This document shows positions 1 to 64,000 of a stretch of 64,000 bases of DNA, piece by piece. The DNA lies in contig NZ_KB892279.1 of NCBI RefSeq assembly GCF_000373745.1, forward strand, positions 1-64,000, given 5' to 3'. The position numbers were made by a program, and so were the translations under genes. The DNA comes from Oligella ureolytica DSM 18253 (GTDB lineage Bacteria > Pseudomonadota > Gammaproteobacteria > Burkholderiales > Burkholderiaceae_B). The number at the start of each line of letters is the position of its first letter. Position 1 is the stretch's first letter. The notes beneath the pieces were generated by a model. It saw nothing but the letters and a program-made list of their open reading frames with translations. It was not told the DNA's origin and ran no database searches.

Positions 1-206
1 CTACGCTCGGGCAAATGGCCGTTGCGCACCACGGCTTTGCGGCCATCAGGCAAGAGTTTGTCTTCATGGGTTTGCAGCAGCTGTTGCAACTCAGCTTCAA
101 CTGCTTGCGCAATGAGCTGGCGAGCTCCATTACGTAGCAAAGCGGTAAGCACATCTGTGCCAGTTTCATCTGGTTGTGAAAGAACATTCAAGGTAGTATT
201 GGTCAT
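1..206 (-). CDS. IS256-family (mutator-type) transposase, N-terminal 68 residues only
   Basis: Reading the minus strand from the ATG at 206-204 gives an open frame to the window edge. It contains [18 protein letters not shown] and then [10 protein letters not shown]. These are the characteristic N-terminal segments of IS256-family DDE transposases, which start with LLR.GAR.L..QAVEAE and go on to the NGHLPER.I.TG motif. The catalytic DDE residues lie further along, outside the window. Whether the element is intact is therefore unknown. The plus-strand open frame over the same bases is a shadow of it. Confidence 0.85.
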
Positions 207-302
207 GGCGTATCACTCAACTGTTGGTTATTTCTTGGTCGAAACAATCAACAGGATACGCCACCTTCTTTTTTCCTCATACACCACAAATGACTATAGC
301 TC
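1..302 (-). mobile_element. End of an IS256-family insertion sequence (cut by window edge)
   Basis: The transposase start lies at 206 on the minus strand, and about 95 bases of A/T-rich sequence follow before ordinary host-like DNA begins. Read on the minus strand, the stretch from about 302 begins GAGCTATAGTCATTTGTGG, which looks like an IS256-group terminal repeat. The other end is outside the window, so the inverted repeat and the target-site duplication cannot be confirmed. The boundary at about 302 is inferred. Confidence 0.6.
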
Positions 303-443
303 TAAGCAACGTCAGTCATTGTATTTTTACTGCTATTCCTATTTAGTTGTAAACTTAAATTAATTAAAAATATACCCCATAAATAGTAGCATGCCTGATA
401 ATAAAGTAAATGTATTGTCTTATGCCGTTGCGCCATAACCGCC

Positions 444-941
444 ATGAACCATATCAAACTAGAAGCCAACACAGGCGACAACTTAGAAAATGAACAAAAC
501 GTCGGCAATCTACTGCGCATTATCCACAAAGCGATTAATGAACAGTTAGATGAAAACTTATTACGACTAGGCCTAACCGGCGCTCAGTGGCGCCCTATCG
601 TACTGCTCGATTGCGGCGACGTCAACACAGCGGCTGAATTAGCAAGCATCATCGGCGTCGACACAGGCGCAATGACGCGCACACTTAACCGATTAGAAGC
701 CAAGGGCTTAATCACCCGCAAGCGTTCCGAAAAAGACAAACGCGTCGTAGAATTAGCACTAACCGAAAAAAGCAATAACCTACAAGTAGAAATTATTAAA
801 ACTATTGAAAAAACATTAAACGATTTTTACTCCTGCTTCAGCAAAGAAGAATTTGATACCTATCTCGCTTTAAATAAAAAACTGATTTTTCATAACTTAC
901 CTGAAAGCTACGCCTCAATTTTCCCAGATGAAAAAGGTTAA
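444..941 (+). CDS. MarR-family transcriptional regulator
   Basis: A 165-residue winged-helix regulator of the MarR type, expected to bind DNA as a dimer and to respond to small aromatic or oxidising ligands. The helix-turn-helix and wing are visible: LTGAQWRPIVLL, then TAAELASIIGVDTGAMTRTLNRLEAKGLI, then RKRSEKDKRVVELALTEK, which is the usual basic wing around residues 95-112. Length is normal for the family. It stands alone between the insertion sequence and a bidirectional terminator, so no target gene is evident from context; self-regulation is usual in this family. The 5-prime flank 303-443 is A/T-rich and probably holds its promoter. Confidence 0.85.
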   Translation: MNHIKLEANTGDNLENEQNVGNLLRIIHKAINEQLDENLLRLGLTGAQWRPIVLLDCGDVNTAAELASIIGVDTGAMTRTLNRLEAKGLITRKRSEKDKRVVELALTEKSNNLQVEIIKTIEKTLNDFYSCFSKEEFDTYLALNKKLIFHNLPESYASIFPDEKG

Positions 942-954
942 AACTCGTTAAAAA

Positions 955-995
955 ATAAAAAAGGAGATGACATCAAATCATCTCCTTTTTATTTT
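955..995. terminator. Bidirectional intrinsic terminator between marR-type gene and DUF853 gene
   Basis: A perfect 10-base stem, AAGGAGATGA at 961-970 and TCATCTCCTT at 978-987, with a 7-base loop. It has an A tract on the left and a T tract on the right, so it works in both orientations. It lies between two convergent genes. Confidence 0.9.
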
Positions 996-1012
996 TAGTT
1001 AAACAAGCTTAT

Positions 1013-2500
1013 TTATCTCTTACTACCCCGACCTAATAACGAGCCTAATACGCCGCGCATCATATTTCTTGCGATACGACGAGCTTCTGTCTTGGCTACC
1101 TGCTCTACCAAGCCTTCGCGTCGTCCACCCCGAGGGCCCGTCGAACCTAATAACGCATCTTTGAGCATACCCACTAAGCCACTTCCGCCCTCCTGCTCTT
1201 TGGCTTCTTCTGCAACCGCTTCTTCCGCTCGACGCAGCAGCAGCTCATAAGCCGACTCACGATCCACTGGTTGATCATATTTATGCGTAAATAATGACGC
1301 AGCACGAATACGTGCCACCTCATCTGCTGTGGCCAAACCAATACGACTCCCTGGCGCAAACATCCAGACTCGCTCGGTAGGCGTCGGGATACCCTTAGGG
1401 TCTAAAAATGAAACCAAAGCCTCGCCCACCCCCAGCTCTGTAATCACTTGCGGTATATCTAAGGGAGGATTAGGGCGCATCGTATCAGCAGCTGTTTTAA
1501 CTGCGCGTTGGTCTCGCGGGGTATAAGCTCGTAAAGCGTGTTGTACGCGATTACCTAATTGACCCAACACAGCGTCCGGAATATCCAAGGGATTTTGTGT
1601 AATAAAATAAACGCCTACCCCCTTAGAACGAATTAAGCGCACAACCAACTCAATGCGTTCCAATAATGCCTTGGGCGCACTATCAAATAACAAGTGCGCT
1701 TCATCGAAAAAGAAAACGAATTTAGGCTGCTCTAAATCGCCCACTTCCGGTAAGTTCTCGTACAATTCGGCTAGTAACCATAGCAAGAAAACTCCATATA
1801 ACCTGGGTGACTGCATTAACTTATCAGCTGCTAAGATATTTACTACGCCCTGACCATTAGCATCCGTACGCATCAGGTCAAATACATCAAGCATCGGCTC
1901 ACCGAAAAAAACATCACCACCCTGCACTTCTAATTCAAGCAAAGCACGCTGAATGGCACCTACCGACGCCGGTGAAATATTGCCATAAGTCGTTCGTAGC
2001 TCTTTGGCCTTGTCTGAGACAAATTGCAGCATTGCTCGTAAATCCTTGAGGTCAAGCAACAACAAGCCCTCGTCATCAGCCAATTTGAAGCAAATATTTA
2101 AAATTCCGCTCTGGGTATCGTTAAGATTCATGGCCCGTGCCAACAATAACGGCCCCATATCACTAATCGTGGCGCGTACCGGATGCCCTTTTTCACCAAA
2201 CACATCCCAAAAAACAGTCGGGCAAGCCCCTAACTTAGGCTCCGGTAAGGCAAGTTTCTCCAAGCGTTTTTGTAAGCCCTCAGTCATTACTGCGGCTTGC
2301 GAAATGCCGGACAAATCTCCCTTAACATCTGCTAAAAACACCGGTGTGCCAATCCTGGAAAACGCTTCTGCCATTAACTGTAACGTGACCGTCTTACCGG
2401 TACCAGTCGCACCTGTAATGCAACCATGGCGATTAGCTAATTTTGGGTGTAAAACAACGTCTTTTTCAGAATTACATCCGAAGGCAATGGGCTCGAGCAT
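1013..2500 (-). CDS. HerA-like / DUF853 (YjgR) P-loop ATPase
   Basis: A 495-residue ATPase of the DUF853 family, related to the HerA/FtsK helicases and represented in E. coli by YjgR; its cellular role is not established. The Walker A motif [11 protein letters not shown] is near residue 30. A Walker B-type segment, [20 protein letters not shown], is around residue 265, followed by the conserved segment [20 protein letters not shown] and by [17 protein letters not shown]. The C-terminal tail is Gly/Arg-rich, ending in [16 protein letters not shown]. The ATG at 2500 gives the expected N-terminus. It is transcribed alone, divergent from yebC across a 154-base A/T-rich gap, and ends in the bidirectional terminator at 955-995. 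Confidence 0.9.
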
Positions 2501-2654
2501 AAAGGATTCCTTTTAAAAGGCTATAATTAGGGCTATTCTATAAAAAAAGTGCCAATCAAGGTAAAATCAAGGCACAATAAAATATCAAAATTAATATACT
2601 TATACTAATAATTTATTACATCAGTTTAACCTTTTTAAATTAAAAGAACACATT

Positions 2655-3395
2655 ATGGCAGGTCATAGTAAATGGGCGAATATCCAGCACCGCAAAGGTC
2701 GCCAGGACGCCAAACGAGGTAAAATTTGGACAAAAATCATCCGTGAAATCACCGTTGCAGCGCGTGGTGGCGGCCCTGATCCGGACACTAACCCTCCATT
2801 ACGTTTGGCCATCGACAAAGCAACCGCGAACAATATGCCCAAGGACAATATTAATCGCGCGATCCAACGCGGTGTCGGCGCAGCAGATGGTGATGACTAT
2901 GAGTTTGCTCGTTACGAAGGTTACGGCATTAATGGCGCCGCGGTGATTGTTGACTGTATGACCGACAACCGCACACGCACCGTCTCCGACGTGCGTCACG
3001 CCCTCACTAAAAATGGCGGTAATCTTGGTACCGACGGCTCAGTGACCTTTATGTTTGATCATGTCGGTCAATTTCTTTTTGCTCCTGATATCGACGAAGA
3101 GAAAATCATGGAAGTTGCTTTAGAAGCAGGTGCTGAAGACGTCCTAACCGACGAAGACGGCCTCACCGAAGTGATTTCTGCACCGACCGATTTTGCTCAA
3201 GTCCGTGACGCCTTTATTGCGGCGGAGCTTGAACCGGAAGTCGCTGAAATCGTGATGAAGCCACAAAATGAAATCGAGCTATCTGGTGACGACGCCAACA
3301 AAATGCAAAAGATCATCGACATGTTAGAAGACTTAGATGACGTACAAAAAGTGTATACCAACGCCGTTTTTGACGAAGAAGAAGCAGGCGAGTAA
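2655..3395 (+). CDS. yebC: YebC/PmpR-family DNA-binding / translation-associated protein
   Basis: A 246-residue YebC-family protein. The N-terminus [20 protein letters not shown] is diagnostic, followed by the conserved [16 protein letters not shown] segment and the acidic C-terminal domain. Family members have been described as transcriptional regulators (PmpR). More recent work links them to relief of ribosome stalling at proline stretches. The ATG at 2655 is the only sensible start. It leads a plus-strand series in which purD follows after 39 bases, the same order as in Bordetella-type genomes. Confidence 0.95.
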
Positions 3396-3434
3396 TTAGT
3401 AATTTAATCTTTAAAGAGTATTAGCAACATCCTT

Positions 3435-4709
3435 ATGAATATTTTAGTGATCGGTGGCGGTGGTCGTGAACACGCCTTAGCGTGGAGTTTTTCCAAATCC
3501 CCTAATGCGGATAAAGTCTTTGTAGCACCGGGCAACGGTGGCACAGCTCGTTCCGAGCGTCTGATTAACGTCAATCTCAACACACCTGAAGAAATGGTGC
3601 GTTTTGCCAAGGACAATCAAGTAGCGTTAACCGTCGTTGGTCCTGAGGCGCCTTTGGCTGCTGGTGTGGTTGATCATTTTCGCGCCGAGGGCTTAGCAAT
3701 TTTCGGCCCAAGTCAAGCAGCAGCTCAGTTAGAAAGCTCCAAGGATTTTGCAAAAGCCTTCATGGTTCGTCATCACATTCCAACGGCCGCATATGCCAGC
3801 TTTACAGAAGCCTCAGCGGCCCATGACTACGTCGATCAGCATGGTGCTCCTATCGTTATCAAGGCAGATGGCTTAGCCGCCGGCAAGGGCGTCGTTGTTG
3901 CGATGACTCCCGAAGAGGCGCACCAGGCAATTGACGATATGCTTGGCGGTCAATTTGGTGAGGCCGGTGCATTGGTTGTTATCGAAGAATTTTTAGAGGG
4001 TGAAGAAGCGAGTTTTATCGTCCTTTGTGATGGCAAAACCATTCTTCCCCTAGCGTCCAGTCAAGATCATAAGCGCCAATTAGATGGCGATCTTGGTCCC
4101 AATACCGGTGGTATGGGTGCATACTCCCCTGCTCCGATTGTCAATGACATCATTCATGATCGTATCTTGCGTGAAGTAGTTATTCCTACCGTTGAAGGCA
4201 TGAAAACCGATGGCATTGAATACACCGGCTTTCTATATGCCGGCGTGATGATTGGCGAAGGCGACGACGCCACGCGCCCTATTAAAGTCCTTGAGTTTAA
4301 TTGCCGATTAGGCGATCCCGAAACTCAGCCGCTTTTAATGCGCGTGAAAAATGACTTTGTCGCTTTATTTGAAGCAGCTACTCAGGGCAACTTAGATCAA
4401 GTACACATCGACTGGGATCCTCGCAGTGCTATTGGCGTGGTATTGGCCGCACACAACTATCCTGCTGACCCACGCACAGGTGACGTGATTACCGGCTTGC
4501 CACACGATAGTGATGACGTCATGGTGTTTCATGCCGGCACTAAACTGGTCGACGACGAAATAACCACCTCAGGTGGACGTGTACTTTGCGTCACCGCACT
4601 TGGACAGGGGATCGAAGAAGCTCGACAAAAAGCTTACGAGACGATTGAATCTATTAAATTTGACGGTATGCAGTTCCGCAAAGATATTGCATGGCGAGCG
4701 ATAAAATGA
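3435..4709 (+). CDS. purD: Phosphoribosylamine--glycine ligase (GAR synthetase)
   Basis: PurD joins glycine to phosphoribosylamine with ATP, the second step of de novo purine synthesis in the cytosol. The 424-residue protein starts MNILVIGGGGREHALAW. It carries the ATP-grasp signature KADGLAAGKGVVVA near residue 145, GPNTGGMGAYSPAP near residue 220 and the metal-binding segment VLEFNCRLGDPETQPLL near residue 290. Length is typical. Its TGA stop overlaps the nadD ATG (ATGA), which suggests translational coupling. Related genomes often have hemF between purD and nadD; it is absent here. Confidence 0.97.
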   Translation: MNILVIGGGGREHALAWSFSKSPNADKVFVAPGNGGTARSERLINVNLNTPEEMVRFAKDNQVALTVVGPEAPLAAGVVDHFRAEGLAIFGPSQAAAQLESSKDFAKAFMVRHHIPTAAYASFTEASAAHDYVDQHGAPIVIKADGLAAGKGVVVAMTPEEAHQAIDDMLGGQFGEAGALVVIEEFLEGEEASFIVLCDGKTILPLASSQDHKRQLDGDLGPNTGGMGAYSPAPIVNDIIHDRILREVVIPTVEGMKTDGIEYTGFLYAGVMIGEGDDATRPIKVLEFNCRLGDPETQPLLMRVKNDFVALFEAATQGNLDQVHIDWDPRSAIGVVLAAHNYPADPRTGDVITGLPHDSDDVMVFHAGTKLVDDEITTSGGRVLCVTALGQGIEEARQKAYETIESIKFDGMQFRKDIAWRAIK

Positions 4710-5302
4710 CGGTGCGCCCTAAGATCGGCCTCTTAGGCGGCAGCTTTAATCCAATTCATATCGCGCATATCGAATTAGCGTTAAGCGCTCTAAAGCAATT
4801 ACCCTTAGAACATGTGGAGCTACTGCCAGCCGGTCAACCTTGGCAAAAAGACACATTGTCAGTGAGTCGGGAGCATCGTCTGGCCATGCTGAAGATTGCA
4901 GCAGAGGACAACCCCAAGATCCTGTTCAACACCATGGAGATCGAGCGAGATGGCCCCACTTATACTGTGGATACAGTTAGACAATTAGACAAAAACATTG
5001 ATTATTTTTGGCTCATGGGCACAGACCAATTGCAAAACTTCACGACGTGGAATGGTTGGCAGGAAATCATGCAAACTCTGACGCTTGTCATTGCAAAACG
5101 TCCTGACTACTCCTCAGAGATACCCCAAGCCATGCTGGATGCTCAGGTCCCAGGTAAAGAAATTATTCAGATTTTCTTTGATGAAATGGATATTTCCTCA
5201 ACTGAGGTTCGCCAGCGTCTGGCCAACAATGAAGACGTCAGTGATTATGTACATCCTGAGGTCATACAATACATTAACGAGCATCATCTTTATAAGAATT
5301 AA
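4706..5302 (+). CDS. nadD: Nicotinate-nucleotide adenylyltransferase
   Basis: NadD adenylates nicotinate mononucleotide to deamido-NAD in NAD synthesis. The nucleotidyltransferase motif GGSFNPIHIAHIELA is near residue 11, and the C-terminal ISSTEVRQRL motif is present. I place the start at the ATG at 4706, which overlaps the purD stop as ATGA and gives 198 residues. The in-frame ATG 15 bases earlier would only add MASDK and lie deeper inside purD. The next gene, rsfS, follows after 32 bases with its own AAAGGA ribosome site. Confidence 0.95.
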   Translation: MTVRPKIGLLGGSFNPIHIAHIELALSALKQLPLEHVELLPAGQPWQKDTLSVSREHRLAMLKIAAEDNPKILFNTMEIERDGPTYTVDTVRQLDKNIDYFWLMGTDQLQNFTTWNGWQEIMQTLTLVIAKRPDYSSEIPQAMLDAQVPGKEIIQIFFDEMDISSTEVRQRLANNEDVSDYVHPEVIQYINEHHLYKN

Positions 5303-5334
5303 CAGAACCGCTCGATAAAAACAAAAGGATTTTT

Positions 5335-5757
5335 ATGTTAAATATGCCACTAGAAGACATGCAACGCCTAGTCATTGATGCTTTAGAAGATGCAAAAGCT
5401 CAAGACATTCAGGTGTTTGACACAACCGGACTGACCAGTCTATTTGATCGTGTGATTATTGTCAGCGGTACCTCAAACCGACAGACTCGCTCTTTAGCTC
5501 GCAGCGTGTTTGATGCAGTACGTGAGCAAAAGCTTGATGTCTTATCTGTTGAAGGTGAAGACACAGGTGAGTGGATTGTGCTGGATCTGGCCGATATTGT
5601 TGTTCATTGTATGCAACCTGCCATTCGTCAATACTATAACCTTGAAGCCATTTGGGGCGAAAAGCCGGTGGAAGTTGATTTACTTCCTCAATCCCGTCTC
5701 ATCCCTCAAATCAATCAGGGCTTTGATCCAACCCAACCCTACCCCGAAGAGGATTAA
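5335..5757 (+). CDS. rsfS: Ribosomal silencing factor RsfS
   Basis: RsfS (formerly YbeB) binds ribosomal protein uL14 on the large subunit and blocks subunit joining when nutrients are short. The 140-residue sequence shows the family core: [14 protein letters not shown], then [13 protein letters not shown], then [18 protein letters not shown] and the [10 protein letters not shown] segment. An AAAGGA ribosome site precedes the ATG at 5335. The stop overlaps the rlmH start (TAATG), so the two are probably translated together. Confidence 0.95.
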
Positions 5758-6227
5758 TGAAAACCACCGTAATAGCGGTGGGCCACCGCATGCCGGACTG
5801 GGTTAAGACTGCTTGGCAAGATTATGCCAAGCGCCTTCCCAACGACTGTTCGGTTGAACTGAAAGAAATTAAAGCTGAGCCTCGCAACACAGGCAAGACG
5901 CCGGAACAAATGATGGCCGCTGAAGCAAAACGCATTCAAGCAGCCATTCCATCACACAATCTCGTGATCGTGCTTGATGAACACGGTAAAGACATCAGCA
6001 CGCAGCATCTTGCAACGATGCTTGGTCATTGGATAGAAAACCAGCAAGACGTCAGCTTAATTATCGGCGGACCGGATGGCATTGATGCTGATTTCAAGCG
6101 GAGTATCACTCAAAAAATTCGCTTGTCTTCCCTCACCTTGCCCCACCCGATGGTACGAGTTCTTTTGGTTGAGCAAATTTATAGAGCTTGGTCAATTTTA
6201 ACTAATCACCCTTATCACCGAGAATAG
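5757..6227 (+). CDS. rlmH: 23S rRNA pseudouridine-1915 N3-methyltransferase
   Basis: RlmH is a SPOUT-class methyltransferase that methylates pseudouridine 1915 in helix 69 of 23S rRNA on assembled 70S ribosomes. The 156-residue length is exact for the family. The knot region [15 protein letters not shown] and the C-terminal end [20 protein letters not shown]...NHPYHRE are textbook. It overlaps rsfS by one base. The rsfS-rlmH pair is conserved across proteobacteria. Confidence 0.96.
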
Positions 6228-6235
6228 CTTCCGAC

Positions 6236-6844
6236 ATGATGACACCCCCTTTTATTTACTTAGCATCCGCAAGCCCCAGACGGCATGAGCTTCTAAAGCA
6301 AATAGAAGTCCACCATGAGGTTTTACGCGTACCGGAAGCCGATGAAGGTGAGGACGAACCTATTTTTCCCGGCGAAGCTCCGGCAGATTATGTCGTGCGC
6401 ACGGCAAGAGAAAAGGCCCAACGAGCATTAAGCTATCTGCAGGCAAGCACACATACTATTGAAATACGCCCTATTCTTGCGGCTGATACCTGTGTCATAC
6501 TCAACGGCCAAGTCATTGATAAAGCACATAGTGATCATGATGTTCGCCAAAGCCTGCAAATCCTCTCAGGACAAGAGCATGAGGTACACACCCACCTTGT
6601 TCTTATCACTCCACAGCACACCTTAGAGCGCAGCAGCATCAACAAACTGCGCATGAGAAAACTAAGTGACGCTGAAATTGAACATTATGTTCGTAGCGGC
6701 GAAGGCATCGGTAAAGCCGGCGGCTATGCGATTCAAGGTTTAGGTGCTATGCTTATCGAAAGACTGGAAGGTAGCTTCACCGGCGTCGTTGGCTTACCTT
6801 TAAGCGACACGTGGGAACTGCTAAAGACACTTAAAGCACAGTAA
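6236..6844 (+). CDS. maf: Maf-family nucleoside triphosphate pyrophosphatase
   Basis: Maf proteins hydrolyse non-canonical or excess nucleoside triphosphates (dTTP/UTP or modified pyrimidines) to monophosphates. The N-terminus has the signature YLASASPRRHELLKQI near residue 6. ADTCVILNGQVIDKA carries the catalytic Asp near residue 83, and GKAGGYAIQGLGAMLIERLEGS is near residue 158. The 202 residues match the family. Two adjacent ATG codons (6236 and 6239) are equally possible. It lies 8 bases after rlmH, in the common betaproteobacterial order. Confidence 0.93.
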   Translation: MMTPPFIYLASASPRRHELLKQIEVHHEVLRVPEADEGEDEPIFPGEAPADYVVRTAREKAQRALSYLQASTHTIEIRPILAADTCVILNGQVIDKAHSDHDVRQSLQILSGQEHEVHTHLVLITPQHTLERSSINKLRMRKLSDAEIEHYVRSGEGIGKAGGYAIQGLGAMLIERLEGSFTGVVGLPLSDTWELLKTLKAQ

Positions 6845-6876
6845 TTCCCTTCCTCACCCATTAAGTTGAGGTTTTT

Positions 6877-7488
6877 ATGATGGACGAACGCGTATTAGCC
6901 GCCATGAAAAAATGGCCTAATGTACCCGCCGCCTATGGCTGGTTGTCTCTTAATGCTCGCGGTTTGTGGCGTTTTCATCACCAAGGTGACTTTGCCGCCG
7001 ATCCTGAGGGAGATACGATTGAAAACACGCAATTAATCGAATTTTTTAATCGAAACTACCGTGTCAACGACAAGGGCGAGTGGTATGTGCAAAATGGCCC
7101 TCAAAAAGCCTACGTCACCCTGCCTCACGCGCCATTGATTCTTTTCTATGATGATACTCAACAGCGACTTCAAACGCACCACGGTCATACTGTCAACGCG
7201 ATAGCGCATTGGCACTTCTCTGACGATGGGCGAGTGTTTGCCAAGACAGATATAGGCCCTGCCATGCTGATAGGCCGTGACACATCTGCTTTTTTAGAGC
7301 AGGCGCAAATCATACCCTCTGATACTGCCTCTGACGCAGCTAGGGAATTACATGAACAAGACATTGAGCTGTTAGCTACGGGACGTGTGCTTAAGCTTAA
7401 CCTAGCCGGATTCACTGCGCCTTGCAGCCAACTAGACAGCAATAAAGCCGAGGAAATCCTCGGCTTTATCAGTCACCCAAGCGCCTAA
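6877..7488 (+). CDS. DUF2946-type conserved protein of unknown function
   Basis: A 203-residue soluble protein without signal peptide or membrane segment. It resembles a conserved betaproteobacterial family, probably DUF2946, that follows maf in Bordetella and Burkholderia. Visible conserved parts are VLAAMKKWPNVPAAYGWLSL near the start and an FNRNY...GEWYVQNGPQKAYV segment around residues 57-80. No catalytic motif is recognisable, so no function is proposed. The start could be 6877 or the adjacent ATG at 6880; the second fits the GAGG ribosome site better. A bidirectional terminator is built into its last codons. Confidence 0.7.
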   Translation: MMDERVLAAMKKWPNVPAAYGWLSLNARGLWRFHHQGDFAADPEGDTIENTQLIEFFNRNYRVNDKGEWYVQNGPQKAYVTLPHAPLILFYDDTQQRLQTHHGHTVNAIAHWHFSDDGRVFAKTDIGPAMLIGRDTSAFLEQAQIIPSDTASDAARELHEQDIELLATGRVLKLNLAGFTAPCSQLDSNKAEEILGFISHPSA

Positions 7489-7506
7489 CACGTGAGAGTC
7501 AGGCGC
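7443..7506. terminator. Bidirectional terminator embedded in the 3-prime end of the DUF2946 gene, plus a second hairpin
   Basis: The near-perfect palindrome TAAAGCCGAGGA at 7443-7454 and TCCTCGGCTTTA at 7457-7468 lies inside the coding region that ends at 7488. A second stem, GCGCCT at 7481-7486 and AGGCGC at 7501-7506, spans the stop codon. The first is symmetrical and can terminate both the maf-side transcript and pstB coming from the other side. Confidence 0.75.
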
Positions 7507-7525
7507 TAGACTTAAATTTAGGCTA

Positions 7526-8338
7526 TTAACCGAAACGACCGGTAATATAGTCTTGCGTTTCTTTGCGACGTGGCTGAACAAACATCTTATCAGTTTGACC
7601 AAACTCGATTAACTCACCTAAGTACATATAAGCCGTGTAATCAGAACAACGTGCCGCTTGCTGCATATTGTGAGTTACGATGGCAACGGTATAGTCATTT
7701 TTCAACTCAGAGATCAATTCCTCAATCTTAACCGTTGAAATGGGGTCTAATGCCGAACATGGTTCGTCTAACAAGATCACTTCCGGCTTAACCGCCACAC
7801 CGCGAGCGATACACAAACGCTGTTGCTGACCGCCTGATAAGCTGTAACCACTTTGACCCAGCTTATCTTTGACCTCAGTCCAAAGTGCTGCTTTTTGAAG
7901 CGCCCACTCGACACGCTCATCCATATCCGGTTTGCTCAAGTTTTCGAATAAACGCACGCCGAAAGCGATATTGTCGTAGATGCTCATCGGGAACGGAGTA
8001 GGACGTTGGAAAACCATGCCGACCTTGGCGCGTAATAAAGAAATATCTGTGTCGCTGGTTAGGAGGTTTTCACCATCCATATTAATTTCACCCTCAGCCT
8101 TTTGACCCGGGTAAAGCTCAAACATACGATTAAAAATACGTAACAAAGTCGACTTACCACATCCTGACGGACCAATAAAGGCCGTTACTTTATTACGTGC
8201 AATACGCATATTAACGTTTTTAATTGCGTGGAATTTGCCGTAGTGGAAGTTTAAGTTCTTAACCTCAATCTTGGTTTCATCTAAAGGAACCAAATCCAAT
8301 TCCTCTTGGCTAATTCTTGCTGGTGCTACAGTATCCAT
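7526..8338 (-). CDS. pstB: Phosphate ABC transporter ATP-binding protein
   Basis: PstB is the ATPase that drives high-affinity phosphate uptake through PstCA and also takes part in signalling to PhoR. The 270-residue protein has Walker [15 protein letters not shown] near residue 54, the ABC signature [16 protein letters not shown] near residue 165 and Walker [14 protein letters not shown]. The phosphate-subfamily start [12 protein letters not shown] is present. An AGGA ribosome site precedes the ATG at 8338. It is last in pstSCAB. The usual downstream phoU is absent here; the next gene is convergent. Confidence 0.97.
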
Positions 8339-8362
8339 TGTTAATCCTAAAATCTTTAAAAA

Positions 8363-9265
8363 TTATTTTGAACGAGTTACTAAACGGGCCACAATATTTA
8401 GACCTAAAACCAATAAAGTAATCAACGTTGCGCCGGCCCAAGCTAACTGGTTCCAGTCATTAAACGGACTGGCGGCGAATTGATAAATGGTTACCGGTAA
8501 GTTAGCCATTGGCGAGTTCATACTCCAAGACATGAACTGGTTGTTTAGCGCGGTAAATAATAATGGTGCTGTTTCACCTAAAATTCGGGCAACTGCTAAT
8601 AAAACACCGGTAATAATGCCTGATAAAGCAGCACGATAACAAATTGACAGAATCATACGGTATTTAGGACAGCCTAAAGCGACCGCTGCTTCACGTAGGC
8701 TATTAGGAATCAACAACAGCATATTGTCTGTTGTTCTAACAACCACCGGAATCACAATAATTGCTAAAGCAAACGATCCGGCCCAGCCTGAGTAATGTCC
8801 AATTTGGGCGACATAGACTGAGTAAATAAATAGGCCGATCACAATGGATGGTGCAGATAGCAACACATCATTTAAAAAACGGGTCGCAGGTGCTAACCAG
8901 CCACGGTTTCCATATTCTGCTAAATAAGTACCGGCCAAAATACCGATCGGCGTACCGATCAACGTGGCAACAGCTGAAATCATCACCGAACCGACAATCG
9001 CGTTAGCTAAACCGCCTTGCCCACCGGGACCCGGGGTATTTTGGGTAAACAGATCTAACGATAATGAGCCGCCACCTTTAACAAGCAGCGTACCGATAAT
9101 CCAGAATAACCAAAACAAACCGAAAATTAAGGTACAGAGCGAGAGGGTCAACATAATTTTATTAACCACTCGGCGTTTTTTATAAATTTTATTACCACTA
9201 TGCAGTACCGAATTAGCCGGCAATCGAGAAGCGTGGGAACTATTAGTCGTCATTTGATTGCTCAT
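8363..9265 (-). CDS. pstA: Phosphate ABC transporter permease PstA
   Basis: One of the two inner-membrane permease subunits of the phosphate importer. The 300 residues contain about six hydrophobic segments, the first at roughly 37-62. The permease coupling loop near residues 195-215 reads LREAAVALGCPKYRMI, the EAA motif that contacts PstB. Its ATG overlaps the pstC stop (TAATG), and a 24-base gap separates it from pstB. This arrangement is standard for a single transcript. Confidence 0.96.
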   Translation of the reverse strand: MSNQMTTNSSHASRLPANSVLHSGNKIYKKRRVVNKIMLTLSLCTLIFGLFWLFWIIGTLLVKGGGSLSLDLFTQNTPGPGGQGGLANAIVGSVMISAVATLIGTPIGILAGTYLAEYGNRGWLAPATRFLNDVLLSAPSIVIGLFIYSVYVAQIGHYSGWAGSFALAIIVIPVVVRTTDNMLLLIPNSLREAAVALGCPKYRMILSICYRAALSGIITGVLLAVARILGETAPLLFTALNNQFMSWSMNSPMANLPVTIYQFAASPFNDWNQLAWAGATLITLLVLGLNIVARLVTRSK

Positions 9266-10227
9266 TATGTTTTACTTCCTTGACCTTTTTCCAAACGATA
9301 CAACATCCAGCGCGATAGCATTAAAACAACCGTTGTAATCAAGAATAGAATTAAACCAATTTCAATTAAAGCGGCTAACTGCAATCCTGATGCTTCGTTA
9401 AACTCGTTAGCAATCGCTGAAGCAATGGAGTTAGACGGTGCAAACACACTATTAGGCATGCGGAATGCATTACCAATTACGAAGGTAACCGCCATCGTCT
9501 CACCCAAAGCACGGCCTAAACCAAGCATAATGCCACCGATCACACCACCTTTGGTATAAGGAAGTACAACCTTCCACATCACTTCCCATGTCGTAGCGCC
9601 TAGACCATAAGCTGATTCCTTGAACATCGCAGGCACCACTTCAAATACATCTCGCATCACCGAAGCGATATAAGGAATAATCATAATGGAAAGAATTAGA
9701 CCTGCCGTAAATAAACCAATCCCCATGGGAGGGCCGGCAAATATCTGATTCAATACAGGAATCGGTGCAAAGAAATCAATCAGATGGACCTGAATATGCT
9801 TTTGGAACAATGGTACAAAAACAAATAAGCCCCACATACCGTAAATAATCGAAGGAATGGCCGCCAACATCTCAACAGCAATACCTAGGGGCCGACGAAT
9901 CCAAGTTGGCGCAAGCTCGGTAAGGAACATGGCAATACCGAACGAAGCAGGCACAGCAATAACCAATGCAATACCGGCTGTTAGTACAGTACCTATAATA
10001 GGTACCACAGCACCGAACTGGTTTTGCACAGGATTCCACTCAGTTGTAAATAAAAATTTAAAACCGAAAGCCTTGATTGAATCCCAGCCACCGTAAACCA
10101 GCGATAACATGATCGCTGCCAGTAAAATAAATACGAAAAAAGCAAAGAAGCGTGCTGCATTAGCAAAAATCAAATCTGCCAAGCCTGCCCCACTTTTGCC
10201 GGAAGAAGGAGATATACTCTTCGACAC
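9265..10227 (-). CDS. pstC: Phosphate ABC transporter permease PstC
   Basis: The second phosphate permease subunit, 320 residues, with a cytoplasmic Ser/Gly-rich start and a first membrane segment at about 30-52. The PstC-specific stretch YGGWDSIKAFGFKFLFTTEW follows. The EAA coupling loop reads KESAYGLGATTWEVMWKVVL near residue 215. Its stop overlaps the pstA start by one base. About 290 bases separate it from pstS, with a terminator-like hairpin in between, so PstC may be made at a lower level than PstS. Confidence 0.96.
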   Translation of the reverse strand: MSKSISPSSGKSGAGLADLIFANAARFFAFFVFILLAAIMLSLVYGGWDSIKAFGFKFLFTTEWNPVQNQFGAVVPIIGTVLTAGIALVIAVPASFGIAMFLTELAPTWIRRPLGIAVEMLAAIPSIIYGMWGLFVFVPLFQKHIQVHLIDFFAPIPVLNQIFAGPPMGIGLFTAGLILSIMIIPYIASVMRDVFEVVPAMFKESAYGLGATTWEVMWKVVLPYTKGGVIGGIMLGLGRALGETMAVTFVIGNAFRMPNSVFAPSNSIASAIANEFNEASGLQLAALIEIGLILFLITTVVLMLSRWMLYRLEKGQGSKT

Positions 10228-10384
10228 CGTAGCCTCTTGAATTAGGGTTTAAATACCTACTATTATTGACAATAGTTTTTAAACATGTCGACAACAGCAA
10301 TCCGGTAAGTTTAACTTAAATAAATACAAACGCGTGAGTATAACACTTGCTCTATTTTACTTAAGAATTATTACAAATTGAAAA

Positions 10385-10480
10385 CAGAAAATCGGACAGC
10401 AAATAACTAAACCCACTGCCCGACCTCCTTGCTGTTAGGCATGCACCTACCAAATTCACTTGGATAGACGAAAGCCTAAC
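10385..10480 (-). promoter_or_regulatory. Stem-loop between pstS and pstC, possible partial terminator
   Basis: Read on the minus strand, CGGGCAG (about 10417-10423) can pair with CTGTCCG (10394-10400) across a 16-base loop and is followed by the T-rich ATTTTCTGTTTTC. A second, longer-range pair, GTTAGGC and GCCTAAC, lies nearer pstS (about 10435-10480). Hairpins after the gene for an abundant binding protein commonly lower expression of the permease genes behind it. This role is inferred. Confidence 0.45.
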
Positions 10481-10519
10481 GTTGTCAGCTTAGATTAATC
10501 AAAATGATAAATCTAAAAA

Positions 10520-11566
10520 TTACTTCCAAATAGCAGAGCCATCAGCTGTTTTAACTTCATCAGCCCAAGCTTTGCGAACTGCATCACTTACTTCTTTAGG
10601 TAAAGGCACATAGTCTAAAGAAGACGCTGTGTCAGCACCATTTTCCCAAGCCCAGTTGAAGAAATCCATGGTTGCTTTAGTTTGCCCAGGCTTATCAGCA
10701 ACTTTGTGAAGCAAGATGAAAGTAGCTTGAGTGATAGGCCAAGACTCAGCACCCGGCTCATGGTTAAGGACAACACCCATACCAGGAGCAGAAGCCCAGT
10801 CTGCGTTAGCAGCAGCGGCAGCAAATGAAGACTGCTCAGGCTGTACAAAGTTACCGTCGCGGTTTTGTAACTGAGTCCAAGATAAATTGTTTTGCTTAGC
10901 GTAAGCGTACTCAACATAACCGATAGAGTTAGCTAATTGACGAACGTAACCGGCAACACCTTCGTTACCCTTACCGCCTTGACCTACAGGCCAGCTAACA
11001 GCTTTACCTTCACCAACTTTTTCTTTCCACTCGTCAGAAACTTGTGATAGGTAGTTAGTCCAACCAAAAGTAGTACCAGAACCGTCAGAACGATGAACAA
11101 CGATAATATCAGAGCTTGGTAACTGTGTACCTTCGTTTAGATCAGCAATTGCTTTGTCATTCCACTTAGTGATTTTACCTAAGTAAATATCAGCAAGTAC
11201 AGTACCGGTTAATTTTAACTTGCCCGGCTCGATACCTTCGATGTTAACTACAGGAACAGTACCACCGATAAGCGCAGGGAATTGTAATAAGTTAGTTTCA
11301 GCTAACTTCTCACCGCTTAACGGGTCATCAGACGCACCAAAGTCAACCGTCTTTGCAATAATCTGTTGCTGACCACCGCCAGAACCGATAGACTGATAGT
11401 TAATTTGATGACCAGTTTCTTTGTGGTAATCAGCAGCCCATTTAGCATAAATAGGGTATGGGAAAGAAGCACCAGCACCAGTCACTGAAGCGGCAGCTTG
11501 TACTGTGAAAGTAGCAGCACCTAAAGCCACTGCTAAAGATACACGTGATAAAGCTAGTTTTAACAT
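10520..11566 (-). CDS. pstS: Periplasmic phosphate-binding protein PstS
   Basis: PstS captures phosphate in the periplasm and delivers it to PstCA. I start it at the ATG at 11566, giving 348 residues, because AAAGGACG lies just upstream and the protein then begins with a clean Sec signal peptide: MLKLALSRVSLAVALGAATF, cleaved near residue 23. A longer frame from 11620 would put 18 residues before the signal peptide. Phosphate-binding segments ASVTGAGASFPYPIY, SGGGQQQI, DFGASDDPLS and HRSDGSGTTFGWTNYL are all present. It is divergent from ppx and has a Pho-box-like repeat upstream. Confidence 0.97.
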   Translation of the reverse strand: MLKLALSRVSLAVALGAATFTVQAAASVTGAGASFPYPIYAKWAADYHKETGHQINYQSIGSGGGQQQIIAKTVDFGASDDPLSGEKLAETNLLQFPALIGGTVPVVNIEGIEPGKLKLTGTVLADIYLGKITKWNDKAIADLNEGTQLPSSDIIVVHRSDGSGTTFGWTNYLSQVSDEWKEKVGEGKAVSWPVGQGGKGNEGVAGYVRQLANSIGYVEYAYAKQNNLSWTQLQNRDGNFVQPEQSSFAAAAANADWASAPGMGVVLNHEPGAESWPITQATFILLHKVADKPGQTKATMDFFNWAWENGADTASSLDYVPLPKEVSDAVRKAWADEVKTADGSAIWK

Positions 11567-11621
11567 GATCGTCCTTTTGAAATCAGATTGTAAATATCGG
11601 TTTAAAAATTCGATAATCAAA

Positions 11622-11684
11622 ATAATATCGGCGTATTTATTTACAACCAGAATTGTACAAGCTACATATTACAAGAATATTACA
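11622..11684 (-). promoter_or_regulatory. Pho-box-like direct repeats and possible -10 upstream of pstS
   Basis: On the minus strand TGTAAT occurs at 11684-11679 and again at 11673-11668. That is 11 bases apart, the spacing of the TGTCAT-type repeats bound by PhoB. Two more half-site-like words, TGTACA (11659-11654) and TGTAAA (11645-11640), continue the array. A -10-like TATTAT (11627-11622) follows about 13 bases later. The half sites differ from the E. coli consensus at the C, so PhoB binding is inferred from spacing and position. Confidence 0.5.
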
Positions 11685-11796
11685 CCATAAATTCATTCAA
11701 CGCATAGGGGGGAAATTGTCGTTAATTTGCTTCATCAAAACAGTTTCCAAAACAAAATTTTGTACAATAACCTTACCCTTACAGACACAATAATTT

Positions 11797-13380
11797 ATGG
11801 AAAACAGTAATTTACTTGCTGCGGTGGATCTAGGCTCCAACAGCTTTCGCCTGTCAGTAGGACGAATCGAAGAGCGTGAGGGCGTAGCGCATATTTTTGC
11901 GATTGATCGCCTAAAAGAAACTGTACGCTTGGCAGCCGGTCTAGATGATAAGAAAATTTTGAGTGACGAGGCGATAGAACGCGCAATCAGCGTTTTAAAT
12001 CGTTTTTCAGAGCGAATTCAAGACTTTCACCCCAGCCAAGTTCGCGCGATTGCTACCAACACCTTCCGCGTCGCTAAAAACAAAGAGGTACTGCTAAAAA
12101 AAGCAGAAGAAGCCTTAGGCTTTCCTATTCAGGTTGTGTCGGGCCCAGAAGAAGCTCGACTCGTTTTCTCCGGTGTTGCGCATGAACTGCCCTTTTCTGA
12201 CAAGAATCGCCTAGTCGTTGATATTGGTGGGGGTTCTACTGAATTTATTATTGGTCAAGGCTATCAACCAGTCTTAGTCAAATCATTAGCCATTGGTTGT
12301 GTATCTTTTACTAAACTCTATTTTCCTAACGGTGCCGTTACGGCTGAGGCCTTTAAAAAGGCAGAAATCAATGCCCGTAACCAGATTCAGGTACTCAGTA
12401 AAAGCTATCGTAAACAAGGCTGGGCTGAAGCCTTTGGCTCATCAGGCTCTGCTAAAGCACTTGTGGCTGTTTTACAAGCCTCCGGCTTTTCTGAACGCGG
12501 CATTACGCTGGCAGGCATGGAAAAGTTAAAAAAAGTATTAATTAAAACCGGCTCCGCTAATTCCCCCTTACTATTAGACCTAAAAGAAGATCGTATTGAG
12601 GTTTTACCCGCGGGTCTCGCGATTATGATGGCCGCCTTTAAAGAGCTGAAGATTCAACAAATGAATCAAGGTGAAGGTGCCCTCAGGGTCGGTGTTTTGT
12701 ATGATATGCTCGGCCGTAAAACAGCCACTGATATCCGCTCCGGCACCGTTGCACAATATATGCATCGCTATCGCGTTGACACGAAGCAAGCCGCTCGTGT
12801 TCGCTTATTAGCAGAAGCATTATATGGCTCAGCACTGACACTGAGTAAAAAAGAGCAGGAAGAGTGGCCTCATGATTTACGACTATTACTGGGATGGGCC
12901 TGTGATTTACACGAAGTAGGTTTGAGTATTTCTCAATCTTCTTATCACCGCCACTCTGCTTACGTACTTCAACATGCCGACATGCCGGGCTTTTCTAAAG
13001 ACGAGCAAACCATCCTATCGCGTCTGAATTTTGTCTCTCAAGGTAAGTTAAACAAAACCGAGGTTGGTCAGCTCGCCGATGAAGAATGGCAAGCGATCCT
13101 CTGTATGCGCCTAGCGCTAATGTTTTTGCGCAATCGCCAAGCTATCCATTTAGAAAACTTGGCATTAGAGATTAAAGGCAAACATATCTATTTAAGTATC
13201 AGTAAGCGCTGGCTAACAAACCATCCACTGACAGAGCTTAGCCTAACCAATGAAAAACATGATTGGGAAGGTTCCGGATTTGAGTTTACAATCAATCCAA
13301 TCAGTCAAAACCAAAATGTCGTCGATAGCGGCGATCCATGTTCTCAACGTCTACAATCACCGGAAAATCAACCGCGTTAA
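11797..13380 (+). CDS. ppx: Exopolyphosphatase (Ppx/GppA family)
   Basis: Ppx removes terminal phosphate from polyphosphate; GppA relatives hydrolyse pppGpp. The 527-residue sequence starts with the actin-fold phosphate motif AAVDLGSNSFRL. It has VSGPEEARLVFSGVAH around residue 115, VVDIGGGSTEFIIG around residue 140 and a C-terminal HD-like part containing HEVGLSISQSSYHRHSAYVL. It is divergent from pstS, linking polyphosphate turnover to phosphate supply. The last 80 bases overlap the convergent acyltransferase gene antiparallel; the final residues after about 500 look like a non-conserved extension. Confidence 0.93.
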   Translation: MENSNLLAAVDLGSNSFRLSVGRIEEREGVAHIFAIDRLKETVRLAAGLDDKKILSDEAIERAISVLNRFSERIQDFHPSQVRAIATNTFRVAKNKEVLLKKAEEALGFPIQVVSGPEEARLVFSGVAHELPFSDKNRLVVDIGGGSTEFIIGQGYQPVLVKSLAIGCVSFTKLYFPNGAVTAEAFKKAEINARNQIQVLSKSYRKQGWAEAFGSSGSAKALVAVLQASGFSERGITLAGMEKLKKVLIKTGSANSPLLLDLKEDRIEVLPAGLAIMMAAFKELKIQQMNQGEGALRVGVLYDMLGRKTATDIRSGTVAQYMHRYRVDTKQAARVRLLAEALYGSALTLSKKEQEEWPHDLRLLLGWACDLHEVGLSISQSSYHRHSAYVLQHADMPGFSKDEQTILSRLNFVSQGKLNKTEVGQLADEEWQAILCMRLALMFLRNRQAIHLENLALEIKGKHIYLSISKRWLTNHPLTELSLTNEKHDWEGSGFEFTINPISQNQNVVDSGDPCSQRLQSPENQPR

Positions 13381-14083
13381 AATCCTTGTCCCAAGCTGGT
13401 TCACCACAAATACGGGCACCTATTTTTAGGTAACCCTTGATGAGGGCCGGCATACGAGATTGGCGAATACGCTCGCCATCGGCTTTGGCTTCCAGCAACT
13501 CGAGAGGATAAGGTTCGTGCGGGGTGACAATTGGCTCATCGGCATATTCCAACATCTGCTGCTTCGCTAACTGCCAGACCCTTGCCGCCTGAATACCTTC
13601 GTCCATCAAACTGACACTGGCACAACCGAATAAATATTGTAAATTATGATATCGCATGAATTGAGCTAAGCCGCTCCATAGCAGCATAATCACCGCACCA
13701 TCTCGGTAGTTCGGGTGGGTGCATGAACGGCCACACTCACTCAATTCTGAGCGTAGATGCGCCATTTCGCTTAAGTCGAATTCAGATTCTGAATAAAAGC
13801 CCCCTGCTTCAACCGCCTTTTCAGGGGTCATAATGCGATATGTACCGACAACAAGATTTTCCTTGGTATCCATCACAACCAAATGCTGACAAAACTGATC
13901 AAAGTGGTCGACATCACGACCATCAATCGCATCCGGAAAATGCACACCCATCTCATTCGTGTACACATCGTAACGAAGTCGCTGAACAGCTTCCACTTCC
14001 TCTTTCGTAGTGGCAATGCCTAATACCAAGCTAGGACCATCTATACTGCTCAAGTCCTTTGGAATCTCAATCAGCTCTTGCAT
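13301..14083 (-). CDS. GNAT-type acyltransferase, OlsB-like (ornithine N-acyltransferase family)
   Basis: A 260-residue member of the hemolysin-like/OlsB acyltransferase family (COG3176), related to acyl-homoserine-lactone synthases. OlsB acylates ornithine to make lyso-ornithine lipid. Family segments visible are RLRYDVYTNEMG near residue 36, DVDHFDQFCQHLVV near residue 58, VGTYRIMTPEKA, ELSECGRSCTHPNYRDGAVIM near residue 115 and YLFGCASV. The end, CGEPAWDKDFNAVDFPVIVDVENM then RYRRHF, is also conserved in relatives, so its overlap with ppx is genuine on this strand. Ornithine lipids replace phospholipids under phosphate limitation, which suits the neighbouring pst genes; the exact substrate is inferred. 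Confidence 0.75.
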   Translation of the reverse strand: MQELIEIPKDLSSIDGPSLVLGIATTKEEVEAVQRLRYDVYTNEMGVHFPDAIDGRDVDHFDQFCQHLVVMDTKENLVVGTYRIMTPEKAVEAGGFYSESEFDLSEMAHLRSELSECGRSCTHPNYRDGAVIMLLWSGLAQFMRYHNLQYLFGCASVSLMDEGIQAARVWQLAKQQMLEYADEPIVTPHEPYPLELLEAKADGERIRQSRMPALIKGYLKIGARICGEPAWDKDFNAVDFPVIVDVENMDRRYRRHFGFD

Positions 14084-14233
14084 AAGTTAATTTCCTCAAT
14101 ATGCTAAACAAACAACTAAAAGTTTTGTGACGATATATATATATTACAAGATGACACAATTCTTTTGAATTAAATACCATCAAGCATTATACAAAAGCCA
14201 CTTTACAGATTTCTTTCAATTATTTTTATTTTG

Positions 14234-14262
14234 GGGTCCGGCACAAAAAATGCGCCGGACCC
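14234..14262. repeat. Strong GC-rich hairpin between glmM and the OlsB-like gene
   Basis: GGGTCCGGC at 14234-14242 and GCCGGACCC at 14254-14262 form a perfect 9-base stem around an 11-base A-rich loop. The surrounding 14084-14316 is A/T-rich. No T tract follows on either strand, so it is not a standard terminator. A second weaker pair, CTATGCA (about 14275) and TGCATAG (about 14303), lies closer to glmM. Role unknown. Confidence 0.5.
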
Positions 14263-14316
14263 TACGTGAGAACTATGCAATGATTGAATTTTTACCTATG
14301 ATGCATAGAAAAAAAC

Positions 14317-15660
14317 CTACGCACCCAGATCAACATCGGCCAATCGCTCAACACTGCGTTTGGCAAGCTCATGGGACTCAGCTTCTACCATCAAGCGCAA
14401 AATCGGCTCTGTACCCGAGGCCCGAATTAAGACACGTCCTTTATCACCCAACTCAGCCTTTACCTCAGCCTTGACTTGATTAAGTTTTTCGTGATTTTGC
14501 CAGTCTAAGCCAGGTTTTAAAGGGACATTGATCATTATTTGTGGATACATTTTAAGATCGCTAATCAATTCGCCTAATGCCTTTCCACTACGTACCACCG
14601 CGGTGAGCACTTGTAATGCAGCAATAATGCCATCACCTGTTGTATGACAATCCAAGCACAATAAGTGCCCCGAACTCTCACCGCCATAATTCCAACCATT
14701 ATTGTGCAGAGCTTCCAGGACATAACGATCACCGACCTTGGCGCGCTCCAATGGGATACCTAACTCGTTTAGACGCTTTTCAAAACCAAAGTTTGTCATT
14801 AAGGTTCCTGCTACGCCTTTGACCTCTGAACGCTGCATGCGCTCTAAAATAATGGCATAGAGAAGCTCATCACCATTGTAAATATTGCCTTTAGAGTCAA
14901 CCATTTGTATACGGTCAGCATCACCATCAAGCGCAATACCATAGTCCGCACGTTGGGCATTGACCGTCGCGACTAATTGCTCCGGATATAATGCGCCAAC
15001 ATTACGGTTAATATTAAAGCCATCAGGACTACAACCCACATCCACCACCGTAGCACCAAGCTCTTTAAAAACATGCGGCGCGACTTGATAAGCTGCACCG
15101 TGGGCAGCATCAACAACAATCTTGAGTCCTCGGAGATTTAAATCATTGGGGAAACTACTCTTACAGAATTCAATATAACGTCCTGCCGCGTCATTTAAAC
15201 GACGCGCACGACCTATTGATTCGGATTCTTCATACTGAATCTCTTGATCAATCAGGGCCTCAATCTTGGCTTCAATTTCATCAGGTAGCTTTAATCCATT
15301 TTCTGAAAAGAACTTGATGCCGTTATCGTAGTATGGATTATGTGATGCGCTAATCACAACGCCCGCATTTAATCGTAAGGTGCGAGTTAAGTAAGCGACT
15401 GCCGGTGTGGGTATTGGCCCCGCCAATAATACGTCAACACCTGCCGCAGCAAAACCTGCTTGCATGGCAGCCTCTATCATATAACCCGAAACTCGCGTGT
15501 CTTTTCCAATAAGCACTGTGGGTCGTTCAATTCCCTCTAATGCCTGATTAGCCAGCACACGCCCTGCAGCGTAAGCGAGCTTTAGAGCAAACTCAGCGTT
15601 AATGACAGGCCCACCTACGCGACCACGTACACCATCAGTACCAAAATACTTACGTGCCAT
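14317..15660 (-). CDS. glmM: Phosphoglucosamine mutase
   Basis: GlmM converts glucosamine-6-phosphate to glucosamine-1-phosphate for UDP-GlcNAc, and so feeds peptidoglycan and lipopolysaccharide synthesis. The 447 residues start [16 protein letters not shown]. The phosphoserine loop [18 protein letters not shown] is near residue 100, the metal-binding loop [13 protein letters not shown] near residue 243, the substrate loop [12 protein letters not shown] near residue 330 and the phosphate-binding end [14 protein letters not shown] near residue 410. It follows folP after 3 bases, as in many proteobacteria. Confidence 0.97.
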
Positions 15661-15663
15661 TTA

Positions 15664-16509
15664 CTAATCTCCCTGATGAATTGCATGCGAAACAGCCAAA
15701 CCCTCAAGCGTTTCGACGACATCATGCACCCTAAGCACAGCCGCACCGCGCTTGGCTGCCGCTACGGCTGCAACAACACTAGCTACCACTCGTTGTTTAG
15801 GTTCCTTGCCAACAACGGCTCCTATCATGGACTTACGTGAAAGACCTACTAAGAGTGGTAAGTTTAAACTTGTTAACTCTGCCATTTGATTTAATAACTG
15901 ATAATTTTGAGCAACGGTTTTACCAAAACAAAAACCCGGATCCAGCATAACCCTAGAAGAGTTAACCCCATATTTTAACAAAACATCCGCCCTTTCTTCT
16001 AAGAACCGCTTCACTGCCGCAGTAATATCACCGTCATAGTTAGGTGGTGAGAGCTGCATCGTCTTAGGCTCGCCATCCATATGCATGACACAAATACCGC
16101 AATTAGGATGCTTAGCCACCACCTCTAGCGCACCAGGCTGACGTAAGGCATAGATATCATTAATCATATCGGCGCCGGCATCTAATGCAGCCTGCATTAC
16201 CTCCGGTTTAAAGGTATCAATCGACAAAGGTACGCCGGCATCCCGAAGCCCCTTAATGACCGGGATGATACGCCGCAACTCCTCTTCCACTGATACTGCA
16301 TCACTACCCGGACGAGTCGATTCGCCGCCGATATCCAATATGTGGGCGCCCTCTTCAACCATCTGTAAGCCGTGCTCAATGGCTAAATCCAATTGCTCAG
16401 ACTGAGCACCACCATCAGAAAATGAATCCGGGGTGACATTGACAATTCCCATCACTAATGGCTTCGACAAATCGAGGACATACCGTCCACAGGTAAAACT
16501 TGAACTCAT
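15664..16509 (-). CDS. folP: Dihydropteroate synthase
   Basis: FolP condenses p-aminobenzoate with dihydropterin pyrophosphate in folate synthesis and is the sulfonamide target. The 281-residue protein carries the two family signatures: LVMGIVNVTPDSFSDGG near residue 18 and HILDIGGESTRPGSDAV near residue 57. SIDTFKPEVMQAALDAGA, MLDPGFCFGKT and LLVGLSRKSMIG follow. It lies between ftsH and glmM as in E. coli. A strong terminator lies between ftsH and folP, so folP-glmM needs read-through or its own promoter. Confidence 0.97.
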   Translation of the reverse strand: MSSSFTCGRYVLDLSKPLVMGIVNVTPDSFSDGGAQSEQLDLAIEHGLQMVEEGAHILDIGGESTRPGSDAVSVEEELRRIIPVIKGLRDAGVPLSIDTFKPEVMQAALDAGADMINDIYALRQPGALEVVAKHPNCGICVMHMDGEPKTMQLSPPNYDGDITAAVKRFLEERADVLLKYGVNSSRVMLDPGFCFGKTVAQNYQLLNQMAELTSLNLPLLVGLSRKSMIGAVVGKEPKQRVVASVVAAVAAAKRGAAVLRVHDVVETLEGLAVSHAIHQGD

Positions 16510-16533
16510 AACATTACAACTTATTGATGATTA

Positions 16534-16573
16534 ATCAAAAAAGGCACTGCGAAATCATATCACAGTGCCTTAT
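16534..16573 (-). terminator. Intrinsic terminator after ftsH
   Basis: AAGGCACTG at 16541-16549 pairs with CAGTGCCTT at 16563-16571. On the minus strand the stem is followed by TTTTTT, so it terminates transcripts coming from ftsH. Confidence 0.85.
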
Positions 16574-16588
16574 AAAAAAACTAAAGGT

Positions 16589-18547
16589 CTAAACTGCCTC
16601 TACCGGCTTATCCCCGTCTTTGTCCTTGCCATCTTTGTTGTCACTGCTTTTGTCTTGTGGCTTTTGAACTGCATCAGGGCTTGCCTCAGCGGGTGCATTA
16701 CCTGCTCCCGGCGGCTGAGAGTCATAAGGTTGATCAGGTAGCTTTGGTGGACGTGGAGGTTTACCCTCCATAATGTCATTAATCTGATCAATATCAATGG
16801 TCTCCCACTCCATGAGGGCCTTAGCCATGGTATGCATCTTGTCCTGATTGTCTTCGATAAGCTTACGTGCAACAGCATATTGCTGATCAATAATCGAACG
16901 AATTTCTGCATCAACCTTCTGCATAGTCGCTTCAGATACAGGTGCCGAACGCGTCATCTGACGTCCCAAGAAAGGATCGGCATCGTGCTCTGAATAAACC
17001 ATCGGGCCTAAAGAGTCAGTCATACCGTATTTGGTCACAATATCACGAGCTATTTGCGTAGCACGCTCGAAGTCATTGGATGCACCGGTCGTCATCTGAT
17101 TCATGAAAACTTCCTCGGCAATACGACCACCAAACAAAACGGCAATCATATTTAGCAAGCGCTCTTTATCCATACTGTAACGGTCACCCTCAGGTAACTG
17201 CATCGTGACACCCAACGCACGACCTCGAGGAATAATCGTGACTTTATGTACAGGATCAGTCTTAGGCAATAACCTGGCCACTAGCGCATGACCGGACTCA
17301 TGATACGCCGTATTTAATAGCTCTTCTTCCGGCATAACGATAGAACGTCGCTCTGCCCCCATGATGATCTTGTCCTTGGCATCCTCAAAGTCAACCATAT
17401 CAACCATGCGGCCTTCGCGACGCGCTGCAAATAAGGCGGCTTCATTGACCAAGTTGGCTAAATCAGCGCCGGAGAATCCCGGTGTACCGCGCGCAATGAT
17501 CGATGCGTCAACATTAGGCGCGACATGCACTTTACGCATATGAACATTAAGAATTTGCTCACGACCGCGAACATCAGGAAGAGAAACCACGACTTGACGG
17601 TCAAAACGACCGGGACGTAATAAAGCCGGATCCAACACATCAGGGCGGTTAGTCGCTGCAATTACGATCACGCTTTGACCTGATTCGAAACCATCCATCT
17701 CGACCAGCAACTGGTTAAGGGTCTGCTCGCGCTCGTCATTACCACCGCCAACGCCTGCGCCACGCTGACGGCCTACCGCATCAATCTCATCAATGAAGAT
17801 GATACACGGCGCCTGCTTCTTGGCATTTTCAAACATATCACGTACACGAGAAGCACCGACACCTACGAACATCTCGACAAAGTCAGAGCCGGAAATACTG
17901 AAAAACGGTACCTTAGCTTCGCCGGCAATTGCTTTGGCTAATAAGGTCTTACCAGTACCGGGTGAACCTACCAACAAGACGCCTCGAGGCATACGGCCAC
18001 CAAGGCGTTGGAAACGTGAAGGATCGCGCAAGAACTCAACAATCTCGCTCACCTCTTGTTTGGCCTCGTCACAACCCGCCACATCAGCAAATGTAACGCG
18101 ATTAGTGGCCTGATCCAGCATACGTGCCCGAGACTTGCCGAAACTAAAGGCACCTCCCTTGCCACCGCCCTGCATCTGGCGCATAAAGAAAATCCACACC
18201 CCAATAAGTAAAAGCATTGGGAACCAAGATAATAAGGCACTTAAAAAGAAAGAAGGCTGCTCAGGCGGACGGGCCGACACCTGCACGCCATCACGAATCA
18301 AATCACTCACCATCCAGAGATCACGTGGCGCGGTCAATGTGTACGAACGGCCATTTGCCGGGGTAACAGTCAGCGTATCCCCCTGGATTTCAACACGAGA
18401 TAATTTACCTTGCTTTGCATCTTCCAAGAACTGCGAATATGTCACGGCATCAGTAGGCGCTGTAGGTGCATCAAGCTGCCTGAATACCGTAAATAGGACC
18501 ATCGCAATTACCGCCCAGATGGCAAATTTCGAAAAGGAATTATTCAA
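16589..18547 (-). CDS. ftsH: ATP-dependent zinc metalloprotease FtsH
   Basis: FtsH is a membrane-anchored AAA+ protease that degrades damaged membrane proteins and regulators. Membrane segments lie at about 7-25 and 102-123. The AAA domain has Walker [17 protein letters not shown] near residue 195, Walker [17 protein letters not shown] and the SRH region. The zinc site HESGH is near residue 415. The Lys/Asp-rich C-terminal tail is not conserved. I use the TTG at 18547, which gives 652 residues starting [10 protein letters not shown], because GGAG lies 9 bases upstream and relatives begin MNNSFSK. The only nearby ATG runs into a stop at once, and another TTG 15 bases upstream adds five residues. 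Confidence 0.96.
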
Positions 18548-18756
18548 AACATGGTACTCCAAAAAAACCGAATATAATTTTATAATAATAAAACACTGAG
18601 CAAGTAAATACAGCTAAATGTAAGATTTACACTTAATAAAGACTCACTACCGATGGTTTATAGATTAATGTGCTTTATTCTATCTCAATATCGTGGGGTC
18701 AAAAATCCATAACTCAAGAACCCAGCATAAATAATCTATAAACACAATAGGTCTTA

Positions 18757-19389
18757 CTACTTTAGACCTTTAGAAACTAAGAAAGTTTCAGCAGAACGAT
18801 CCCGAGAGGCTTTAGGTTTACGCTCTACCACGCGCTTAAAGTGCTGTTTGAACATTTCTACAATTTGTGAAAAACCGCTTCCATGAAACGCCTTGACGAT
18901 CACGGCCCCTTCAGGCTTTAAATGCTCAAGCGCAAACTCCAGTACTAATTCGCATACATGCTGGATTCTTGCTGCATCCGCCGGACCGACACCGGAGAGA
19001 TTGGGAGCCATATCAGAAATGACCAGATCGACCTTCTGCCCTGCCAGACGCTTTTCGAGCTCGTGCAGCACCTCATCCTCACGGAAGTCACCTTGAAAAA
19101 ACTCAACCCCGGCAATGGCTTCCATGGGTAAAAGATCCAGCGCAATCACTCGACCATCAAGCTCTCCCGAAGGTGTGACTAATCTTTCTCGCGCAACTTG
19201 AGACCAACTGCCAGGTGCAGCTCCTAAGTCTACTATAATATCCCCTTGACGCATTAGCTTTTCAGTATCTAAAATCTCTATAAGCTTATATGCAGCTCTT
19301 GCTCTATAGCCTTGTTGCTGAGCAAGCTTTACGTATGGATCATTAATATGTTGATGTATCCAATTTTTGGAAAATTTCTTTTTGGCCAT
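18757..19389 (-). CDS. rlmE: 23S rRNA 2-O-methyluridine-2552 methyltransferase
   Basis: RlmE (FtsJ) methylates U2552 in the 23S rRNA A-loop, a late large-subunit assembly step. The 210 residues contain the SAM motif [16 protein letters not shown] near residue 55, [13 protein letters not shown] near residue 115 and the catalytic Lys in [12 protein letters not shown] near residue 155. A late Glu in [12 protein letters not shown] completes the KDKE set. I use the ATG at 19389, with AGGA upstream, over the in-frame TTG at 19395. It is divergent from yhbY with only 14 bases between the start codons. It lies upstream of ftsH on the same strand, but 209 bases apart. Confidence 0.96.
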
Positions 19390-19403
19390 TGCCAATAATT
19401 CCT

Positions 19404-19955
19404 ATGTCTATTCTTGAACTAGCTTCTAAGGAGCGTAGTGCACTACGCTCTGCAGCTCATGCTCTAAAGCCCGTCGTACAAATTGGTGACAACGGCTTAA
19501 CTGATGCTGTATTAAAAGAGATCGATCGCAACCTAACTGCTCACAGCCTGATTAAGGTTAAAGTGGCGCTGGACGATCGTGAAGAGCGCAGCAGCCTGCT
19601 TAACAAAATCTGTGATGAGCTGTCCTGCGCCAATATCCACCATTTAGGTAAGACCTTAATTTTATACCGTCCCGGCAAATCCGTCATAGAGACTGAAGCT
19701 TATGATGAATTTGCTCCTGAAAATCAGCGTAGCTACCGCAAATCAGGTGAAGCCTATACCCCAAAGAGAGTAGCTGCCGAGGGCAAAAAGCTTCAGCGTC
19801 CGTTTAAGCCAAGTAAAGCAAAAAGCACTCAAAGCAATCGCGATATTGCCAATGCTTTTTTTGGACGTGACAATGCCAAATCAGATAAAAAATCAACACG
19901 TCGTCGTCCGACCAGCGCTTTAACCCTAAGAGCGGGCAGACGCAGAAGCGATTAA
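19404..19955 (+). CDS. yhbY: YhbY-type CRM-domain RNA-binding protein with basic tail
   Basis: YhbY binds pre-50S particles through a CRM/YhbY domain. The N-terminal 95 residues match: SKERSALRSAAHALKPVVQIG near residue 7, then LTDAVLKEIDRNLTAHSLIKV and the LGKTLILYRP end. E. coli YhbY stops there; here about 85 residues follow, rich in Lys, Arg and Ser and without an obvious fold, probably an RNA-binding tail. I use the ATG at 19404 (183 residues); the in-frame TTG at 19389 would overlap the rlmE start. Confidence 0.88.
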   Translation: MSILELASKERSALRSAAHALKPVVQIGDNGLTDAVLKEIDRNLTAHSLIKVKVALDDREERSSLLNKICDELSCANIHHLGKTLILYRPGKSVIETEAYDEFAPENQRSYRKSGEAYTPKRVAAEGKKLQRPFKPSKAKSTQSNRDIANAFFGRDNAKSDKKSTRRRPTSALTLRAGRRRSD

Positions 19956-20000
19956 TTGGCGTAGCTAAGTATTGCGAAGCAATCCACAGTGTCAGTCACA

Positions 20001-20040
20001 AAAAATCCTCTCACTTTAATTAAAAAATGAGAGGATTATG
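20001..20040 (-). terminator. Intrinsic terminator after greA
   Basis: AATCCTCTCA at 20004-20013 pairs with TGAGAGGATT at 20028-20037. On the minus strand the stem runs directly into a T tract (the A tract at 20001-20005 on the plus strand). It serves greA and may also help to end yhbY from the other side. Confidence 0.85.
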
Positions 20041-20061
20041 GCGGTTTAAATTGAGATAAAT

Positions 20062-20538
20062 CTAGAGATATTCGACTGATAAAATCTCAAACTCTCGTTC
20101 GCCTGATGGCACCATCACATTGACTACTTCGCCCTCGTGCTTACCAATCAAAGCTCGTGCCACCGGACTTGAAATAGAAATCAAGTTAAGACGGATATCT
20201 GATTCAATATCACCTACAATTTGATATTTCAGCTGCTCACCTGAGTTTAGGTCTTCTAATTCGACCGTCGCACCGAACACAATGCGGTCTCCTGCATCTA
20301 AGGCGGTAGGATCAATCACATTAGCCGCTGATAAGACCGACTCTAACTCCTTAATGCGTCCTTCTACAAAGCTCTGACGCTCTCGCGCCGAGTCATACTC
20401 AGCATTTTCTGAAAGATCTCCGTGTGCGCGTGCTGTTGCGATTGCATCGATGACAGCCGGACGCTCTACGGTTTTTAAGTTATGTAATTCTTCGTTAAGA
20501 CGCTTAGCGCCTGCAACCGTTAAAGGAACACCTGACAT
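20062..20538 (-). CDS. greA: Transcription elongation factor GreA
   Basis: GreA enters the RNA polymerase secondary channel and stimulates cleavage of backtracked RNA. The 158 residues comprise the N-terminal coiled coil, with the tip acidic residues in ARAHGDLSENAEYDSARE near residue 35, and the C-terminal FKBP-like domain ending EREFEILSVEYL. Length is exact for the family. It is transcribed alone, bounded by terminators on both sides. In several relatives greA follows carB, but here the car genes are 6.5 kb away. Confidence 0.97.
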   Translation of the reverse strand: MSGVPLTVAGAKRLNEELHNLKTVERPAVIDAIATARAHGDLSENAEYDSARERQSFVEGRIKELESVLSAANVIDPTALDAGDRIVFGATVELEDLNSGEQLKYQIVGDIESDIRLNLISISSPVARALIGKHEGEVVNVMVPSGEREFEILSVEYL

Positions 20539-20565
20539 GACCTACCTCTATCATGAAATATGATT

Positions 20566-20633
20566 AAAACAGCGCCCCAAATTCACTAAATGAGGCGCTT
20601 AAAAATAAAACCCCGACCATCACAGCCGGGGAG
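20566..20633 (-). terminator. Tandem terminators between the nucleobase permease gene and greA
   Basis: Two hairpins on the minus strand. CCCCG and CGGGG (20611-20615 with 20627-20631) are followed by TTTTATTTTT. Then GCGCC and GGCGC arms at 20572-20598, extending to about 8 pairs, are followed by TGTTTT. Both end transcripts of the permease gene before greA. Confidence 0.8.
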
Positions 20634-20722
20634 TTCGATGAACCTATTATGCTAAAAAAAAACGTAAAAATCAAGTAGTCAAGCCGTATAAAAAGCGACA
20701 AACGAATGACGATACTTTTATA

Positions 20723-22171
20723 TTATGCCTTTTTATCTCTACCAATACTTAAGAGCTGATAAAGCAAAATAGCACCAAAAGTCGCTGTGCCAATTCCCTC
20801 TAATTTGAACATACCCAATTCAATTGTAAAATTACCTGCGCCTAAAATCACAGCAATGGCGGCAACGATTAAGTTTCGATTATCTGAAAAATCAACTTTA
20901 TTAGTTACCCAAATCCTTGCGCCTGCGATAGCAATTAATCCAAAGACCACAACCGATACCCCACCGAGAACCGGCGCCGGCACACTATGGATCAAGGCAC
21001 CAAACTTAGGGGAAAAACCCAAGGTAATTGCAAAAACGGCAGCGATAACAAAAATAATGGTCGAATAGATACGGGTAACAGACATAACACCGATGTTTTC
21101 ACCATAGGTCGTCACACCGGTACCACCAACCGACGCTGCCACCATTGTCGCTACGCCATCGCCCACAAAAGCGCGCCCAAGATACTTATCTAAGTCACGA
21201 CCGGTCATCGCACTCACTGCACGAATGTGACCAAGATTCTCTGCGATTAAGATAATCGCTACCGGTGCAATAATAGTAATGGCAGAAAACTGAAACTCAG
21301 GCTTATAGAAGGTCGGCAACCCAAACCATGGAGCGGCGGCAACCGCACTTAAATCTACCGGCGTACCAAAGCCGAAGATATTACTGAAAAGGTAATAAAT
21401 AAAATAAGAAAGAATTAAGCCCAACAAAATCAATAAGCGCTGCAGCATGCCCCGAGTAAATACCGCCACCAGACCCACACTCAACATCGTCACAATGGCC
21501 ATCAAGGCATCATAGGTCGAGCCGCTTGCCATGGCACCACTGGCGGCAACCGGTGCTAAATTTAAACCAATGACCGCAACAATCGCCCCTGTCACTACCG
21601 GTGGCATAAACTTCTCAATCCACGCGGAAGCACTGCCTTTAGCATTAAAATGCCAAACCACCACACCGACCAAGGTGTATACCAACCCACAAACGATAAT
21701 CGCACCCAGTGCAACACCAATATTCGGATTAAGACCGGAACCGCTATACGCAGTCACTGAGACCACACCACCGATAAAAGCAAAGCTAGACCCCAGATAA
21801 CTGGGTACTTGACCTTTTACAAAAAAGAAAAAGATTAACGTACCGATACCTGACATTAGAATGGCCAGATTCGCATCGAAGCCCATTAATAGAGGACCCA
21901 ACACAGTCGCCCCAAACATGGCAACGACGTGCTGAACACCCAAAATCAATGACTGCCCCATTGGCAGGCGCTCGTCCGGCGCAATCATTTGCCCGGGCTC
22001 CAAACGATCTACCTTGCGCCACTTAGGAAACCATGACGTGGTATCAGAAGCCAAGGATTGAGCTTCAGCACCGGCTCCCGTTGTTTCAAATGCAAGTTCG
22101 GCGACACTTTCTTCGCCACTATAACCAAAACCGACCGCCTCATCTGAGGTTGGTTGCTCTTTATCCGTCAT
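20723..22171 (-). CDS. uraA: Uracil/xanthine permease (NCS2 family, UraA-like)
   Basis: A 482-residue inner-membrane nucleobase:proton symporter of the NCS2 family, most like UraA. Family landmarks are LILGVQHVVAMFGATVLGP near residue 75, PSYLGSSFAFIGG near residue 125, IAENLGHIRAV near residue 305 and the signature TTYGENIGVMSVTRIYST near residue 350. There are about 14 hydrophobic segments. The N-terminus carries about 70 acidic, Ser/Thr-rich cytoplasmic residues before the first membrane helix, longer than in E. coli UraA. Uracil is the likely but unproven substrate. It is monocistronic, with tandem terminators downstream. Confidence 0.9.
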   Translation of the reverse strand: MTDKEQPTSDEAVGFGYSGEESVAELAFETTGAGAEAQSLASDTTSWFPKWRKVDRLEPGQMIAPDERLPMGQSLILGVQHVVAMFGATVLGPLLMGFDANLAILMSGIGTLIFFFFVKGQVPSYLGSSFAFIGGVVSVTAYSGSGLNPNIGVALGAIIVCGLVYTLVGVVVWHFNAKGSASAWIEKFMPPVVTGAIVAVIGLNLAPVAASGAMASGSTYDALMAIVTMLSVGLVAVFTRGMLQRLLILLGLILSYFIYYLFSNIFGFGTPVDLSAVAAAPWFGLPTFYKPEFQFSAITIIAPVAIILIAENLGHIRAVSAMTGRDLDKYLGRAFVGDGVATMVAASVGGTGVTTYGENIGVMSVTRIYSTIIFVIAAVFAITLGFSPKFGALIHSVPAPVLGGVSVVVFGLIAIAGARIWVTNKVDFSDNRNLIVAAIAVILGAGNFTIELGMFKLEGIGTATFGAILLYQLLSIGRDKKA

Positions 22172-22532
22172 GGGATACCCCTGTTATCTATTGTTAACTA
22201 ATTTATACACTATGTTATAGGCACCTTTTAGCGCTATAAGTTTAGCATGAGCTCAGTCTTCTTCTCATCATTATCGGTGTTTGATTTGACTCCTTATCGT
22301 TAATTTATGAGTGTCTAAATCATGCAAGGCTAACAGGCAAAAATGACACACTTCAGAAATTGCAAGTAATAATTTCACTGAAAATGTCTCAAAAACGACA
22401 AACTCTTATTAGGGATTACCCTTGATAGCCCGTATTAATTTCATGGTTATTGATTAGACTATAAATCTTATGATATACATTTTCATCTAGAAACACCTGT
22501 TTCGTTCTCTTACTACCAAAATGGGGAAACCT
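22172..22532. other. Divergent intergenic region between uraA and cstA
   Basis: About 360 A/T-rich bases without a credible gene. The right part holds a plausible promoter for cstA (22450-22479). The left part should hold the uraA promoter, which I could not assign with confidence. No riboswitch-like structure was recognised. Confidence 0.6.
22450..22479 (+). promoter_or_regulatory. Possible sigma70 promoter for cstA
   Basis: TTGATT at 22450-22455 and TATACA at 22474-22479 are separated by 18 bases and lie about 50 bases before the cstA start. Both boxes are close to consensus. Identified by eye only. Confidence 0.4.
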
Positions 22533-24653
22533 ATGTCATCAACAAAAACTTCAACGCTGCAGAGCAAAATAGGCTGGCTTTTAGTAGCCATCCTAGGTGC
22601 ACTTGCTTTCGGCTATATTGCGCTAAGGCGTGGTGAAACGATTAATGCAATGTGGCTGCTTACAGCGGCTGTATGTACCTATTTCATTGCCTATAGGTTT
22701 TACAGTTTATTTATTCAGAATAAAGTATTGCAGGCTGATGCTACGCGTATGACGCCGTCATTCCGACACAATGATGGTCTTGACTACGTCCCGACTAACA
22801 AAGTTGTGCTATTTGGTCACCACTTTGCCGCCATTGCCGGTGCAGGTCCTTTAGTAGGCCCTGTTCTAGCTGCACAAATGGGTTATTTACCCAGCATGAT
22901 CTGGATTCTAGCAGGGGTAGTTATTGCCGGCGCGGTACAAGACTATATGGTCCTATTTGTATCATCCCGCCGCGATGCTCGCTCATTAGGTGAATTAATC
23001 AAAGAAGAAATGGGTACTGTACCCGGCGTTGTCGCATTAATCGCGTGCTTTATGATTATGATCATTATTCTCGCGGTACTGGCGATGATCGTAGTCAAAG
23101 CGTTGACTCACAGCCCATGGGGTACCTTTACAGTTGCCTTTACGATACCACTTGCTATCTTTATGGGGATTTACTTACGCTATCTCCGACCGGGACGTAT
23201 TTTGGAGGCTTCTGTGATCGGTCTTGTTGGCTTGGTTTTCGCCATTTTGTACGGTGGTCATATCGCAGAACACCCAACTTGGGGACCAATTTTCGATCTG
23301 GACGGTATCCAGTTAACTTGGGCTTTAATGATTTACGGTTTCATTGCTGCCGTACTTCCTGTCTGGTTATTATTAGCACCTCGCGACTATTTATCTACCT
23401 TCTTAAAGATTGGTGTGGTCGTTGGTCTAGCCGTGGGTATTGTCGTCCTCAGACCTGATTTACAAATGCCCGCAGTCACTGAATATGCAAGTACCGGTAA
23501 AGGTCCTGTGTGGGGCGGTAGCTTATTCCCGTTCTTGTTTATTACCATTGCTTGCGGTGCCGTATCCGGTTTCCACGCATTAATTTCTTCAGGTACTACC
23601 CCTAAAATGCTTGCTCGCGAAACTGAAGCACGCCTGATTGGTTATGGCGGCATGCTGATGGAGTCCTTTGTTGCCATGATGGCATTAATCGCGGCATCAA
23701 TTATCGACCCGGGTGTTTATTTTGCAATGAACGCACCATTGGCAGCGTTAAACCCGACAGGCTTGGCTGATGTTGCCTTAGCTGCTTCACAGACCGTTAC
23801 CAGTTGGGGATTCCAAGTGACACCTGATGTCTTAACCACTCTCGCTGAAGAGGTAGGTGAAGGCAGTATTATTTCACGTGCTGGTGGTGCACCAACGCTA
23901 GCCGTCGGTATGGCTCAAATTTTCCACCAAGCCTTAGGTGGTCTTGGTTCGATGTCATTCTGGTATCACTTTGCCATTTTATTCGAAGCCCTCTTTATTT
24001 TAACGGCTGTTGATGCAGGAACGCGCTCAGCTCGCTTTATGCTGCAAGACTTATTGGGCTTAGTACACCCTACTTTAAAGCAAACTCACTCTCTGCCGGC
24101 TAACTTATTAGCGACAGCACTTGTCGTGGCTGCTTGGGGCTACTTCTTATACATGGGCGTAACCGATCCGTTGGGCGGCATTAATATGCTATGGCCTTTA
24201 TTCGGTATTACTAACCAGATGTTAGCGGCAATGGCACTCATGCTGTGTATCGTCGTTTTATTTAAACTTAAGCGTCAGCAATACGCTTGGGTACCGGGCG
24301 TACCGGCTGTTTGGCTAACATTCGTCACCATGTATGCCGGTGGACTGAAAGTGTTTAGTAACGACCCGGGTGTTGGCTTCTTTGCCAAAGCAAATCAGCT
24401 TAAAGCGATGCTTGCTGACGGTTTTGTGCCTAGTGCCATCTTCCAGTCTGAATCGTCTGTTCGCCAGGTTATCCTTAATAACCAGATTGACGGCGTACTA
24501 CAAGCTTTCTTTATGATTGTCGTTGTCGCGATGGTTATCTTTACTATCCAAAGTTGCCGCAAAGCAATGGCTAGCGATCAGGTGACTGCTAAAGAGACTC
24601 CTTATGAGCCATTACCGGCAAATGCTGATGACATCTTAAGAGGTCACGCTTAA
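22533..24653 (+). CDS. cstA: Carbon starvation protein A, pyruvate/peptide transporter family
   Basis: CstA-family inner-membrane transporters take up pyruvate, and have been linked to peptide use, when carbon is short. The 706-residue protein has a membrane core with the family segments HHFAAIAGAGPLVGPVLAAQ near residue 90, FFLFITIACGAVSGFHALISS-like sequence near residue 350, VDAGTRSARFMLQDLLG near residue 495 and LFGITNQMLAAMALML. I use the ATG at 22533, preceded by GGGGAAA; the ATG at 22521 lacks a ribosome site. It is followed by its usual partner ybdD, with a long stem-loop between. Confidence 0.96.
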   Translation: MSSTKTSTLQSKIGWLLVAILGALAFGYIALRRGETINAMWLLTAAVCTYFIAYRFYSLFIQNKVLQADATRMTPSFRHNDGLDYVPTNKVVLFGHHFAAIAGAGPLVGPVLAAQMGYLPSMIWILAGVVIAGAVQDYMVLFVSSRRDARSLGELIKEEMGTVPGVVALIACFMIMIIILAVLAMIVVKALTHSPWGTFTVAFTIPLAIFMGIYLRYLRPGRILEASVIGLVGLVFAILYGGHIAEHPTWGPIFDLDGIQLTWALMIYGFIAAVLPVWLLLAPRDYLSTFLKIGVVVGLAVGIVVLRPDLQMPAVTEYASTGKGPVWGGSLFPFLFITIACGAVSGFHALISSGTTPKMLARETEARLIGYGGMLMESFVAMMALIAASIIDPGVYFAMNAPLAALNPTGLADVALAASQTVTSWGFQVTPDVLTTLAEEVGEGSIISRAGGAPTLAVGMAQIFHQALGGLGSMSFWYHFAILFEALFILTAVDAGTRSARFMLQDLLGLVHPTLKQTHSLPANLLATALVVAAWGYFLYMGVTDPLGGINMLWPLFGITNQMLAAMALMLCIVVLFKLKRQQYAWVPGVPAVWLTFVTMYAGGLKVFSNDPGVGFFAKANQLKAMLADGFVPSAIFQSESSVRQVILNNQIDGVLQAFFMIVVVAMVIFTIQSCRKAMASDQVTAKETPYEPLPANADDILRGHA

Positions 24654-24663
24654 TAAGGTTTGA

Positions 24664-24731
24664 GCCCATGAAGCTTGGTTTAAAAATTTAGTTAGTTAAC
24701 AGGTGCTTTCTGCAAACCAAGCCTCGCGGGC
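24664..24731 (+). promoter_or_regulatory. Long intercistronic stem-loop between cstA and ybdD
   Basis: GCTTGGTTT at 24673-24681 pairs perfectly with AAACCAAGC at 24714-24722 across a 32-base loop. After a 5x5 internal loop, GCCC (24664-24667) pairs with GGGC (24728-24731). No T tract follows. It is more likely an mRNA stability or processing element, or a regulator site, than a terminator. Confidence 0.55.
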
Positions 24732-24757
24732 ATCAAAATTTAAATTAAGGAAATTCA

Positions 24758-24985
24758 ATGTTCAGTTTTAGTCAATTCGCCAAAACAGGCCGACAAGTCA
24801 AGGCAGGTGGTAAATACCTAAGCCAAACTGCCCGTTTAATGGTTGGTGTTCCCAGTTACGATATGTACCTAGCTCATATGGCACACAAACATCCGGATCA
24901 GGAGCCTATGACATACAAAGAGTTTTATCGTGATCGGGTCAACGCTCGTTATGGCGGTGGTGATGGAAGCTTCCGCTGCTGTTAA
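24758..24985 (+). CDS. ybdD: YbdD/YjiX-family small protein (CstA partner)
   Basis: A 75-residue protein of the YbdD/YjiX (DUF466) family, almost always encoded next to cstA/btsT. Small partners of this kind are reported to be needed for pyruvate uptake. The diagnostic sequence is ARLMVGVPSYDMYLAHM near residue 25, then HPDQEPMTYKEFYRDR and the end ARYGGGDGSFRCC. The ATG at 24758 is preceded by AAGGAAATT. A terminator follows, so cstA-ybdD is a closed unit. Confidence 0.95.
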   Translation: MFSFSQFAKTGRQVKAGGKYLSQTARLMVGVPSYDMYLAHMAHKHPDQEPMTYKEFYRDRVNARYGGGDGSFRCC

Positions 24986-25007
24986 ATGACAAACTATGTT
25001 TTATCCT

Positions 25008-25038
25008 TCAGGGCACTCACAAAGTGCCCTGTTTTTAT
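25008..25038 (+). terminator. Intrinsic terminator after ybdD
   Basis: AGGGCACT at 25010-25017 pairs with AGTGCCCT at 25023-25030 across a 5-base loop, followed by GTTTTTA. Confidence 0.9.
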
Positions 25039-25133
25039 ATTGACGCTAATTCCTTAAAATCCACACGTTACCACTTTTTAATACGTTAATGCTAGAATCT
25101 AGGCTCACACTAACACCCATTTTAGGAGTCACT

Positions 25134-25781
25134 ATGTCGAGGCAGAGCACTGACTTATTAATTATTCGTCATGGCGAGACCGATTGGAATGCATTACAAC
25201 GCCTGCAAGGTTGGTCCGATATCTCTCTTAATGAGGTTGGTACAAATCAAGCACTACATCTTAACAAGTACCTTCAAACACAATATCTACAACAAATCTA
25301 TAACAGCAACGGCTTAAAACCGACACGCATCTATGCAAGTGATTTAAAGCGCGCAATCCAAACCGCCAAACCATTAGCCAATGAGCTGTCGATACAAATC
25401 AGCATTGAGCCAAATCTTCGCGAACGCAATTACGGTAAATTAGAAGGTAGGAATTGGCGAGAGGCGCTGGAACAGCAAAATACAAGTGGACATATTGCTC
25501 CTAAAGACTTTGCCTCTGAGCTCGAAGTCGAAAGCCTAGCTATGTTCTCACAGCGTATTCAACAAGGTCTTAATGGCATTGTGCAGCGCTATCCGGGCGA
25601 ATTAGTCATTATTATTTCTCATGGTGGCGCACTGGATATGATGTGGCGCTATTTCAAAGGTCTAACTCATAATACAGAACGTGAGATATTACAACGCAAC
25701 ACCTCGATCAATCACGTGCGTTATGCAAAGAACGAATGGCATCTTCTCGACTGGGGCCATCAAGCGCATTTAGAGAGTTGA
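25134..25781 (+). CDS. Histidine phosphatase family protein (phosphoglycerate-mutase-like)
   Basis: A 215-residue member of the histidine phosphatase superfamily. The catalytic motif LLIIRHGETDWNALQRLQGW is near residue 8, YASDLKRAIQTAKPLA near residue 65, the Glu-containing LRERNYGKLEGR near residue 100 and the second His in IISHGGALDMMWRYF near residue 160. Homologues act as phosphoglycerate mutases, CobC-type or general phosphatases; the substrate cannot be told from sequence. I use the ATG at 25134, with TAGGAGTC just upstream; the frame open from 25089 would add 15 unconserved residues. Confidence 0.9.
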   Translation: MSRQSTDLLIIRHGETDWNALQRLQGWSDISLNEVGTNQALHLNKYLQTQYLQQIYNSNGLKPTRIYASDLKRAIQTAKPLANELSIQISIEPNLRERNYGKLEGRNWREALEQQNTSGHIAPKDFASELEVESLAMFSQRIQQGLNGIVQRYPGELVIIISHGGALDMMWRYFKGLTHNTEREILQRNTSINHVRYAKNEWHLLDWGHQAHLES

Positions 25782-25826
25782 CACTCATAAAACTTGCTCC
25801 TGACCATACAGGACGAGACAAACCCA

Positions 25827-26060
25827 ATGGAAATGGTCCCTATTTATACCTGCCTATCCGAATCTGAAGCGGTCGTGATTACGTCCATGATGACCGCCTA
25901 TGACATCGACTTTCTAATAAGTAATAAGCACTTTGGCACCATGTACCCAGGGGTCATATCCACGGGTCTAAGCGAACAAATCTTACTGGTTAGAGAAGAT
26001 CAAGTCGACATAGCCAAAGAACTGCTAAGGTCGTTTATCGAACATAAGGACGAAAACTAA
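25827..26060 (+). CDS. Small DUF2007-like protein (putative signal-transducing)
   Basis: A 77-residue protein with the DUF2007 pattern: a start like VPIYTCLSESEAVVITSMM, a middle DIDFLISNKHF and an end VREDQVDIAKELLRSFI, like PII-type ferredoxin-fold small proteins. No function is known for the family. I use the ATG at 25827; the frame is open from a TTG at 25794 without a ribosome site. It follows the histidine phosphatase by 45 bases and may be co-transcribed. Confidence 0.65.
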   Translation: MEMVPIYTCLSESEAVVITSMMTAYDIDFLISNKHFGTMYPGVISTGLSEQILLVREDQVDIAKELLRSFIEHKDEN

Positions 26061-26083
26061 AACGCCCAAAGCACGTGAACTCC

Positions 26084-26839
26084 TTATAACTCCAGTATTT
26101 GTCCGTCTCTGGCTGCACTGACATGATCGGGCAACGAGTCCCGATGCACCATCAACCAGTTTTCCATGTGGTGCCCGATATGTGTCAGGAGCACTTCTTT
26201 TACTGTTAATTCTTCACACATGGCCAACGCCGTCGTTAAGTCATTATGATTACGTGGCGGTATATCCTTGGGTGGATAAGAGCAATCCACAATGCAATAG
26301 TCTAATGAGATCTTATTTAAATATTGCTGGGTTTCGTCACTCAATCCAACCGTATCAGTTAAATAGGCGATTGCCCCTTTATCGCTTTCAAATAAATAGC
26401 CAAAACACAATTTAGAGTGATTTAGCGGCAATGCTGTTACCCTCAGGTCACCGAGTTGACGTGTCTCAAAGGCCGCAAAAGGATTAGAAAAATCCAACAC
26501 GCCCGGATGTTTAAATAGATCGGCAAAACCGACCTCATCAGGTGGACCATAGACCGGTATCTTCATATTGACCCCCCAGCGCAAATGCAGTAGGCCTTGT
26601 GCATGATCGGCATGATAATGCGTTTGCAAAATACCTGATAAACTGCCGGGCGGAAATCGCTGGCATAGGTCCATACCACCGGAATCAACCAGCCACTGCT
26701 CTGAACCACTCTGCACCAGGACACTGCTAGGCCTACGCACATAATAGGGATCACTATGTGCACACATGCATGCTGGGCAAAGACAGTTATAGACAGGTAG
26801 TTGGGCTGAATCTGCAGTACCTAGAAAAGTCAGTTTCAT
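26084..26839 (-). CDS. phnP: PhnP-type phosphodiesterase (metallo-beta-lactamase fold)
   Basis: PhnP hydrolyses 5-phosphoribosyl 1,2-cyclic phosphate, a product of the C-P lyase pathway. The 251 residues match E. coli PhnP along their length: CLCPACMCAHSDPYYVRRPS near residue 19 (the cysteine zinc site), the metal motif TTHYHADH-like QTHYHADHAQGLLHLRWGV near residue 73, PVYGPPDE, LFKHPGVLDFS, LPLNHSKLCFGYL near residue 138 and PRNHNDLTTALAMCEEL. No other phn gene is present within at least 25 kb on either side, so it is an orphan here and may act on other cyclic phosphates. Confidence 0.92.
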   Translation of the reverse strand: MKLTFLGTADSAQLPVYNCLCPACMCAHSDPYYVRRPSSVLVQSGSEQWLVDSGGMDLCQRFPPGSLSGILQTHYHADHAQGLLHLRWGVNMKIPVYGPPDEVGFADLFKHPGVLDFSNPFAAFETRQLGDLRVTALPLNHSKLCFGYLFESDKGAIAYLTDTVGLSDETQQYLNKISLDYCIVDCSYPPKDIPPRNHNDLTTALAMCEELTVKEVLLTHIGHHMENWLMVHRDSLPDHVSAARDGQILEL

Positions 26840-26968
26840 CGTGATTATTCAGTGAATGTAAATCATGGTCGAGTTTCTCTCTCATTTTACATAAGCAAAC
26901 GAAGCGTTAACTCATCCCATTCTACCCTGTTCAGGGTATTTATCCAGCACCTTGCTAAACCAAGCTAG

Positions 26969-27014
26969 ACAAAAATAAACCCCCATAATAACTATTGACG
27001 TTGATCATGGGGGT
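26969..27014 (-). terminator. Intrinsic terminator after carB
   Basis: ACCCCCAT at 26979-26986 pairs with ATGGGGGT at 27007-27014 across a 20-base loop. On the minus strand the stem is followed by TTTATTTTTG, so it ends the carAB transcript. Confidence 0.8.
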
Positions 27015-27078
27015 CATGGGTTGCAATACTAGCGCGCTATATCGCTAATATACGCTGCTAAGACAAGCTGCTAAGGCA

Positions 27079-30000
27079 CTAAGACATCTCTTTATGCAAA
27101 TCCTGTAAGGAATACACACTGATGGTCTTAGAGTCGCGCATATAAAGCATACCCTGTACTGCGGCATGCGCACCGGCAATGGTGGTAAAGAAAGTTAAGC
27201 TACCGGATAAGGCATTAGTCCGAATGGTTTTCGAGTCGTTAATTGCATTACGACGCGCTTCGACTGTATTGATGACCATATCGATCTCATCGTTTTTGAT
27301 CATATCAACAATATGAGGGCGCCCTTCAGTTACCTTATTGACTGCCTGCACCGGAATACCGGCATCGCTAATCTTCGCTGCAGTACCACGCGTAGCACGC
27401 AATTTAAAGCCTAACTCATGTAGTCCCTTGGCAATTTCTAAGGCCTGATCTTTGTCCTGATCCTTGACACTTAAAAAGACAGTGCCTGACTCAGGCAATG
27501 AAACACCTGCGCCCAATTGAGACTTAAGGAAGGCTTCACCAAAGGTTTTACCCACCCCCATCACTTCACCTGTTGATTTCATCTCCGGACCAAGAATGGT
27601 ATCTACACCCGGAAACTTAACAAAGGGGAAGACGGCTTCTTTAACACTGTAGAAAGGAGGGACTACTTCTTTTTCAACGCCTTGCTCAGCTAATGATTTG
27701 CCTGCCATCGTACGCGCAGCGATCTTAGCCAATTGTAAGCCGGTCGCTTTAGAAACAAATGGTACAGTACGTGAGGCGCGAGGGTTAACCTCTAACACAT
27801 ACACCTCACCATCCTGAATGGCAAACTGTACGTTCATCAAGCCTTTTACATCAAGTGCTTTAGCCATTAGGCTGGTTTGACGCTTAATCTCTTCAACCGT
27901 TTCATCATCTAAAGAGTATGGAGGCAAGCTACATCCTGAGTCACCGGAGTGAACACCGGCCTGCTCAATGTGCTGCATAACACCACCAATAAAGACCTGT
28001 TCACCATCAGCAATACAATCCACATCCACTTCAATGGCATTGTTTAAGAAATGGTCAAGTAACACAGGAGAGTCGTTGCTGACCTTGACCGCTTCGCGCA
28101 TGTAACGCTCAAGATCGCTCTGCTCATGAACAATTTCCATCGCGCGGCCACCTAAAACATACGATGGGCGCACTACCAACGGATAACCAATTTCGGCCGC
28201 TTGCACTAATGCTTCATTTTCTGTGCGGGCTGTGCGGTTAGGCGGCTGACGTAAACCTAATTTTTGCAACAGCTTTTGGAAACGCTCACGGTCCTCAGCA
28301 ATGTCGATGGACTCAGGGCTGGTGCCGATAATCGGTACACCATTAGCCTCTAAATCACGGGCTAATTTCAGCGGCGTTTGACCGCCATACTGAACAATCA
28401 TACCGACCGGCTTTTCTACCTCGACAATTTCCAATACGTCTTCAAGTGTTAGAGGCTCAAAATACAGACGATCCGAAGTGTCATAGTCCGTAGAAACGGT
28501 TTCAGGGTTACAGTTAATCATGATGGTTTCATATCCATCATCACGTAGCGCGAAACTTGCATGTACGCAGCAATAGTCAAACTCAATCCCCTGACCGATA
28601 CGGTTTGGACCACCACCTAAAACAATGATCTTCTTCTTATCGGTAGGCTGAGCCTCGCACTCATCCTCATAGGTTGAGTACATGTAGGCTGTGCTGGTTG
28701 GGAACTCGGCAGCACATGTGTCTACGCGCTTGAAAACCGGACGAATATTATTTTGGTGACGATTTTTGCGGACTTCAGATTCGGTCGTATCAAGTAAATA
28801 AGCTAAACGACGATCAGAAAAACCGTTGCGTTTGAGCTCAAGCATTGTCGTCGAATCGATAGCCGCTAACGTCACTTTTTCCAACGCTAACTCGATATCA
28901 ACGATTTCTTTAATCTGCTCTAAGAACCAAGGATCAATTTTAGTCAGCTGATGCACCTCTTCTAAAGAAAAGCCCTTAGCAAAGGCATCACCAACATACC
29001 AGATACGCTGCGGACCCGGTTCAGCTAATTCCACCTGAAGCTTTTCACGGTCAATGGTCATTTGGTTAAGCCCATCAACACCCACTTCCAAACCACGCAA
29101 CGCTTTTTGGAAAGACTCTTTGAAGGTGCGACCGATGGCCATGACCTCACCCACTGATTTCATTTGTGTCGTCAAACGATCATCCGCTTGTGGGAATTTC
29201 TCAAACGCAAAGCGCGGGATTTTTGTAACGACATAATCAATCGTTGGTTCAAATGAGGCAAGTGTTAGACCATCGGTAATTTCATTTTTCAGTTCATCTA
29301 AGGTATAACCGACAGCTAAGCGAGCAGCTACCTTAGCAATAGGGAATCCGGTCGCTTTAGAGGCCAAAGCGGATGAGCGCGAAACACGTGGATTCATTTC
29401 GATGACAATCATACGACCATTGTCAGGGTTAACGGCAAACTGCACATTAGAACCACCTGTTTCAACACCGATTTCACGCAAAACAGCCACAGAGGCATCG
29501 CGCATGATGCGGTATTCTTTTGCGGTTAACGTTTGTGCTGGTGCGACCGTGATTGAGTCACCGGTATGCACACCCATGGGGTCTAAATTCTCAATAGAGC
29601 AAACGATAATGCAGTTATCCGCGGCATCACGAACGACTTCCATCTCATACTCTTTCCAACCAAGCAATGACTCTTCAATCAATAACTCGCTCGTCGGAGA
29701 GGCTTCTAAACCACGTTGACAAATTGTCTCAAATTCTTCCGGGTTATAAGCAATACCGCCACCGGTACCACCCAAAGTAAAGCTGGGACGAATAACGACC
29801 GGGAAACCTGATGTGCCAATCTCAGCGGCAATCGCACGCTGCACCTCCCATGCCTCTTCCATCGTATGAGCGACACCTGATTTGGCTGACTCTAAACCGA
29901 TTTTGGTCATAGCGTCTTTGAACTTTAGACGATCCTCAGCCTTGTCAATTGCAGCTTCATTGGCGCCTAGTATCTCAACGCCGTGCTTTTCCAAGACACC

Positions 30001-30315
30001 GTGACGAGCCAAGTCAAGGGCACAGTTAAGCGCTGTTTGACCACCCATCGTAGGCAATAAAGCATCCGGCTTTTCAACCTCAATAATACGCTCTACGGCT
30101 TGCCAAGTAATAGGCTCAATGTAAGTAACATCCGCCGTTTCAGGGTCAGTCATAATGGTGGCCGGATTACTATTTACTAAAATAGTACGATAACCTTCAG
30201 CCTTGAGGGCTTTACAAGCTTGGGCACCGGAGTAATCAAACTCACAAGCCTGACCAATAATAATCGGGCCGGCACCGATAATTAATATACTTTTTAAATC
30301 TGTACGCTTAGGCAT
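27079..30315 (-). CDS. carB: Carbamoyl-phosphate synthase large subunit
   Basis: CarB makes carbamoyl phosphate from bicarbonate, ammonia and two ATP, feeding pyrimidine and arginine synthesis. The 1078 residues show the start [20 protein letters not shown] and two ATP-grasp halves, with the repeated [12 protein letters not shown] (near residue 180) and [12 protein letters not shown] (near residue 720). The oligomerisation domain lies between them, and the allosteric MGS-like domain is C-terminal from about residue 940. The catalytic halves look fully conserved against E. coli CarB. It follows carA by 6 bases. It is normally fed ammonia by CarA through a tunnel; here CarA looks unable to make that ammonia. 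Confidence 0.98.
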
Positions 30316-30321
30316 AACTCT

Positions 30322-31476
30322 CTACTTATCAGCCATTAAATTAATAAATTGATCAAATAACATCACCTCATCATTTGGAGCAGTCGTGGCAACCGGATGA
30401 CCTTGGAAACCGAAGGCAGGACGATCAGTTAACTTAATGCCTTGTAAACTACCATCAAATAAAGAAACATGACTTGGCTTGACCGTCGCTTCAAGACTAT
30501 CAGCATCAACAGCGTAGTTATGATTTTGCGTCGTAATATGTACGCGGCCACTCGCCAAATCTTTGACCGGATGATTCACGCCGTGATTACCGAGCTTCAT
30601 TTTGAATGTCTTGGCACCGGTAGCTAAGGCGAGTATTTGATAACCCAAACCAATCGCAAAAAGAGGAACCCGCTGTTCGAGCAGCTGCTTAGTATTGTCG
30701 ATAGCATAGTCACAGGCAGCCGGATCGCCGGGGCCATTACTTAGAAACACGCCATCAGGATTTAGCGCTAATACATCAGCGGCCGACGTATTGGCCGGAA
30801 CGACAGTAACGCGACACTTTCTATCAGCTAATAAACGTAAAAGACTACTTTTGACGCCAAAGTCATAAGCAACCACATGATAGGTGGCGTCGGATAACTC
30901 ACCATAGCCCTGACCCAACTGCCAAGAAGTCTGTGACCACTGCTTAAGAGCCTGGCAAGTCACTGTCTTGACTAAATCTTGACCCTCAAGACCGGCATAC
31001 GCTTTTGCAAGCTCGATGGCTTTAGCCTCATCGTCACCAACCAAAATACAAGCTGCTTGGGCACCGCCGTCACGAAGAATACGAGCCAATTTGCGTGTAT
31101 CAACATCGCTAATCGCTACAATACCATTTGCTTTTAGATAGTCAGGCAGGGATTGCTCAGCACGGAAATTAGAATACTGCTCAGGGCAGCTACGAATGAC
31201 TAAACCAGCAGCATGGGCTTTATCAGATTCACCGTCTTCGGAGTTGATGCCGCTATTGCCAATATGGGGATAAGTTAGAGTGATAATTTGTTGAGTGTAT
31301 CCGGGATCAGTAAGAATTTCCTGATAACCAGCCATTGATGTGTTGAAAACAATTTCTGCTGTGCTGTGACCTGTCGCACCGATTGAACGGCCTCTAAATA
31401 CAGTACCATCAGACAAAGCGAGAATTGCCGGCTCAACACCTTTTTGATAAGCAAAAATGCTACTAGAGTGCGCCAT
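30322..31476 (-). CDS. carA: Carbamoyl-phosphate synthase small subunit with degenerate glutaminase site
   Basis: CarA normally hydrolyses glutamine and passes ammonia to CarB. The 384-residue frame is intact and aligns throughout: YQEILTD near residue 51, [37 protein letters not shown] near residue 200, [16 protein letters not shown]. In the catalytic part, however, the usual GICLGHQ reads AIGLGYQ. The nucleophile Cys is Gly276 (codon GGT, 30649-30651) and the nearby His is Tyr279 (TAT). The usual GHPEA reads GHPVA, so triad Glu is Val362 while His360 remains. Pocket residues are changed too: DPSY to DPGY (Gly59), GHHG to GNHG, NHGF to NHNY (Asn320, Tyr321). Human CPS1, which uses free ammonia, also lacks the Cys. 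I infer an ammonia-dependent enzyme in which CarA is structural. Confidence 0.95.
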
Positions 31477-31583
31477 AAAATCTCATACATAAAAACTTAG
31501 TTAAACCTATTTATTATATAGGATATCTATGTCAAGCTTAATAATTTGTAATGATTTTAGAGATTTTTTAGGTGAGTGAGCCA

Positions 31584-32528
31584 TTATTGCATAAAAGCAT
31601 GCGCGCGCCCCAACGCGTCATACTCAATATTCAAAGCCACGCTACGCTCATAATGCTGCTTAGCTTCTCGAAATTCATAAATCACCACTTCCTCACCGGA
31701 GCCTGTCAATCGGCGACTGTAAAGTGTCGGATAAGAGGTGCGACTATTGGTTAAGACATACAGACGACTATCTTCTCTCTCAACCAAAATTTCACGCCAG
31801 CCACTAAGCCCTAACCCCTCGCCGCTCGATTCCAATCGCTCCAGCAGCCAAACACCTTGCTCATTGGAAGAGCCGTCAGTAAGCTCTTTACAGACAGCAA
31901 GCACTAAGGGGCGTCCCTCAATTGCGAAATTGACGGTGAAAAAATCCAAATCATTGGTCGTACCACCTCGACAGACCTCCGATTGACCCGATAAGGTTAA
32001 GGGCAGGTTACGTAAAGCCAATCCGGGATGAAGTACAGGCTCCCCAGCGACCGTAGCCTTACTGCGGCGGGCACTCTCTGAATCGGTGTAGACAGGTAAA
32101 CGGTCAATATTAAAATAAACCCACTCGGTCATGCGTGGCAACTGCCTATTTAGACAAGCCACATCAGTGCAGTTTTTAAGCGTACTTAAGTGCTTATTAA
32201 TTTCTGCTGCAAAAACACCCGGTCGCTCGGTATTGGCCAATAAGTTGGTGTAATAATAATTCCACGTCAGAAGCTTACTCGACACATCCATGTGCCGACA
32301 TAACTCGTGCGGCCACTCCCTAAGCTCTTGCTCCTTGACTCTGAGAGCATCCGCACCAAAGCGCTTTACTAAAACAGTCTCATCAATACAGGGATTTATT
32401 GCTAACTCGTACTCAGCCTGCGAAAAACCCAATAAATCATCGTCACTAGGAGAGGCACTTGCAGCGGAGTGCAGCAGTGTCACACTAAGACTAAACACCA
32501 GGGTGAGAAGAGAGAGAAAGTCTTTCAA
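31584..32528 (-). CDS. Secreted or periplasmic protein of unknown function
   Basis: A 314-residue protein I do not recognise. It starts with a good Sec signal peptide, hydrophobic at about 4-22 (LSLLTLVFSLSVTLLHSA), with probable cleavage after ASA near residue 25. No lipobox is seen. The mature part has about six cysteines, including one pair in NCTDVACLNRQL, that could form disulfides. The likely start is the TTG at 32528, which has GAGG nine bases upstream and puts Lys at position 2; no ATG lies nearby in frame. It is upstream of carA on the same strand with a 107-base gap, so it may be read through into carAB, but no functional link is evident. Confidence 0.65.
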   Translation of the reverse strand: MKDFLSLLTLVFSLSVTLLHSAASASPSDDDLLGFSQAEYELAINPCIDETVLVKRFGADALRVKEQELREWPHELCRHMDVSSKLLTWNYYYTNLLANTERPGVFAAEINKHLSTLKNCTDVACLNRQLPRMTEWVYFNIDRLPVYTDSESARRSKATVAGEPVLHPGLALRNLPLTLSGQSEVCRGGTTNDLDFFTVNFAIEGRPLVLAVCKELTDGSSNEQGVWLLERLESSGEGLGLSGWREILVEREDSRLYVLTNSRTSYPTLYSRRLTGSGEEVVIYEFREAKQHYERSVALNIEYDALGRAHAFMQ

Positions 32529-32886
32529 CTAAAAAAACCTCTAGGGAGTAAAACCAAAAATTATTATTTAATATATACCATATTAAGCAAAGGCCGAACA
32601 TTTGCTTACAATAGATTACACTCAAGACATAATATACTATCTGCATTGTACAGGCAATGATTGTGCCTAAGGAGCTACTTCTGATAGATTAGGAGTTTCA
32701 CTATGTATCGACAACCATAAATGGTCGGCTATTGGTCAAAAAAAGTAAACCAAAGTTCCTGTATGTTACATAACTCTTTTAATTTCATGACCTTTTGGCT
32801 AATTCACTGAAATTACATCTCTACGTAATATAATTTTAAATCCTTACATCTAATTTACTTAAATATAAAACAATTTAGGTTTTTCA
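32529..32886. other. 358-base intergenic region upstream of tal
   Basis: A/T-rich with no conserved gene. It holds a perfect -10 box, TATAAT at 32829-32834 (plus strand), about 50 bases before tal, with only a weak -35. It also has a five-codon reading frame, MYRQP, at 32703-32720 behind a strong AGGAG site. That frame is directly followed by an ATG opening a 29-codon frame to 32810. Neither has a recognisable product. Confidence 0.5.
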
Positions 32887-33840
32887 ATGACAAATCAATT
32901 AGAAAGCTTAGCCACATACACAACCATTGTTGCAGACACCGGAGACTTCGAAGCCATTAGCAAGCTCCAACCTACTGACGCGACAACCAATCCTTCTTTA
33001 ATTTTAAAAGCAACGCAAGATGAGCGTTATCGCCCGTTACTAACTGAGGTGATTAAAAAGCACCCCGATGCCAATACGGAGGAGTTACTGGACCACCTCT
33101 TGGTCTTGTTCGGGAGCAAGATTTTAGAGGTTGTGCCGGGCCGCGTATCGACAGAAGTTGATGCCCGACTATCCTTTGATAGCTCAGCAACAGTCAGGCG
33201 CGCGCGCCGTCTAACTGAGTTATACAAGGCTGCCGGCATTGATACACAGCGTGTACTAATCAAGATCGCTGCTACTTGGGAAGGGATTCAGGCCGCTCAA
33301 CAATTAGAGCAGGAAGGTATTCACTGCAATCTCACGCTACTGTTCAGTCTGCCTCAAGCTGTCGCTTGTGCTCAAGCCAATGTCAAATTAATTTCACCAT
33401 TCGTCGGACGCATTTATGACTGGCACAAAAAACAAGCAGGTGCTGATTGGGATGAATCGGCGAAGTCCGGACCTAACGATCCGGGTGTTCAGTCCGTCAC
33501 GACCATCTTTAATTACTATAAAAAGTTTGGTATCAGTACTGAAATCATGGGCGCAAGTTTCCGTAATATCGGCCAAATTCAAGCCCTGGCAGGTTGCGAT
33601 TTATTAACGATCAGCCCTGATTTACTGCAGCAACTGAGCGATAACAATGACCCTCTGGCTCAGACTTTGGACGCGAAGCAAGCCCAATCGATGGACATCG
33701 ACGAATTGACGCTAGATGAAGCCAGCTTTAGATTTTTATTAAATGAGGATGCGATGGCAACAGAGAAGCTTGCCGAAGGTATTCGCAACTTTGTGGCGGA
33801 TGCAATTAAACTTGATAAACTCATTGAGTCTGCTCGCTAA
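32887..33840 (+). CDS. tal: Transaldolase
   Basis: Transaldolase moves dihydroxyacetone units between sugar phosphates in the non-oxidative pentose phosphate pathway. The 317-residue TalB-type protein has the signature [12 protein letters not shown] near residue 31, the Schiff-base lysine in [16 protein letters not shown] near residue 130, [16 protein letters not shown] near residue 155 and [12 protein letters not shown] near residue 178. The ATG at 32887 is the first in frame. It is monocistronic and faces convergent recR. Confidence 0.97.
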
Positions 33841-33895
33841 GCTCGTAACCCATTAGTTGAAAAACCAAAATTGGAGCTCACAAGGCAGACATCAC

Positions 33896-34516
33896 CTAGC
33901 CTTTGCGCTCCATGAGCGCCCACGCGATGGTGCCCGCATCAACATATTCCAACTCACTACCCGCCGGTACACCACGAGCGATACGAGTCACTTTAATATC
34001 CTGCGGACGTAGTAATTGACTTAGGTAATGCGCAGTCGTTTCACCTTCTGTCGTGTAGTTGGTTGCCAAAATTACTTCTTTAACCTGCCCATGCTGGGTC
34101 CGTTCAATTAAACGCTGCAAGTTGAGATCGCCTGCCCCAACCCCTTGAATCGGTTGCAATTTACCCATCAACACATAATACAAGCCGCGATAGCTACGAG
34201 TCGACTCAATCATATTTTGATCGACCGGCGTTTCAACCACGCAAAGCACTGAGTGATCACGCGACTCATCACGGCAGGTAGAGCAAATATCATCCAAGGT
34301 AAATGAATTACAGAGTTGACAATGACGCAGATTATTAAGTGCGTTATCTAACGCTGCGGCTAACCTTAGGCCTCCTTGCTGATCGTATTGCAGCAAATGA
34401 TAAGCCATACGCCTAGCGTTACGCTCACCTACTCCGGGGAGTTGTCGCAGGCTATCAACCAACTCTTCCAAGGGATCGGCAAATTGAGGCTCAGCGTTGA
34501 TATTAGCTTTAATCAA
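33896..34516 (-). CDS. recR: Recombination mediator protein RecR
   Basis: RecR works with RecO (and RecF) to load RecA on gapped DNA. The 206 residues contain the helix-hairpin-helix LRQLPGVGERNARRMAYHLL near residue 27, the four-cysteine zinc site C..C...C..C in CQLCNSFTLDDICSTCRDE near residue 62, and a Toprim domain with LCVVETPVDQNMIE and LATNYTTEGETTAHYL. The start is uncertain: no ATG precedes the conserved part, so TTG at 34516 is used, without a clear ribosome site. Translation may be coupled to ebfC, which ends 38 bases upstream. Confidence 0.95.
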   Translation of the reverse strand: MIKANINAEPQFADPLEELVDSLRQLPGVGERNARRMAYHLLQYDQQGGLRLAAALDNALNNLRHCQLCNSFTLDDICSTCRDESRDHSVLCVVETPVDQNMIESTRSYRGLYYVLMGKLQPIQGVGAGDLNLQRLIERTQHGQVKEVILATNYTTEGETTAHYLSQLLRPQDIKVTRIARGVPAGSELEYVDAGTIAWALMERKG

Positions 34517-34554
34517 TGAACTATTTAGAATTAAAAGAGTAATTTTTTAAAGAA

Positions 34555-34884
34555 TTAGAAAGGAAACTTCATACCCGGAGGCATTGGCATACCGGCTGTC
34601 GCCGCACCCATTTTCTCTTCAGACGTCGCTTGTGCTTTGCGTAAGGCGTCATTAAAGGCTGCTGCCGTCAGATCTTCCAGCATATCCTTATCGTCTTCTA
34701 GTAAAGACGGATCAATCGTGACTCGTCGTACATCATAACGACATGTCATGGTTACTTTAACCAAGCCACCGCCGGCCGCGCCTTCAACCTCGATCTCAGC
34801 CAAGGCTTCCTGTGCTTTTTTGACATCTTCTTGCATTTTCTGAGCTTGTTTCATCAACCCAGCTAATTGATTTTTCATAATCAT
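34555..34884 (-). CDS. ebfC: YbaB/EbfC family nucleoid-associated protein
   Basis: A small DNA-binding protein (109 residues) found between dnaX and recR in most proteobacteria. It forms tweezer-like dimers that bind DNA. Typical sequence is [20 protein letters not shown] near residue 4, [20 protein letters not shown] near residue 33 and the Met/Pro-rich end [14 protein letters not shown]. The first ATG at 34884 has AGGA nine bases upstream and is preferred to the ATG six bases later. It belongs to the dnaX-ebfC-recR transcript. Confidence 0.96.
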
Positions 34885-34929
34885 ATGACGTTTTCCTAAA
34901 GATTAAAAATTTACCGTATTGTATCTTAT

Positions 34930-36936
34930 CTATCCATTAGAGAGAACTTGCACCGAGCCATCAACGACAATCGCACCAAAATTATCTTGCAGACTTTTTA
35001 TATAAGGATCATTGGCCACCAATTCCTCTGCCTGTCTTTGACGCTCTTCTTGCTCCTTAATTAATTGAGCTCGGGCGGTAGCATCCCCTGTTTCGCCCGT
35101 TTTAAAATCCAATTTAACCACTTGAGAAAAATACTCAGTCAATGCGGTCGTTAGGGTTGACTTAACCGACAACTCATCGACATTTCTTAAGAATATTTTC
35201 AGATGCAGAGTATTACCATCGGTCGCTAACCATTGGCTATTTAATAGTAATTCACCAGCTAAGCCCGGCAAATTCAAGCGCTTAGTAAGCTCAATCCAGC
35301 GCTCTTGATTAAGATTTGCCAGACTGATTTTATTATCGCTTTCTGTCGCATGGGGCTCCCAGCCCAACTCAAAGTGACTATCAGATAATGGTGCATCAAT
35401 GATACCGCCATCATAATCACCTACACTACTGTCATATATCCGATCCCAATCGGCGTCAGACATCTCAGAACGCTCAGAGCTAGCAATATTGTGCGGTTCT
35501 TTGTGAGGCTCTGAAAAACGAACAGACTCGGTCGGCACACTCTCGCCATCGATTGCCGGACTCACTGTATTCACTGCCGGAGCAGCAACAACCAGCTCCT
35601 CTTCTTCCACTACTACGTCAGCACTAGCGATCTTCTCAATCGTCTCCGGCTGAGCTTCGTAAACTTCATCAGCGACTTCCTGTCTGTCAGGCTCAGTACC
35701 CGGAGCGGTTGTGTAAGTCCGTGCGGAGAGTTGCTCTGCTTGACTGCTTACGTCTTCTTTAAGGAGTTTTTTTTTATCCTCTTCGTCAGCTATCGGCGCA
35801 TCACTTACAGATGATCCTGGCCGTGGCTGACTCAACTCACCTTGAATCACGGGGGTATTGACCAACGCCAGCATACGCAAGCAAATCATCACAAAACCGG
35901 CATATTCATCCGGAGCGAGTGCTAATTCCTTGCGGCCGTGCACGGCAATCGTGTAAAAGAGCTGCAGCAGATCATGATTAGCGCTCTGCACTACCTGCAT
36001 CATGTCCGGATAAAGTGGATCGTCACTATCCAGCGTGCCCGCCAATCTTTGCTCCATGGCGATACGTGATAGCACGATTGCCAAATCTGCAAGCGCCCCC
36101 TCATAAGAGAAACCGCGCTCAGCAATCGCATCAGCCAAGCTAACCACTTGAGATGCATCACCTGCTAATAAGGCATTAACTAAACGAAGCAAATAGCTTT
36201 GATCGATGGCACCCAACATATCCTGCATCGCTTCAACAGTGATATGGTTACCACTAAACGCTATCGCTTGATCTGTCAGTGATAAAGCATCACGCATTGA
36301 CCCGGCTGCACCACGAGCTATCAACTGTAAGGCTGCGGATTCATACTGTACGCCTTCGTCTGACAATAAATGCTGCAGATGCTCGATGACGGCTTCGGGC
36401 GCCATCTGCTTGAGATTGTATTGAATACAACGCGACAACACAGTGACCGGTATTTTTTGTGGATCGGTTGTCGCTAAAATAAATTTTAAATGTGCCGGCG
36501 GTTCCTCAAGCGTCTTTAACATCGCGTTAAATGCGTGAGTCGTCAGCATATGCACCTCGTCAATCGTATATATCTTAAAACGACCGCGTGATGGCGCATA
36601 AATGGCCTGTTCCAATAGAGGTGTGATTTCATCAACACCACGTCGTGATGCCGCATCAACCTCAATATAATCGACAAAACGCCCCTGATCGATCTCTAAG
36701 CAGGCAGAGCATTGTCCGCAAGGAGCGGCAGTAATACCGGTTTCACAATTAAGCGACTTAGCAAGAATGCGCGCCAAGGTCGTTTTACCAACACCGCGGG
36801 TACCGGTAAATAACCAAGCATGATGGATTCTTTGCGTATCAAGCGCATTAGACAGCGCGCGGACCACATGTTCTTGGCCAACCAATTCCGAAAACTTACG
36901 AGGACGCCACTTACGGGCAAGGGCTAAATAATTCAT
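34930..36936 (-). CDS. dnaX: DNA polymerase III subunits tau (and probably gamma)
   Basis: DnaX is the clamp-loader ATPase that links the replication machinery together. I start it at the ATG at 36936 (MNYLALARKWRPRKFSELVG), giving 668 residues. The frame open to 37065 would translate the 4.5S RNA gene. Walker A is FTGTRGVGKTTLARIL near residue 42, the zinc module CGQCSACLEID lies near residue 75, and the DExx box is in YTIDEVHMLTTHAF. The collar domain ends near residue 370. An acidic linker (about 390-560) leads to the tau-specific C-terminal domain that binds polymerase. A run of nine A at codons 388-390 would allow a shorter gamma form. Confidence 0.97.
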   Translation of the reverse strand: MNYLALARKWRPRKFSELVGQEHVVRALSNALDTQRIHHAWLFTGTRGVGKTTLARILAKSLNCETGITAAPCGQCSACLEIDQGRFVDYIEVDAASRRGVDEITPLLEQAIYAPSRGRFKIYTIDEVHMLTTHAFNAMLKTLEEPPAHLKFILATTDPQKIPVTVLSRCIQYNLKQMAPEAVIEHLQHLLSDEGVQYESAALQLIARGAAGSMRDALSLTDQAIAFSGNHITVEAMQDMLGAIDQSYLLRLVNALLAGDASQVVSLADAIAERGFSYEGALADLAIVLSRIAMEQRLAGTLDSDDPLYPDMMQVVQSANHDLLQLFYTIAVHGRKELALAPDEYAGFVMICLRMLALVNTPVIQGELSQPRPGSSVSDAPIADEEDKKKLLKEDVSSQAEQLSARTYTTAPGTEPDRQEVADEVYEAQPETIEKIASADVVVEEEELVVAAPAVNTVSPAIDGESVPTESVRFSEPHKEPHNIASSERSEMSDADWDRIYDSSVGDYDGGIIDAPLSDSHFELGWEPHATESDNKISLANLNQERWIELTKRLNLPGLAGELLLNSQWLATDGNTLHLKIFLRNVDELSVKSTLTTALTEYFSQVVKLDFKTGETGDATARAQLIKEQEERQRQAEELVANDPYIKSLQDNFGAIVVDGSVQVLSNG
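35759..35775 (-). promoter_or_regulatory. dnaX: A9 slippery run in dnaX with an immediate -1 frame stop
   Basis: On the minus strand codons 388-390 are AAA AAA AAA inside an uninterrupted run of nine A (35775-35767). A slip of -1 reads ACT CCT TAA and stops at 35759, giving a 392-residue protein that ends after the collar domain. The +1 frame also stops, seven codons on. A GAGGA lies just upstream of the run. E. coli (A AAA AAG) and Thermus (A9) make gamma at the equivalent place. Slippage here is inferred. Confidence 0.65.
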
Positions 36937-36963
36937 AGAACATGAGGAGGAAGATGATAATGA

Positions 36964-37066
36964 GGCGGTGAGCCTGACTCCGGCACTAAGTCTTAATGGC
37001 TGTGGCTGCTTCCTTCCGGACCTGACCAGGTTGACCATGGACCTATGCGAAGGGACCCACCGCAAG
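36964..37066 (-). ncRNA. ffs: Signal recognition particle RNA (4.5S RNA)
   Basis: This RNA pairs with Ffh to target membrane proteins to the translocon. On the minus strand it contains the near-invariant domain IV loop GGTCAGGTCCGGAAGGAAGC (about 37010-37030). The ends GCGGTGGGTC and GGCTCACCGC pair, giving a hairpin of about 103 bases, the normal size. It lies between addA and dnaX, and ffs next to dnaX is a common betaproteobacterial arrangement. Ends are placed from the outer pairing and from the TATACT box just upstream. No T-rich terminator follows, so it may be processed from a transcript running into dnaX. Confidence 0.93.
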
Positions 37067-37068
37067 CT

Positions 37069-37077
37069 AGTATAACA
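37069..37077 (-). promoter_or_regulatory. Extended -10 promoter element for ffs
   Basis: TGTTATACT on the minus strand (an extended TGn plus TATACT) lies about 5 bases before the predicted 5-prime end of the 4.5S RNA. No good -35 was found, which an extended -10 can tolerate. Confidence 0.55.
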
Positions 37078-37080
37078 AGT

Positions 37081-40000
37081 TTATGAAATGACTTCCACAA
37101 AGAGCCCCTCTTCCATTAAGAATAAAGAAGCTTTGACTGCTTTGCCATCAATCGCCCGTAAATAAGCACAATAGCTCTGCAGCTGTGGTCGATGCTCTTG
37201 ACGCATACGAAGTAAATAGTCGTCGACATGCTCATCATGCCGACGACGTGAACTTTTAAAATCGATCACATGCCAATAGTCCTCGTGCGGTATCACTAAA
37301 TCCATAATCAACAACTTGCCATCAACATCGTGCAAAGGCCACTCATGCTGAGCGAGTGGATCGATTAAGTACTCTCTTAACTGAGGATTGCTTAAGCTAT
37401 TTGCAAGCAGCAGCAATAATTCCCTCATTGCCTCCTCTAACCTATCCTCACTGTAACCGGCGCTCATTAACTGATGACGCATTAATGGCTCACCTTGTAG
37501 CAATCGCTGCTTATCCCAACCCGCCAACTGATCCGCCCCCATCATCTGTAACCAGGTATGGGCTACGGTCCCTAAAAGGGCTTCATCTTCACTGGCAAAT
37601 TGCCAAGTCCCCTCCTCATTACCGGCTTCTTTCATCAGGTTTTCACCCAATTGACGATAAGAACGGTAGCCATTTTGCAGTTCCTCAATCGTCTTTTGCT
37701 TAAAGCGCACAAAATCCCCCAAGCTCAACGTAGCATCTATGTGCTCTGCACCAATATCCAACTGGTATGGCTGCTCGAATGGGCCTTGCGTAGACTCAGC
37801 TTCTTGGTTGTGAGAATCCACATAATTAGGCAAAGACTGCTTAATGACCTCAATATCCAATACCAGCGCTTGCTCAATACGGGTAAAAAACTGATTTTTT
37901 GACGGTTTAGTGACATTTAACACCCCGTCTTTTTCACTTAAGCCCATTAAATAAAAAAGATGTAAACGCTGGCATGGGCGAGTCGTTGCCACGTAGAGCA
38001 GTCGCGTTTCCTCTAACAATTCACGCTGTGCTTCTCGCGTTTTTAGCAGCTTTGTCATGGCATCTTCTGCTGCTCCATGCTGCTTCGACTGCACTGTACC
38101 TAACAAAACACCGGGCACTTTTTCACCATTAACCTCATAACTATAAGGCTCAAGACGCAAAAGTATCTCATCCCGATTATTTGAGGTGCCATGTAAACCA
38201 TATAAAATAACCTCCTCAAACTGTAGGCCTTTTGCTTTGTGAATCGTCATGATTTCCACGGCAGCACCGGCAGTCACACTCTCCGCATATAAGCTTGAGA
38301 TATGCTCTTCAAGTACTTCAAGATCAGGCGTACCATAAGGCGCCAGCTTATCAAGCAGATTGAACACAGCCTCGATATCGGCTTTTTCGGACTCTTTGGT
38401 ATACAGCAAAGGCCCACCCAATTGCTGCCACATCGTACTGACACGCATCGTAAAGCTTAAGCCCTGCTGCTCTGCACTGACACTAAGCAGCACCTCACTC
38501 AAATGCTTAAAACGAGCGAATTGTTCTTCTCCGATCTGAATGGCTAAGGTCTCATCACTAAGTGCCTCACGAATTTGCTTCAAGACATTGGGTTCTTTTT
38601 TATCGCCAAAAATCACATATAAGGTGTTTAACGTCAAACCACACAACGGCGAACGATACAAAGACAACCACGCCACGCGGTCAAAACGATAGGTCAAAGC
38701 ACGGATAATCTGCAATAAATCAATCACATAAGGTTGCTCACTGAGCGGGAACATATCCACCGCACGCACCGGAATATCGGCTTGCAATAAACGCTCGTTT
38801 AAACGTCCTAACGCGCTACGACTTTTTACTAAAATAGCGACCGGTTTTTCTTTGTCTTGATGGCGTTTGAAGGCTTCTTTGACGACCTCAACCACTCTTT
38901 CTTCTGCCGCTTCAAGCGCTAAGGATTTAGAATCAACTCCCTTAATCTCCTTATTACTGTAGTAAAAAGGATAATGTGTCACCGGCTCGAGGCTGCCCGG
39001 CCCATTAAACGACACGGAATGTTCATAAGGCACGGCACCAAATTCAGCATCATACACCTCAGGAAAACTCGTCTGATAAATTGTGTTGTTCCATTCCACT
39101 ACCCCCTCAACTGAACGAAAATTCTCTCGCAACTTGAGCACCTCGAGAGGTACGTGATTTAGTTGCTGCTCTTTAGCCACTTTAATAAAAAGCCCTACTT
39201 CTGCTTTTCTAAAGCGATAAATTGACTGCATCGGATCACCCACTAAAAACACCGTGCGTCCATCATCCGGCAACCAACCCGACGTTAATAAAGCCAATAA
39301 ATCAATTTGCATTTGACTGGTATCCTGAAACTCATCCACCAATAAATGCTGAATACGCGCATCAAGGGCCAGCAGTAAATCAGCCGGGTTGTCAGCACTA
39401 CCCAAGCCATTTAAAGCACTTAGCGCAACCTCGGTAAAATCAACGGCTCCTTCATTGACATAGACTTTATATAAGCTTTCTAAGGCCTTATTTAATACGA
39501 TAGACAGGTTTTGATAAAGCACGATCTGATCGTCTGTCAGTAGGTTAAGCGGCAAGCTTCTCACCGTCACCATAGCTTGTAAAAATGTCGGTGAAAAATC
39601 AGTTCCTTTTAAGAAGTCGATTAACCCCTTTTTAAATGGCGCATCTGCCGGTACACCGTTATTTTTATTCAGACTTTTTCTAATCGTATTTTCTTTTGTC
39701 AGCAGTGATTCCGCCACGGCTTGCCAACGCGCTAAGTCATCAACCTCTGCCGTTAAAGGATTGATATCCACGTCCTTTAGACAAGAAAGATCCGGCCAAT
39801 CCTGAGCCCACTGCACCAAGTAAGGAATGTAATTTGAGGCAAAACCAAGCGGTAAATGATCGACGAGCTGCTGCAACTGCTTCTGGATAAAGCGCTCAAA
39901 AGTCTGCACCATACTGACGATGGTTTTAGTCGGGTCACTCAAGGCGTCCTGCCATTGCTCACGTGTTTCCAACATCTGCACAATGGCATGCTCCAAATGC

Positions 40001-40533
40001 ACCAAATCCACATTTAAATGACTTAAGACTGCTTGCAGCGCCGGTAAGTCATCAATCTCACGGATGGTCATAAAAGCAGCTTCATGATACTGACGGCGAT
40101 GCGCTTCAGAAATTTCCAAACCACCACCGGTTTGCGATGACCAAGGCATGGTGCGCACTAAGCCTGAACTTAGCGAGTCAAAGGTCATGATACGTAAACG
40201 ACTCGGGTACTCCAATAAATGCCATTCTTTTTCTTGATTACGCTGTAAAACCTTTTGCGCAAGCTCCCAACTCGCCACCTTATAGTCCTCGACAGGCTTA
40301 GACTGCAGGCCTGAAGTCAGCTTTTCCATCACACGATGACGCATTTCTCCCGCCGCTTTGCGGGTAAAGGTAATGGCTAATACCTGCTCAGGCTGCTCGA
40401 CAATCGCCAGCAATGAAAGGATACGATCGGTCACGAGCTCTGTTTTTCCTGAACCCGCCGGTGCCTGAACTAAAAAGGATCGATTAGGTGCGAGCGCGCG
40501 TTTACGCTCAGCAGCGTCCGAGGGTAATCTAGT
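37081..40533 (-). CDS. addA: AddA-type helicase-nuclease (UvrD superfamily, RecB-like)
   Basis: A 1150-residue helicase-nuclease that works with its AddB-type partner to process double-strand breaks for RecA. Walker A VQAPAGSGKTELVTDRIL is near residue 25, and AITFTRKAAGEMRHRVM is motif Ia. Motif II is HLLVDEFQDTSQMQIDLL near residue 395, with GDPMQSIYRFRKAEVGLF after it and EIMTIHKAKGLQFEEVIL near residue 765. A C-terminal RecB-type nuclease is indicated by VIDFKSSRR and RPQLQSYCAYL. I start at the ATG at 40533, which has GAGGAG seven bases upstream and overlaps the addB stop. ATGs at 40557 and 40539 lie further inside addB. Confidence 0.92.
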   Translation of the reverse strand, partial: TRLPSDAAERKRALAPNRSFLVQAPAGSGKTELVTDRILSLLAIVEQPEQVLAITFTRKAAGEMRHRVMEKLTSGLQSKPVEDYKVASWELAQKVLQRNQEKEWHLLEYPSRLRIMTFDSLSSGLVRTMPWSSQTGGGLEISEAHRRQYHEAAFMTIREIDDLPALQAVLSHLNVDLVHLEHAIVQMLETREQWQDALSDPTKTIVSMVQTFERFIQKQLQQLVDHLPLGFASNYIPYLVQWAQDWPDLSCLKDVDINPLTAEVDDLARWQAVAESLLTKENTIRKSLNKNNGVPADAPFKKGLIDFLKGTDFSPTFLQAMVTVRSLPLNLLTDDQIVLYQNLSIVLNKALESLYKVYVNEGAVDFTEVALSALNGLGSADNPADLLLALDARIQHLLVDEFQDTSQMQIDLLALLTSGWLPDDGRTVFLVGDPMQSIYRFRKAEVGLFIKVAKEQQLNHVPLEVLKLRENFRSVEGVVEWNNTIYQTSFPEVYDAEFGAVPYEHSVSFNGPGSLEPVTHYPFYYSNKEIKGVDSKSLALEAAEERVVEVVKEAFKRHQDKEKPVAILVKSRSALGRLNERLLQADIPVRAVDMFPLSEQPYVIDLLQIIRALTYRFDRVAWLSLYRSPLCGLTLNTLYVIFGDKKEPNVLKQIREALSDETLAIQIGEEQFARFKHLSEVLLSVSAEQQGLSFTMRVSTMWQQLGGPLLYTKESEKADIEAVFNLLDKLAPYGTPDLEVLEEHISSLYAESVTAGAAVEIMTIHKAKGLQFEEVILYGLHGTSNNRDEILLRLEPYSYEVNGEKVPGVLLGTVQSKQHGAAEDAMTKLLKTREAQRELLEETRLLYVATTRPCQRLHLFYLMGLSEKDGVLNVTKPSKNQFFTRIEQALVLDIEVIKQSLPNYVDSHNQEAESTQGPFEQPYQLDIGAEHIDATLSLGDFVRFKQKTIEELQNGYRSYRQLGENLMKEAGNEEGTWQFASEDEALLGTVAHTWLQMMGADQLAGWDKQRLLQGEPLMRHQLMSAGYSEDRLEEAMRELLLLLANSLSNPQLREYLIDPLAQHEWPLHDVDGKLLIMDLVIPHEDYWHVIDFKSSRRRHDEHVDDYLLRMRQEHRPQLQSYCAYLRAIDGKAVKASLFLMEEGLFVEVIS

Positions 40534-43273
40534 CATTGTCATTCTCCTCTTCATCAAAGACCTGATCTAGGCGCAAGAAAGGTAAGACCTCACAATACTG
40601 CATATCCTTTTGAGAAACATAGCGATTGGCAGCATAACCACGCGCTATTTCATCAGCTAAACCCATTAACACACCCTTCCAATGACTTAATTGCTGCTCA
40701 AACTCAGCTTCTTCTTTTAGTTCAACGCCGGACCTACCCGGATATGACCAGTTGGCTAATCCAATACCGGCAAAACCCATCTGTTTAGGTTTTAAACCAC
40801 CAAAACCTACACCGCCAACCTCATTGATCGGGTGCTCGCCATAGGCCGCATACAAGGGTAGTTGCAAATCAATCGGACGCTCCCTATACCAGTTCTGCTT
40901 GTAGTTAGGAAGGTTGCCGGTTTTATAATCTAAGTATAAATAGCTATCATTTTCTAAAAAATCCACACGATCAATCTTGACCCGTATCTTGATTTTAGAC
41001 AGAGTAATCTCCGCATTTTTCTCAATATCGGCTACCGTAAAAGCTAGCTCCCGTTGTTGTTCTAATTTTAAGAAATGGAATAACTGGCTTTTTGCAAAGT
41101 CTTTTTCCAACGCCAATAACGTCGCCGAATCAAAGAGCAACTCACTACGCGCTGAGGCATCAACTACCTCAGCAATCTTCGCTTCCAGTTCGCTATCACT
41201 CATCGCGTTGAGCGTGGCCTGATCCCGCACATCACGCCAAAAACTCTCTAAAGAAGCGTGAATAAAGCTGCCTCGCTGCATACGATCCAACTCATAGCGC
41301 GGATAGGGCTCAAAAGCGCGCATATGCAAACGATACACTGCAAACGCCCATTGCGGGTTGATGGCTTGTAAATCAATTAATCGGGAACCTCCTGACAGCA
41401 AACCGTCCGCCGGCACCGGCGGACCGTAATCATCCCTTAAGAACTCAAGCGCAGCGGGTGTTGCTTGCTGAGACTCAGTAGCCGCTTGATTCACTTCGTC
41501 AAGATCCTCAACCTTAGCCCACTTCTCTTCTGCCAAATGCTGATGAATAAGCGGTGATGCTTTCGTTGGCATTTCCCCGGCAAAGGCATGCCAACTAATC
41601 GTGATATCCGGTGCTGTTTTCAACAGACTCTTCAGCATCGCTTCAGCCCATAGAAACTCGCGCTTGTGATCCGTCCTCGGCGCATCAACTCGCAACAAAG
41701 CCGATTTTGGAAGTAAAGGATTTGGCTTTGGCACGGTGGGCAAAACATCATCCTGCATACTTAAGATCCATACGGCATCCCACTTAGCCCCTTCAGCCTC
41801 CAACATACCCAACACATCAAGACGTGCGGTGGGCGCTCTCTGCGGTTGGAAAATCTGCTGTTTACAGACTCTCTCGAAGAGATAATAAGCGTCGCTAACC
41901 GTCATGTGGTCTAACGCCTGTGATAGAGGCACTGCATTTTTTAGAGCCTGTTCAAACGCACCGCATACTTGATACTGAGCAGAACTTAATTTCTTAATAC
42001 CGGGAAAGGCAAAGAGTTCGAAAAAAGCTTTAAATTTCTGCAGCCAACGATTTAACCTTAGGTACTTTTCATCGTCTGCAAATAGGGCAAAAGCTCTCTC
42101 TGTCAGCTCACTAAACTCATCGCTAATATCATATAAAAACTGCTTAACCTGATGTTTGCTATAACTGACTTTGTTATTTTGTCGTAGCGCCAAGTCAACG
42201 GCACTTAATTGATCTGCCCAGGTTGACACCAAGGCTTCCTGAGCAAGCAGCAAGGACTCACCAATCTCCTGAGTTGGCATACGTTTTGAAGCGCTTAACT
42301 TGATGAACAGCTTAAGCCACGCAAGGGCGGAGCGCACAATGGACCAGTCACTGAGCGGACGACCGATGGCCACGTTATAAAGCAAATCAGCATTTAAACC
42401 GCCGTCTTGAATACGCTCATGTAAATAGCGACGCACCGTATTAAGTTCTGTTTGCAGCATGGGATCGATAATGGCAAAGCGACCACGCGGATGCTTTTGA
42501 AGCATTTGCTTAGCCCAGTTAACCGCTACTTCTAATTCTTCGGCTCTGCTTTGCGTGCGGATCACTTGCAGCTTAGCGACTTCTTCTAATTCACTTTCAA
42601 GAATGTATAGCTCAGCCCCCAAAGCTTGGCACGCGTTCAATAAGTCAACCTGAATAGCAGACAACTCTCTAAAACCCAATAAGACAATTTTCTTCGCGAT
42701 GTTTTTTTGTAAGCGTTGGGTAGTGTAGGTACTGCTGTCAGTATTTGATGAGGCGTTGACCGCATGTTGTTGTAATTGCTCTAAAAGCCATTGATTTTTT
42801 AATGGTCCGTCAATCGCGTCCCGTTCCTGCAACCTTTGAAGATAATGCGCCTTGATCTTTTTATACTCAATATATTCGGGCGTCTCTTCAAGCGCTTCAA
42901 CCTGCACACCCCACTCTACTTGCAAGGTATAGGCGTCGGACAAAACCTTGGCAAGTTTAGTCAAATTCAATGTGTTGAGATGCTGCTCTTCCAAGACGGC
43001 TTCCCAATAGAGCAATGATGCGAACGGGGTCAACTGCTTAGCGGCAGGCACTTTACCAGCAGTAAAGATCAACCGCTCATAAAGAAACTCTAAAAACAAA
43101 TTCCACGGCTGCACCTGCGCCAATTGAAACACTTTGGCATCGTGACGTTTAGCAGCAATTAATTCTTTTTTTAAATGAATGGCCATCCGGTTATTGACCG
43201 TGACCACCATGGTATCAGTCGCTGGAAAATCCAGTAACTGCTGTCTTGAAATGATCTCTAAACTATCCAGCAT
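40529..43273 (-). CDS. addB: AddB-type PD-(D/E)XK nuclease, partner of AddA
   Basis: A 914-residue protein that precedes addA in the same operon and overlaps it by 5 bases. The N-terminal two thirds resemble an inactive helicase-like AddB scaffold without a Walker A motif. The C-terminal nuclease is visible: GSFIHASLESFW near residue 680, then VKIDRVDFLENDSYLYLDYKTG near residue 790 with the catalytic Asp and Lys, and DLQLPLYAAYGEHP. Only one cysteine follows the nuclease motif, so the iron-sulfur cluster of Bacillus AddB is not expected. The ribosome site AAGGCGGAG precedes the ATG at 43273. Confidence 0.85.
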   Translation of the reverse strand: MLDSLEIISRQQLLDFPATDTMVVTVNNRMAIHLKKELIAAKRHDAKVFQLAQVQPWNLFLEFLYERLIFTAGKVPAAKQLTPFASLLYWEAVLEEQHLNTLNLTKLAKVLSDAYTLQVEWGVQVEALEETPEYIEYKKIKAHYLQRLQERDAIDGPLKNQWLLEQLQQHAVNASSNTDSSTYTTQRLQKNIAKKIVLLGFRELSAIQVDLLNACQALGAELYILESELEEVAKLQVIRTQSRAEELEVAVNWAKQMLQKHPRGRFAIIDPMLQTELNTVRRYLHERIQDGGLNADLLYNVAIGRPLSDWSIVRSALAWLKLFIKLSASKRMPTQEIGESLLLAQEALVSTWADQLSAVDLALRQNNKVSYSKHQVKQFLYDISDEFSELTERAFALFADDEKYLRLNRWLQKFKAFFELFAFPGIKKLSSAQYQVCGAFEQALKNAVPLSQALDHMTVSDAYYLFERVCKQQIFQPQRAPTARLDVLGMLEAEGAKWDAVWILSMQDDVLPTVPKPNPLLPKSALLRVDAPRTDHKREFLWAEAMLKSLLKTAPDITISWHAFAGEMPTKASPLIHQHLAEEKWAKVEDLDEVNQAATESQQATPAALEFLRDDYGPPVPADGLLSGGSRLIDLQAINPQWAFAVYRLHMRAFEPYPRYELDRMQRGSFIHASLESFWRDVRDQATLNAMSDSELEAKIAEVVDASARSELLFDSATLLALEKDFAKSQLFHFLKLEQQRELAFTVADIEKNAEITLSKIKIRVKIDRVDFLENDSYLYLDYKTGNLPNYKQNWYRERPIDLQLPLYAAYGEHPINEVGGVGFGGLKPKQMGFAGIGLANWSYPGRSGVELKEEAEFEQQLSHWKGVLMGLADEIARGYAANRYVSQKDMQYCEVLPFLRLDQVFDEEENDND

Positions 43274-43354
43274 CGCTCCGCCTTAAGCACTTAATGATTG
43301 TTTGATATTTAAAAATAATGGTAGTTAATTTTAAGCTACCGACACCTTTCTGCG

Positions 43355-43392
43355 AAGAGAAAGGCGCATACCGTCATGATATGCGCCCTTTT
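43355..43392. terminator. Terminator-like hairpin between acyl-CoA synthetase gene and addB
   Basis: GGCGCATA at 43363-43370 pairs with TATGCGCC at 43380-43387. On the minus strand it is followed by TTTCTCTTC, and on the plus strand by CTTTTAAA. It probably ends the acyl-CoA synthetase transcript. Confidence 0.7.
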
Positions 43393-43415
43393 AAACAGTT
43401 AATTAAGCAGTTGCT

Positions 43416-45041
43416 CTACGTAAACAAAGCCTCTGCCTGCTTTCTCAGCTCGAACTTTTGAATCTTACCCGTCGCTGTTTTAGCTAACTCACCAAAGACA
43501 TAATGCTTAGGGCGCTTAAAGCCGGCTAACTTAGCACGACAATATTGATCCAATTCCTCCTCTGTGATGACTGCACCCTCCTGCAACTCGACAAAAGCAA
43601 CTGGCACCTCACCCCACTTTTCATCGGCTAATGCAACGACAGCGACATTTGCCACACCGGGGTATTTATAAAGCACATCTTCCACCTCAATACTGGAGAC
43701 ATTTTCACCACCGGAAATAATAATGTCCTTGCTGCGGTCTTTAATCTGCGCATAGCCATCAGGATACAGAACACCTAAATCACCTGTATGGAACCAACCA
43801 CCGGCAAAGGCCTTGTCAGTTTCCTGAGGATTTTTAAGGTAGCCTTTCATGACAATATTGCCGCGGAACATCAGCTCGCCAAAGGTTTTTCCATCAGCAG
43901 GGACCGGCTTCATCGCGCTCGGATCCATCACCGCAAACCCGGACTGCAGGGTATATCGTACGCCCTGACGTGCCTTTTTCATTGCTCTTTCACTGACCGT
44001 TAACTCATCCCACTCCGGCTTTTCAACACAGCCGGCAGATGGGCCGTAGATCTCCGTTAGCCCATACACATGTGTGATATTAAAGCCCATTTCTTCCATA
44101 CGGGCTAAAATAGCTTCGGGAGGCGCAGCACCGGCGACCATCCCATTGACTTGATGTTCAATGCCCTGCTTACACTCGGCCGGCGCATTGGCTAAAGCCG
44201 CATGCACCACAGGAGCAGCACAATAATAATTAACTCGCTCCTGTCGGATTAAGTCAAAACAAAGCGTCGGCTCAAATTTGCGTAAGCATACATTGACCCC
44301 ACCACGCGCAGCAATCGTCCAAGCAAAACACCAGCCATTACAATGAAATAAGGGTAAGGTCCATAGATAAACCGGACGCTTAGGCATATCAAATTCTAAT
44401 ATCTGCGCGATCGCATTTAAGGCTGCACCGCGGTGATGGTACACCACACCCTTAGGGTTTCCGGTAGTGCCTGAGGTGTAGTTCAGTGCAATCGCATCCC
44501 ACTCATCCTCCGGCAACACCCAGTTATCAAGGTCTTCTGCTGATGCTAAAAAAGTCTCATAATCCACATCAGCAAATAGCTCCACCCCCTGAGGACCTAA
44601 CTCATCATTGACCTGGATGATTTTTAATGCCGGCAGCTCCGCCTTAATCCTGGGAATAAACGCTGCGAACTCACTGTCTACCAGGAGGAACTCGGCTTCG
44701 CCATGCTTTAAACAAAAAATCAGCCCATCCACTTCTAAACGGACATTCAATGCCAGCAACACGCCTCCGGACATCGGTACCCCAAAACTGGCCTCAACCA
44801 TGGCAGGCGTATTATATAAAAGCGTAGCGATCGTTGTGCTACGCGTTGCACCATTTTGCCTTAAAGCAGCTGCCATTTGACGACAACGATAGTAGGTTTC
44901 AGTCCAATTCTGTCGAGTCGTCCCATGAACAATAGATAGCTCATCACCAAATACCTCATGAGCACGGACTAAGAAATCAATGGGGGTAATTGGTACGTAA
45001 TTTGCGGCATTTTTGCCCAGACCTGTATCGTAATCGGCCAT
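43416..45041 (-). CDS. Acyl-CoA synthetase (AMP-forming), medium-chain/DmdB-like
   Basis: A 541-residue adenylate-forming ligase that activates a carboxylic acid to its CoA thioester. Family motifs are LNYTSGTTGNPKGVVYHHRG near residue 185 (P-loop), HVYGLTEIYGPSAGC near residue 315, GWFHTGDLGVLYPDGYAQIKDR near residue 410 and the C-terminal lysine in TATGKIQKFELRKQ. The start region (TPIDFLVRAHEVFGD) and the LPLFHCNGWCFAW segment are typical of the fatty-acid/3-methylthiopropionate ligase branch. The acid used is not known. GGAG precedes the ATG at 45041. It has no operon partner, and a terminator follows. Confidence 0.88.
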   Translation of the reverse strand: MADYDTGLGKNAANYVPITPIDFLVRAHEVFGDELSIVHGTTRQNWTETYYRCRQMAAALRQNGATRSTTIATLLYNTPAMVEASFGVPMSGGVLLALNVRLEVDGLIFCLKHGEAEFLLVDSEFAAFIPRIKAELPALKIIQVNDELGPQGVELFADVDYETFLASAEDLDNWVLPEDEWDAIALNYTSGTTGNPKGVVYHHRGAALNAIAQILEFDMPKRPVYLWTLPLFHCNGWCFAWTIAARGGVNVCLRKFEPTLCFDLIRQERVNYYCAAPVVHAALANAPAECKQGIEHQVNGMVAGAAPPEAILARMEEMGFNITHVYGLTEIYGPSAGCVEKPEWDELTVSERAMKKARQGVRYTLQSGFAVMDPSAMKPVPADGKTFGELMFRGNIVMKGYLKNPQETDKAFAGGWFHTGDLGVLYPDGYAQIKDRSKDIIISGGENVSSIEVEDVLYKYPGVANVAVVALADEKWGEVPVAFVELQEGAVITEEELDQYCRAKLAGFKRPKHYVFGELAKTATGKIQKFELRKQAEALFT

Positions 45042-45213
45042 GTTGTCTCCTGATTTAAAATTATGCTTTTTAAAATAGTAACCGTATTCAAAAGTATGGC
45101 ATGGATCTAAGTTTAAACCTTAGTCGATAGCCTGCAAATCAGACTTAAGTCATAGACTTGCTTCATTTTTATTTAAACGCAAACTGCTACACGCGCCTAT
45201 TTAAAATAACACC

Positions 45214-46107
45214 CTAAGCGCGCGGGTGATGCTTTTGATGTAAACTTTTTAAGCGCTCGCGCGCCACATGCGTATAAATTTGTGTGGTTGAAATATCCGC
45301 ATGACCTAACAGCATCTGGACCACTCGCAAATCCGCCCCATGATTGAGTAAATGTGTCGCAAAAGCGTGTCTTAGCACATGAGGTGATAGCGGCACTTGA
45401 ATCGCTTGTTGCTGCGCGTATTTCTTCACTAATTGCCAAAATGCTTGGCGACTCATGGCACGACCCAAGCGTGTGATAAATACCGCGTCATCAATCCGAC
45501 CCTTTAGTAATTCCGGTCGACCCTCCTGCAAGTATTGCACCAAGTAATCAACAGCCACTTCCCCCAGTGGCACAATACGGTCTTTACCCCCCTTACCTTC
45601 AACCACTCGGACAAAGCCTTCGTTTAAAGCCAGATGAAAACTCTTTAAGCTAATCAATTCAGTCACACGTAGCCCGGTTGCATAAAGCGTTTCCATCATG
45701 GCCTTATCCCTAAGCCCGCCCGGGGTCGTGATGTCAGGTGCGGCCAACAACAATTCAACCTGTGCCTCACTTAGGGTATTAGGAAATCGTGCCGCTTGCT
45801 TTGCAGGCTGTATGTGTAGACAGGGATCTTCGTCAATCCGACGACTTTGAATGGCCCATGCATAAAAACGTCTGAGCGTCGCTAAACGGCGATTCGCTGT
45901 ACTCGCCTTGGTTTGCAAATGCATTTGCGCTAACCACGCTTGAATATCCTCTGCTCTTACTGCTAATAGCGAGATATTGTTACGCTTTTCTTTTAAAAAC
46001 TTAAGAAAAATACCTAAATCCTGCCGATAAGCGGATAGCGTATTTTTGGATAAGCCTTCCTCTAACCACAAGGTATCTAAAAAAGAAGAGACATCGCTTT
46101 CTTGCAT
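45214..46107 (-). CDS. xerD: Site-specific tyrosine recombinase XerD
   Basis: XerD with XerC resolves chromosome dimers at dif during division. The 297 residues have the N-terminal core-binding domain (FLDTLWLEEGLSKNTLSAYR) and a complete catalytic set: Arg in ATGLRVTELISL near residue 150, Lys in EGKGGKDRIVPL, then SPHVLRHAFATHLLNHGADL near residue 243, LLGHADISTTQIYTHV with the nucleophile Tyr near residue 278. The ATG at 46107 has GGGAAG upstream; the ATG at 46119 adds only MGSI. No dif site was noticed nearby. Confidence 0.94.
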   Translation of the reverse strand: MQESDVSSFLDTLWLEEGLSKNTLSAYRQDLGIFLKFLKEKRNNISLLAVRAEDIQAWLAQMHLQTKASTANRRLATLRRFYAWAIQSRRIDEDPCLHIQPAKQAARFPNTLSEAQVELLLAAPDITTPGGLRDKAMMETLYATGLRVTELISLKSFHLALNEGFVRVVEGKGGKDRIVPLGEVAVDYLVQYLQEGRPELLKGRIDDAVFITRLGRAMSRQAFWQLVKKYAQQQAIQVPLSPHVLRHAFATHLLNHGADLRVVQMLLGHADISTTQIYTHVARERLKSLHQKHHPRA

Positions 46108-46222
46108 TATGCTTCCCATTTAAAAATTAATATTCAGCTATACTAGCTAACTGTGTTTTCGCACATAGAAATTGCGCATTAATTCCCAACCCATTCTAAA
46201 CATTAAACCAATCCCTTCCGTC

Positions 46223-47152
46223 ATGTCTATTTTATATATTCTCTTACCTGACATTATCCTTGTAGCGCTTGGTTGGTTCCTACTTAACAAGATGGGTTTT
46301 AGTCGTGAGTTTTTTGCCACCACTGAAAAAATGGTGTATTTCATCATGTTTCCGGCATTGTTATTTCGCTCTGTTTTATTGAGTCCACTGAGTCTTAATA
46401 CCGCAGGCACCTCTTTGTTGTCTTGTGCTTTATTAGCCTTTGCCGGTTTATTAGTCGCGAGCTTAGCCCGACCGGTTTTAAAAATAGATGAGCGCTCAGC
46501 TAACTCAACACAGCAATGTGTTTATCGCTTCAGTACCTACATTGCCCTTTCCATCGCCCCCTCCGTTGGCGGCACAGAGGGAGTGGCGGTGATGGCGGTT
46601 TTTATCGGTTTTACCGTGCCTTTAGTTAATATCTTAGCTGTTCGCGCCTTGGCAGCAGGTCAAGGTGGCATGATTAAGTCCATACTCACCAACCCATTAG
46701 TACTTGCTACCGCCTCTGCCGTGGGCTTGAATTTACTCGGTTTCCAATTACCTGAGGTACTTAGCAACACCTTATCTAAACTGGGTCAAGGTTCCATTCC
46801 ACTCGGTCTGATTTGTATTGGTGCAGCACTAAAACTCAGAGAAGGCACTGCCAATGCACCGTTAGTTGCTTGGATGACCGCGGGACGCCTGCTTTTGATG
46901 CCGATGTGTGCCATTCTTATCGCACTGATTATGGGTTTCAGCGTATTGGAAACACAGATGTTTGTCATCTTTGCTGCTATTCCCACCGCACCGGCGGCTT
47001 ATGTTTTAACCGTACGCATGGGTGGTGACGCTCGTTTAGTCGCCAATATTATTTCTGTACAAACCTTATGTTGTGTATTAACTATCCCGATGTGGCTATT
47101 TCTTATCGTCAACACATCTTTTTTACAAACAATTGTTAATTATTTTCAATAA
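46223..47152 (+). CDS. AEC-family transporter (auxin efflux carrier type permease)
   Basis: A 309-residue inner-membrane permease with about ten hydrophobic segments and the short, charged central loop of the AEC family (Pfam Mem_trans). Members export or exchange organic acids such as malate or malonate; the substrate here cannot be inferred. Visible features are the start LYILLPDIILVALGWFL and SVGGTEGVAVMAVFIGF near residue 115, and the repeat-like second half with IPLGLICIGAALKL near residue 195. I use the ATG at 46223; the open frame from a TTG at 46172 would add 17 hydrophilic residues. It is divergent from xerD. Confidence 0.87.
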   Translation: MSILYILLPDIILVALGWFLLNKMGFSREFFATTEKMVYFIMFPALLFRSVLLSPLSLNTAGTSLLSCALLAFAGLLVASLARPVLKIDERSANSTQQCVYRFSTYIALSIAPSVGGTEGVAVMAVFIGFTVPLVNILAVRALAAGQGGMIKSILTNPLVLATASAVGLNLLGFQLPEVLSNTLSKLGQGSIPLGLICIGAALKLREGTANAPLVAWMTAGRLLLMPMCAILIALIMGFSVLETQMFVIFAAIPTAPAAYVLTVRMGGDARLVANIISVQTLCCVLTIPMWLFLIVNTSFLQTIVNYFQ

Positions 47153-47219
47153 TAAACACAAATAATAACTTAAAATTTACTTAATTAACAATGAATTAGC
47201 ATTACCATCTCGAATTCAC

Positions 47220-47747
47220 ATGGACAAAGAACTGAGTAATTATCACCTGTTATTAGCCGATGAAGAGGCCACCGAGGCCTTGGCAAATCAACTTGCAGAA
47301 TCTATTTTCCCTGATTTATCAACGGGTTATGAGCCAGACCTTAGCAACTTCGACGGTGCTCGTATTTATTTGCAAGGAGATTTAGGCGCCGGTAAGACAA
47401 CCTTTGCTCGCGCCTTTTTACGTGCATTAGGTGTAACAGGGCGCATTAAAAGCCCCACATATACCCTACTTGAAAGCTATAATGTTTCTAGATTATACTT
47501 ATATCACTTTGATTTTTATAGGTTTAGTGACTCTGACGAGTGGCAAGAAGCCGGTTTTGAGGAGCAGCTATTCGACCAAGCGGTTGTACTAGTTGAATGG
47601 TCAGAAAAAGCAAACGAGCAACTCCCTCCTCCTGATTTATACCTTAAGTTAATTTATCAGGACGAAGGACGAGAGGCCGTTTTATCGGCAATTTCAGACA
47701 AAGGGAAGCAATGGTTAAACAATTTGAACTCACAGACAAAGGCATAA
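47220..47747 (+). CDS. tsaE: tRNA threonylcarbamoyladenosine biosynthesis ATPase TsaE
   Basis: TsaE is the ATPase that resets the TsaBD complex making t6A37 in tRNAs reading ANN codons. The 175-residue protein has Walker A YLQGDLGAGKTTFARAFLRA near residue 50, the switch region KSPTYTLLESYNV near residue 79, YHFDFYRF and the end VVLVEWSEKA. Its last 37 bases overlap amiC in another frame, an arrangement that fits the usual tsaE-amiC-mutL-miaA gene cluster. Confidence 0.96.
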   Translation: MDKELSNYHLLLADEEATEALANQLAESIFPDLSTGYEPDLSNFDGARIYLQGDLGAGKTTFARAFLRALGVTGRIKSPTYTLLESYNVSRLYLYHFDFYRFSDSDEWQEAGFEEQLFDQAVVLVEWSEKANEQLPPPDLYLKLIYQDEGREAVLSAISDKGKQWLNNLNSQTKA

Positions 47748-49033
47748 AGCGTCGTCGTGCTTTAAGCGTCGCGGGTAGCTTATTGACCCTAAGTGTCATC
47801 CCAAAATGGGCCCAAGCTGCCGGACCCCAGGTCTTGGCTGTTCGTACTTGGCCTGCCGATGAATATACCCGTGTCACCTTAGAGTTAAGTGCACCGCTTA
47901 GTGCTGAGCACTTTATGCTCGAAAACCCAAACCGTTTAGTGGTGGATTTACAGGGCATTACGCTAAACCAGGCACTCAACTCGTTAGTGTCACAGATTAA
48001 GCCTAATGACCCTTACATTCAGTCAATACGTGTTGGGCAAAACCGTGCTGATGTTGTACGCTTAGTCATGGATCTTAAGCAGTCGATTGCTCCACAAGTG
48101 TTTACTCTAAAACCGATTGGTGATTATCAATACCGTCTTGTGCTGGATTTGTATCCTAAAGTAGCCCACGATCCGCTCATGGCCCTATTAGATAGTCCGG
48201 GTGATGACCCGTTGGCAGGTATTATTGATCAGTTAGGTGCAAATCGCCCAACCACCAATGCACCTACCGTACAGGGACAAATTGCTCCGCCAACACCGCC
48301 AACCAGTTCAGGCAGCAGGAGCCGCGGCTCGCGTCAAGTCTTAATCGCCATCGATCCGGGTCATGGCGGTGAGGATCCCGGTGCAATTGGCCCTAGCGGC
48401 ACGCGAGAAAAGGATATTGTCTTAGCCATTGGTAAGTTCCTACGCGACCAGATCAATGCCCAGCCTAATATGCGCGCTTACATGACGCGCGATGCTGATT
48501 TCTTTGTGCCTTTACAAGTAAGGGTACAAAAAGCACGACGCGTAAAAGCCGATATATTTGTATCTATCCACGCAGATGCCTTCACCAATCCAAGTGCTCG
48601 CGGAACGACTGTCTTTACCTTATCCAATAAGGGGGCATCGAGTGCCGCCGCCAAATGGTTAGCCAATCGTGAGAACCAAGCCGATATGATTGGGGGCGTT
48701 GATTTTGGTGTTCACGATAAGAGCACAGCCAGTGTTTTATTAGACCTATCGACGACTCAGCAAATTCAAGACTCATTAAAAATTGGACATCGCGTCTTAA
48801 GTTCGCTTTCCAAGGTCAATGGCGTCCATAGTCGACGAGTGGAGCAAGCAGGCTTTGCTGTTTTACGATCCCCTGATATACCTTCCATTTTAGTTGAGAC
48901 AGCGTTTATTTCTAATCCACAAGAAGAAAGATTTTTACGCTCCAAGAGCAACCAAAAAGCCTTAGCGCAGGGGATTGCCAGAGGCTTACAAGACTACTTA
49001 GCAACCAACCCACCATTAGCCCGCATGGGTTAA
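47711..49033 (+). CDS. amiC: N-acetylmuramoyl-L-alanine amidase, AmiC type
   Basis: A periplasmic amidase that cuts septal peptidoglycan so daughter cells can separate. The N-terminus has a twin-arginine-type signal, KGIKRRRALSVAGSLLTL then WAQA near residue 37, as in E. coli AmiC. The AMIN domain covers about 40-150 and a Pro/Thr-rich linker follows. The Amidase_3 domain begins near residue 210 with zinc ligands in IDPGHGGEDPGAIG, REKDIVLAI and VSIHADAF, and the catalytic Glu in VETAFISNPQEE. AGGGAAG precedes the ATG at 47711, which lies inside tsaE; no later Met precedes the signal. A terminator follows. Confidence 0.95.
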   Translation: MVKQFELTDKGIKRRRALSVAGSLLTLSVIPKWAQAAGPQVLAVRTWPADEYTRVTLELSAPLSAEHFMLENPNRLVVDLQGITLNQALNSLVSQIKPNDPYIQSIRVGQNRADVVRLVMDLKQSIAPQVFTLKPIGDYQYRLVLDLYPKVAHDPLMALLDSPGDDPLAGIIDQLGANRPTTNAPTVQGQIAPPTPPTSSGSRSRGSRQVLIAIDPGHGGEDPGAIGPSGTREKDIVLAIGKFLRDQINAQPNMRAYMTRDADFFVPLQVRVQKARRVKADIFVSIHADAFTNPSARGTTVFTLSNKGASSAAAKWLANRENQADMIGGVDFGVHDKSTASVLLDLSTTQQIQDSLKIGHRVLSSLSKVNGVHSRRVEQAGFAVLRSPDIPSILVETAFISNPQEERFLRSKSNQKALAQGIARGLQDYLATNPPLARMG

Positions 49034-49067
49034 AAGCAAACCCACCTACTGATTAAACTTAGTTTTT

Positions 49068-49100
49068 AAAACCGCTTGATTAATATCGAGCGGTTTTTTA
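49068..49100 (+). terminator. Intrinsic terminator after amiC, just before mutL
   Basis: AAAACCGCT at 49068-49076 pairs with AGCGGTTTT at 49089-49097 and is followed by a T tract. It ends only 12 bases before the chosen mutL start codon, so any transcript from upstream must read through it. Confidence 0.85.
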
Positions 49101-49111
49101 ATATGTACGAC

Positions 49112-51007
49112 ATGAGTCAACGAAAAGAAATCCTCCCCCTACCAGAGCAGTTAATCAATCAAATCGCCGCGGGCGAGGTGATCGAACGTCCTGCGTCGGT
49201 ACTTAAAGAAGTACTGGAAAATGCCATTGATGCCGGTGCATCTCAAATTGAAGTACGGCTTGAGGGCGGTGGCATTCGCCGTATCTGCGTCATTGATGAT
49301 GGCAGCGGTATTCCTGTCAATGAACTGCCGTTGGCAATCACTCAACACGCAACGAGTAAGATTCGCTCGCTTGATGAGTTGGAGTCAGTCGCATCAATGG
49401 GCTTTAGGGGTGAAGCCCTAGCATCAATCGCCTCAGTCAGCCGTCTGACCATCACTTCACGCAGCGCCGAACAAGATCTTGCTTATAGCATTTGCGGCAG
49501 CAGCAAAGAAATCAGTCCGGCAGCCGGCGGCATTGGCACCACCATTGATGTTAAGCAGTTATTTGAGCATATCCCTGCACGTCGCAAGTTCCTTAAAACC
49601 GAGGGCACTGAGTTTGGTCATGCGGTAGACGCCATGGAGCGCATTGCAATGGCAAATCCGCACATCAGTTTTAGGATATTTCATAATCAAAAGCCATATA
49701 AGCAATGGCTAGCGAGCGATGCGTTTCAGCGTGTGCGTGATGTCATTGGTGAGGAATTTATTGAACACGGCCTCGAAGTACAAATGGATCATGGACTTGC
49801 GCGAGTTCATGGCATCACGATTCACCCCACGGCGGCAAGAGCCAGGGCGGATAAGCAATATCTCTTTGTTAACGGCCGCTTTATACGCGACCGCACCATC
49901 AGCCATGCCATTCGACAAGCGTATAGCGACGTCTTACATGGTGATCGTCAACCGGCTTATGTGCTTTTTTTAGAAATTTCGCCCGACTTAGTCGACGTCA
50001 ATGTTCACCCTGCTAAAAGTGAAGTTCGCTTTAGAGAATCAGGCGCCGTCTATCGCTTATTTACACAAGCAATCGGCTCAGCCTTATCCAACACAGGGGG
50101 TCAAAGCCAAAGCGATGCTAATGCCGTCATGAGCACCCTAGGTCGTGCGGGTGATGGTCAAGTAGTGGAAGTGGACGCTGCTTCGGCACAGTCCGCATTA
50201 CCTCAAGCACTCATGACACAAGGGACCTACCCGGCACACACAGGCAGTCGCAACCATGCTCCTGCTGCGCTTAACTACCCTACGTCCAGCTACCACCAAA
50301 ATTCGCTAGACTTAGCGCAGACAGCCGGCAACTGGCAATCTGCTTATGCCCCTATCAGCGCACCTGAAGATATTCACGTACCTAAACCTCGAATGCACAA
50401 CAGCAGTGAGACTGAGTTGGGGGATTATCCATTAGGCATGGCCATTGGGCAATTACACGGTATTTATATTTTGGCCCAAAATCACTCCGGTCTCGTGCTG
50501 GTTGACATGCACGCTGCCCATGAGCGTGTCGTTTATGAGCAATTAAAGCAATTACACAATCAACAAGAGATTGTCACCCAAGAGTTTTTAGTTCCTTTCT
50601 TAATTTCTTGTAGCGAAAAAGAAGTCGCTCTTGTCGAATCACAACAGGAACTATTGCAGGAATTGGGCCTGCGTCTTAGTGCCAGTGGCCCTAAAAGCAT
50701 CACGGTACGTGCTGTTCCTGCCCTACTCGCTCGAGGTGATATCGAAAGTCTTGTCTTAGGTGTCTTAAAAGATATCAATGATATTGGCAGTACCGAACGA
50801 CTCGCTTTGCAACGCAACGAAATTCTCTCAACGATGGCTTGTCACGGTTCGGTACGCGCTAATAAATTCCTGACCATCACAGAAATGAACGCTCTTCTAC
50901 GGGCGATGGAAGCAACAGATAAGGCCGATAACTGTAATCACGGTCGTCCTACCTGGTTTCAATGGTCGCTGCGCGACTTAGATAAACTCTTTATGCGTGG
51001 CGAATAA
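49112..51007 (+). CDS. mutL: DNA mismatch repair protein MutL
   Basis: MutL links mismatch recognition by MutS to strand incision. The 631-residue protein has a GHKL ATPase: [20 protein letters not shown] near residue 13, [28 protein letters not shown] near residue 75, and [14 protein letters not shown] near residue 295. A linker covers about 330-445. The C-terminal domain carries [12 protein letters not shown], close to the DQHA(x)2E(x)4E endonuclease motif, plus ACHGSVRAN and CNHGRPT near the end. I therefore expect nicking activity, unlike E. coli MutL. The start could be 49103 or 49112; relatives favour 49112. No ribosome site is visible because the terminator stem occupies that position. 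Confidence 0.95.
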
Positions 51008-51017
51008 GAAAAACATC

Positions 51018-51953
51018 ATGAAAAAAAAGATTCTCTGCATTAGTGGTCCTACTGCCGCCGGCAAATCCGCCTCCGTTTTGGCTTTGGCCCAGTCCACTCC
51101 AATTGAAATTATCTCCATGGACTCAGCCACCATTTACAAACATATGGATATCGGCACCGCCAAAGCCAGCGCGGAAGAACAAGCACTGGTACCCCATCAT
51201 TTATTAGATATTCGCGACCCGGCCGAGAGTTATAGCGCAGCGGATTTTGTTGATGATAGCTTAAGACTCATCCGTGAGATAGAAGTGCGCGGCCGTCTGC
51301 CGGTCATTGAGGGTGGCACCATGATGTATTACAAAGCCTTGCGTGAGGGCATGCATGATTTACCCAAAGCCGATAACACTCTCAGAGAAAGGATCGAAGC
51401 GGAAGCAGCCGAACTCGGGTGGCCGGCAATGCACCGACAACTTGCTGCTTTAGATCCCATCACTGCCGATCGCCTAGCACCCAATGACAGCCAGCGTATT
51501 TCACGTGCTTTAGAAATTATTGAACTAAGTGGCAAACCTATGTCGGCACTGCTGTCCGAGCAAAAAAACAAACAGCACAACTATGATTTTGTCACTATTA
51601 GCTTAGAACCTACAGATCGTAGTCAATTACACCAACAAATCGCTAAACGTTTTTATCAAATGATGGAGATGGGCTTTTTAGATGAAGTAGAAGCGCTCTA
51701 TCAGCGCAAGGATTTACACCCTGATTTACCGTCAATCCGCTGCGTAGGCTATAGACAACTCTGGGATTATTTGAATAATAACTGCAGCTATGATGAAGCA
51801 GTTGAGCGAGGCATTGCTGCCACCAGACAGCTGGCAAAACGCCAAATTACCTGGCTGCGCAGTCAACCGGAAAGAATTCAGATTGACTGCTTTTCTGATG
51901 ATGTGCCTAAGCAAGTGCTAGCACTTGCTCGGGAGCATGGCTTTATTAACTAA
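51018..51953 (+). CDS. miaA: tRNA dimethylallyltransferase MiaA
   Basis: MiaA adds the dimethylallyl group to A37 of tRNAs reading UNN codons. The 311-residue protein has the P-loop [17 protein letters not shown] near residue 8, [17 protein letters not shown] near residue 35, [18 protein letters not shown] near residue 62, [12 protein letters not shown] near residue 100 and [13 protein letters not shown] near residue 280. I use the ATG at 51018; a GTG at 50997 lies inside mutL. Codons 2-4 form a run of eight A, a possible slippage site. It follows mutL by 10 bases, as in many proteobacteria. Confidence 0.95.
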
Positions 51954-51992
51954 TATAGTTAACACCGTATCAGCAATTTTGGGGTGTTGACA

Positions 51993-53042
51993 CTACTCTT
52001 TGATGACAACTTGAGCGCCATCACCCTGCTCAACAATCCCACCTAAGTGATAGACTGTTTCACCGGCTTCGCTTAGCTGAGCTTTGATCGCTTCAGCCTC
52101 ATCGGCAGCTACTACAATCACCATACCCAGACCGCAATTAAAGACGCGGTACATCTCTTGGGTATCCACATTACCCTGCTCCTGTAACCACTGGAACAAG
52201 GGCGGCAACTGCCACTCACCTTTTTGCAAATGAGCAGCTAAACCGGCAGGCACAATACGTGGGATATTTTCCAACAAACCGCCACCGGTAACGTGCACTA
52301 AGCCTTTTATCGCTGCGCCATGCTTTTCAATAGCAGCTAATAGCGGCTTCACATAGAGACGCGTCGGAGCCATGATGACGTCACCAAAGGTGCTGTCACC
52401 AAAACGATCACTTGGTTTAATCCCTGCGCGCTCAATGATCTTACGAATTAAAGAATAGCCATTTGAGTGGGCGCCACTGGAAGCTAAACCAATCACGACA
52501 TCACCCGCAGCAATCGTGGAACCATTAATAATCTTAGATTTTTCGACAGCACCGACCGCAAAACCGGCCAAATCGTACTCACCCTCCGGATACATACCCG
52601 GCATCTCAGCTGTCTCACCACCGATTAAGGCGCAGCCTGACAACTCACAACCTTTGGCAATTCCACCGACCACAGCAGCCGCCTTGTCAACGGAGAGTAC
52701 ACCACAAGCAAAGTAGTCTAAGAAAAATAAAGGCTCTGCGCCCTGTACCAGGATATCGTTAACACTCATCGCCACTAAGTCAATGCCGACGGTATCGTGC
52801 CTATCCCAATCAAAGGCTAAACGCAGCTTGGTACCTACACCATCGGTGCCGGCGACTAAAACAGGCTCCTCATAGCGCTTAGGAACTTCAAATAAGGCGC
52901 CAAAACCACCAAGACCTGTTAACACCCCTTCGCGCATGGTTTTAGCTGCCAAAGGCTTAATACGATCAACTAAAGCCTCACCGGCATCAATGTCTACACC
53001 CGCATCACGGTAACTTAAAGGGGAGTTTTGCTTATTTGTCAT
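51993..53042 (-). CDS. purM: Phosphoribosylformylglycinamidine cyclo-ligase (AIR synthetase)
   Basis: PurM closes the imidazole ring in step five of purine synthesis. The 349-residue sequence shows [19 protein letters not shown] near residue 7, [19 protein letters not shown] near residue 68, [21 protein letters not shown] near residue 90, [22 protein letters not shown]-type sequence near residue 142 and [14 protein letters not shown] near residue 250. I use the ATG at 53042; the frame opens with a TTG 15 bases earlier. It is divergent from hda. Confidence 0.97.
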
Positions 53043-53175
53043 GAGAAATATACCCAAATATGTAAGAATAATGATTATTGTTAGAAAAAGTGCACTACGC
53101 TGCGCATTAAGTAGATTATCCTATTTTACGATAAATTATCACTCAACAGTGCTTGAGTGGTTGCAATGATTTTGA

Positions 53176-53868
53176 ATGATTGAACAACTGCCATTGGCTC
53201 TTCAGTTAAGCCAAGACTTTAGCTTTGATAATTTTGTACCGGGTGAGAACTGGGAAGCGCTCAGCCGGCTCATTGACTGCTCTACCGGCAAGATGTTTTA
53301 TCTTTTCGGTGAGTCCGGCAGTGGCAAAACACATCTGCTAAAAGCCTTAGCAGCGGATCGTACAGATGCTATCTATTTTACTGCCAATGATTTTCCAAGG
53401 ACTGTCGATGCATGTTTAGCATCAAAGCCCCGAATCATCGCGGTGGATGATGTACATAGGCTAACTGCTGCTCAGCAAATGACTCTATTCGATTTGGTCA
53501 ATTACTGTCATCGCAACAAGACTAATGATGCCGCCATCTCCCTCGTAATGACAGGCGACCAATCACCGCTAAACATGCCGATTCGTGAGGATTTACGTAA
53601 TCGTCTCGGCTGGGGGCTGGCTTATAGATTACATTCGCTCAAAGACGAGGATATCTTATTAGCCATACAGCAACGCGCCTTTGAAAAAGATCTCAAAATC
53701 AACAAAGAAGCAATGGATTGGCTTTTAAAAAATACTGAGCGTAATATCCGCTCTCTTTTTGCTTGGCTTGATGCTTTAGATCTTTACTCCATCGCTAAGC
53801 GACGCCAAATCACATTAAACTTAATTAAAAACTTTATTAAAGAAGCTGAATTTAAAAACACACTATGA
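53176..53868 (+). CDS. hda: DnaA regulatory inactivator Hda-like AAA+ protein
   Basis: Hda binds the loaded beta clamp and stimulates ATP hydrolysis by DnaA, stopping re-initiation. The 230-residue protein begins IEQLPLALQLSQDFSFDNF, with a clamp-binding QLPLAL-type motif at residues 4-9. It has Walker A YLFGESGSGKTHLLKALA near residue 43, Walker B IIAVDDVHRL near residue 90 and the DnaA-like lid RNIRSLFAWLDALDLYSIA near residue 180. It lacks the DnaA DNA-binding domain. Its stop overlaps the HAD gene start (ATGA). Confidence 0.9.
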   Translation: MIEQLPLALQLSQDFSFDNFVPGENWEALSRLIDCSTGKMFYLFGESGSGKTHLLKALAADRTDAIYFTANDFPRTVDACLASKPRIIAVDDVHRLTAAQQMTLFDLVNYCHRNKTNDAAISLVMTGDQSPLNMPIREDLRNRLGWGLAYRLHSLKDEDILLAIQQRAFEKDLKINKEAMDWLLKNTERNIRSLFAWLDALDLYSIAKRRQITLNLIKNFIKEAEFKNTL

Positions 53869-54551
53869 GTACAACAACGACAACAACACTTGCCCTCTTC
53901 GATCTTGATCACACCTTACTGCCAATCGACACCGACTATGAGTGGGTCGAATGGCTTAGCCGTAATAACTTAGCCGGCGATCCCGCTGAGGTAAAACGCC
54001 GTAATCAGGAGATCATGGACAAATACGATGCCGGTCAACTCACGATCGAGGAGTCAGCGGCCTTTGTACTCAGTTTTTTAACCATGCATAGCCCATTTGA
54101 ACTGGCAGCCTATCATGAGCGCTTCATGGCAGAGGTCGTACGCCCAAACATCACTCAGCAAGCATGTGATTTGGTGAATCAGCATTTATCCAATGGTGAT
54201 TTATGCTGCTTAGTTTCAGCCACTAACTCCTTTGTTATCGAACCCGTTGGGCGCGCTTTCGGTTTTTCTCATATTATTGGCACCACACCGGAGTACCTTA
54301 ACGGTAGATACACCGGTCAATTCGTTGGCGTTGCGAGCTACAAAGAGGGTAAAATAACGCGTGTTGAGGAGTGGCTCAAGAGCTTAAATTTAACCTTCGA
54401 GAGCTTTAACGAGGTGCATTTTTATAGTGACTCGATGAATGACTTACCACTATTAGAAAAAGCGACTCACGCAGTAGCGACAAACCCAAGTCCGACGCTA
54501 CGAGAGATTGCTAAGCGCAACAACTGGGCAATTATTGATCTTTTTAAGTAA
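53865..54551 (+). CDS. HAD-IB family phosphatase (SerB/phosphoserine-phosphatase-like)
   Basis: A 228-residue HAD hydrolase of the IB subfamily. Motif I is LFDLDHTLLPIDTDYEW near residue 10, motif II LVSATNSFVIEPVGRAFGF near residue 110, and motif IV HFYSDSMNDLPLLEKATHAV near residue 185. Relatives act on phosphoserine, histidinol phosphate or similar small phosphoesters; the substrate is not clear. It sits between hda and pcnB as in Bordetella-type genomes and overlaps hda by 4 bases. Confidence 0.88.
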   Translation: MSTTTTTTLALFDLDHTLLPIDTDYEWVEWLSRNNLAGDPAEVKRRNQEIMDKYDAGQLTIEESAAFVLSFLTMHSPFELAAYHERFMAEVVRPNITQQACDLVNQHLSNGDLCCLVSATNSFVIEPVGRAFGFSHIIGTTPEYLNGRYTGQFVGVASYKEGKITRVEEWLKSLNLTFESFNEVHFYSDSMNDLPLLEKATHAVATNPSPTLREIAKRNNWAIIDLFK

Positions 54552-54557
54552 AAGTCT

Positions 54558-56036
54558 ATGGCTAACGAAGCTAAATCCACCATCAGCAAGTTTGTAAGGC
54601 GGTTCTTTCCAACGTCAGACCAAGATAAACAGACTGCACATCGCACATCAAAAAACAAAGCAGGCACCTCAAAAACCGTGGCTAAAAAAGTAATCTACAG
54701 CGCTGATGAACACCAGATTCAAAAGCATTTTATTTCACGCAATGCAATTAAAGTCTGCCAGGTACTGCAGCAAGCCGGCTATGAAGCCTATATCGTCGGT
54801 GGCGCAGTACGTGACTTAACTCTTGGCCTACAGCCTAAAGATTTTGATGTGGCCACCAATGCCACCCCTGAAGAAATTAAACCGCTCTTTCGTAGAGCGT
54901 TAATTATCGGTCGCCGTTTTAGACTGGTGCATTGTGTTTTTGGTCGCGAAATTATTGAAGTATCTACCTTTAGGGCTGCTTCTAAGAAAAAGCAACTGAC
55001 AGACGAGTTCGGTCGCGTCCTCAGTGATAATGTGTACGGCACGCAAGCTCAAGATGCTGAGCGCCGTGATTTCACCATCAATGCACTCTATTACGACCCG
55101 GTTCGCGAAGAGTTAATTGACTACCATGATGGCCTAAGCGATATCCGTCAACGTGTGGTTCAAATCATTGGCAATGCTGAAGAGCGCTATCGAGAGGATC
55201 CGGTACGGATTTTACGTGCCCTACGTTTTCAAGCCAAATTAAACGGTACCATCGAAGAAAAAACGGCCGCCCCAATCCGAGAAATGGCGAATTTACTCGC
55301 CAATGTCCCGGAGTCCCGCATGGCTGACGAATGTCTTAAATTATTAACCTGTGGCAATGTCAATCTATGTCTGCAGCTCATTCAAGAGCAACAAATTGAC
55401 CAAGGTGTTTTACCGTTAATTGACTTGCTTCTACAGCAGGTAGATAGCAGTAAGTTTTTAAATATTGCCTTGGAGCGTACCGATCTTCGCATTCGCCATA
55501 ACAAAACAGTCAGCCCCAGTTTCTTATACGCCTCTGCACTGTGGCCATTAGTCAATCAACGCTGGGCTTTCTACCAAGAGCAGCATAAAGAGCCTGCCGT
55601 ACCGGCACTTATCCAAGCCGCTCATGATGTATTGGATCAATACGCACGCGCCTTAGCGCTTCAAAAGCGACAAAGCAGCGATATGCGCGAGATCTGGTTT
55701 ATGCAGCCACGTTTTGAAAGGCGATCTGCCCGATCGATTTACCGCATGTTTGAACAGCAACGTTTCAGAGCAGCAGTGGACTTCTTACAGATCCGTGCGG
55801 CTGCCGGTGAATTTGACAGCGTGCTTGCCCAATGGTGGATGGACTTAGCTGACGCTGACGATGCAAACCGCAAAGAGATGCTTGGCAAACTACCGCATCA
55901 AGCGGCTTCATCTGCCGGTGGTGGCGCCGGGGCCACAAAATCCAGACGCCGTCGTTCTCGTCGTCGCTCAAGCGCCGGTCGCAATAAGAGAGCCAACAAA
56001 ACCACTTCAGCTCTAAACAGGACGACAGATGACTAA
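54558..56036 (+). CDS. pcnB: Poly(A) polymerase I
   Basis: PcnB adds A tails to RNA 3-prime ends and promotes decay. The 492 residues have the nucleotidyltransferase head VGGAVRDLTLGLQPKDFDVA near residue 80 with the two catalytic Asp, then VSTFRAASKKKQ, QDAERRDFTINALYYDPV near residue 170 and REDPVRILRALRFQAKL near residue 212. The C-terminal 40 residues are a basic tail (SRRRRSRRRSSAGRNKRANK), as is common for bacterial poly(A) polymerases. It overlaps folK by 8 bases, and pcnB-folK is a conserved pair. Confidence 0.95.
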   Translation: MANEAKSTISKFVRRFFPTSDQDKQTAHRTSKNKAGTSKTVAKKVIYSADEHQIQKHFISRNAIKVCQVLQQAGYEAYIVGGAVRDLTLGLQPKDFDVATNATPEEIKPLFRRALIIGRRFRLVHCVFGREIIEVSTFRAASKKKQLTDEFGRVLSDNVYGTQAQDAERRDFTINALYYDPVREELIDYHDGLSDIRQRVVQIIGNAEERYREDPVRILRALRFQAKLNGTIEEKTAAPIREMANLLANVPESRMADECLKLLTCGNVNLCLQLIQEQQIDQGVLPLIDLLLQQVDSSKFLNIALERTDLRIRHNKTVSPSFLYASALWPLVNQRWAFYQEQHKEPAVPALIQAAHDVLDQYARALALQKRQSSDMREIWFMQPRFERRSARSIYRMFEQQRFRAAVDFLQIRAAAGEFDSVLAQWWMDLADADDANRKEMLGKLPHQAASSAGGGAGATKSRRRRSRRRSSAGRNKRANKTTSALNRTTDD

Positions 56037-56514
56037 GGCCAGCAAAGCATACATCGCTTTGGGCGCTAATCTTAATTCTCCTGCATCCACACTGGAATCC
56101 GCTCTAGAGACCATCAGTCAAAGCAAAGGGATAGAGCTGGTTAAGCGTTCATCGCTCTATCGCAGCCCTCCTCTTGATGCAGATGGTCCGGATTATATTA
56201 ATGCCGTTGCGGAAATTAAGACCACTTTGACGCCTTTGGAACTTTTGCACCAGCTACAGGCGATTGAAAATGCGTTTGGTCGAGAGCGTTTATACAGAAA
56301 CTCACCTCGCACCTTAGATCTTGACGTGTTACTTTATGAGAACTTCAATTCGGATAGTGCAGAGCTAACGGTCCCACACCCTCGTATGCATTTACGCAGC
56401 TTTGTGCTGATGCCGTTAATGGAAATTGCGGGGGATATGTCACTTCAGCAAGGTTACCTCTCTAAGCTTTTAGAAGAAGCTTTAGCATCAGGACAAATTA
56501 TTCATGCTCTTTAA
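56029..56514 (+). CDS. folK: 6-hydroxymethyl-7,8-dihydropterin pyrophosphokinase
   Basis: HPPK transfers pyrophosphate from ATP to hydroxymethyl-dihydropterin, the substrate for FolP. The 161-residue sequence has AYIALGANLNSPASTLESAL near residue 7, SSLYRSPPLDADGPDYINAVAE-type sequence near residue 40, FGRERLYRNSPRTLDLDVLLY near residue 83 with the two metal-binding Asp, and VPHPRMHLRSFVLMPL. The ATG overlaps the end of pcnB. A terminator follows. Confidence 0.97.
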   Translation: MTKASKAYIALGANLNSPASTLESALETISQSKGIELVKRSSLYRSPPLDADGPDYINAVAEIKTTLTPLELLHQLQAIENAFGRERLYRNSPRTLDLDVLLYENFNSDSAELTVPHPRMHLRSFVLMPLMEIAGDMSLQQGYLSKLLEEALASGQIIHAL

Positions 56515-56530
56515 TTCTCTATCACTGACC

Positions 56531-56567
56531 AAAAAAGGGAGTTAAGAAAACACCCTAACTCCCTTTG
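56531..56567 (-). terminator. Terminator between folK and the fumarase gene (bidirectional)
   Basis: AAAGGGAGTTA at 56534-56544 pairs with TAACTCCCTTT at 56556-56566. On the minus strand a TTTTTT tract follows, so it ends the fumarase transcript; it may also end folK. Confidence 0.9.
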
Positions 56568-56604
56568 CCTGCCTTCAAGAAAAAGCGATAACGACTGTGG
56601 CTAC

Positions 56605-58125
56605 TTAAGCTTCTGCCGTGCGCAACTCCTCAATCTTCGCCTGCCAAATCTTGGGAGCGGTTTCGTGCACAGACACGCCTGTCGTATCAACAGCGACGGT
56701 GACCGGCATATCCTTAACCTCAAACTCATAAATCGCTTCCATGCCTAAATCCTCAAAAGCCACTACTTTGGCACTGCGAATAGCTTTTGATACTAAATAC
56801 GCTGCACCACCAACAGCCATGAGGTATGCAGACTTGTGATCTTTAATCGCATTGACTGCGACCGGACCGCGCTCTGCTTTACCAATCATAGCGATAAGGC
56901 CCTGCTCTAGCATCATATCGGTAAAGGCATCCATACGTGTTGCAGTGGTAGGACCAGCAGGACCAACTGCCTCGTCACGAACAGGGTCAACCGGACCGAC
57001 ATAGTAAATTACACGATTTTTAAAATCTACCGGCAACTGCTCACCGGCTGCTAACATCTGCTGAATACGCTTATGCGCTGCATCACGACCTGTCAACATC
57101 TTACCTGATAGCAATAAGGTATCGCCCGGCTGCCAGCTAGCCACCTCTTCAGGTGTGAGCGTATCTAAATTCACCGTTTTGGACTTGTTGTAATCAGGCG
57201 CCCATTCAATATCAGGCCAACTATCTAAAGACGGCACCGGCATCTCAGCCACACCGCTACCATCTAACTCAAAGTGTACGTGACGGGTCGCCGCGCAGTT
57301 AGGAATCATCGCGATCGGTTTAGACGCTGCATGTGTTGGGAAGGTATTAATTTTCACATCTAACACAGTGGTCAAACCACCCAGACCCTGGGCACCAATA
57401 CCGAGTGCATTGACTTTTTCATATAACTCAATGCGCATTTCTTCTAATTTGTTTTGCGGGCCGCGTTGGAGCAATTCATACATATCAATGTCTTCCATCA
57501 AGGCTTGCTTGGCCATCAGCATCGCTTTCTCGGCGGTACCGCCAACCCCAATTCCCAACATACCCGGAGGACACCAACCGGCACCCATTGTCGGTACTGT
57601 TTTGAGTACCCACTCAACAATATCCTCACCGGGATTTAGCATAGCAAATTTTGTTTTGTTCTCAGAGCCACCCCCTTTAGCGGCCACTTGAACCTCAACC
57701 TTGTCGCCCGGTACAAGCTCAACCGACAGAATACAGGGGGTATTGTCACGAGTATTTTTACGTTCAAAAATGGCATCATCAAGCACAGAGGCACGCAATT
57801 TATTATCAGGATTTAAATAGCCTCGTCGCACCCCTTCATCACAGGCTTCTTGAAGTGAACCGCTAATCTCGAACTTAACATCCATACCCACTTTTAAGAA
57901 GACATTGACAATACCCGTATCCTGACAAATAGGACGATGCCCTTCAGCCGCCATTTTGGAGTTGGTCAGTATTTGTGCAATGGCATCCTTAGCGGCAGGA
58001 CTTTGCTCAACCTCATAAGCGCGCGCCAAATGCTGGAGATAGTCTTGCGGATGATAATAACTGATGAACTGTACGGCATCGGCAATTGACTGAACTAAAT
58101 CAGCTTCTTTAATAACAATGGACAT
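56605..58125 (-). CDS. fumA: Class I fumarate hydratase (iron-sulfur)
   Basis: Class I fumarase hydrates fumarate to malate in the TCA cycle with an oxygen-sensitive 4Fe-4S cluster. The three cluster cysteines are visible in CQDTGIVNVF near residue 85, GAGWCPPGMLGIGVGGT near residue 197 and IPNCAATRHVHF near residue 290. The C-terminal beta domain has VYYVGP-like IYYVGPVDPVRDEAVGPAGP near residue 387 and MIGKAERGP. I use the ATG at 58125 (506 residues), with AAGGA upstream; the frame is open to 58185 without conserved sequence. It lies downstream of the crotonase gene with an 84-base gap. Confidence 0.95.
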   Translation of the reverse strand: MSIVIKEADLVQSIADAVQFISYYHPQDYLQHLARAYEVEQSPAAKDAIAQILTNSKMAAEGHRPICQDTGIVNVFLKVGMDVKFEISGSLQEACDEGVRRGYLNPDNKLRASVLDDAIFERKNTRDNTPCILSVELVPGDKVEVQVAAKGGGSENKTKFAMLNPGEDIVEWVLKTVPTMGAGWCPPGMLGIGVGGTAEKAMLMAKQALMEDIDMYELLQRGPQNKLEEMRIELYEKVNALGIGAQGLGGLTTVLDVKINTFPTHAASKPIAMIPNCAATRHVHFELDGSGVAEMPVPSLDSWPDIEWAPDYNKSKTVNLDTLTPEEVASWQPGDTLLLSGKMLTGRDAAHKRIQQMLAAGEQLPVDFKNRVIYYVGPVDPVRDEAVGPAGPTTATRMDAFTDMMLEQGLIAMIGKAERGPVAVNAIKDHKSAYLMAVGGAAYLVSKAIRSAKVVAFEDLGMEAIYEFEVKDMPVTVAVDTTGVSVHETAPKIWQAKIEELRTAEA

Positions 58126-58209
58126 TCTTAAATTCCTTAATCCTTCAATAAAAATCAACAATCGAACAAAGAGACCATGTGACAAGCCAAGGCCTCTTTG
58201 CTAAAAACC

Positions 58210-58980
58210 TTACCTACCCTTCCAGACCGGATCGCGCTTTTCAGCAAAAGCAGTCGCTCCTTCTTTCGCATCTTCGGAGCTGAAAATATGCTGCATGCGA
58301 GGCTGCTGTAATGCAAACATATCTTGATTGCTCCAAGTGCGGCCCTCGTTTACCACTTGCTTAATGACTTGCAAAGCCAAAGGACCATTTGCGGCAATTT
58401 TATCAGCCATGACTAAAGCAGCTTCTAAGGCCTGACCCGGTTCCACCAACTGATTGATTAAACCAAGCGCATGAGCCCGCTCGGCAGTTAGCATGTCACC
58501 TGTTAATAAAATCTCCATGGCCACCGGATAAGGTACGCGATGTGGCAGACGCAACATACCACCGGAACCCGGAACCAAACCGCGCTTAGCCTCAGGTAAA
58601 CCGAATTTAGCGTGATTAGACGCAATGATTAAATCACAAGCCAAACACAACTCAAACCCACCCGCTAACGCATAGCCTTCAACCGCTGCAATTAAAGGCT
58701 TCTTAGGCAACGCCTCGCACAAACCGCCCAAACCACGGCCCGGCACCACCGCACGACGCTGTGTTTTAGCAAACTCCTTGAGGTCCATGCCCGCACAAAA
58801 ATGCTCGCCTTGACCACGTAAAATACCTAATGACACCTCATCATCATTTTCCAGCTGATCAATGGCATCAGCCAAAGCAAATGAGGTTTCATAGGTTAAG
58901 GCATTGCGTGCTTGCGGACGATTGATGGTAATAATCAGTACCCGTCCTTTTTTCTCAGTCATCACTAAAGCCTCTGACAT
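58210..58980 (-). CDS. Crotonase/enoyl-CoA hydratase family protein
   Basis: A 256-residue crotonase-fold enzyme, most likely an enoyl-CoA hydratase. The substrate loop INRPQARNALTYE is near residue 19. The oxyanion-hole segments are LRGQGEHFCAGMDLKEFAK near residue 54 and AAVEGYALAGGFELCLACDL near residue 98. FGLPEAKRGLVPGSGGMLRL near residue 126 supplies a catalytic-type Glu. The position of the first hydratase Glu is taken by GFELCLA. Substrate unknown. AAGGAG precedes the ATG at 58980. It may form one transcript with the fumarase gene. Confidence 0.88.
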   Translation of the reverse strand: MSEALVMTEKKGRVLIITINRPQARNALTYETSFALADAIDQLENDDEVSLGILRGQGEHFCAGMDLKEFAKTQRRAVVPGRGLGGLCEALPKKPLIAAVEGYALAGGFELCLACDLIIASNHAKFGLPEAKRGLVPGSGGMLRLPHRVPYPVAMEILLTGDMLTAERAHALGLINQLVEPGQALEAALVMADKIAANGPLALQVIKQVVNEGRTWSNQDMFALQQPRMQHIFSSEDAKEGATAFAEKRDPVWKGR

Positions 58981-59193
58981 GCTTATCTCCTTAATTATTT
59001 ATTATTGAACTACATCGCTCCTGATTTTACTGCGAATTCTATTTATCAAGTCCAATCACTAACAGCTATCCACAAATTGCTAATGATTCTCTTTTGCACA
59101 GATGAAATTACGCTTCCTGTACTTAATCTCTGTTTTATCAGCTTAAATATCCTAAAATTATGAGTTAATTAAATTTTTGGTAAATGTCTTAGC

Positions 59194-60102
59194 ATGCTTA
59201 GCTTTCAGCAAATTATTCTTACGTTAGAAAAGTATTGGGGCGCTCAGGGATGCACCCTACTACAACCCTATGATATGGAAGTAGGTGCCGGCACCTCTCA
59301 TACTGCTACCTTTTTGAGAGCGATTGGCCCTGAACCTTGGTACGCTGCCTATGTACAGCCATCCAGACGTCCCAATGACGGTCGTTATGGCGAAAATCCA
59401 AACCGCCTACAGCATTACTATCAATACCAGGTGGCTCTCAAACCTGCTCCTCGCAATATTATTGACCTCTACCTGGACTCTCTACGGGCGTTAGGCATTA
59501 ACCCCGAAGAGCATGATATTCGCTTTGTCGAAGATGACTGGGAAAATCCGACACTCGGTGCTTGGGGTCTTGGTTGGGAGGTGTGGCTCAATGGTATGGA
59601 AGTGACCCAATTTACCTATTTCCAACAAGTTGGCGGTCTAGACTGCTCTGCGACGACAGGCGAGATTACCTATGGTCTAGAGCGTTTAGCAATGTACTTA
59701 CAAAACGTAGAAAGTGTTTATGACCTGGTTTGGAATACCGACTTACAAGGCAACCCTGTCTACTACCGTGATGTATTCCACCAAAACGAAGTTGAGCAAT
59801 CTAAATATAACTTTGAGATTGCCAATGTCGAGACCCTGTTCCGTCACTTTAGTGATCACGAAAGCAATGCTCAACAACTCGTTGAGCTTAAGCTAGCTTT
59901 ACCGGCCTATGAGCAGGTGCTAAAGTCTGCCCATATTTTTAACCTTCTAGATGCCCGTGGTGCCATTAGCGTGACCGAACGTGCCACCTATATTGCACGT
60001 ATCCGCAATTTATCACGCGGTGTCGCCCAATGTTATTACGATTCCAGAGAGCAATTAGGCTTCCCAATGCTAAGACAAGCAGCAACTGAGGAGGCTAAGT
60101 AA
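59194..60102 (+). CDS. glyQ: Glycyl-tRNA synthetase alpha subunit
   Basis: The alpha subunit of the bacterial alpha2beta2 glycyl-tRNA synthetase, carrying the class II active site that activates glycine. The 302 residues begin [19 protein letters not shown] and contain [20 protein letters not shown] near residue 24, [19 protein letters not shown] near residue 57 and [20 protein letters not shown] near residue 127. Length is exact. It is followed by glyS after one intergenic base. The 213-base gap upstream is A/T-rich and should hold the promoter of the glyQ-glyS-gmhB-plsC series. Confidence 0.98.
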
Positions 60103-60103
60103 T

Positions 60104-62233
60104 ATGACTAATCACGCCCTATTGATTGAGCTCCTAACCGAGGAGCTCCCACCCAAAGCCTTACAACGCCTAAGCGATGCATTTGCCAATTCGATTGAAG
60201 CAGATTTAAATAAATTAGCCCTACTACCAACCGGCTACAAAAGCCGTCGCTTTGCTACACCAAGGCGCCTCGCGATTCTGATTGATCAGGTATTAGAGCA
60301 AGCACCCGAACAAGACTTTACCGAAAGGCTGATGCCTGCCAAAGTGGGACTAGATGCGCATGGCAATGCCACCGCCGCTCTTAACAAACGCCTTGAAGCA
60401 AAAGGCTTAGGTCACCTAACAGCAGCTGATTTAGTGGTCGAGTCTGACGGCAAGCAAGACTTTCTCATTGCTCGAGGCAAAGCGCCGGGAGCCATTTTAA
60501 AAAACCGTATTCAGGAAGTTATCGAGCACAGCATCAATCAGTTGCCTATTCCTAAAGTCATGCGTTATCAGCTACAAGACGGTCAAAGCAGCGTACGCTT
60601 TGTTCGTCCGGCCCATCGTCTAGTGGTTTTACATGGCGATACGATATTAGCTGCTGAGGCCTTAGGTCTGAGCGCTGATCGTATCACTGAAGGTCACCGA
60701 TTTATGGGCGCCAGCACGCTGACACTCAATCACGCCGAAGAGTATGAGCGGCGCTTAGCCGAGGAGGGCATGGTGATCGCTGACTATGATGTGCGTAAGG
60801 CAGATATTCAAAAGCAATTGCTAGAAACTGCTGAGTCATTAAACAGCACCATTGGCGATGATCCGGAAGTAGCCACCCTATTAGATGAAGTTACTGCCTT
60901 AGTTGAGCATCCAACCGTCTATGTTGGTCAATTTGATCAAGCGTTCTTAGAAGTACCCCAAGAGTGCTTGATTTTAACCATGCGCTTAAATCAAAAGTAC
61001 TTCCCGCTTTTTGACAAAACCAGTGGCAAGCTCGATCACCGCTTTTTAATTGTCAGTAATATGCGACCCGCAGACCCTAAAAACATCATTGAAGGGAATG
61101 AGCGTGTGGTGCGTCCTCGCTTAGCAGATGCCAAGTTCTTCTTTGATACAGATAAGAAAACATCTCAAAACGATCGTGTTGAGCAACTAGCTAATGTGGT
61201 TTATCACAACAAACTAGGCTCTCAGTTACAAAGAACTGAACGCGTCCAGCAGTTAGCCGCTCTGATTGCTTCTCAACTCGGTGCAGATACAGCGTTGGCT
61301 AAACGCGCAGCTTACCTGGCCAAGGCCGATCTCAGCTCATTGATGGTTGGCGAATTCCCTGAACTTCAAGGGGTGATGGCTGCTTACTATGCCACACACG
61401 AAGGCGAATCCGATGAGATTTGCCAAGCCTTAGCTCACCAGTACGATGTACGTTTTAACTTAGCACCAAACAAAGACGGCCTGACTGCCCTCCTTCTGTT
61501 TGTCGCTGAACGAGTAGAAACACTTGTCGGCATTTGGGGTATCGGCTCCATCCCCACCGGCGAACGCGACCCTTATGGTCTGCGTCGTGCCGCTTTAGGC
61601 ATCATCAGCGCCTATGAATGGCTAAAAAAAGCCAACTTAAGTGATATAAATAGTAGCCAATTAGATTTACCGGCTATCTTAAATAAATCACTTGAGTTAT
61701 TTGATGCTGAGAGCCAATTAAGCCCTGACACGCCTAATGAGGTTTACCAGTTTATCCTTGAGCGCTATCGCAACCAACTTCAACATGAACATAGCAAAGC
61801 AGTCATTGATGCTGTGTTGGCAGTCAATCCACCTTTAGATCAAATTCCGGAGCGCATTGCAGCCATCGAAACCTTCTCGCAATTAGAAGAAGCTGAAAGC
61901 CTAGCAGCCGCCAATAAACGTATTACTAACCTATTACGTAAGGTCGAAGGCGAGCTTGTTAAACCGGATAAATCGCTACTTCAAGAAGAGGCAGAAAAAG
62001 AGCTTTTCAGCATGTTACAAGCCGTGGAGCCCAAAGCTCATGCTCTGTTTACCTCCAAGGATTTCACCGGCAGCATGAGCTTGATGGCAACCGCTCGTCC
62101 TGCCGTCGATAAATTTTTCAATGAGGTCATGGTGATGGCTGATGATCCGGCAATCCGTAGCAATCGTTTATCATTACTCAGCCGCCTACACAGCACCATG
62201 AATTTGATTGCAGATATTTCCTGCTTAGCCTAA
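60104..62233 (+). CDS. glyS: Glycyl-tRNA synthetase beta subunit
   Basis: The 709-residue beta subunit binds tRNA-Gly. It starts with LLIELLTEELPPKALQRLSD near residue 5, contains FATPRRLAILIDQV near residue 48, EGHRFMGAS near residue 197, a central HD-type domain with FPELQGVMAAYYATHEGESD near residue 418, IPTGERDPYGLRRAALGI near residue 485 and a C-terminal DALR-like anticodon region. GAGGAGG precedes the ATG. It is translated together with glyQ. Confidence 0.98.
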   Translation: MTNHALLIELLTEELPPKALQRLSDAFANSIEADLNKLALLPTGYKSRRFATPRRLAILIDQVLEQAPEQDFTERLMPAKVGLDAHGNATAALNKRLEAKGLGHLTAADLVVESDGKQDFLIARGKAPGAILKNRIQEVIEHSINQLPIPKVMRYQLQDGQSSVRFVRPAHRLVVLHGDTILAAEALGLSADRITEGHRFMGASTLTLNHAEEYERRLAEEGMVIADYDVRKADIQKQLLETAESLNSTIGDDPEVATLLDEVTALVEHPTVYVGQFDQAFLEVPQECLILTMRLNQKYFPLFDKTSGKLDHRFLIVSNMRPADPKNIIEGNERVVRPRLADAKFFFDTDKKTSQNDRVEQLANVVYHNKLGSQLQRTERVQQLAALIASQLGADTALAKRAAYLAKADLSSLMVGEFPELQGVMAAYYATHEGESDEICQALAHQYDVRFNLAPNKDGLTALLLFVAERVETLVGIWGIGSIPTGERDPYGLRRAALGIISAYEWLKKANLSDINSSQLDLPAILNKSLELFDAESQLSPDTPNEVYQFILERYRNQLQHEHSKAVIDAVLAVNPPLDQIPERIAAIETFSQLEEAESLAAANKRITNLLRKVEGELVKPDKSLLQEEAEKELFSMLQAVEPKAHALFTSKDFTGSMSLMATARPAVDKFFNEVMVMADDPAIRSNRLSLLSRLHSTMNLIADISCLA

Positions 62234-62260
62234 GTGATTTAAGCCTCAAGGAGCTTCAAG

Positions 62261-62812
62261 ATGCTTAAATTAATTATTCTCGATAGAGATGGCGTGATTA
62301 ATCAGGATTCTGCTGATTATATTAAGCATGCGGATGAGTGGGAGCCTATTCCGGGCAGTCTTGAAGCCATTGCGCGCCTGACCTCTGCCGGCTATAAAGT
62401 AGTCATCGCGACTAACCAATCCGGTGTGGGTCGCGGCTATTTTACTATCGACGCCTTAGCTGAAATGAATGCAAAGATGCGCTCATTACTGGCAGAGAAA
62501 GGCGGCATCATTGATGCGATTTTTGTTTGTCCTCACAAACCCGAAGATGGATGTCGCTGTCGTAAACCGGCACCCGGTATGTTCGAAGAAATCAAACGAC
62601 GCTATAACCTTGAACACGTCTCAGGAATTTATGCGATTGGTGATTCTTTACGTGATTTGCAAGCAGCCGCCAGTGCCGGCTTCCAGCCATGGCTAGTCCT
62701 GACAGGCAACGGTCAAAAAACAAGACAGGATCCTGCGTTTAATCAGGACACACCGATTAGCGAGACACTTGCCGCTGCTGTTGATTCCATTCTCAGTTCG
62801 CAACACGATTAA
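62261..62812 (+). CDS. gmhB: D-glycero-beta-D-manno-heptose 1,7-bisphosphate 7-phosphatase
   Basis: GmhB removes the 7-phosphate in ADP-heptose synthesis for the lipopolysaccharide core. The 183-residue HAD phosphatase has motif I LIILDRDGVINQDSADYI near residue 4, VVIATNQSGVGRGYF near residue 47, the zinc loop CPHKPEDGCRCRKPAPGMF near residue 91 and AIGDSLRDLQAAASAGF near residue 126. It follows glyS by 27 bases with AAGGAG, the same order as in Bordetella. Confidence 0.96.
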   Translation: MLKLIILDRDGVINQDSADYIKHADEWEPIPGSLEAIARLTSAGYKVVIATNQSGVGRGYFTIDALAEMNAKMRSLLAEKGGIIDAIFVCPHKPEDGCRCRKPAPGMFEEIKRRYNLEHVSGIYAIGDSLRDLQAAASAGFQPWLVLTGNGQKTRQDPAFNQDTPISETLAAAVDSILSSQHD

Positions 62813-62823
62813 AGGACATTGTT

Positions 62824-63597
62824 ATGAATTTTATTCGCTCCTTAATCTACACCATTTGCTTTATCGTTCTTGCTTTTACTCTGGGGCCTTTAATCGTACT
62901 GGCTCGTCCCTTGCCTTTGTATAAACGCTATAAATTTGCTGTCCAATGGCCTCGCCTCCAAATTTATTTAGCTAAAATCATACTGGGTATTCGTTATGAA
63001 GTTAAGGGCAAGGAAAACATCCCGACAGACCGTCAGGTAATTTACTTAATCAAGCATCAGTCTGCTTATGAGACCTTGTTTATGCCTTGGTTTACCCCCT
63101 ACCCTGTCGTTCTTGTTTATAAAAAAACATTAGAGTATATCCCCCTCTTTGGTTGGGCTTTAGCAAGCTTAAACAACATTCCTATTGATCGCTCAAAAGC
63201 ATCTGAAGCGCTACGCCAAGTTATTCGCAAAGGCTCACAACGTATCAAAGAGGGGCGCTCCCCCGTGCTGTTTCCTGAAGGCACGCGGATTCCGGTCGGC
63301 TACAAAGGTCGCTACAAACCCGGCGGCGTGCGTTTAGCTATGCAAAGCGACACAGAGATCATCCCGGTGGCACACAATGCCGGTAAGCTCTGGCCCAGAA
63401 ATTCCTTTATCAAAAAACCGGGTTTAGTGACGCTGTCTTTCGGCGCTCCAATCAAACCGGCAGGTCGTAGCAGCGAAGAAATTACTGCAGAAGTCGAGCA
63501 TTGGATTGAATCTGAAATGATCCGTATCAATCCTGAAGACTACCCAAGCAGCGACCCTGCTGATACGCCAGTCTACACTGCCCGTAAAAAAGGGTAA
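62824..63597 (+). CDS. plsC: 1-acyl-sn-glycerol-3-phosphate acyltransferase
   Basis: A lysophosphatidate acyltransferase making phosphatidic acid. The 257-residue protein has an N-terminal membrane helix at about 5-25. The catalytic block IYLIKHQSAYETLFMPWF near residue 73 has the form His-x4-Glu rather than the textbook His-x4-Asp. NNIPIDRSKASEA near residue 118 and the substrate motif LFPEGTRIPVG near residue 153 follow. It starts 11 bases after gmhB and probably belongs to the glyQ operon. Confidence 0.92.
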   Translation: MNFIRSLIYTICFIVLAFTLGPLIVLARPLPLYKRYKFAVQWPRLQIYLAKIILGIRYEVKGKENIPTDRQVIYLIKHQSAYETLFMPWFTPYPVVLVYKKTLEYIPLFGWALASLNNIPIDRSKASEALRQVIRKGSQRIKEGRSPVLFPEGTRIPVGYKGRYKPGGVRLAMQSDTEIIPVAHNAGKLWPRNSFIKKPGLVTLSFGAPIKPAGRSSEEITAEVEHWIESEMIRINPEDYPSSDPADTPVYTARKKG

Positions 63598-63641
63598 AAT
63601 AGCAGCAGCTAACCCTGTCGATTAACCAGTTAGGAGATCTT

Positions 63642-64000
63642 ATGTTATTACTGCACACTATGTTGCGCGTCGGTAATTTAGAACGTTCTATTGATTTTTA
63701 CACTAACGTATTAGGGATGAAGTTGCTTCGCACTTCTGACAATCCTGAATACAAATACACTCTCGCCTTTTTAGGCTACGCTTCTAATCCAGAGCAAGCT
63801 GAGATTGAATTGACTTACAATTATGGCGTTGAAGAATACGATATGGGCACTGCTTATGGCCATATCGCCATTGGTGTTCCTGATGCCTATGAAGCCTGTG
63901 AAAAAGTTAAAAAAGCCGGTGGCAAGGTAACTCGTGAGGCGGGTCCGGTGCTTGGCGGTGAGACGGTGATTGCTTTTGTCGAAGACCCCGATGGCTATAA
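63642..64000 (+). CDS. gloA: Lactoylglutathione lyase (glyoxalase I), 3-prime end outside window
   Basis: Glyoxalase I converts the glutathione adduct of methylglyoxal to lactoylglutathione. From the ATG at 63642 (TAGGAG upstream) the frame runs 119 codons to the window edge. It reads [20 protein letters not shown] at the start, with the first metal His in that segment, then [28 protein letters not shown] with the first metal Glu, YGHIAIGV with the second His near residue 74, and AFVEDPDGY near residue 112 holding the last Glu just before the metal-family end. Only a few tens of residues are missing. It follows plsC by 44 bases. Confidence 0.96.

Follow-up and report, generated by a model that had tools for sequence, protein, structure and literature searches.

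A conserved nine-adenine run in dnaX as a candidate site of programmed slippage in Oligella and related genera

Introduction

Does a run of nine adenines in dnaX of Oligella ureolytica DSM 18253 allow one gene to specify both a long (tau) and a short, gamma-like form of DnaX and, if so, is it RNA polymerase or the ribosome that slips? The portions of PMC5009743 concerned with this subject describe a long controversy over the importance of gamma and state that bacteria differ in how they make it, and a passage of PMC1088944 points out that it is difficult to assess truncating slippage sites comparatively, since no new coding sequence follows them. The run lies in a stretch of 64,000 nucleotides (the window; contig NZ_KB892279.1, positions 1 to 64,000), for which a preliminary description had put forward programmed production of a short form as a good candidate. 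Here we report the comparison of this site with the rest of its genome, its genus, its family and its order.

Results

The dnaX gene and its predicted products

The dnaX gene runs from 36936 to 34930 on the minus strand, and its full frame of 668 aa corresponds to tau. The start ATG at 36936 (MNYLALARKWRP) was picked by eye, and the codons of this gene are numbered from it. The gene belongs to the DnaX (tau/gamma) family, with PF13177, PF22608, PF12169 and PF12170 all above the Pfam cut-offs. It is followed by a ybaB-like and then a recR-like frame, both labelled by eye. The features referred to below are the following:

34930..36936, minus strand: dnaX full frame, tau, 668 aa (open frame and four Pfam domains)
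35848..36243, minus strand: clamp-loader domain III, PF12169, retained in the predicted gamma (Pfam)
35777..35781, minus strand: GAGGA, probably not a stimulator (1 nt from the run; 3 of 7 congeners)
35767..35775, minus strand: A9 run, candidate slippage site, codons 388-390 (kept in 7 of 8 genomes of the genus)
35759..35761, minus strand: TAA of the -1 frame, predicted end of gamma (36936-35759, 392 aa; equidistant stop in all 7 run-bearing congeners)
34966..35331, minus strand: tau domain V, PF12170, residues 534-655 of P0001, absent from the predicted gamma (Pfam, positions converted from residues)

The A9 run was found at 35775-35767 in phase 0, as AAA AAA AAA, at the very codons of dnaX that had been indicated beforehand. 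A -1 shift, or one added A, leads to Thr-Pro and then to the TAA, giving a predicted gamma-like protein of 392 aa; the interval 35759-35775 that had been singled out for a 392-residue short form is exactly the run plus this stop. When one A is removed, a tail of six codons (NSLKKT) precedes the stop, which corrects the seven codons first given for the +1 frame. Both shifted frames thus close near the run, after two and six codons. The AAA+ core, lid and domain III span residues 18-361 of P0001, which begins two residues after the ATG, and the run is located 25 residues C-terminal of the end of PF12169 (residues 230-361 of P0001) and ahead of domain V. The stops fall just behind the clamp-loader core, as had been noted.

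The run is conserved within the genus

Conservation of the run in close relatives, named beforehand as a check, was borne out. The run is kept in seven of the eight genomes carrying the window's genus code, g1 (G000, which holds the window, G002, G003, G004, G005, G006 and G007; the G003 contig has just the later part of dnaX and was read separately), and its length is exactly nine in all seven. Brackiella (G001), which has the same genus code, carries only A6 at the equivalent place (GAT CTA AAA AAC); the A9 is missing from its dnaX, and no replacement was found. AAG interruptions, named beforehand as counter-evidence, occur in none of the seven run-bearing genomes, and the loss in Brackiella is the one departure.

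The surroundings of the run change freely. When the seven g1 genes were aligned without gaps and anchored on the run, mean pairwise identity in 30-nt blocks was 0.33, 0.33 and 0.45 upstream and 0.45, 0.30 and 0.36 downstream, as compared to 1.0 in the run itself. In codons 1-340, the six full g1 dnaX genes differed at 51-64% of four-fold sites in every one of their 15 pairwise comparisons. Lysine codons inside the run are all AAA in the seven congeners, whereas among nine lysines conserved outside it across the six full genes none is AAA throughout, three are all AAG and six are mixed. The -1 stop begins 5 nt past the run in all seven genes, as TAA, TGA, TAA, TGA, TAA, TGA and TAG, at a site where the 0-frame residues are K, D, N, E, K, D and S; the background rate of -1 stops in the six full g1 linkers is 0.08-0.165 per codon. 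Retention of the run amid such flanks strongly suggests that a short and a long protein would be made from one gene.

Other A9 and T9 runs of the same genome

An A9 exclusive to dnaX was considered and rejected, as the 2.67 Mb genome (G000) contains 18 distinct A9 runs (19 pattern matches, since one run is A10). At least six of them, besides that of dnaX, sit well within open frames of at least 150 aa with no sign of use. A9 is thus scarce yet not confined to dnaX, so that its lone occurrence is weak proof, and it is conservation that supplies the proof. Two of the other in-frame A9/T9 runs were compared in relatives as controls. One symporter-like gene has a T9 that is interrupted in all six readable congeners even though the protein stretch is similar, and the A9 of a TRAP-transporter-like gene corresponds to GAG AAG AAG in the sole close orthologue (both genes labelled by eye). 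A further T9 was observed at L190 (G000:C12:3816-3824), on the coding strand directly upstream of a flagellin-like start, also identified by eye.

Survey of dnaX in the family and order

We read 146 dnaX genes, of which the window's family contributed 119 and further families in the order 27; in the former, 262 of 268 searched genomes match dnaX, and the 119 come from these 262. Runs of at least nine A were found in 36 of the 146 genes, all within codons 346-530, with none in codons 1-345 and none past 530; T9 was absent from all 146. Synonymous codon resampling of the linker, with the protein held fixed, gave an expectation of 7.4 genes with A9 as compared to the 36 observed. By group code, the runs are distributed as g55 (10), g1 (6), g23 (6), g56 (4), f12 (4), g8 (4), g15 (1) and f7 (1). 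The four g8 runs (A9/A10), from tiny AT-rich genomes with GC3 of 0.10-0.23, were taken as an effect of composition; they are counted among the 36 and were kept outside the stop test described below. Runs also occur in GC-rich dnaX outside the window's family (A9/A10 at GC3 0.78-0.84, in L130 of G042, f7, and in f12), with a prompt shifted-frame stop; in f12 these are A10 runs in four closely related genes (L222-L225; GC3 0.81-0.84). The remaining 110 genes have no A9 in codons 346-530, which indicates that gamma production by A-run slippage is not required family-wide and counts as a point against the slippage reading.

Seven genes counted in the 146 (L025, L036, L076, L095, L103, L227 and L229) extend beyond the end of their stretch and were scored as run-less, so that some may hide a run. 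Outside the 146 are G048 (unparsed), G300 (A10 visible, frame unparsed) and G293 (cut by a contig end), and A10 is also present in L226, whose frame was not parsed. In GC-rich family members, an A7 recurs in RKKT- or RKKS-like contexts at about codons 508-631 (L044, L048, L083, L091, L096 and L098); it has no stop inside two codons and is probably a protein-level feature. Several dnaX matches end about 200 nt or less from a contig start (G229:C6, G223:C7, G156:C7, G079:C16, G099:C8, G153:C330 and G148:C179), as if the linker were a frequent assembly break point in GC-rich members.

Shifted-frame stops and codon phase

A stop within two codons in a shifted frame was present in all 31 single-frame run-bearing genes, which cover seven group codes; the two role-reversed genes described below were left out of this test and one A8 gene was added. 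At other linker positions the mean null for such a prompt stop is 0.28, with 0.48 in g1 and 0.05 in f12 as the extremes. Both shifted frames are shut within eight codons in 25 of the 31 genes (null mean 0.15). Since run-bearing genes are related, these counts are non-independent trials. Four of the g55 genes that carry A9 have no stop in the +1 frame for 17-74 codons, and some slips there would not yield a neat gamma, which is a further point against slippage.

The direction of the prompt stop and the phase of the run both vary. For g56, f12 and a single g23 gene it is the +1 frame that holds the prompt stop; six g55 A10 genes have one in each shifted frame, and the remaining run-bearing genes have it in the -1 frame. 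The run is in phase 0 in g1, G029 and G245 and in phase 1 in the rest of the clade defined below, as well as in g15, g56, f7 and f12; the residues that it encodes vary with phase (KKK, EKK or QKK).

Gamma and tau exchange roles in two genomes

In G029 (L062) and G245 (L061), the 0 frame encodes gamma and stops 8 and 6 codons on from the beginning of an A9 run (376 and 383 aa in script numbering). Tau would require the -1 frame: a run with one A more, or two fewer, opens the tau tail, 139 codons that align to the window's tau domain V. Comparison of the two tails gave mismatch rates of 0.29 at first, 0.23 at second and 0.59 at third codon positions and an amino-acid identity of 55%, a pattern indicating that the 139-codon tail evolves as coding sequence. 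Both arrangements, with tau or with gamma in frame, were found under genus code g23.

History of the run

In a quick maximum-likelihood tree calculated from residues 1-358 of 51 genes and rooted on g56, g1, g23 and g55 form one clade of 24 genes (SH-aLRT 100). An A8-A10 run is present in 23 of the 24 clade genes, in differing codon phases and positions, the exception being Brackiella. A FastTree of all 146 genes, with g8 scored as run-less, required 8 state changes versus about 31 in shuffles. The simplest reading of these sequences would be a single gain at the base of the clade followed by one loss; the long branches of g8 and g15 are unsure.

Signals for ribosomal frameshifting

E. coli dnaX carries AGGGAG 10 nt ahead of A AAA AAG. 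The GAGGA upstream of the window's run had been offered as a clue to programmed slippage; the motif is indeed there, and a stimulatory role finds no support. We rejected it as a Shine-Dalgarno stimulator since it occurs in just three of the seven congeners and is wrongly spaced, at 1 nt from the run instead of 10 nt. Among the 33 run-bearing genes, eight have a Shine-Dalgarno-like tetramer within 25 nt upstream, two of them (L046 and L224) at an E. coli-like distance. The heptamer at the window's run is A_AAA_AAA followed by C, and not the A_AAA_AAG of E. coli.

RNAalifold found no consensus base pair downstream of the run in the seven g1 congeners. The fold energy is -7.8 kcal/mol for the window and -19.7 kcal/mol for the known E. 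coli stem, and single folds of the congeners gave -6.5 to -10.3 kcal/mol for five of them, -12.7 kcal/mol for G004 and -18.5 kcal/mol for G006. The z-score of the downstream 55 nt is below -2 in four of the 33 run-bearing genes (G006, G246, G130 and G105). This score fails to flag the E. coli stem (-0.40 and 0.03), so that it is a weak test of stimulator absence. In G006, a 60-nt stretch (L011:2683-2742; -18.5 kcal/mol, z -3.59) folds into two hairpins, one immediately behind the run and the stronger one 29 nt past it, which are not common to the congeners. A single tRNA-Lys (UUU) was identified when 30 of the 36 tRNA matches were scanned, and E. coli likewise has one; with this, ribosomal slippage on A_AAA_AAA would be possible.

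Discussion

We consider it likely that the A9 run is a programmed slippage site through which one gene would give two DnaX proteins, mostly by slipping of RNA polymerase. On the template run, RNA polymerase would slip to produce mRNAs with varying numbers of A. Those with nine (or 9+3n) A's would be translated into tau, while those with ten would stop after two codons, and those with eight or eleven within six, to give the gamma-like protein. The latter would end about 28 residues past clamp-loader domain III and lack the polymerase-binding domain V. A programmed short form of gamma size, as initially proposed, appears strongly supported by the run in 23 of 24 clade genes, the fixed-distance -1 stop written with three different stop codons, the prompt stops beside runs in the other phase, and the two genomes with reversed roles. 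That slippage occurs at all, that RNA polymerase rather than the ribosome slips, how often it does so, and that the clamp loader makes use of gamma are points that we infer from these sequences. Points that speak against slippage also include the unused-looking A9 runs of other genes, Brackiella without a run, and the high stop null of the AT-rich genera.

The same two products could arise by -1 ribosomal frameshifting of the E. coli type on A_AAA_AAA, with little transcriptional slippage. The fixed place of the -1 stop in all seven g1 genes would suit such a mechanism, as would the heptamer contained in the run in both phases, the one tRNA-Lys, and the stable downstream structure of four genes in 33. 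Yet the congeners share no structure, an upstream motif at an E. coli-like distance is confined to L046 and L224, no gene uses AAG in its run, and the prompt stops of g56, f12 and one g23 gene lie in the +1 frame; mixed stop direction serves as a criterion for transcriptional realignment in the relevant part of PMC3711429. Passages of PMC5009743 and PMC1088944 indicate that nine-A runs slip efficiently in bacterial transcription, and an excerpt of PMC3711429 reports that a magnesium-chelatase cassette with nine A's showed 40% frameshifting in E. coli. Variable codon phase and stop direction, together with the lack of a consensus RNA structure and of a conserved Shine-Dalgarno motif, thus favor the transcriptional route, and we regard a mainly ribosomal one as unlikely.

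Less likely still is that the run reflects chance or a lysine-rich linker needed at the protein level, with the short product being noise. A9 does occur in other genes of the genome, and AT-rich linkers often give prompt stops, in nearly half of the null positions in g1; however, the control runs are not retained in relatives, the encoded residues change with codon phase, the run's lysines are uniformly AAA where conserved lysines elsewhere are mixed or all AAG, the run is also present at GC3 0.78-0.84, and roles are reversed in two genomes. Homopolymers of this length mutate, and the tract measures 8, 9 or 10 across genomes, as would be seen if DNA-level indels from replication slippage toggled tau in a phase-variable manner. 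The constant nine A's of the seven congeners argue against this, a replication gene would be an improbable target, and we set phase variation of the dnaX tract aside as very unlikely indeed. Slippage mostly by RNA polymerase remains the reading that we prefer.

A broader proposal, for which we see roughly even chances, is that in this Alcaligenaceae-like clade selection acts on the homopolymer itself. An ancestral RNA-polymerase slippage tract would have stayed at a length of 8-10 A, even as codon phase, location within the linker, encoded residues and the in-frame role of gamma or tau changed; RNA polymerase, and not a ribosomal signal, would maintain the two-product output, and the tracts of g56, f7 and f12 would be separate gains. 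The tract is kept through heavy silent divergence, recurs in other families and can have either product in frame, which suggests that selection acts on two DnaX forms in these bacteria. Stop conservation and role reversal may offer one way past the comparative limit raised in that passage of PMC1088944, and the clade provides a natural series for asking what sets slippage, which may help with the question of gamma function. In the open-licence literature we found no report of dnaX slippage or frameshifting in Oligella, Taylorella, Bordetella or Alcaligenaceae.

The site can be compared to three known systems. As in the accounts of Thermus thermophilus dnaX, a gene with transcriptional slippage at nine A's, in parts of PMC1088944 and PMC5009743, there are nine sense-strand A's, tau is in the genomic frame, and stops are near in both shifted frames (here within six codons); in contrast to what is described there, the run stands at codon 388 of 668 and not seven-eighths along the gene, and its host is a betaproteobacterium in which slippage at the site is predicted. 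Escherichia coli, with its -1 ribosomal frameshift (gamma annotated in NC_000913.3), uses the same gene, and its gamma, like the one predicted here, terminates after a -1 shift no more than two codons from an A-rich site. E. coli employs A_AAA_AAG, AGGGAG at 10 nt and a stem-loop, whereas the window's dnaX combines A9 with a GAGGA 1 nt away and lacks a shared stem. Genes of the two-ORF type, where a frameshift is needed to make tau, are reported in the pertinent section of PMC3711429 for 17 genes of 12 genera, nine of them with ten A's; G029 and G245 resemble these, on nine A's, whereas the 0 frame of the window continues to 668 aa with tau in frame. Slippage in dnaX, either way round, is thus already known, and the run of g1, g23 and g55 is a well-supported addition to these systems with a clade-wide history.
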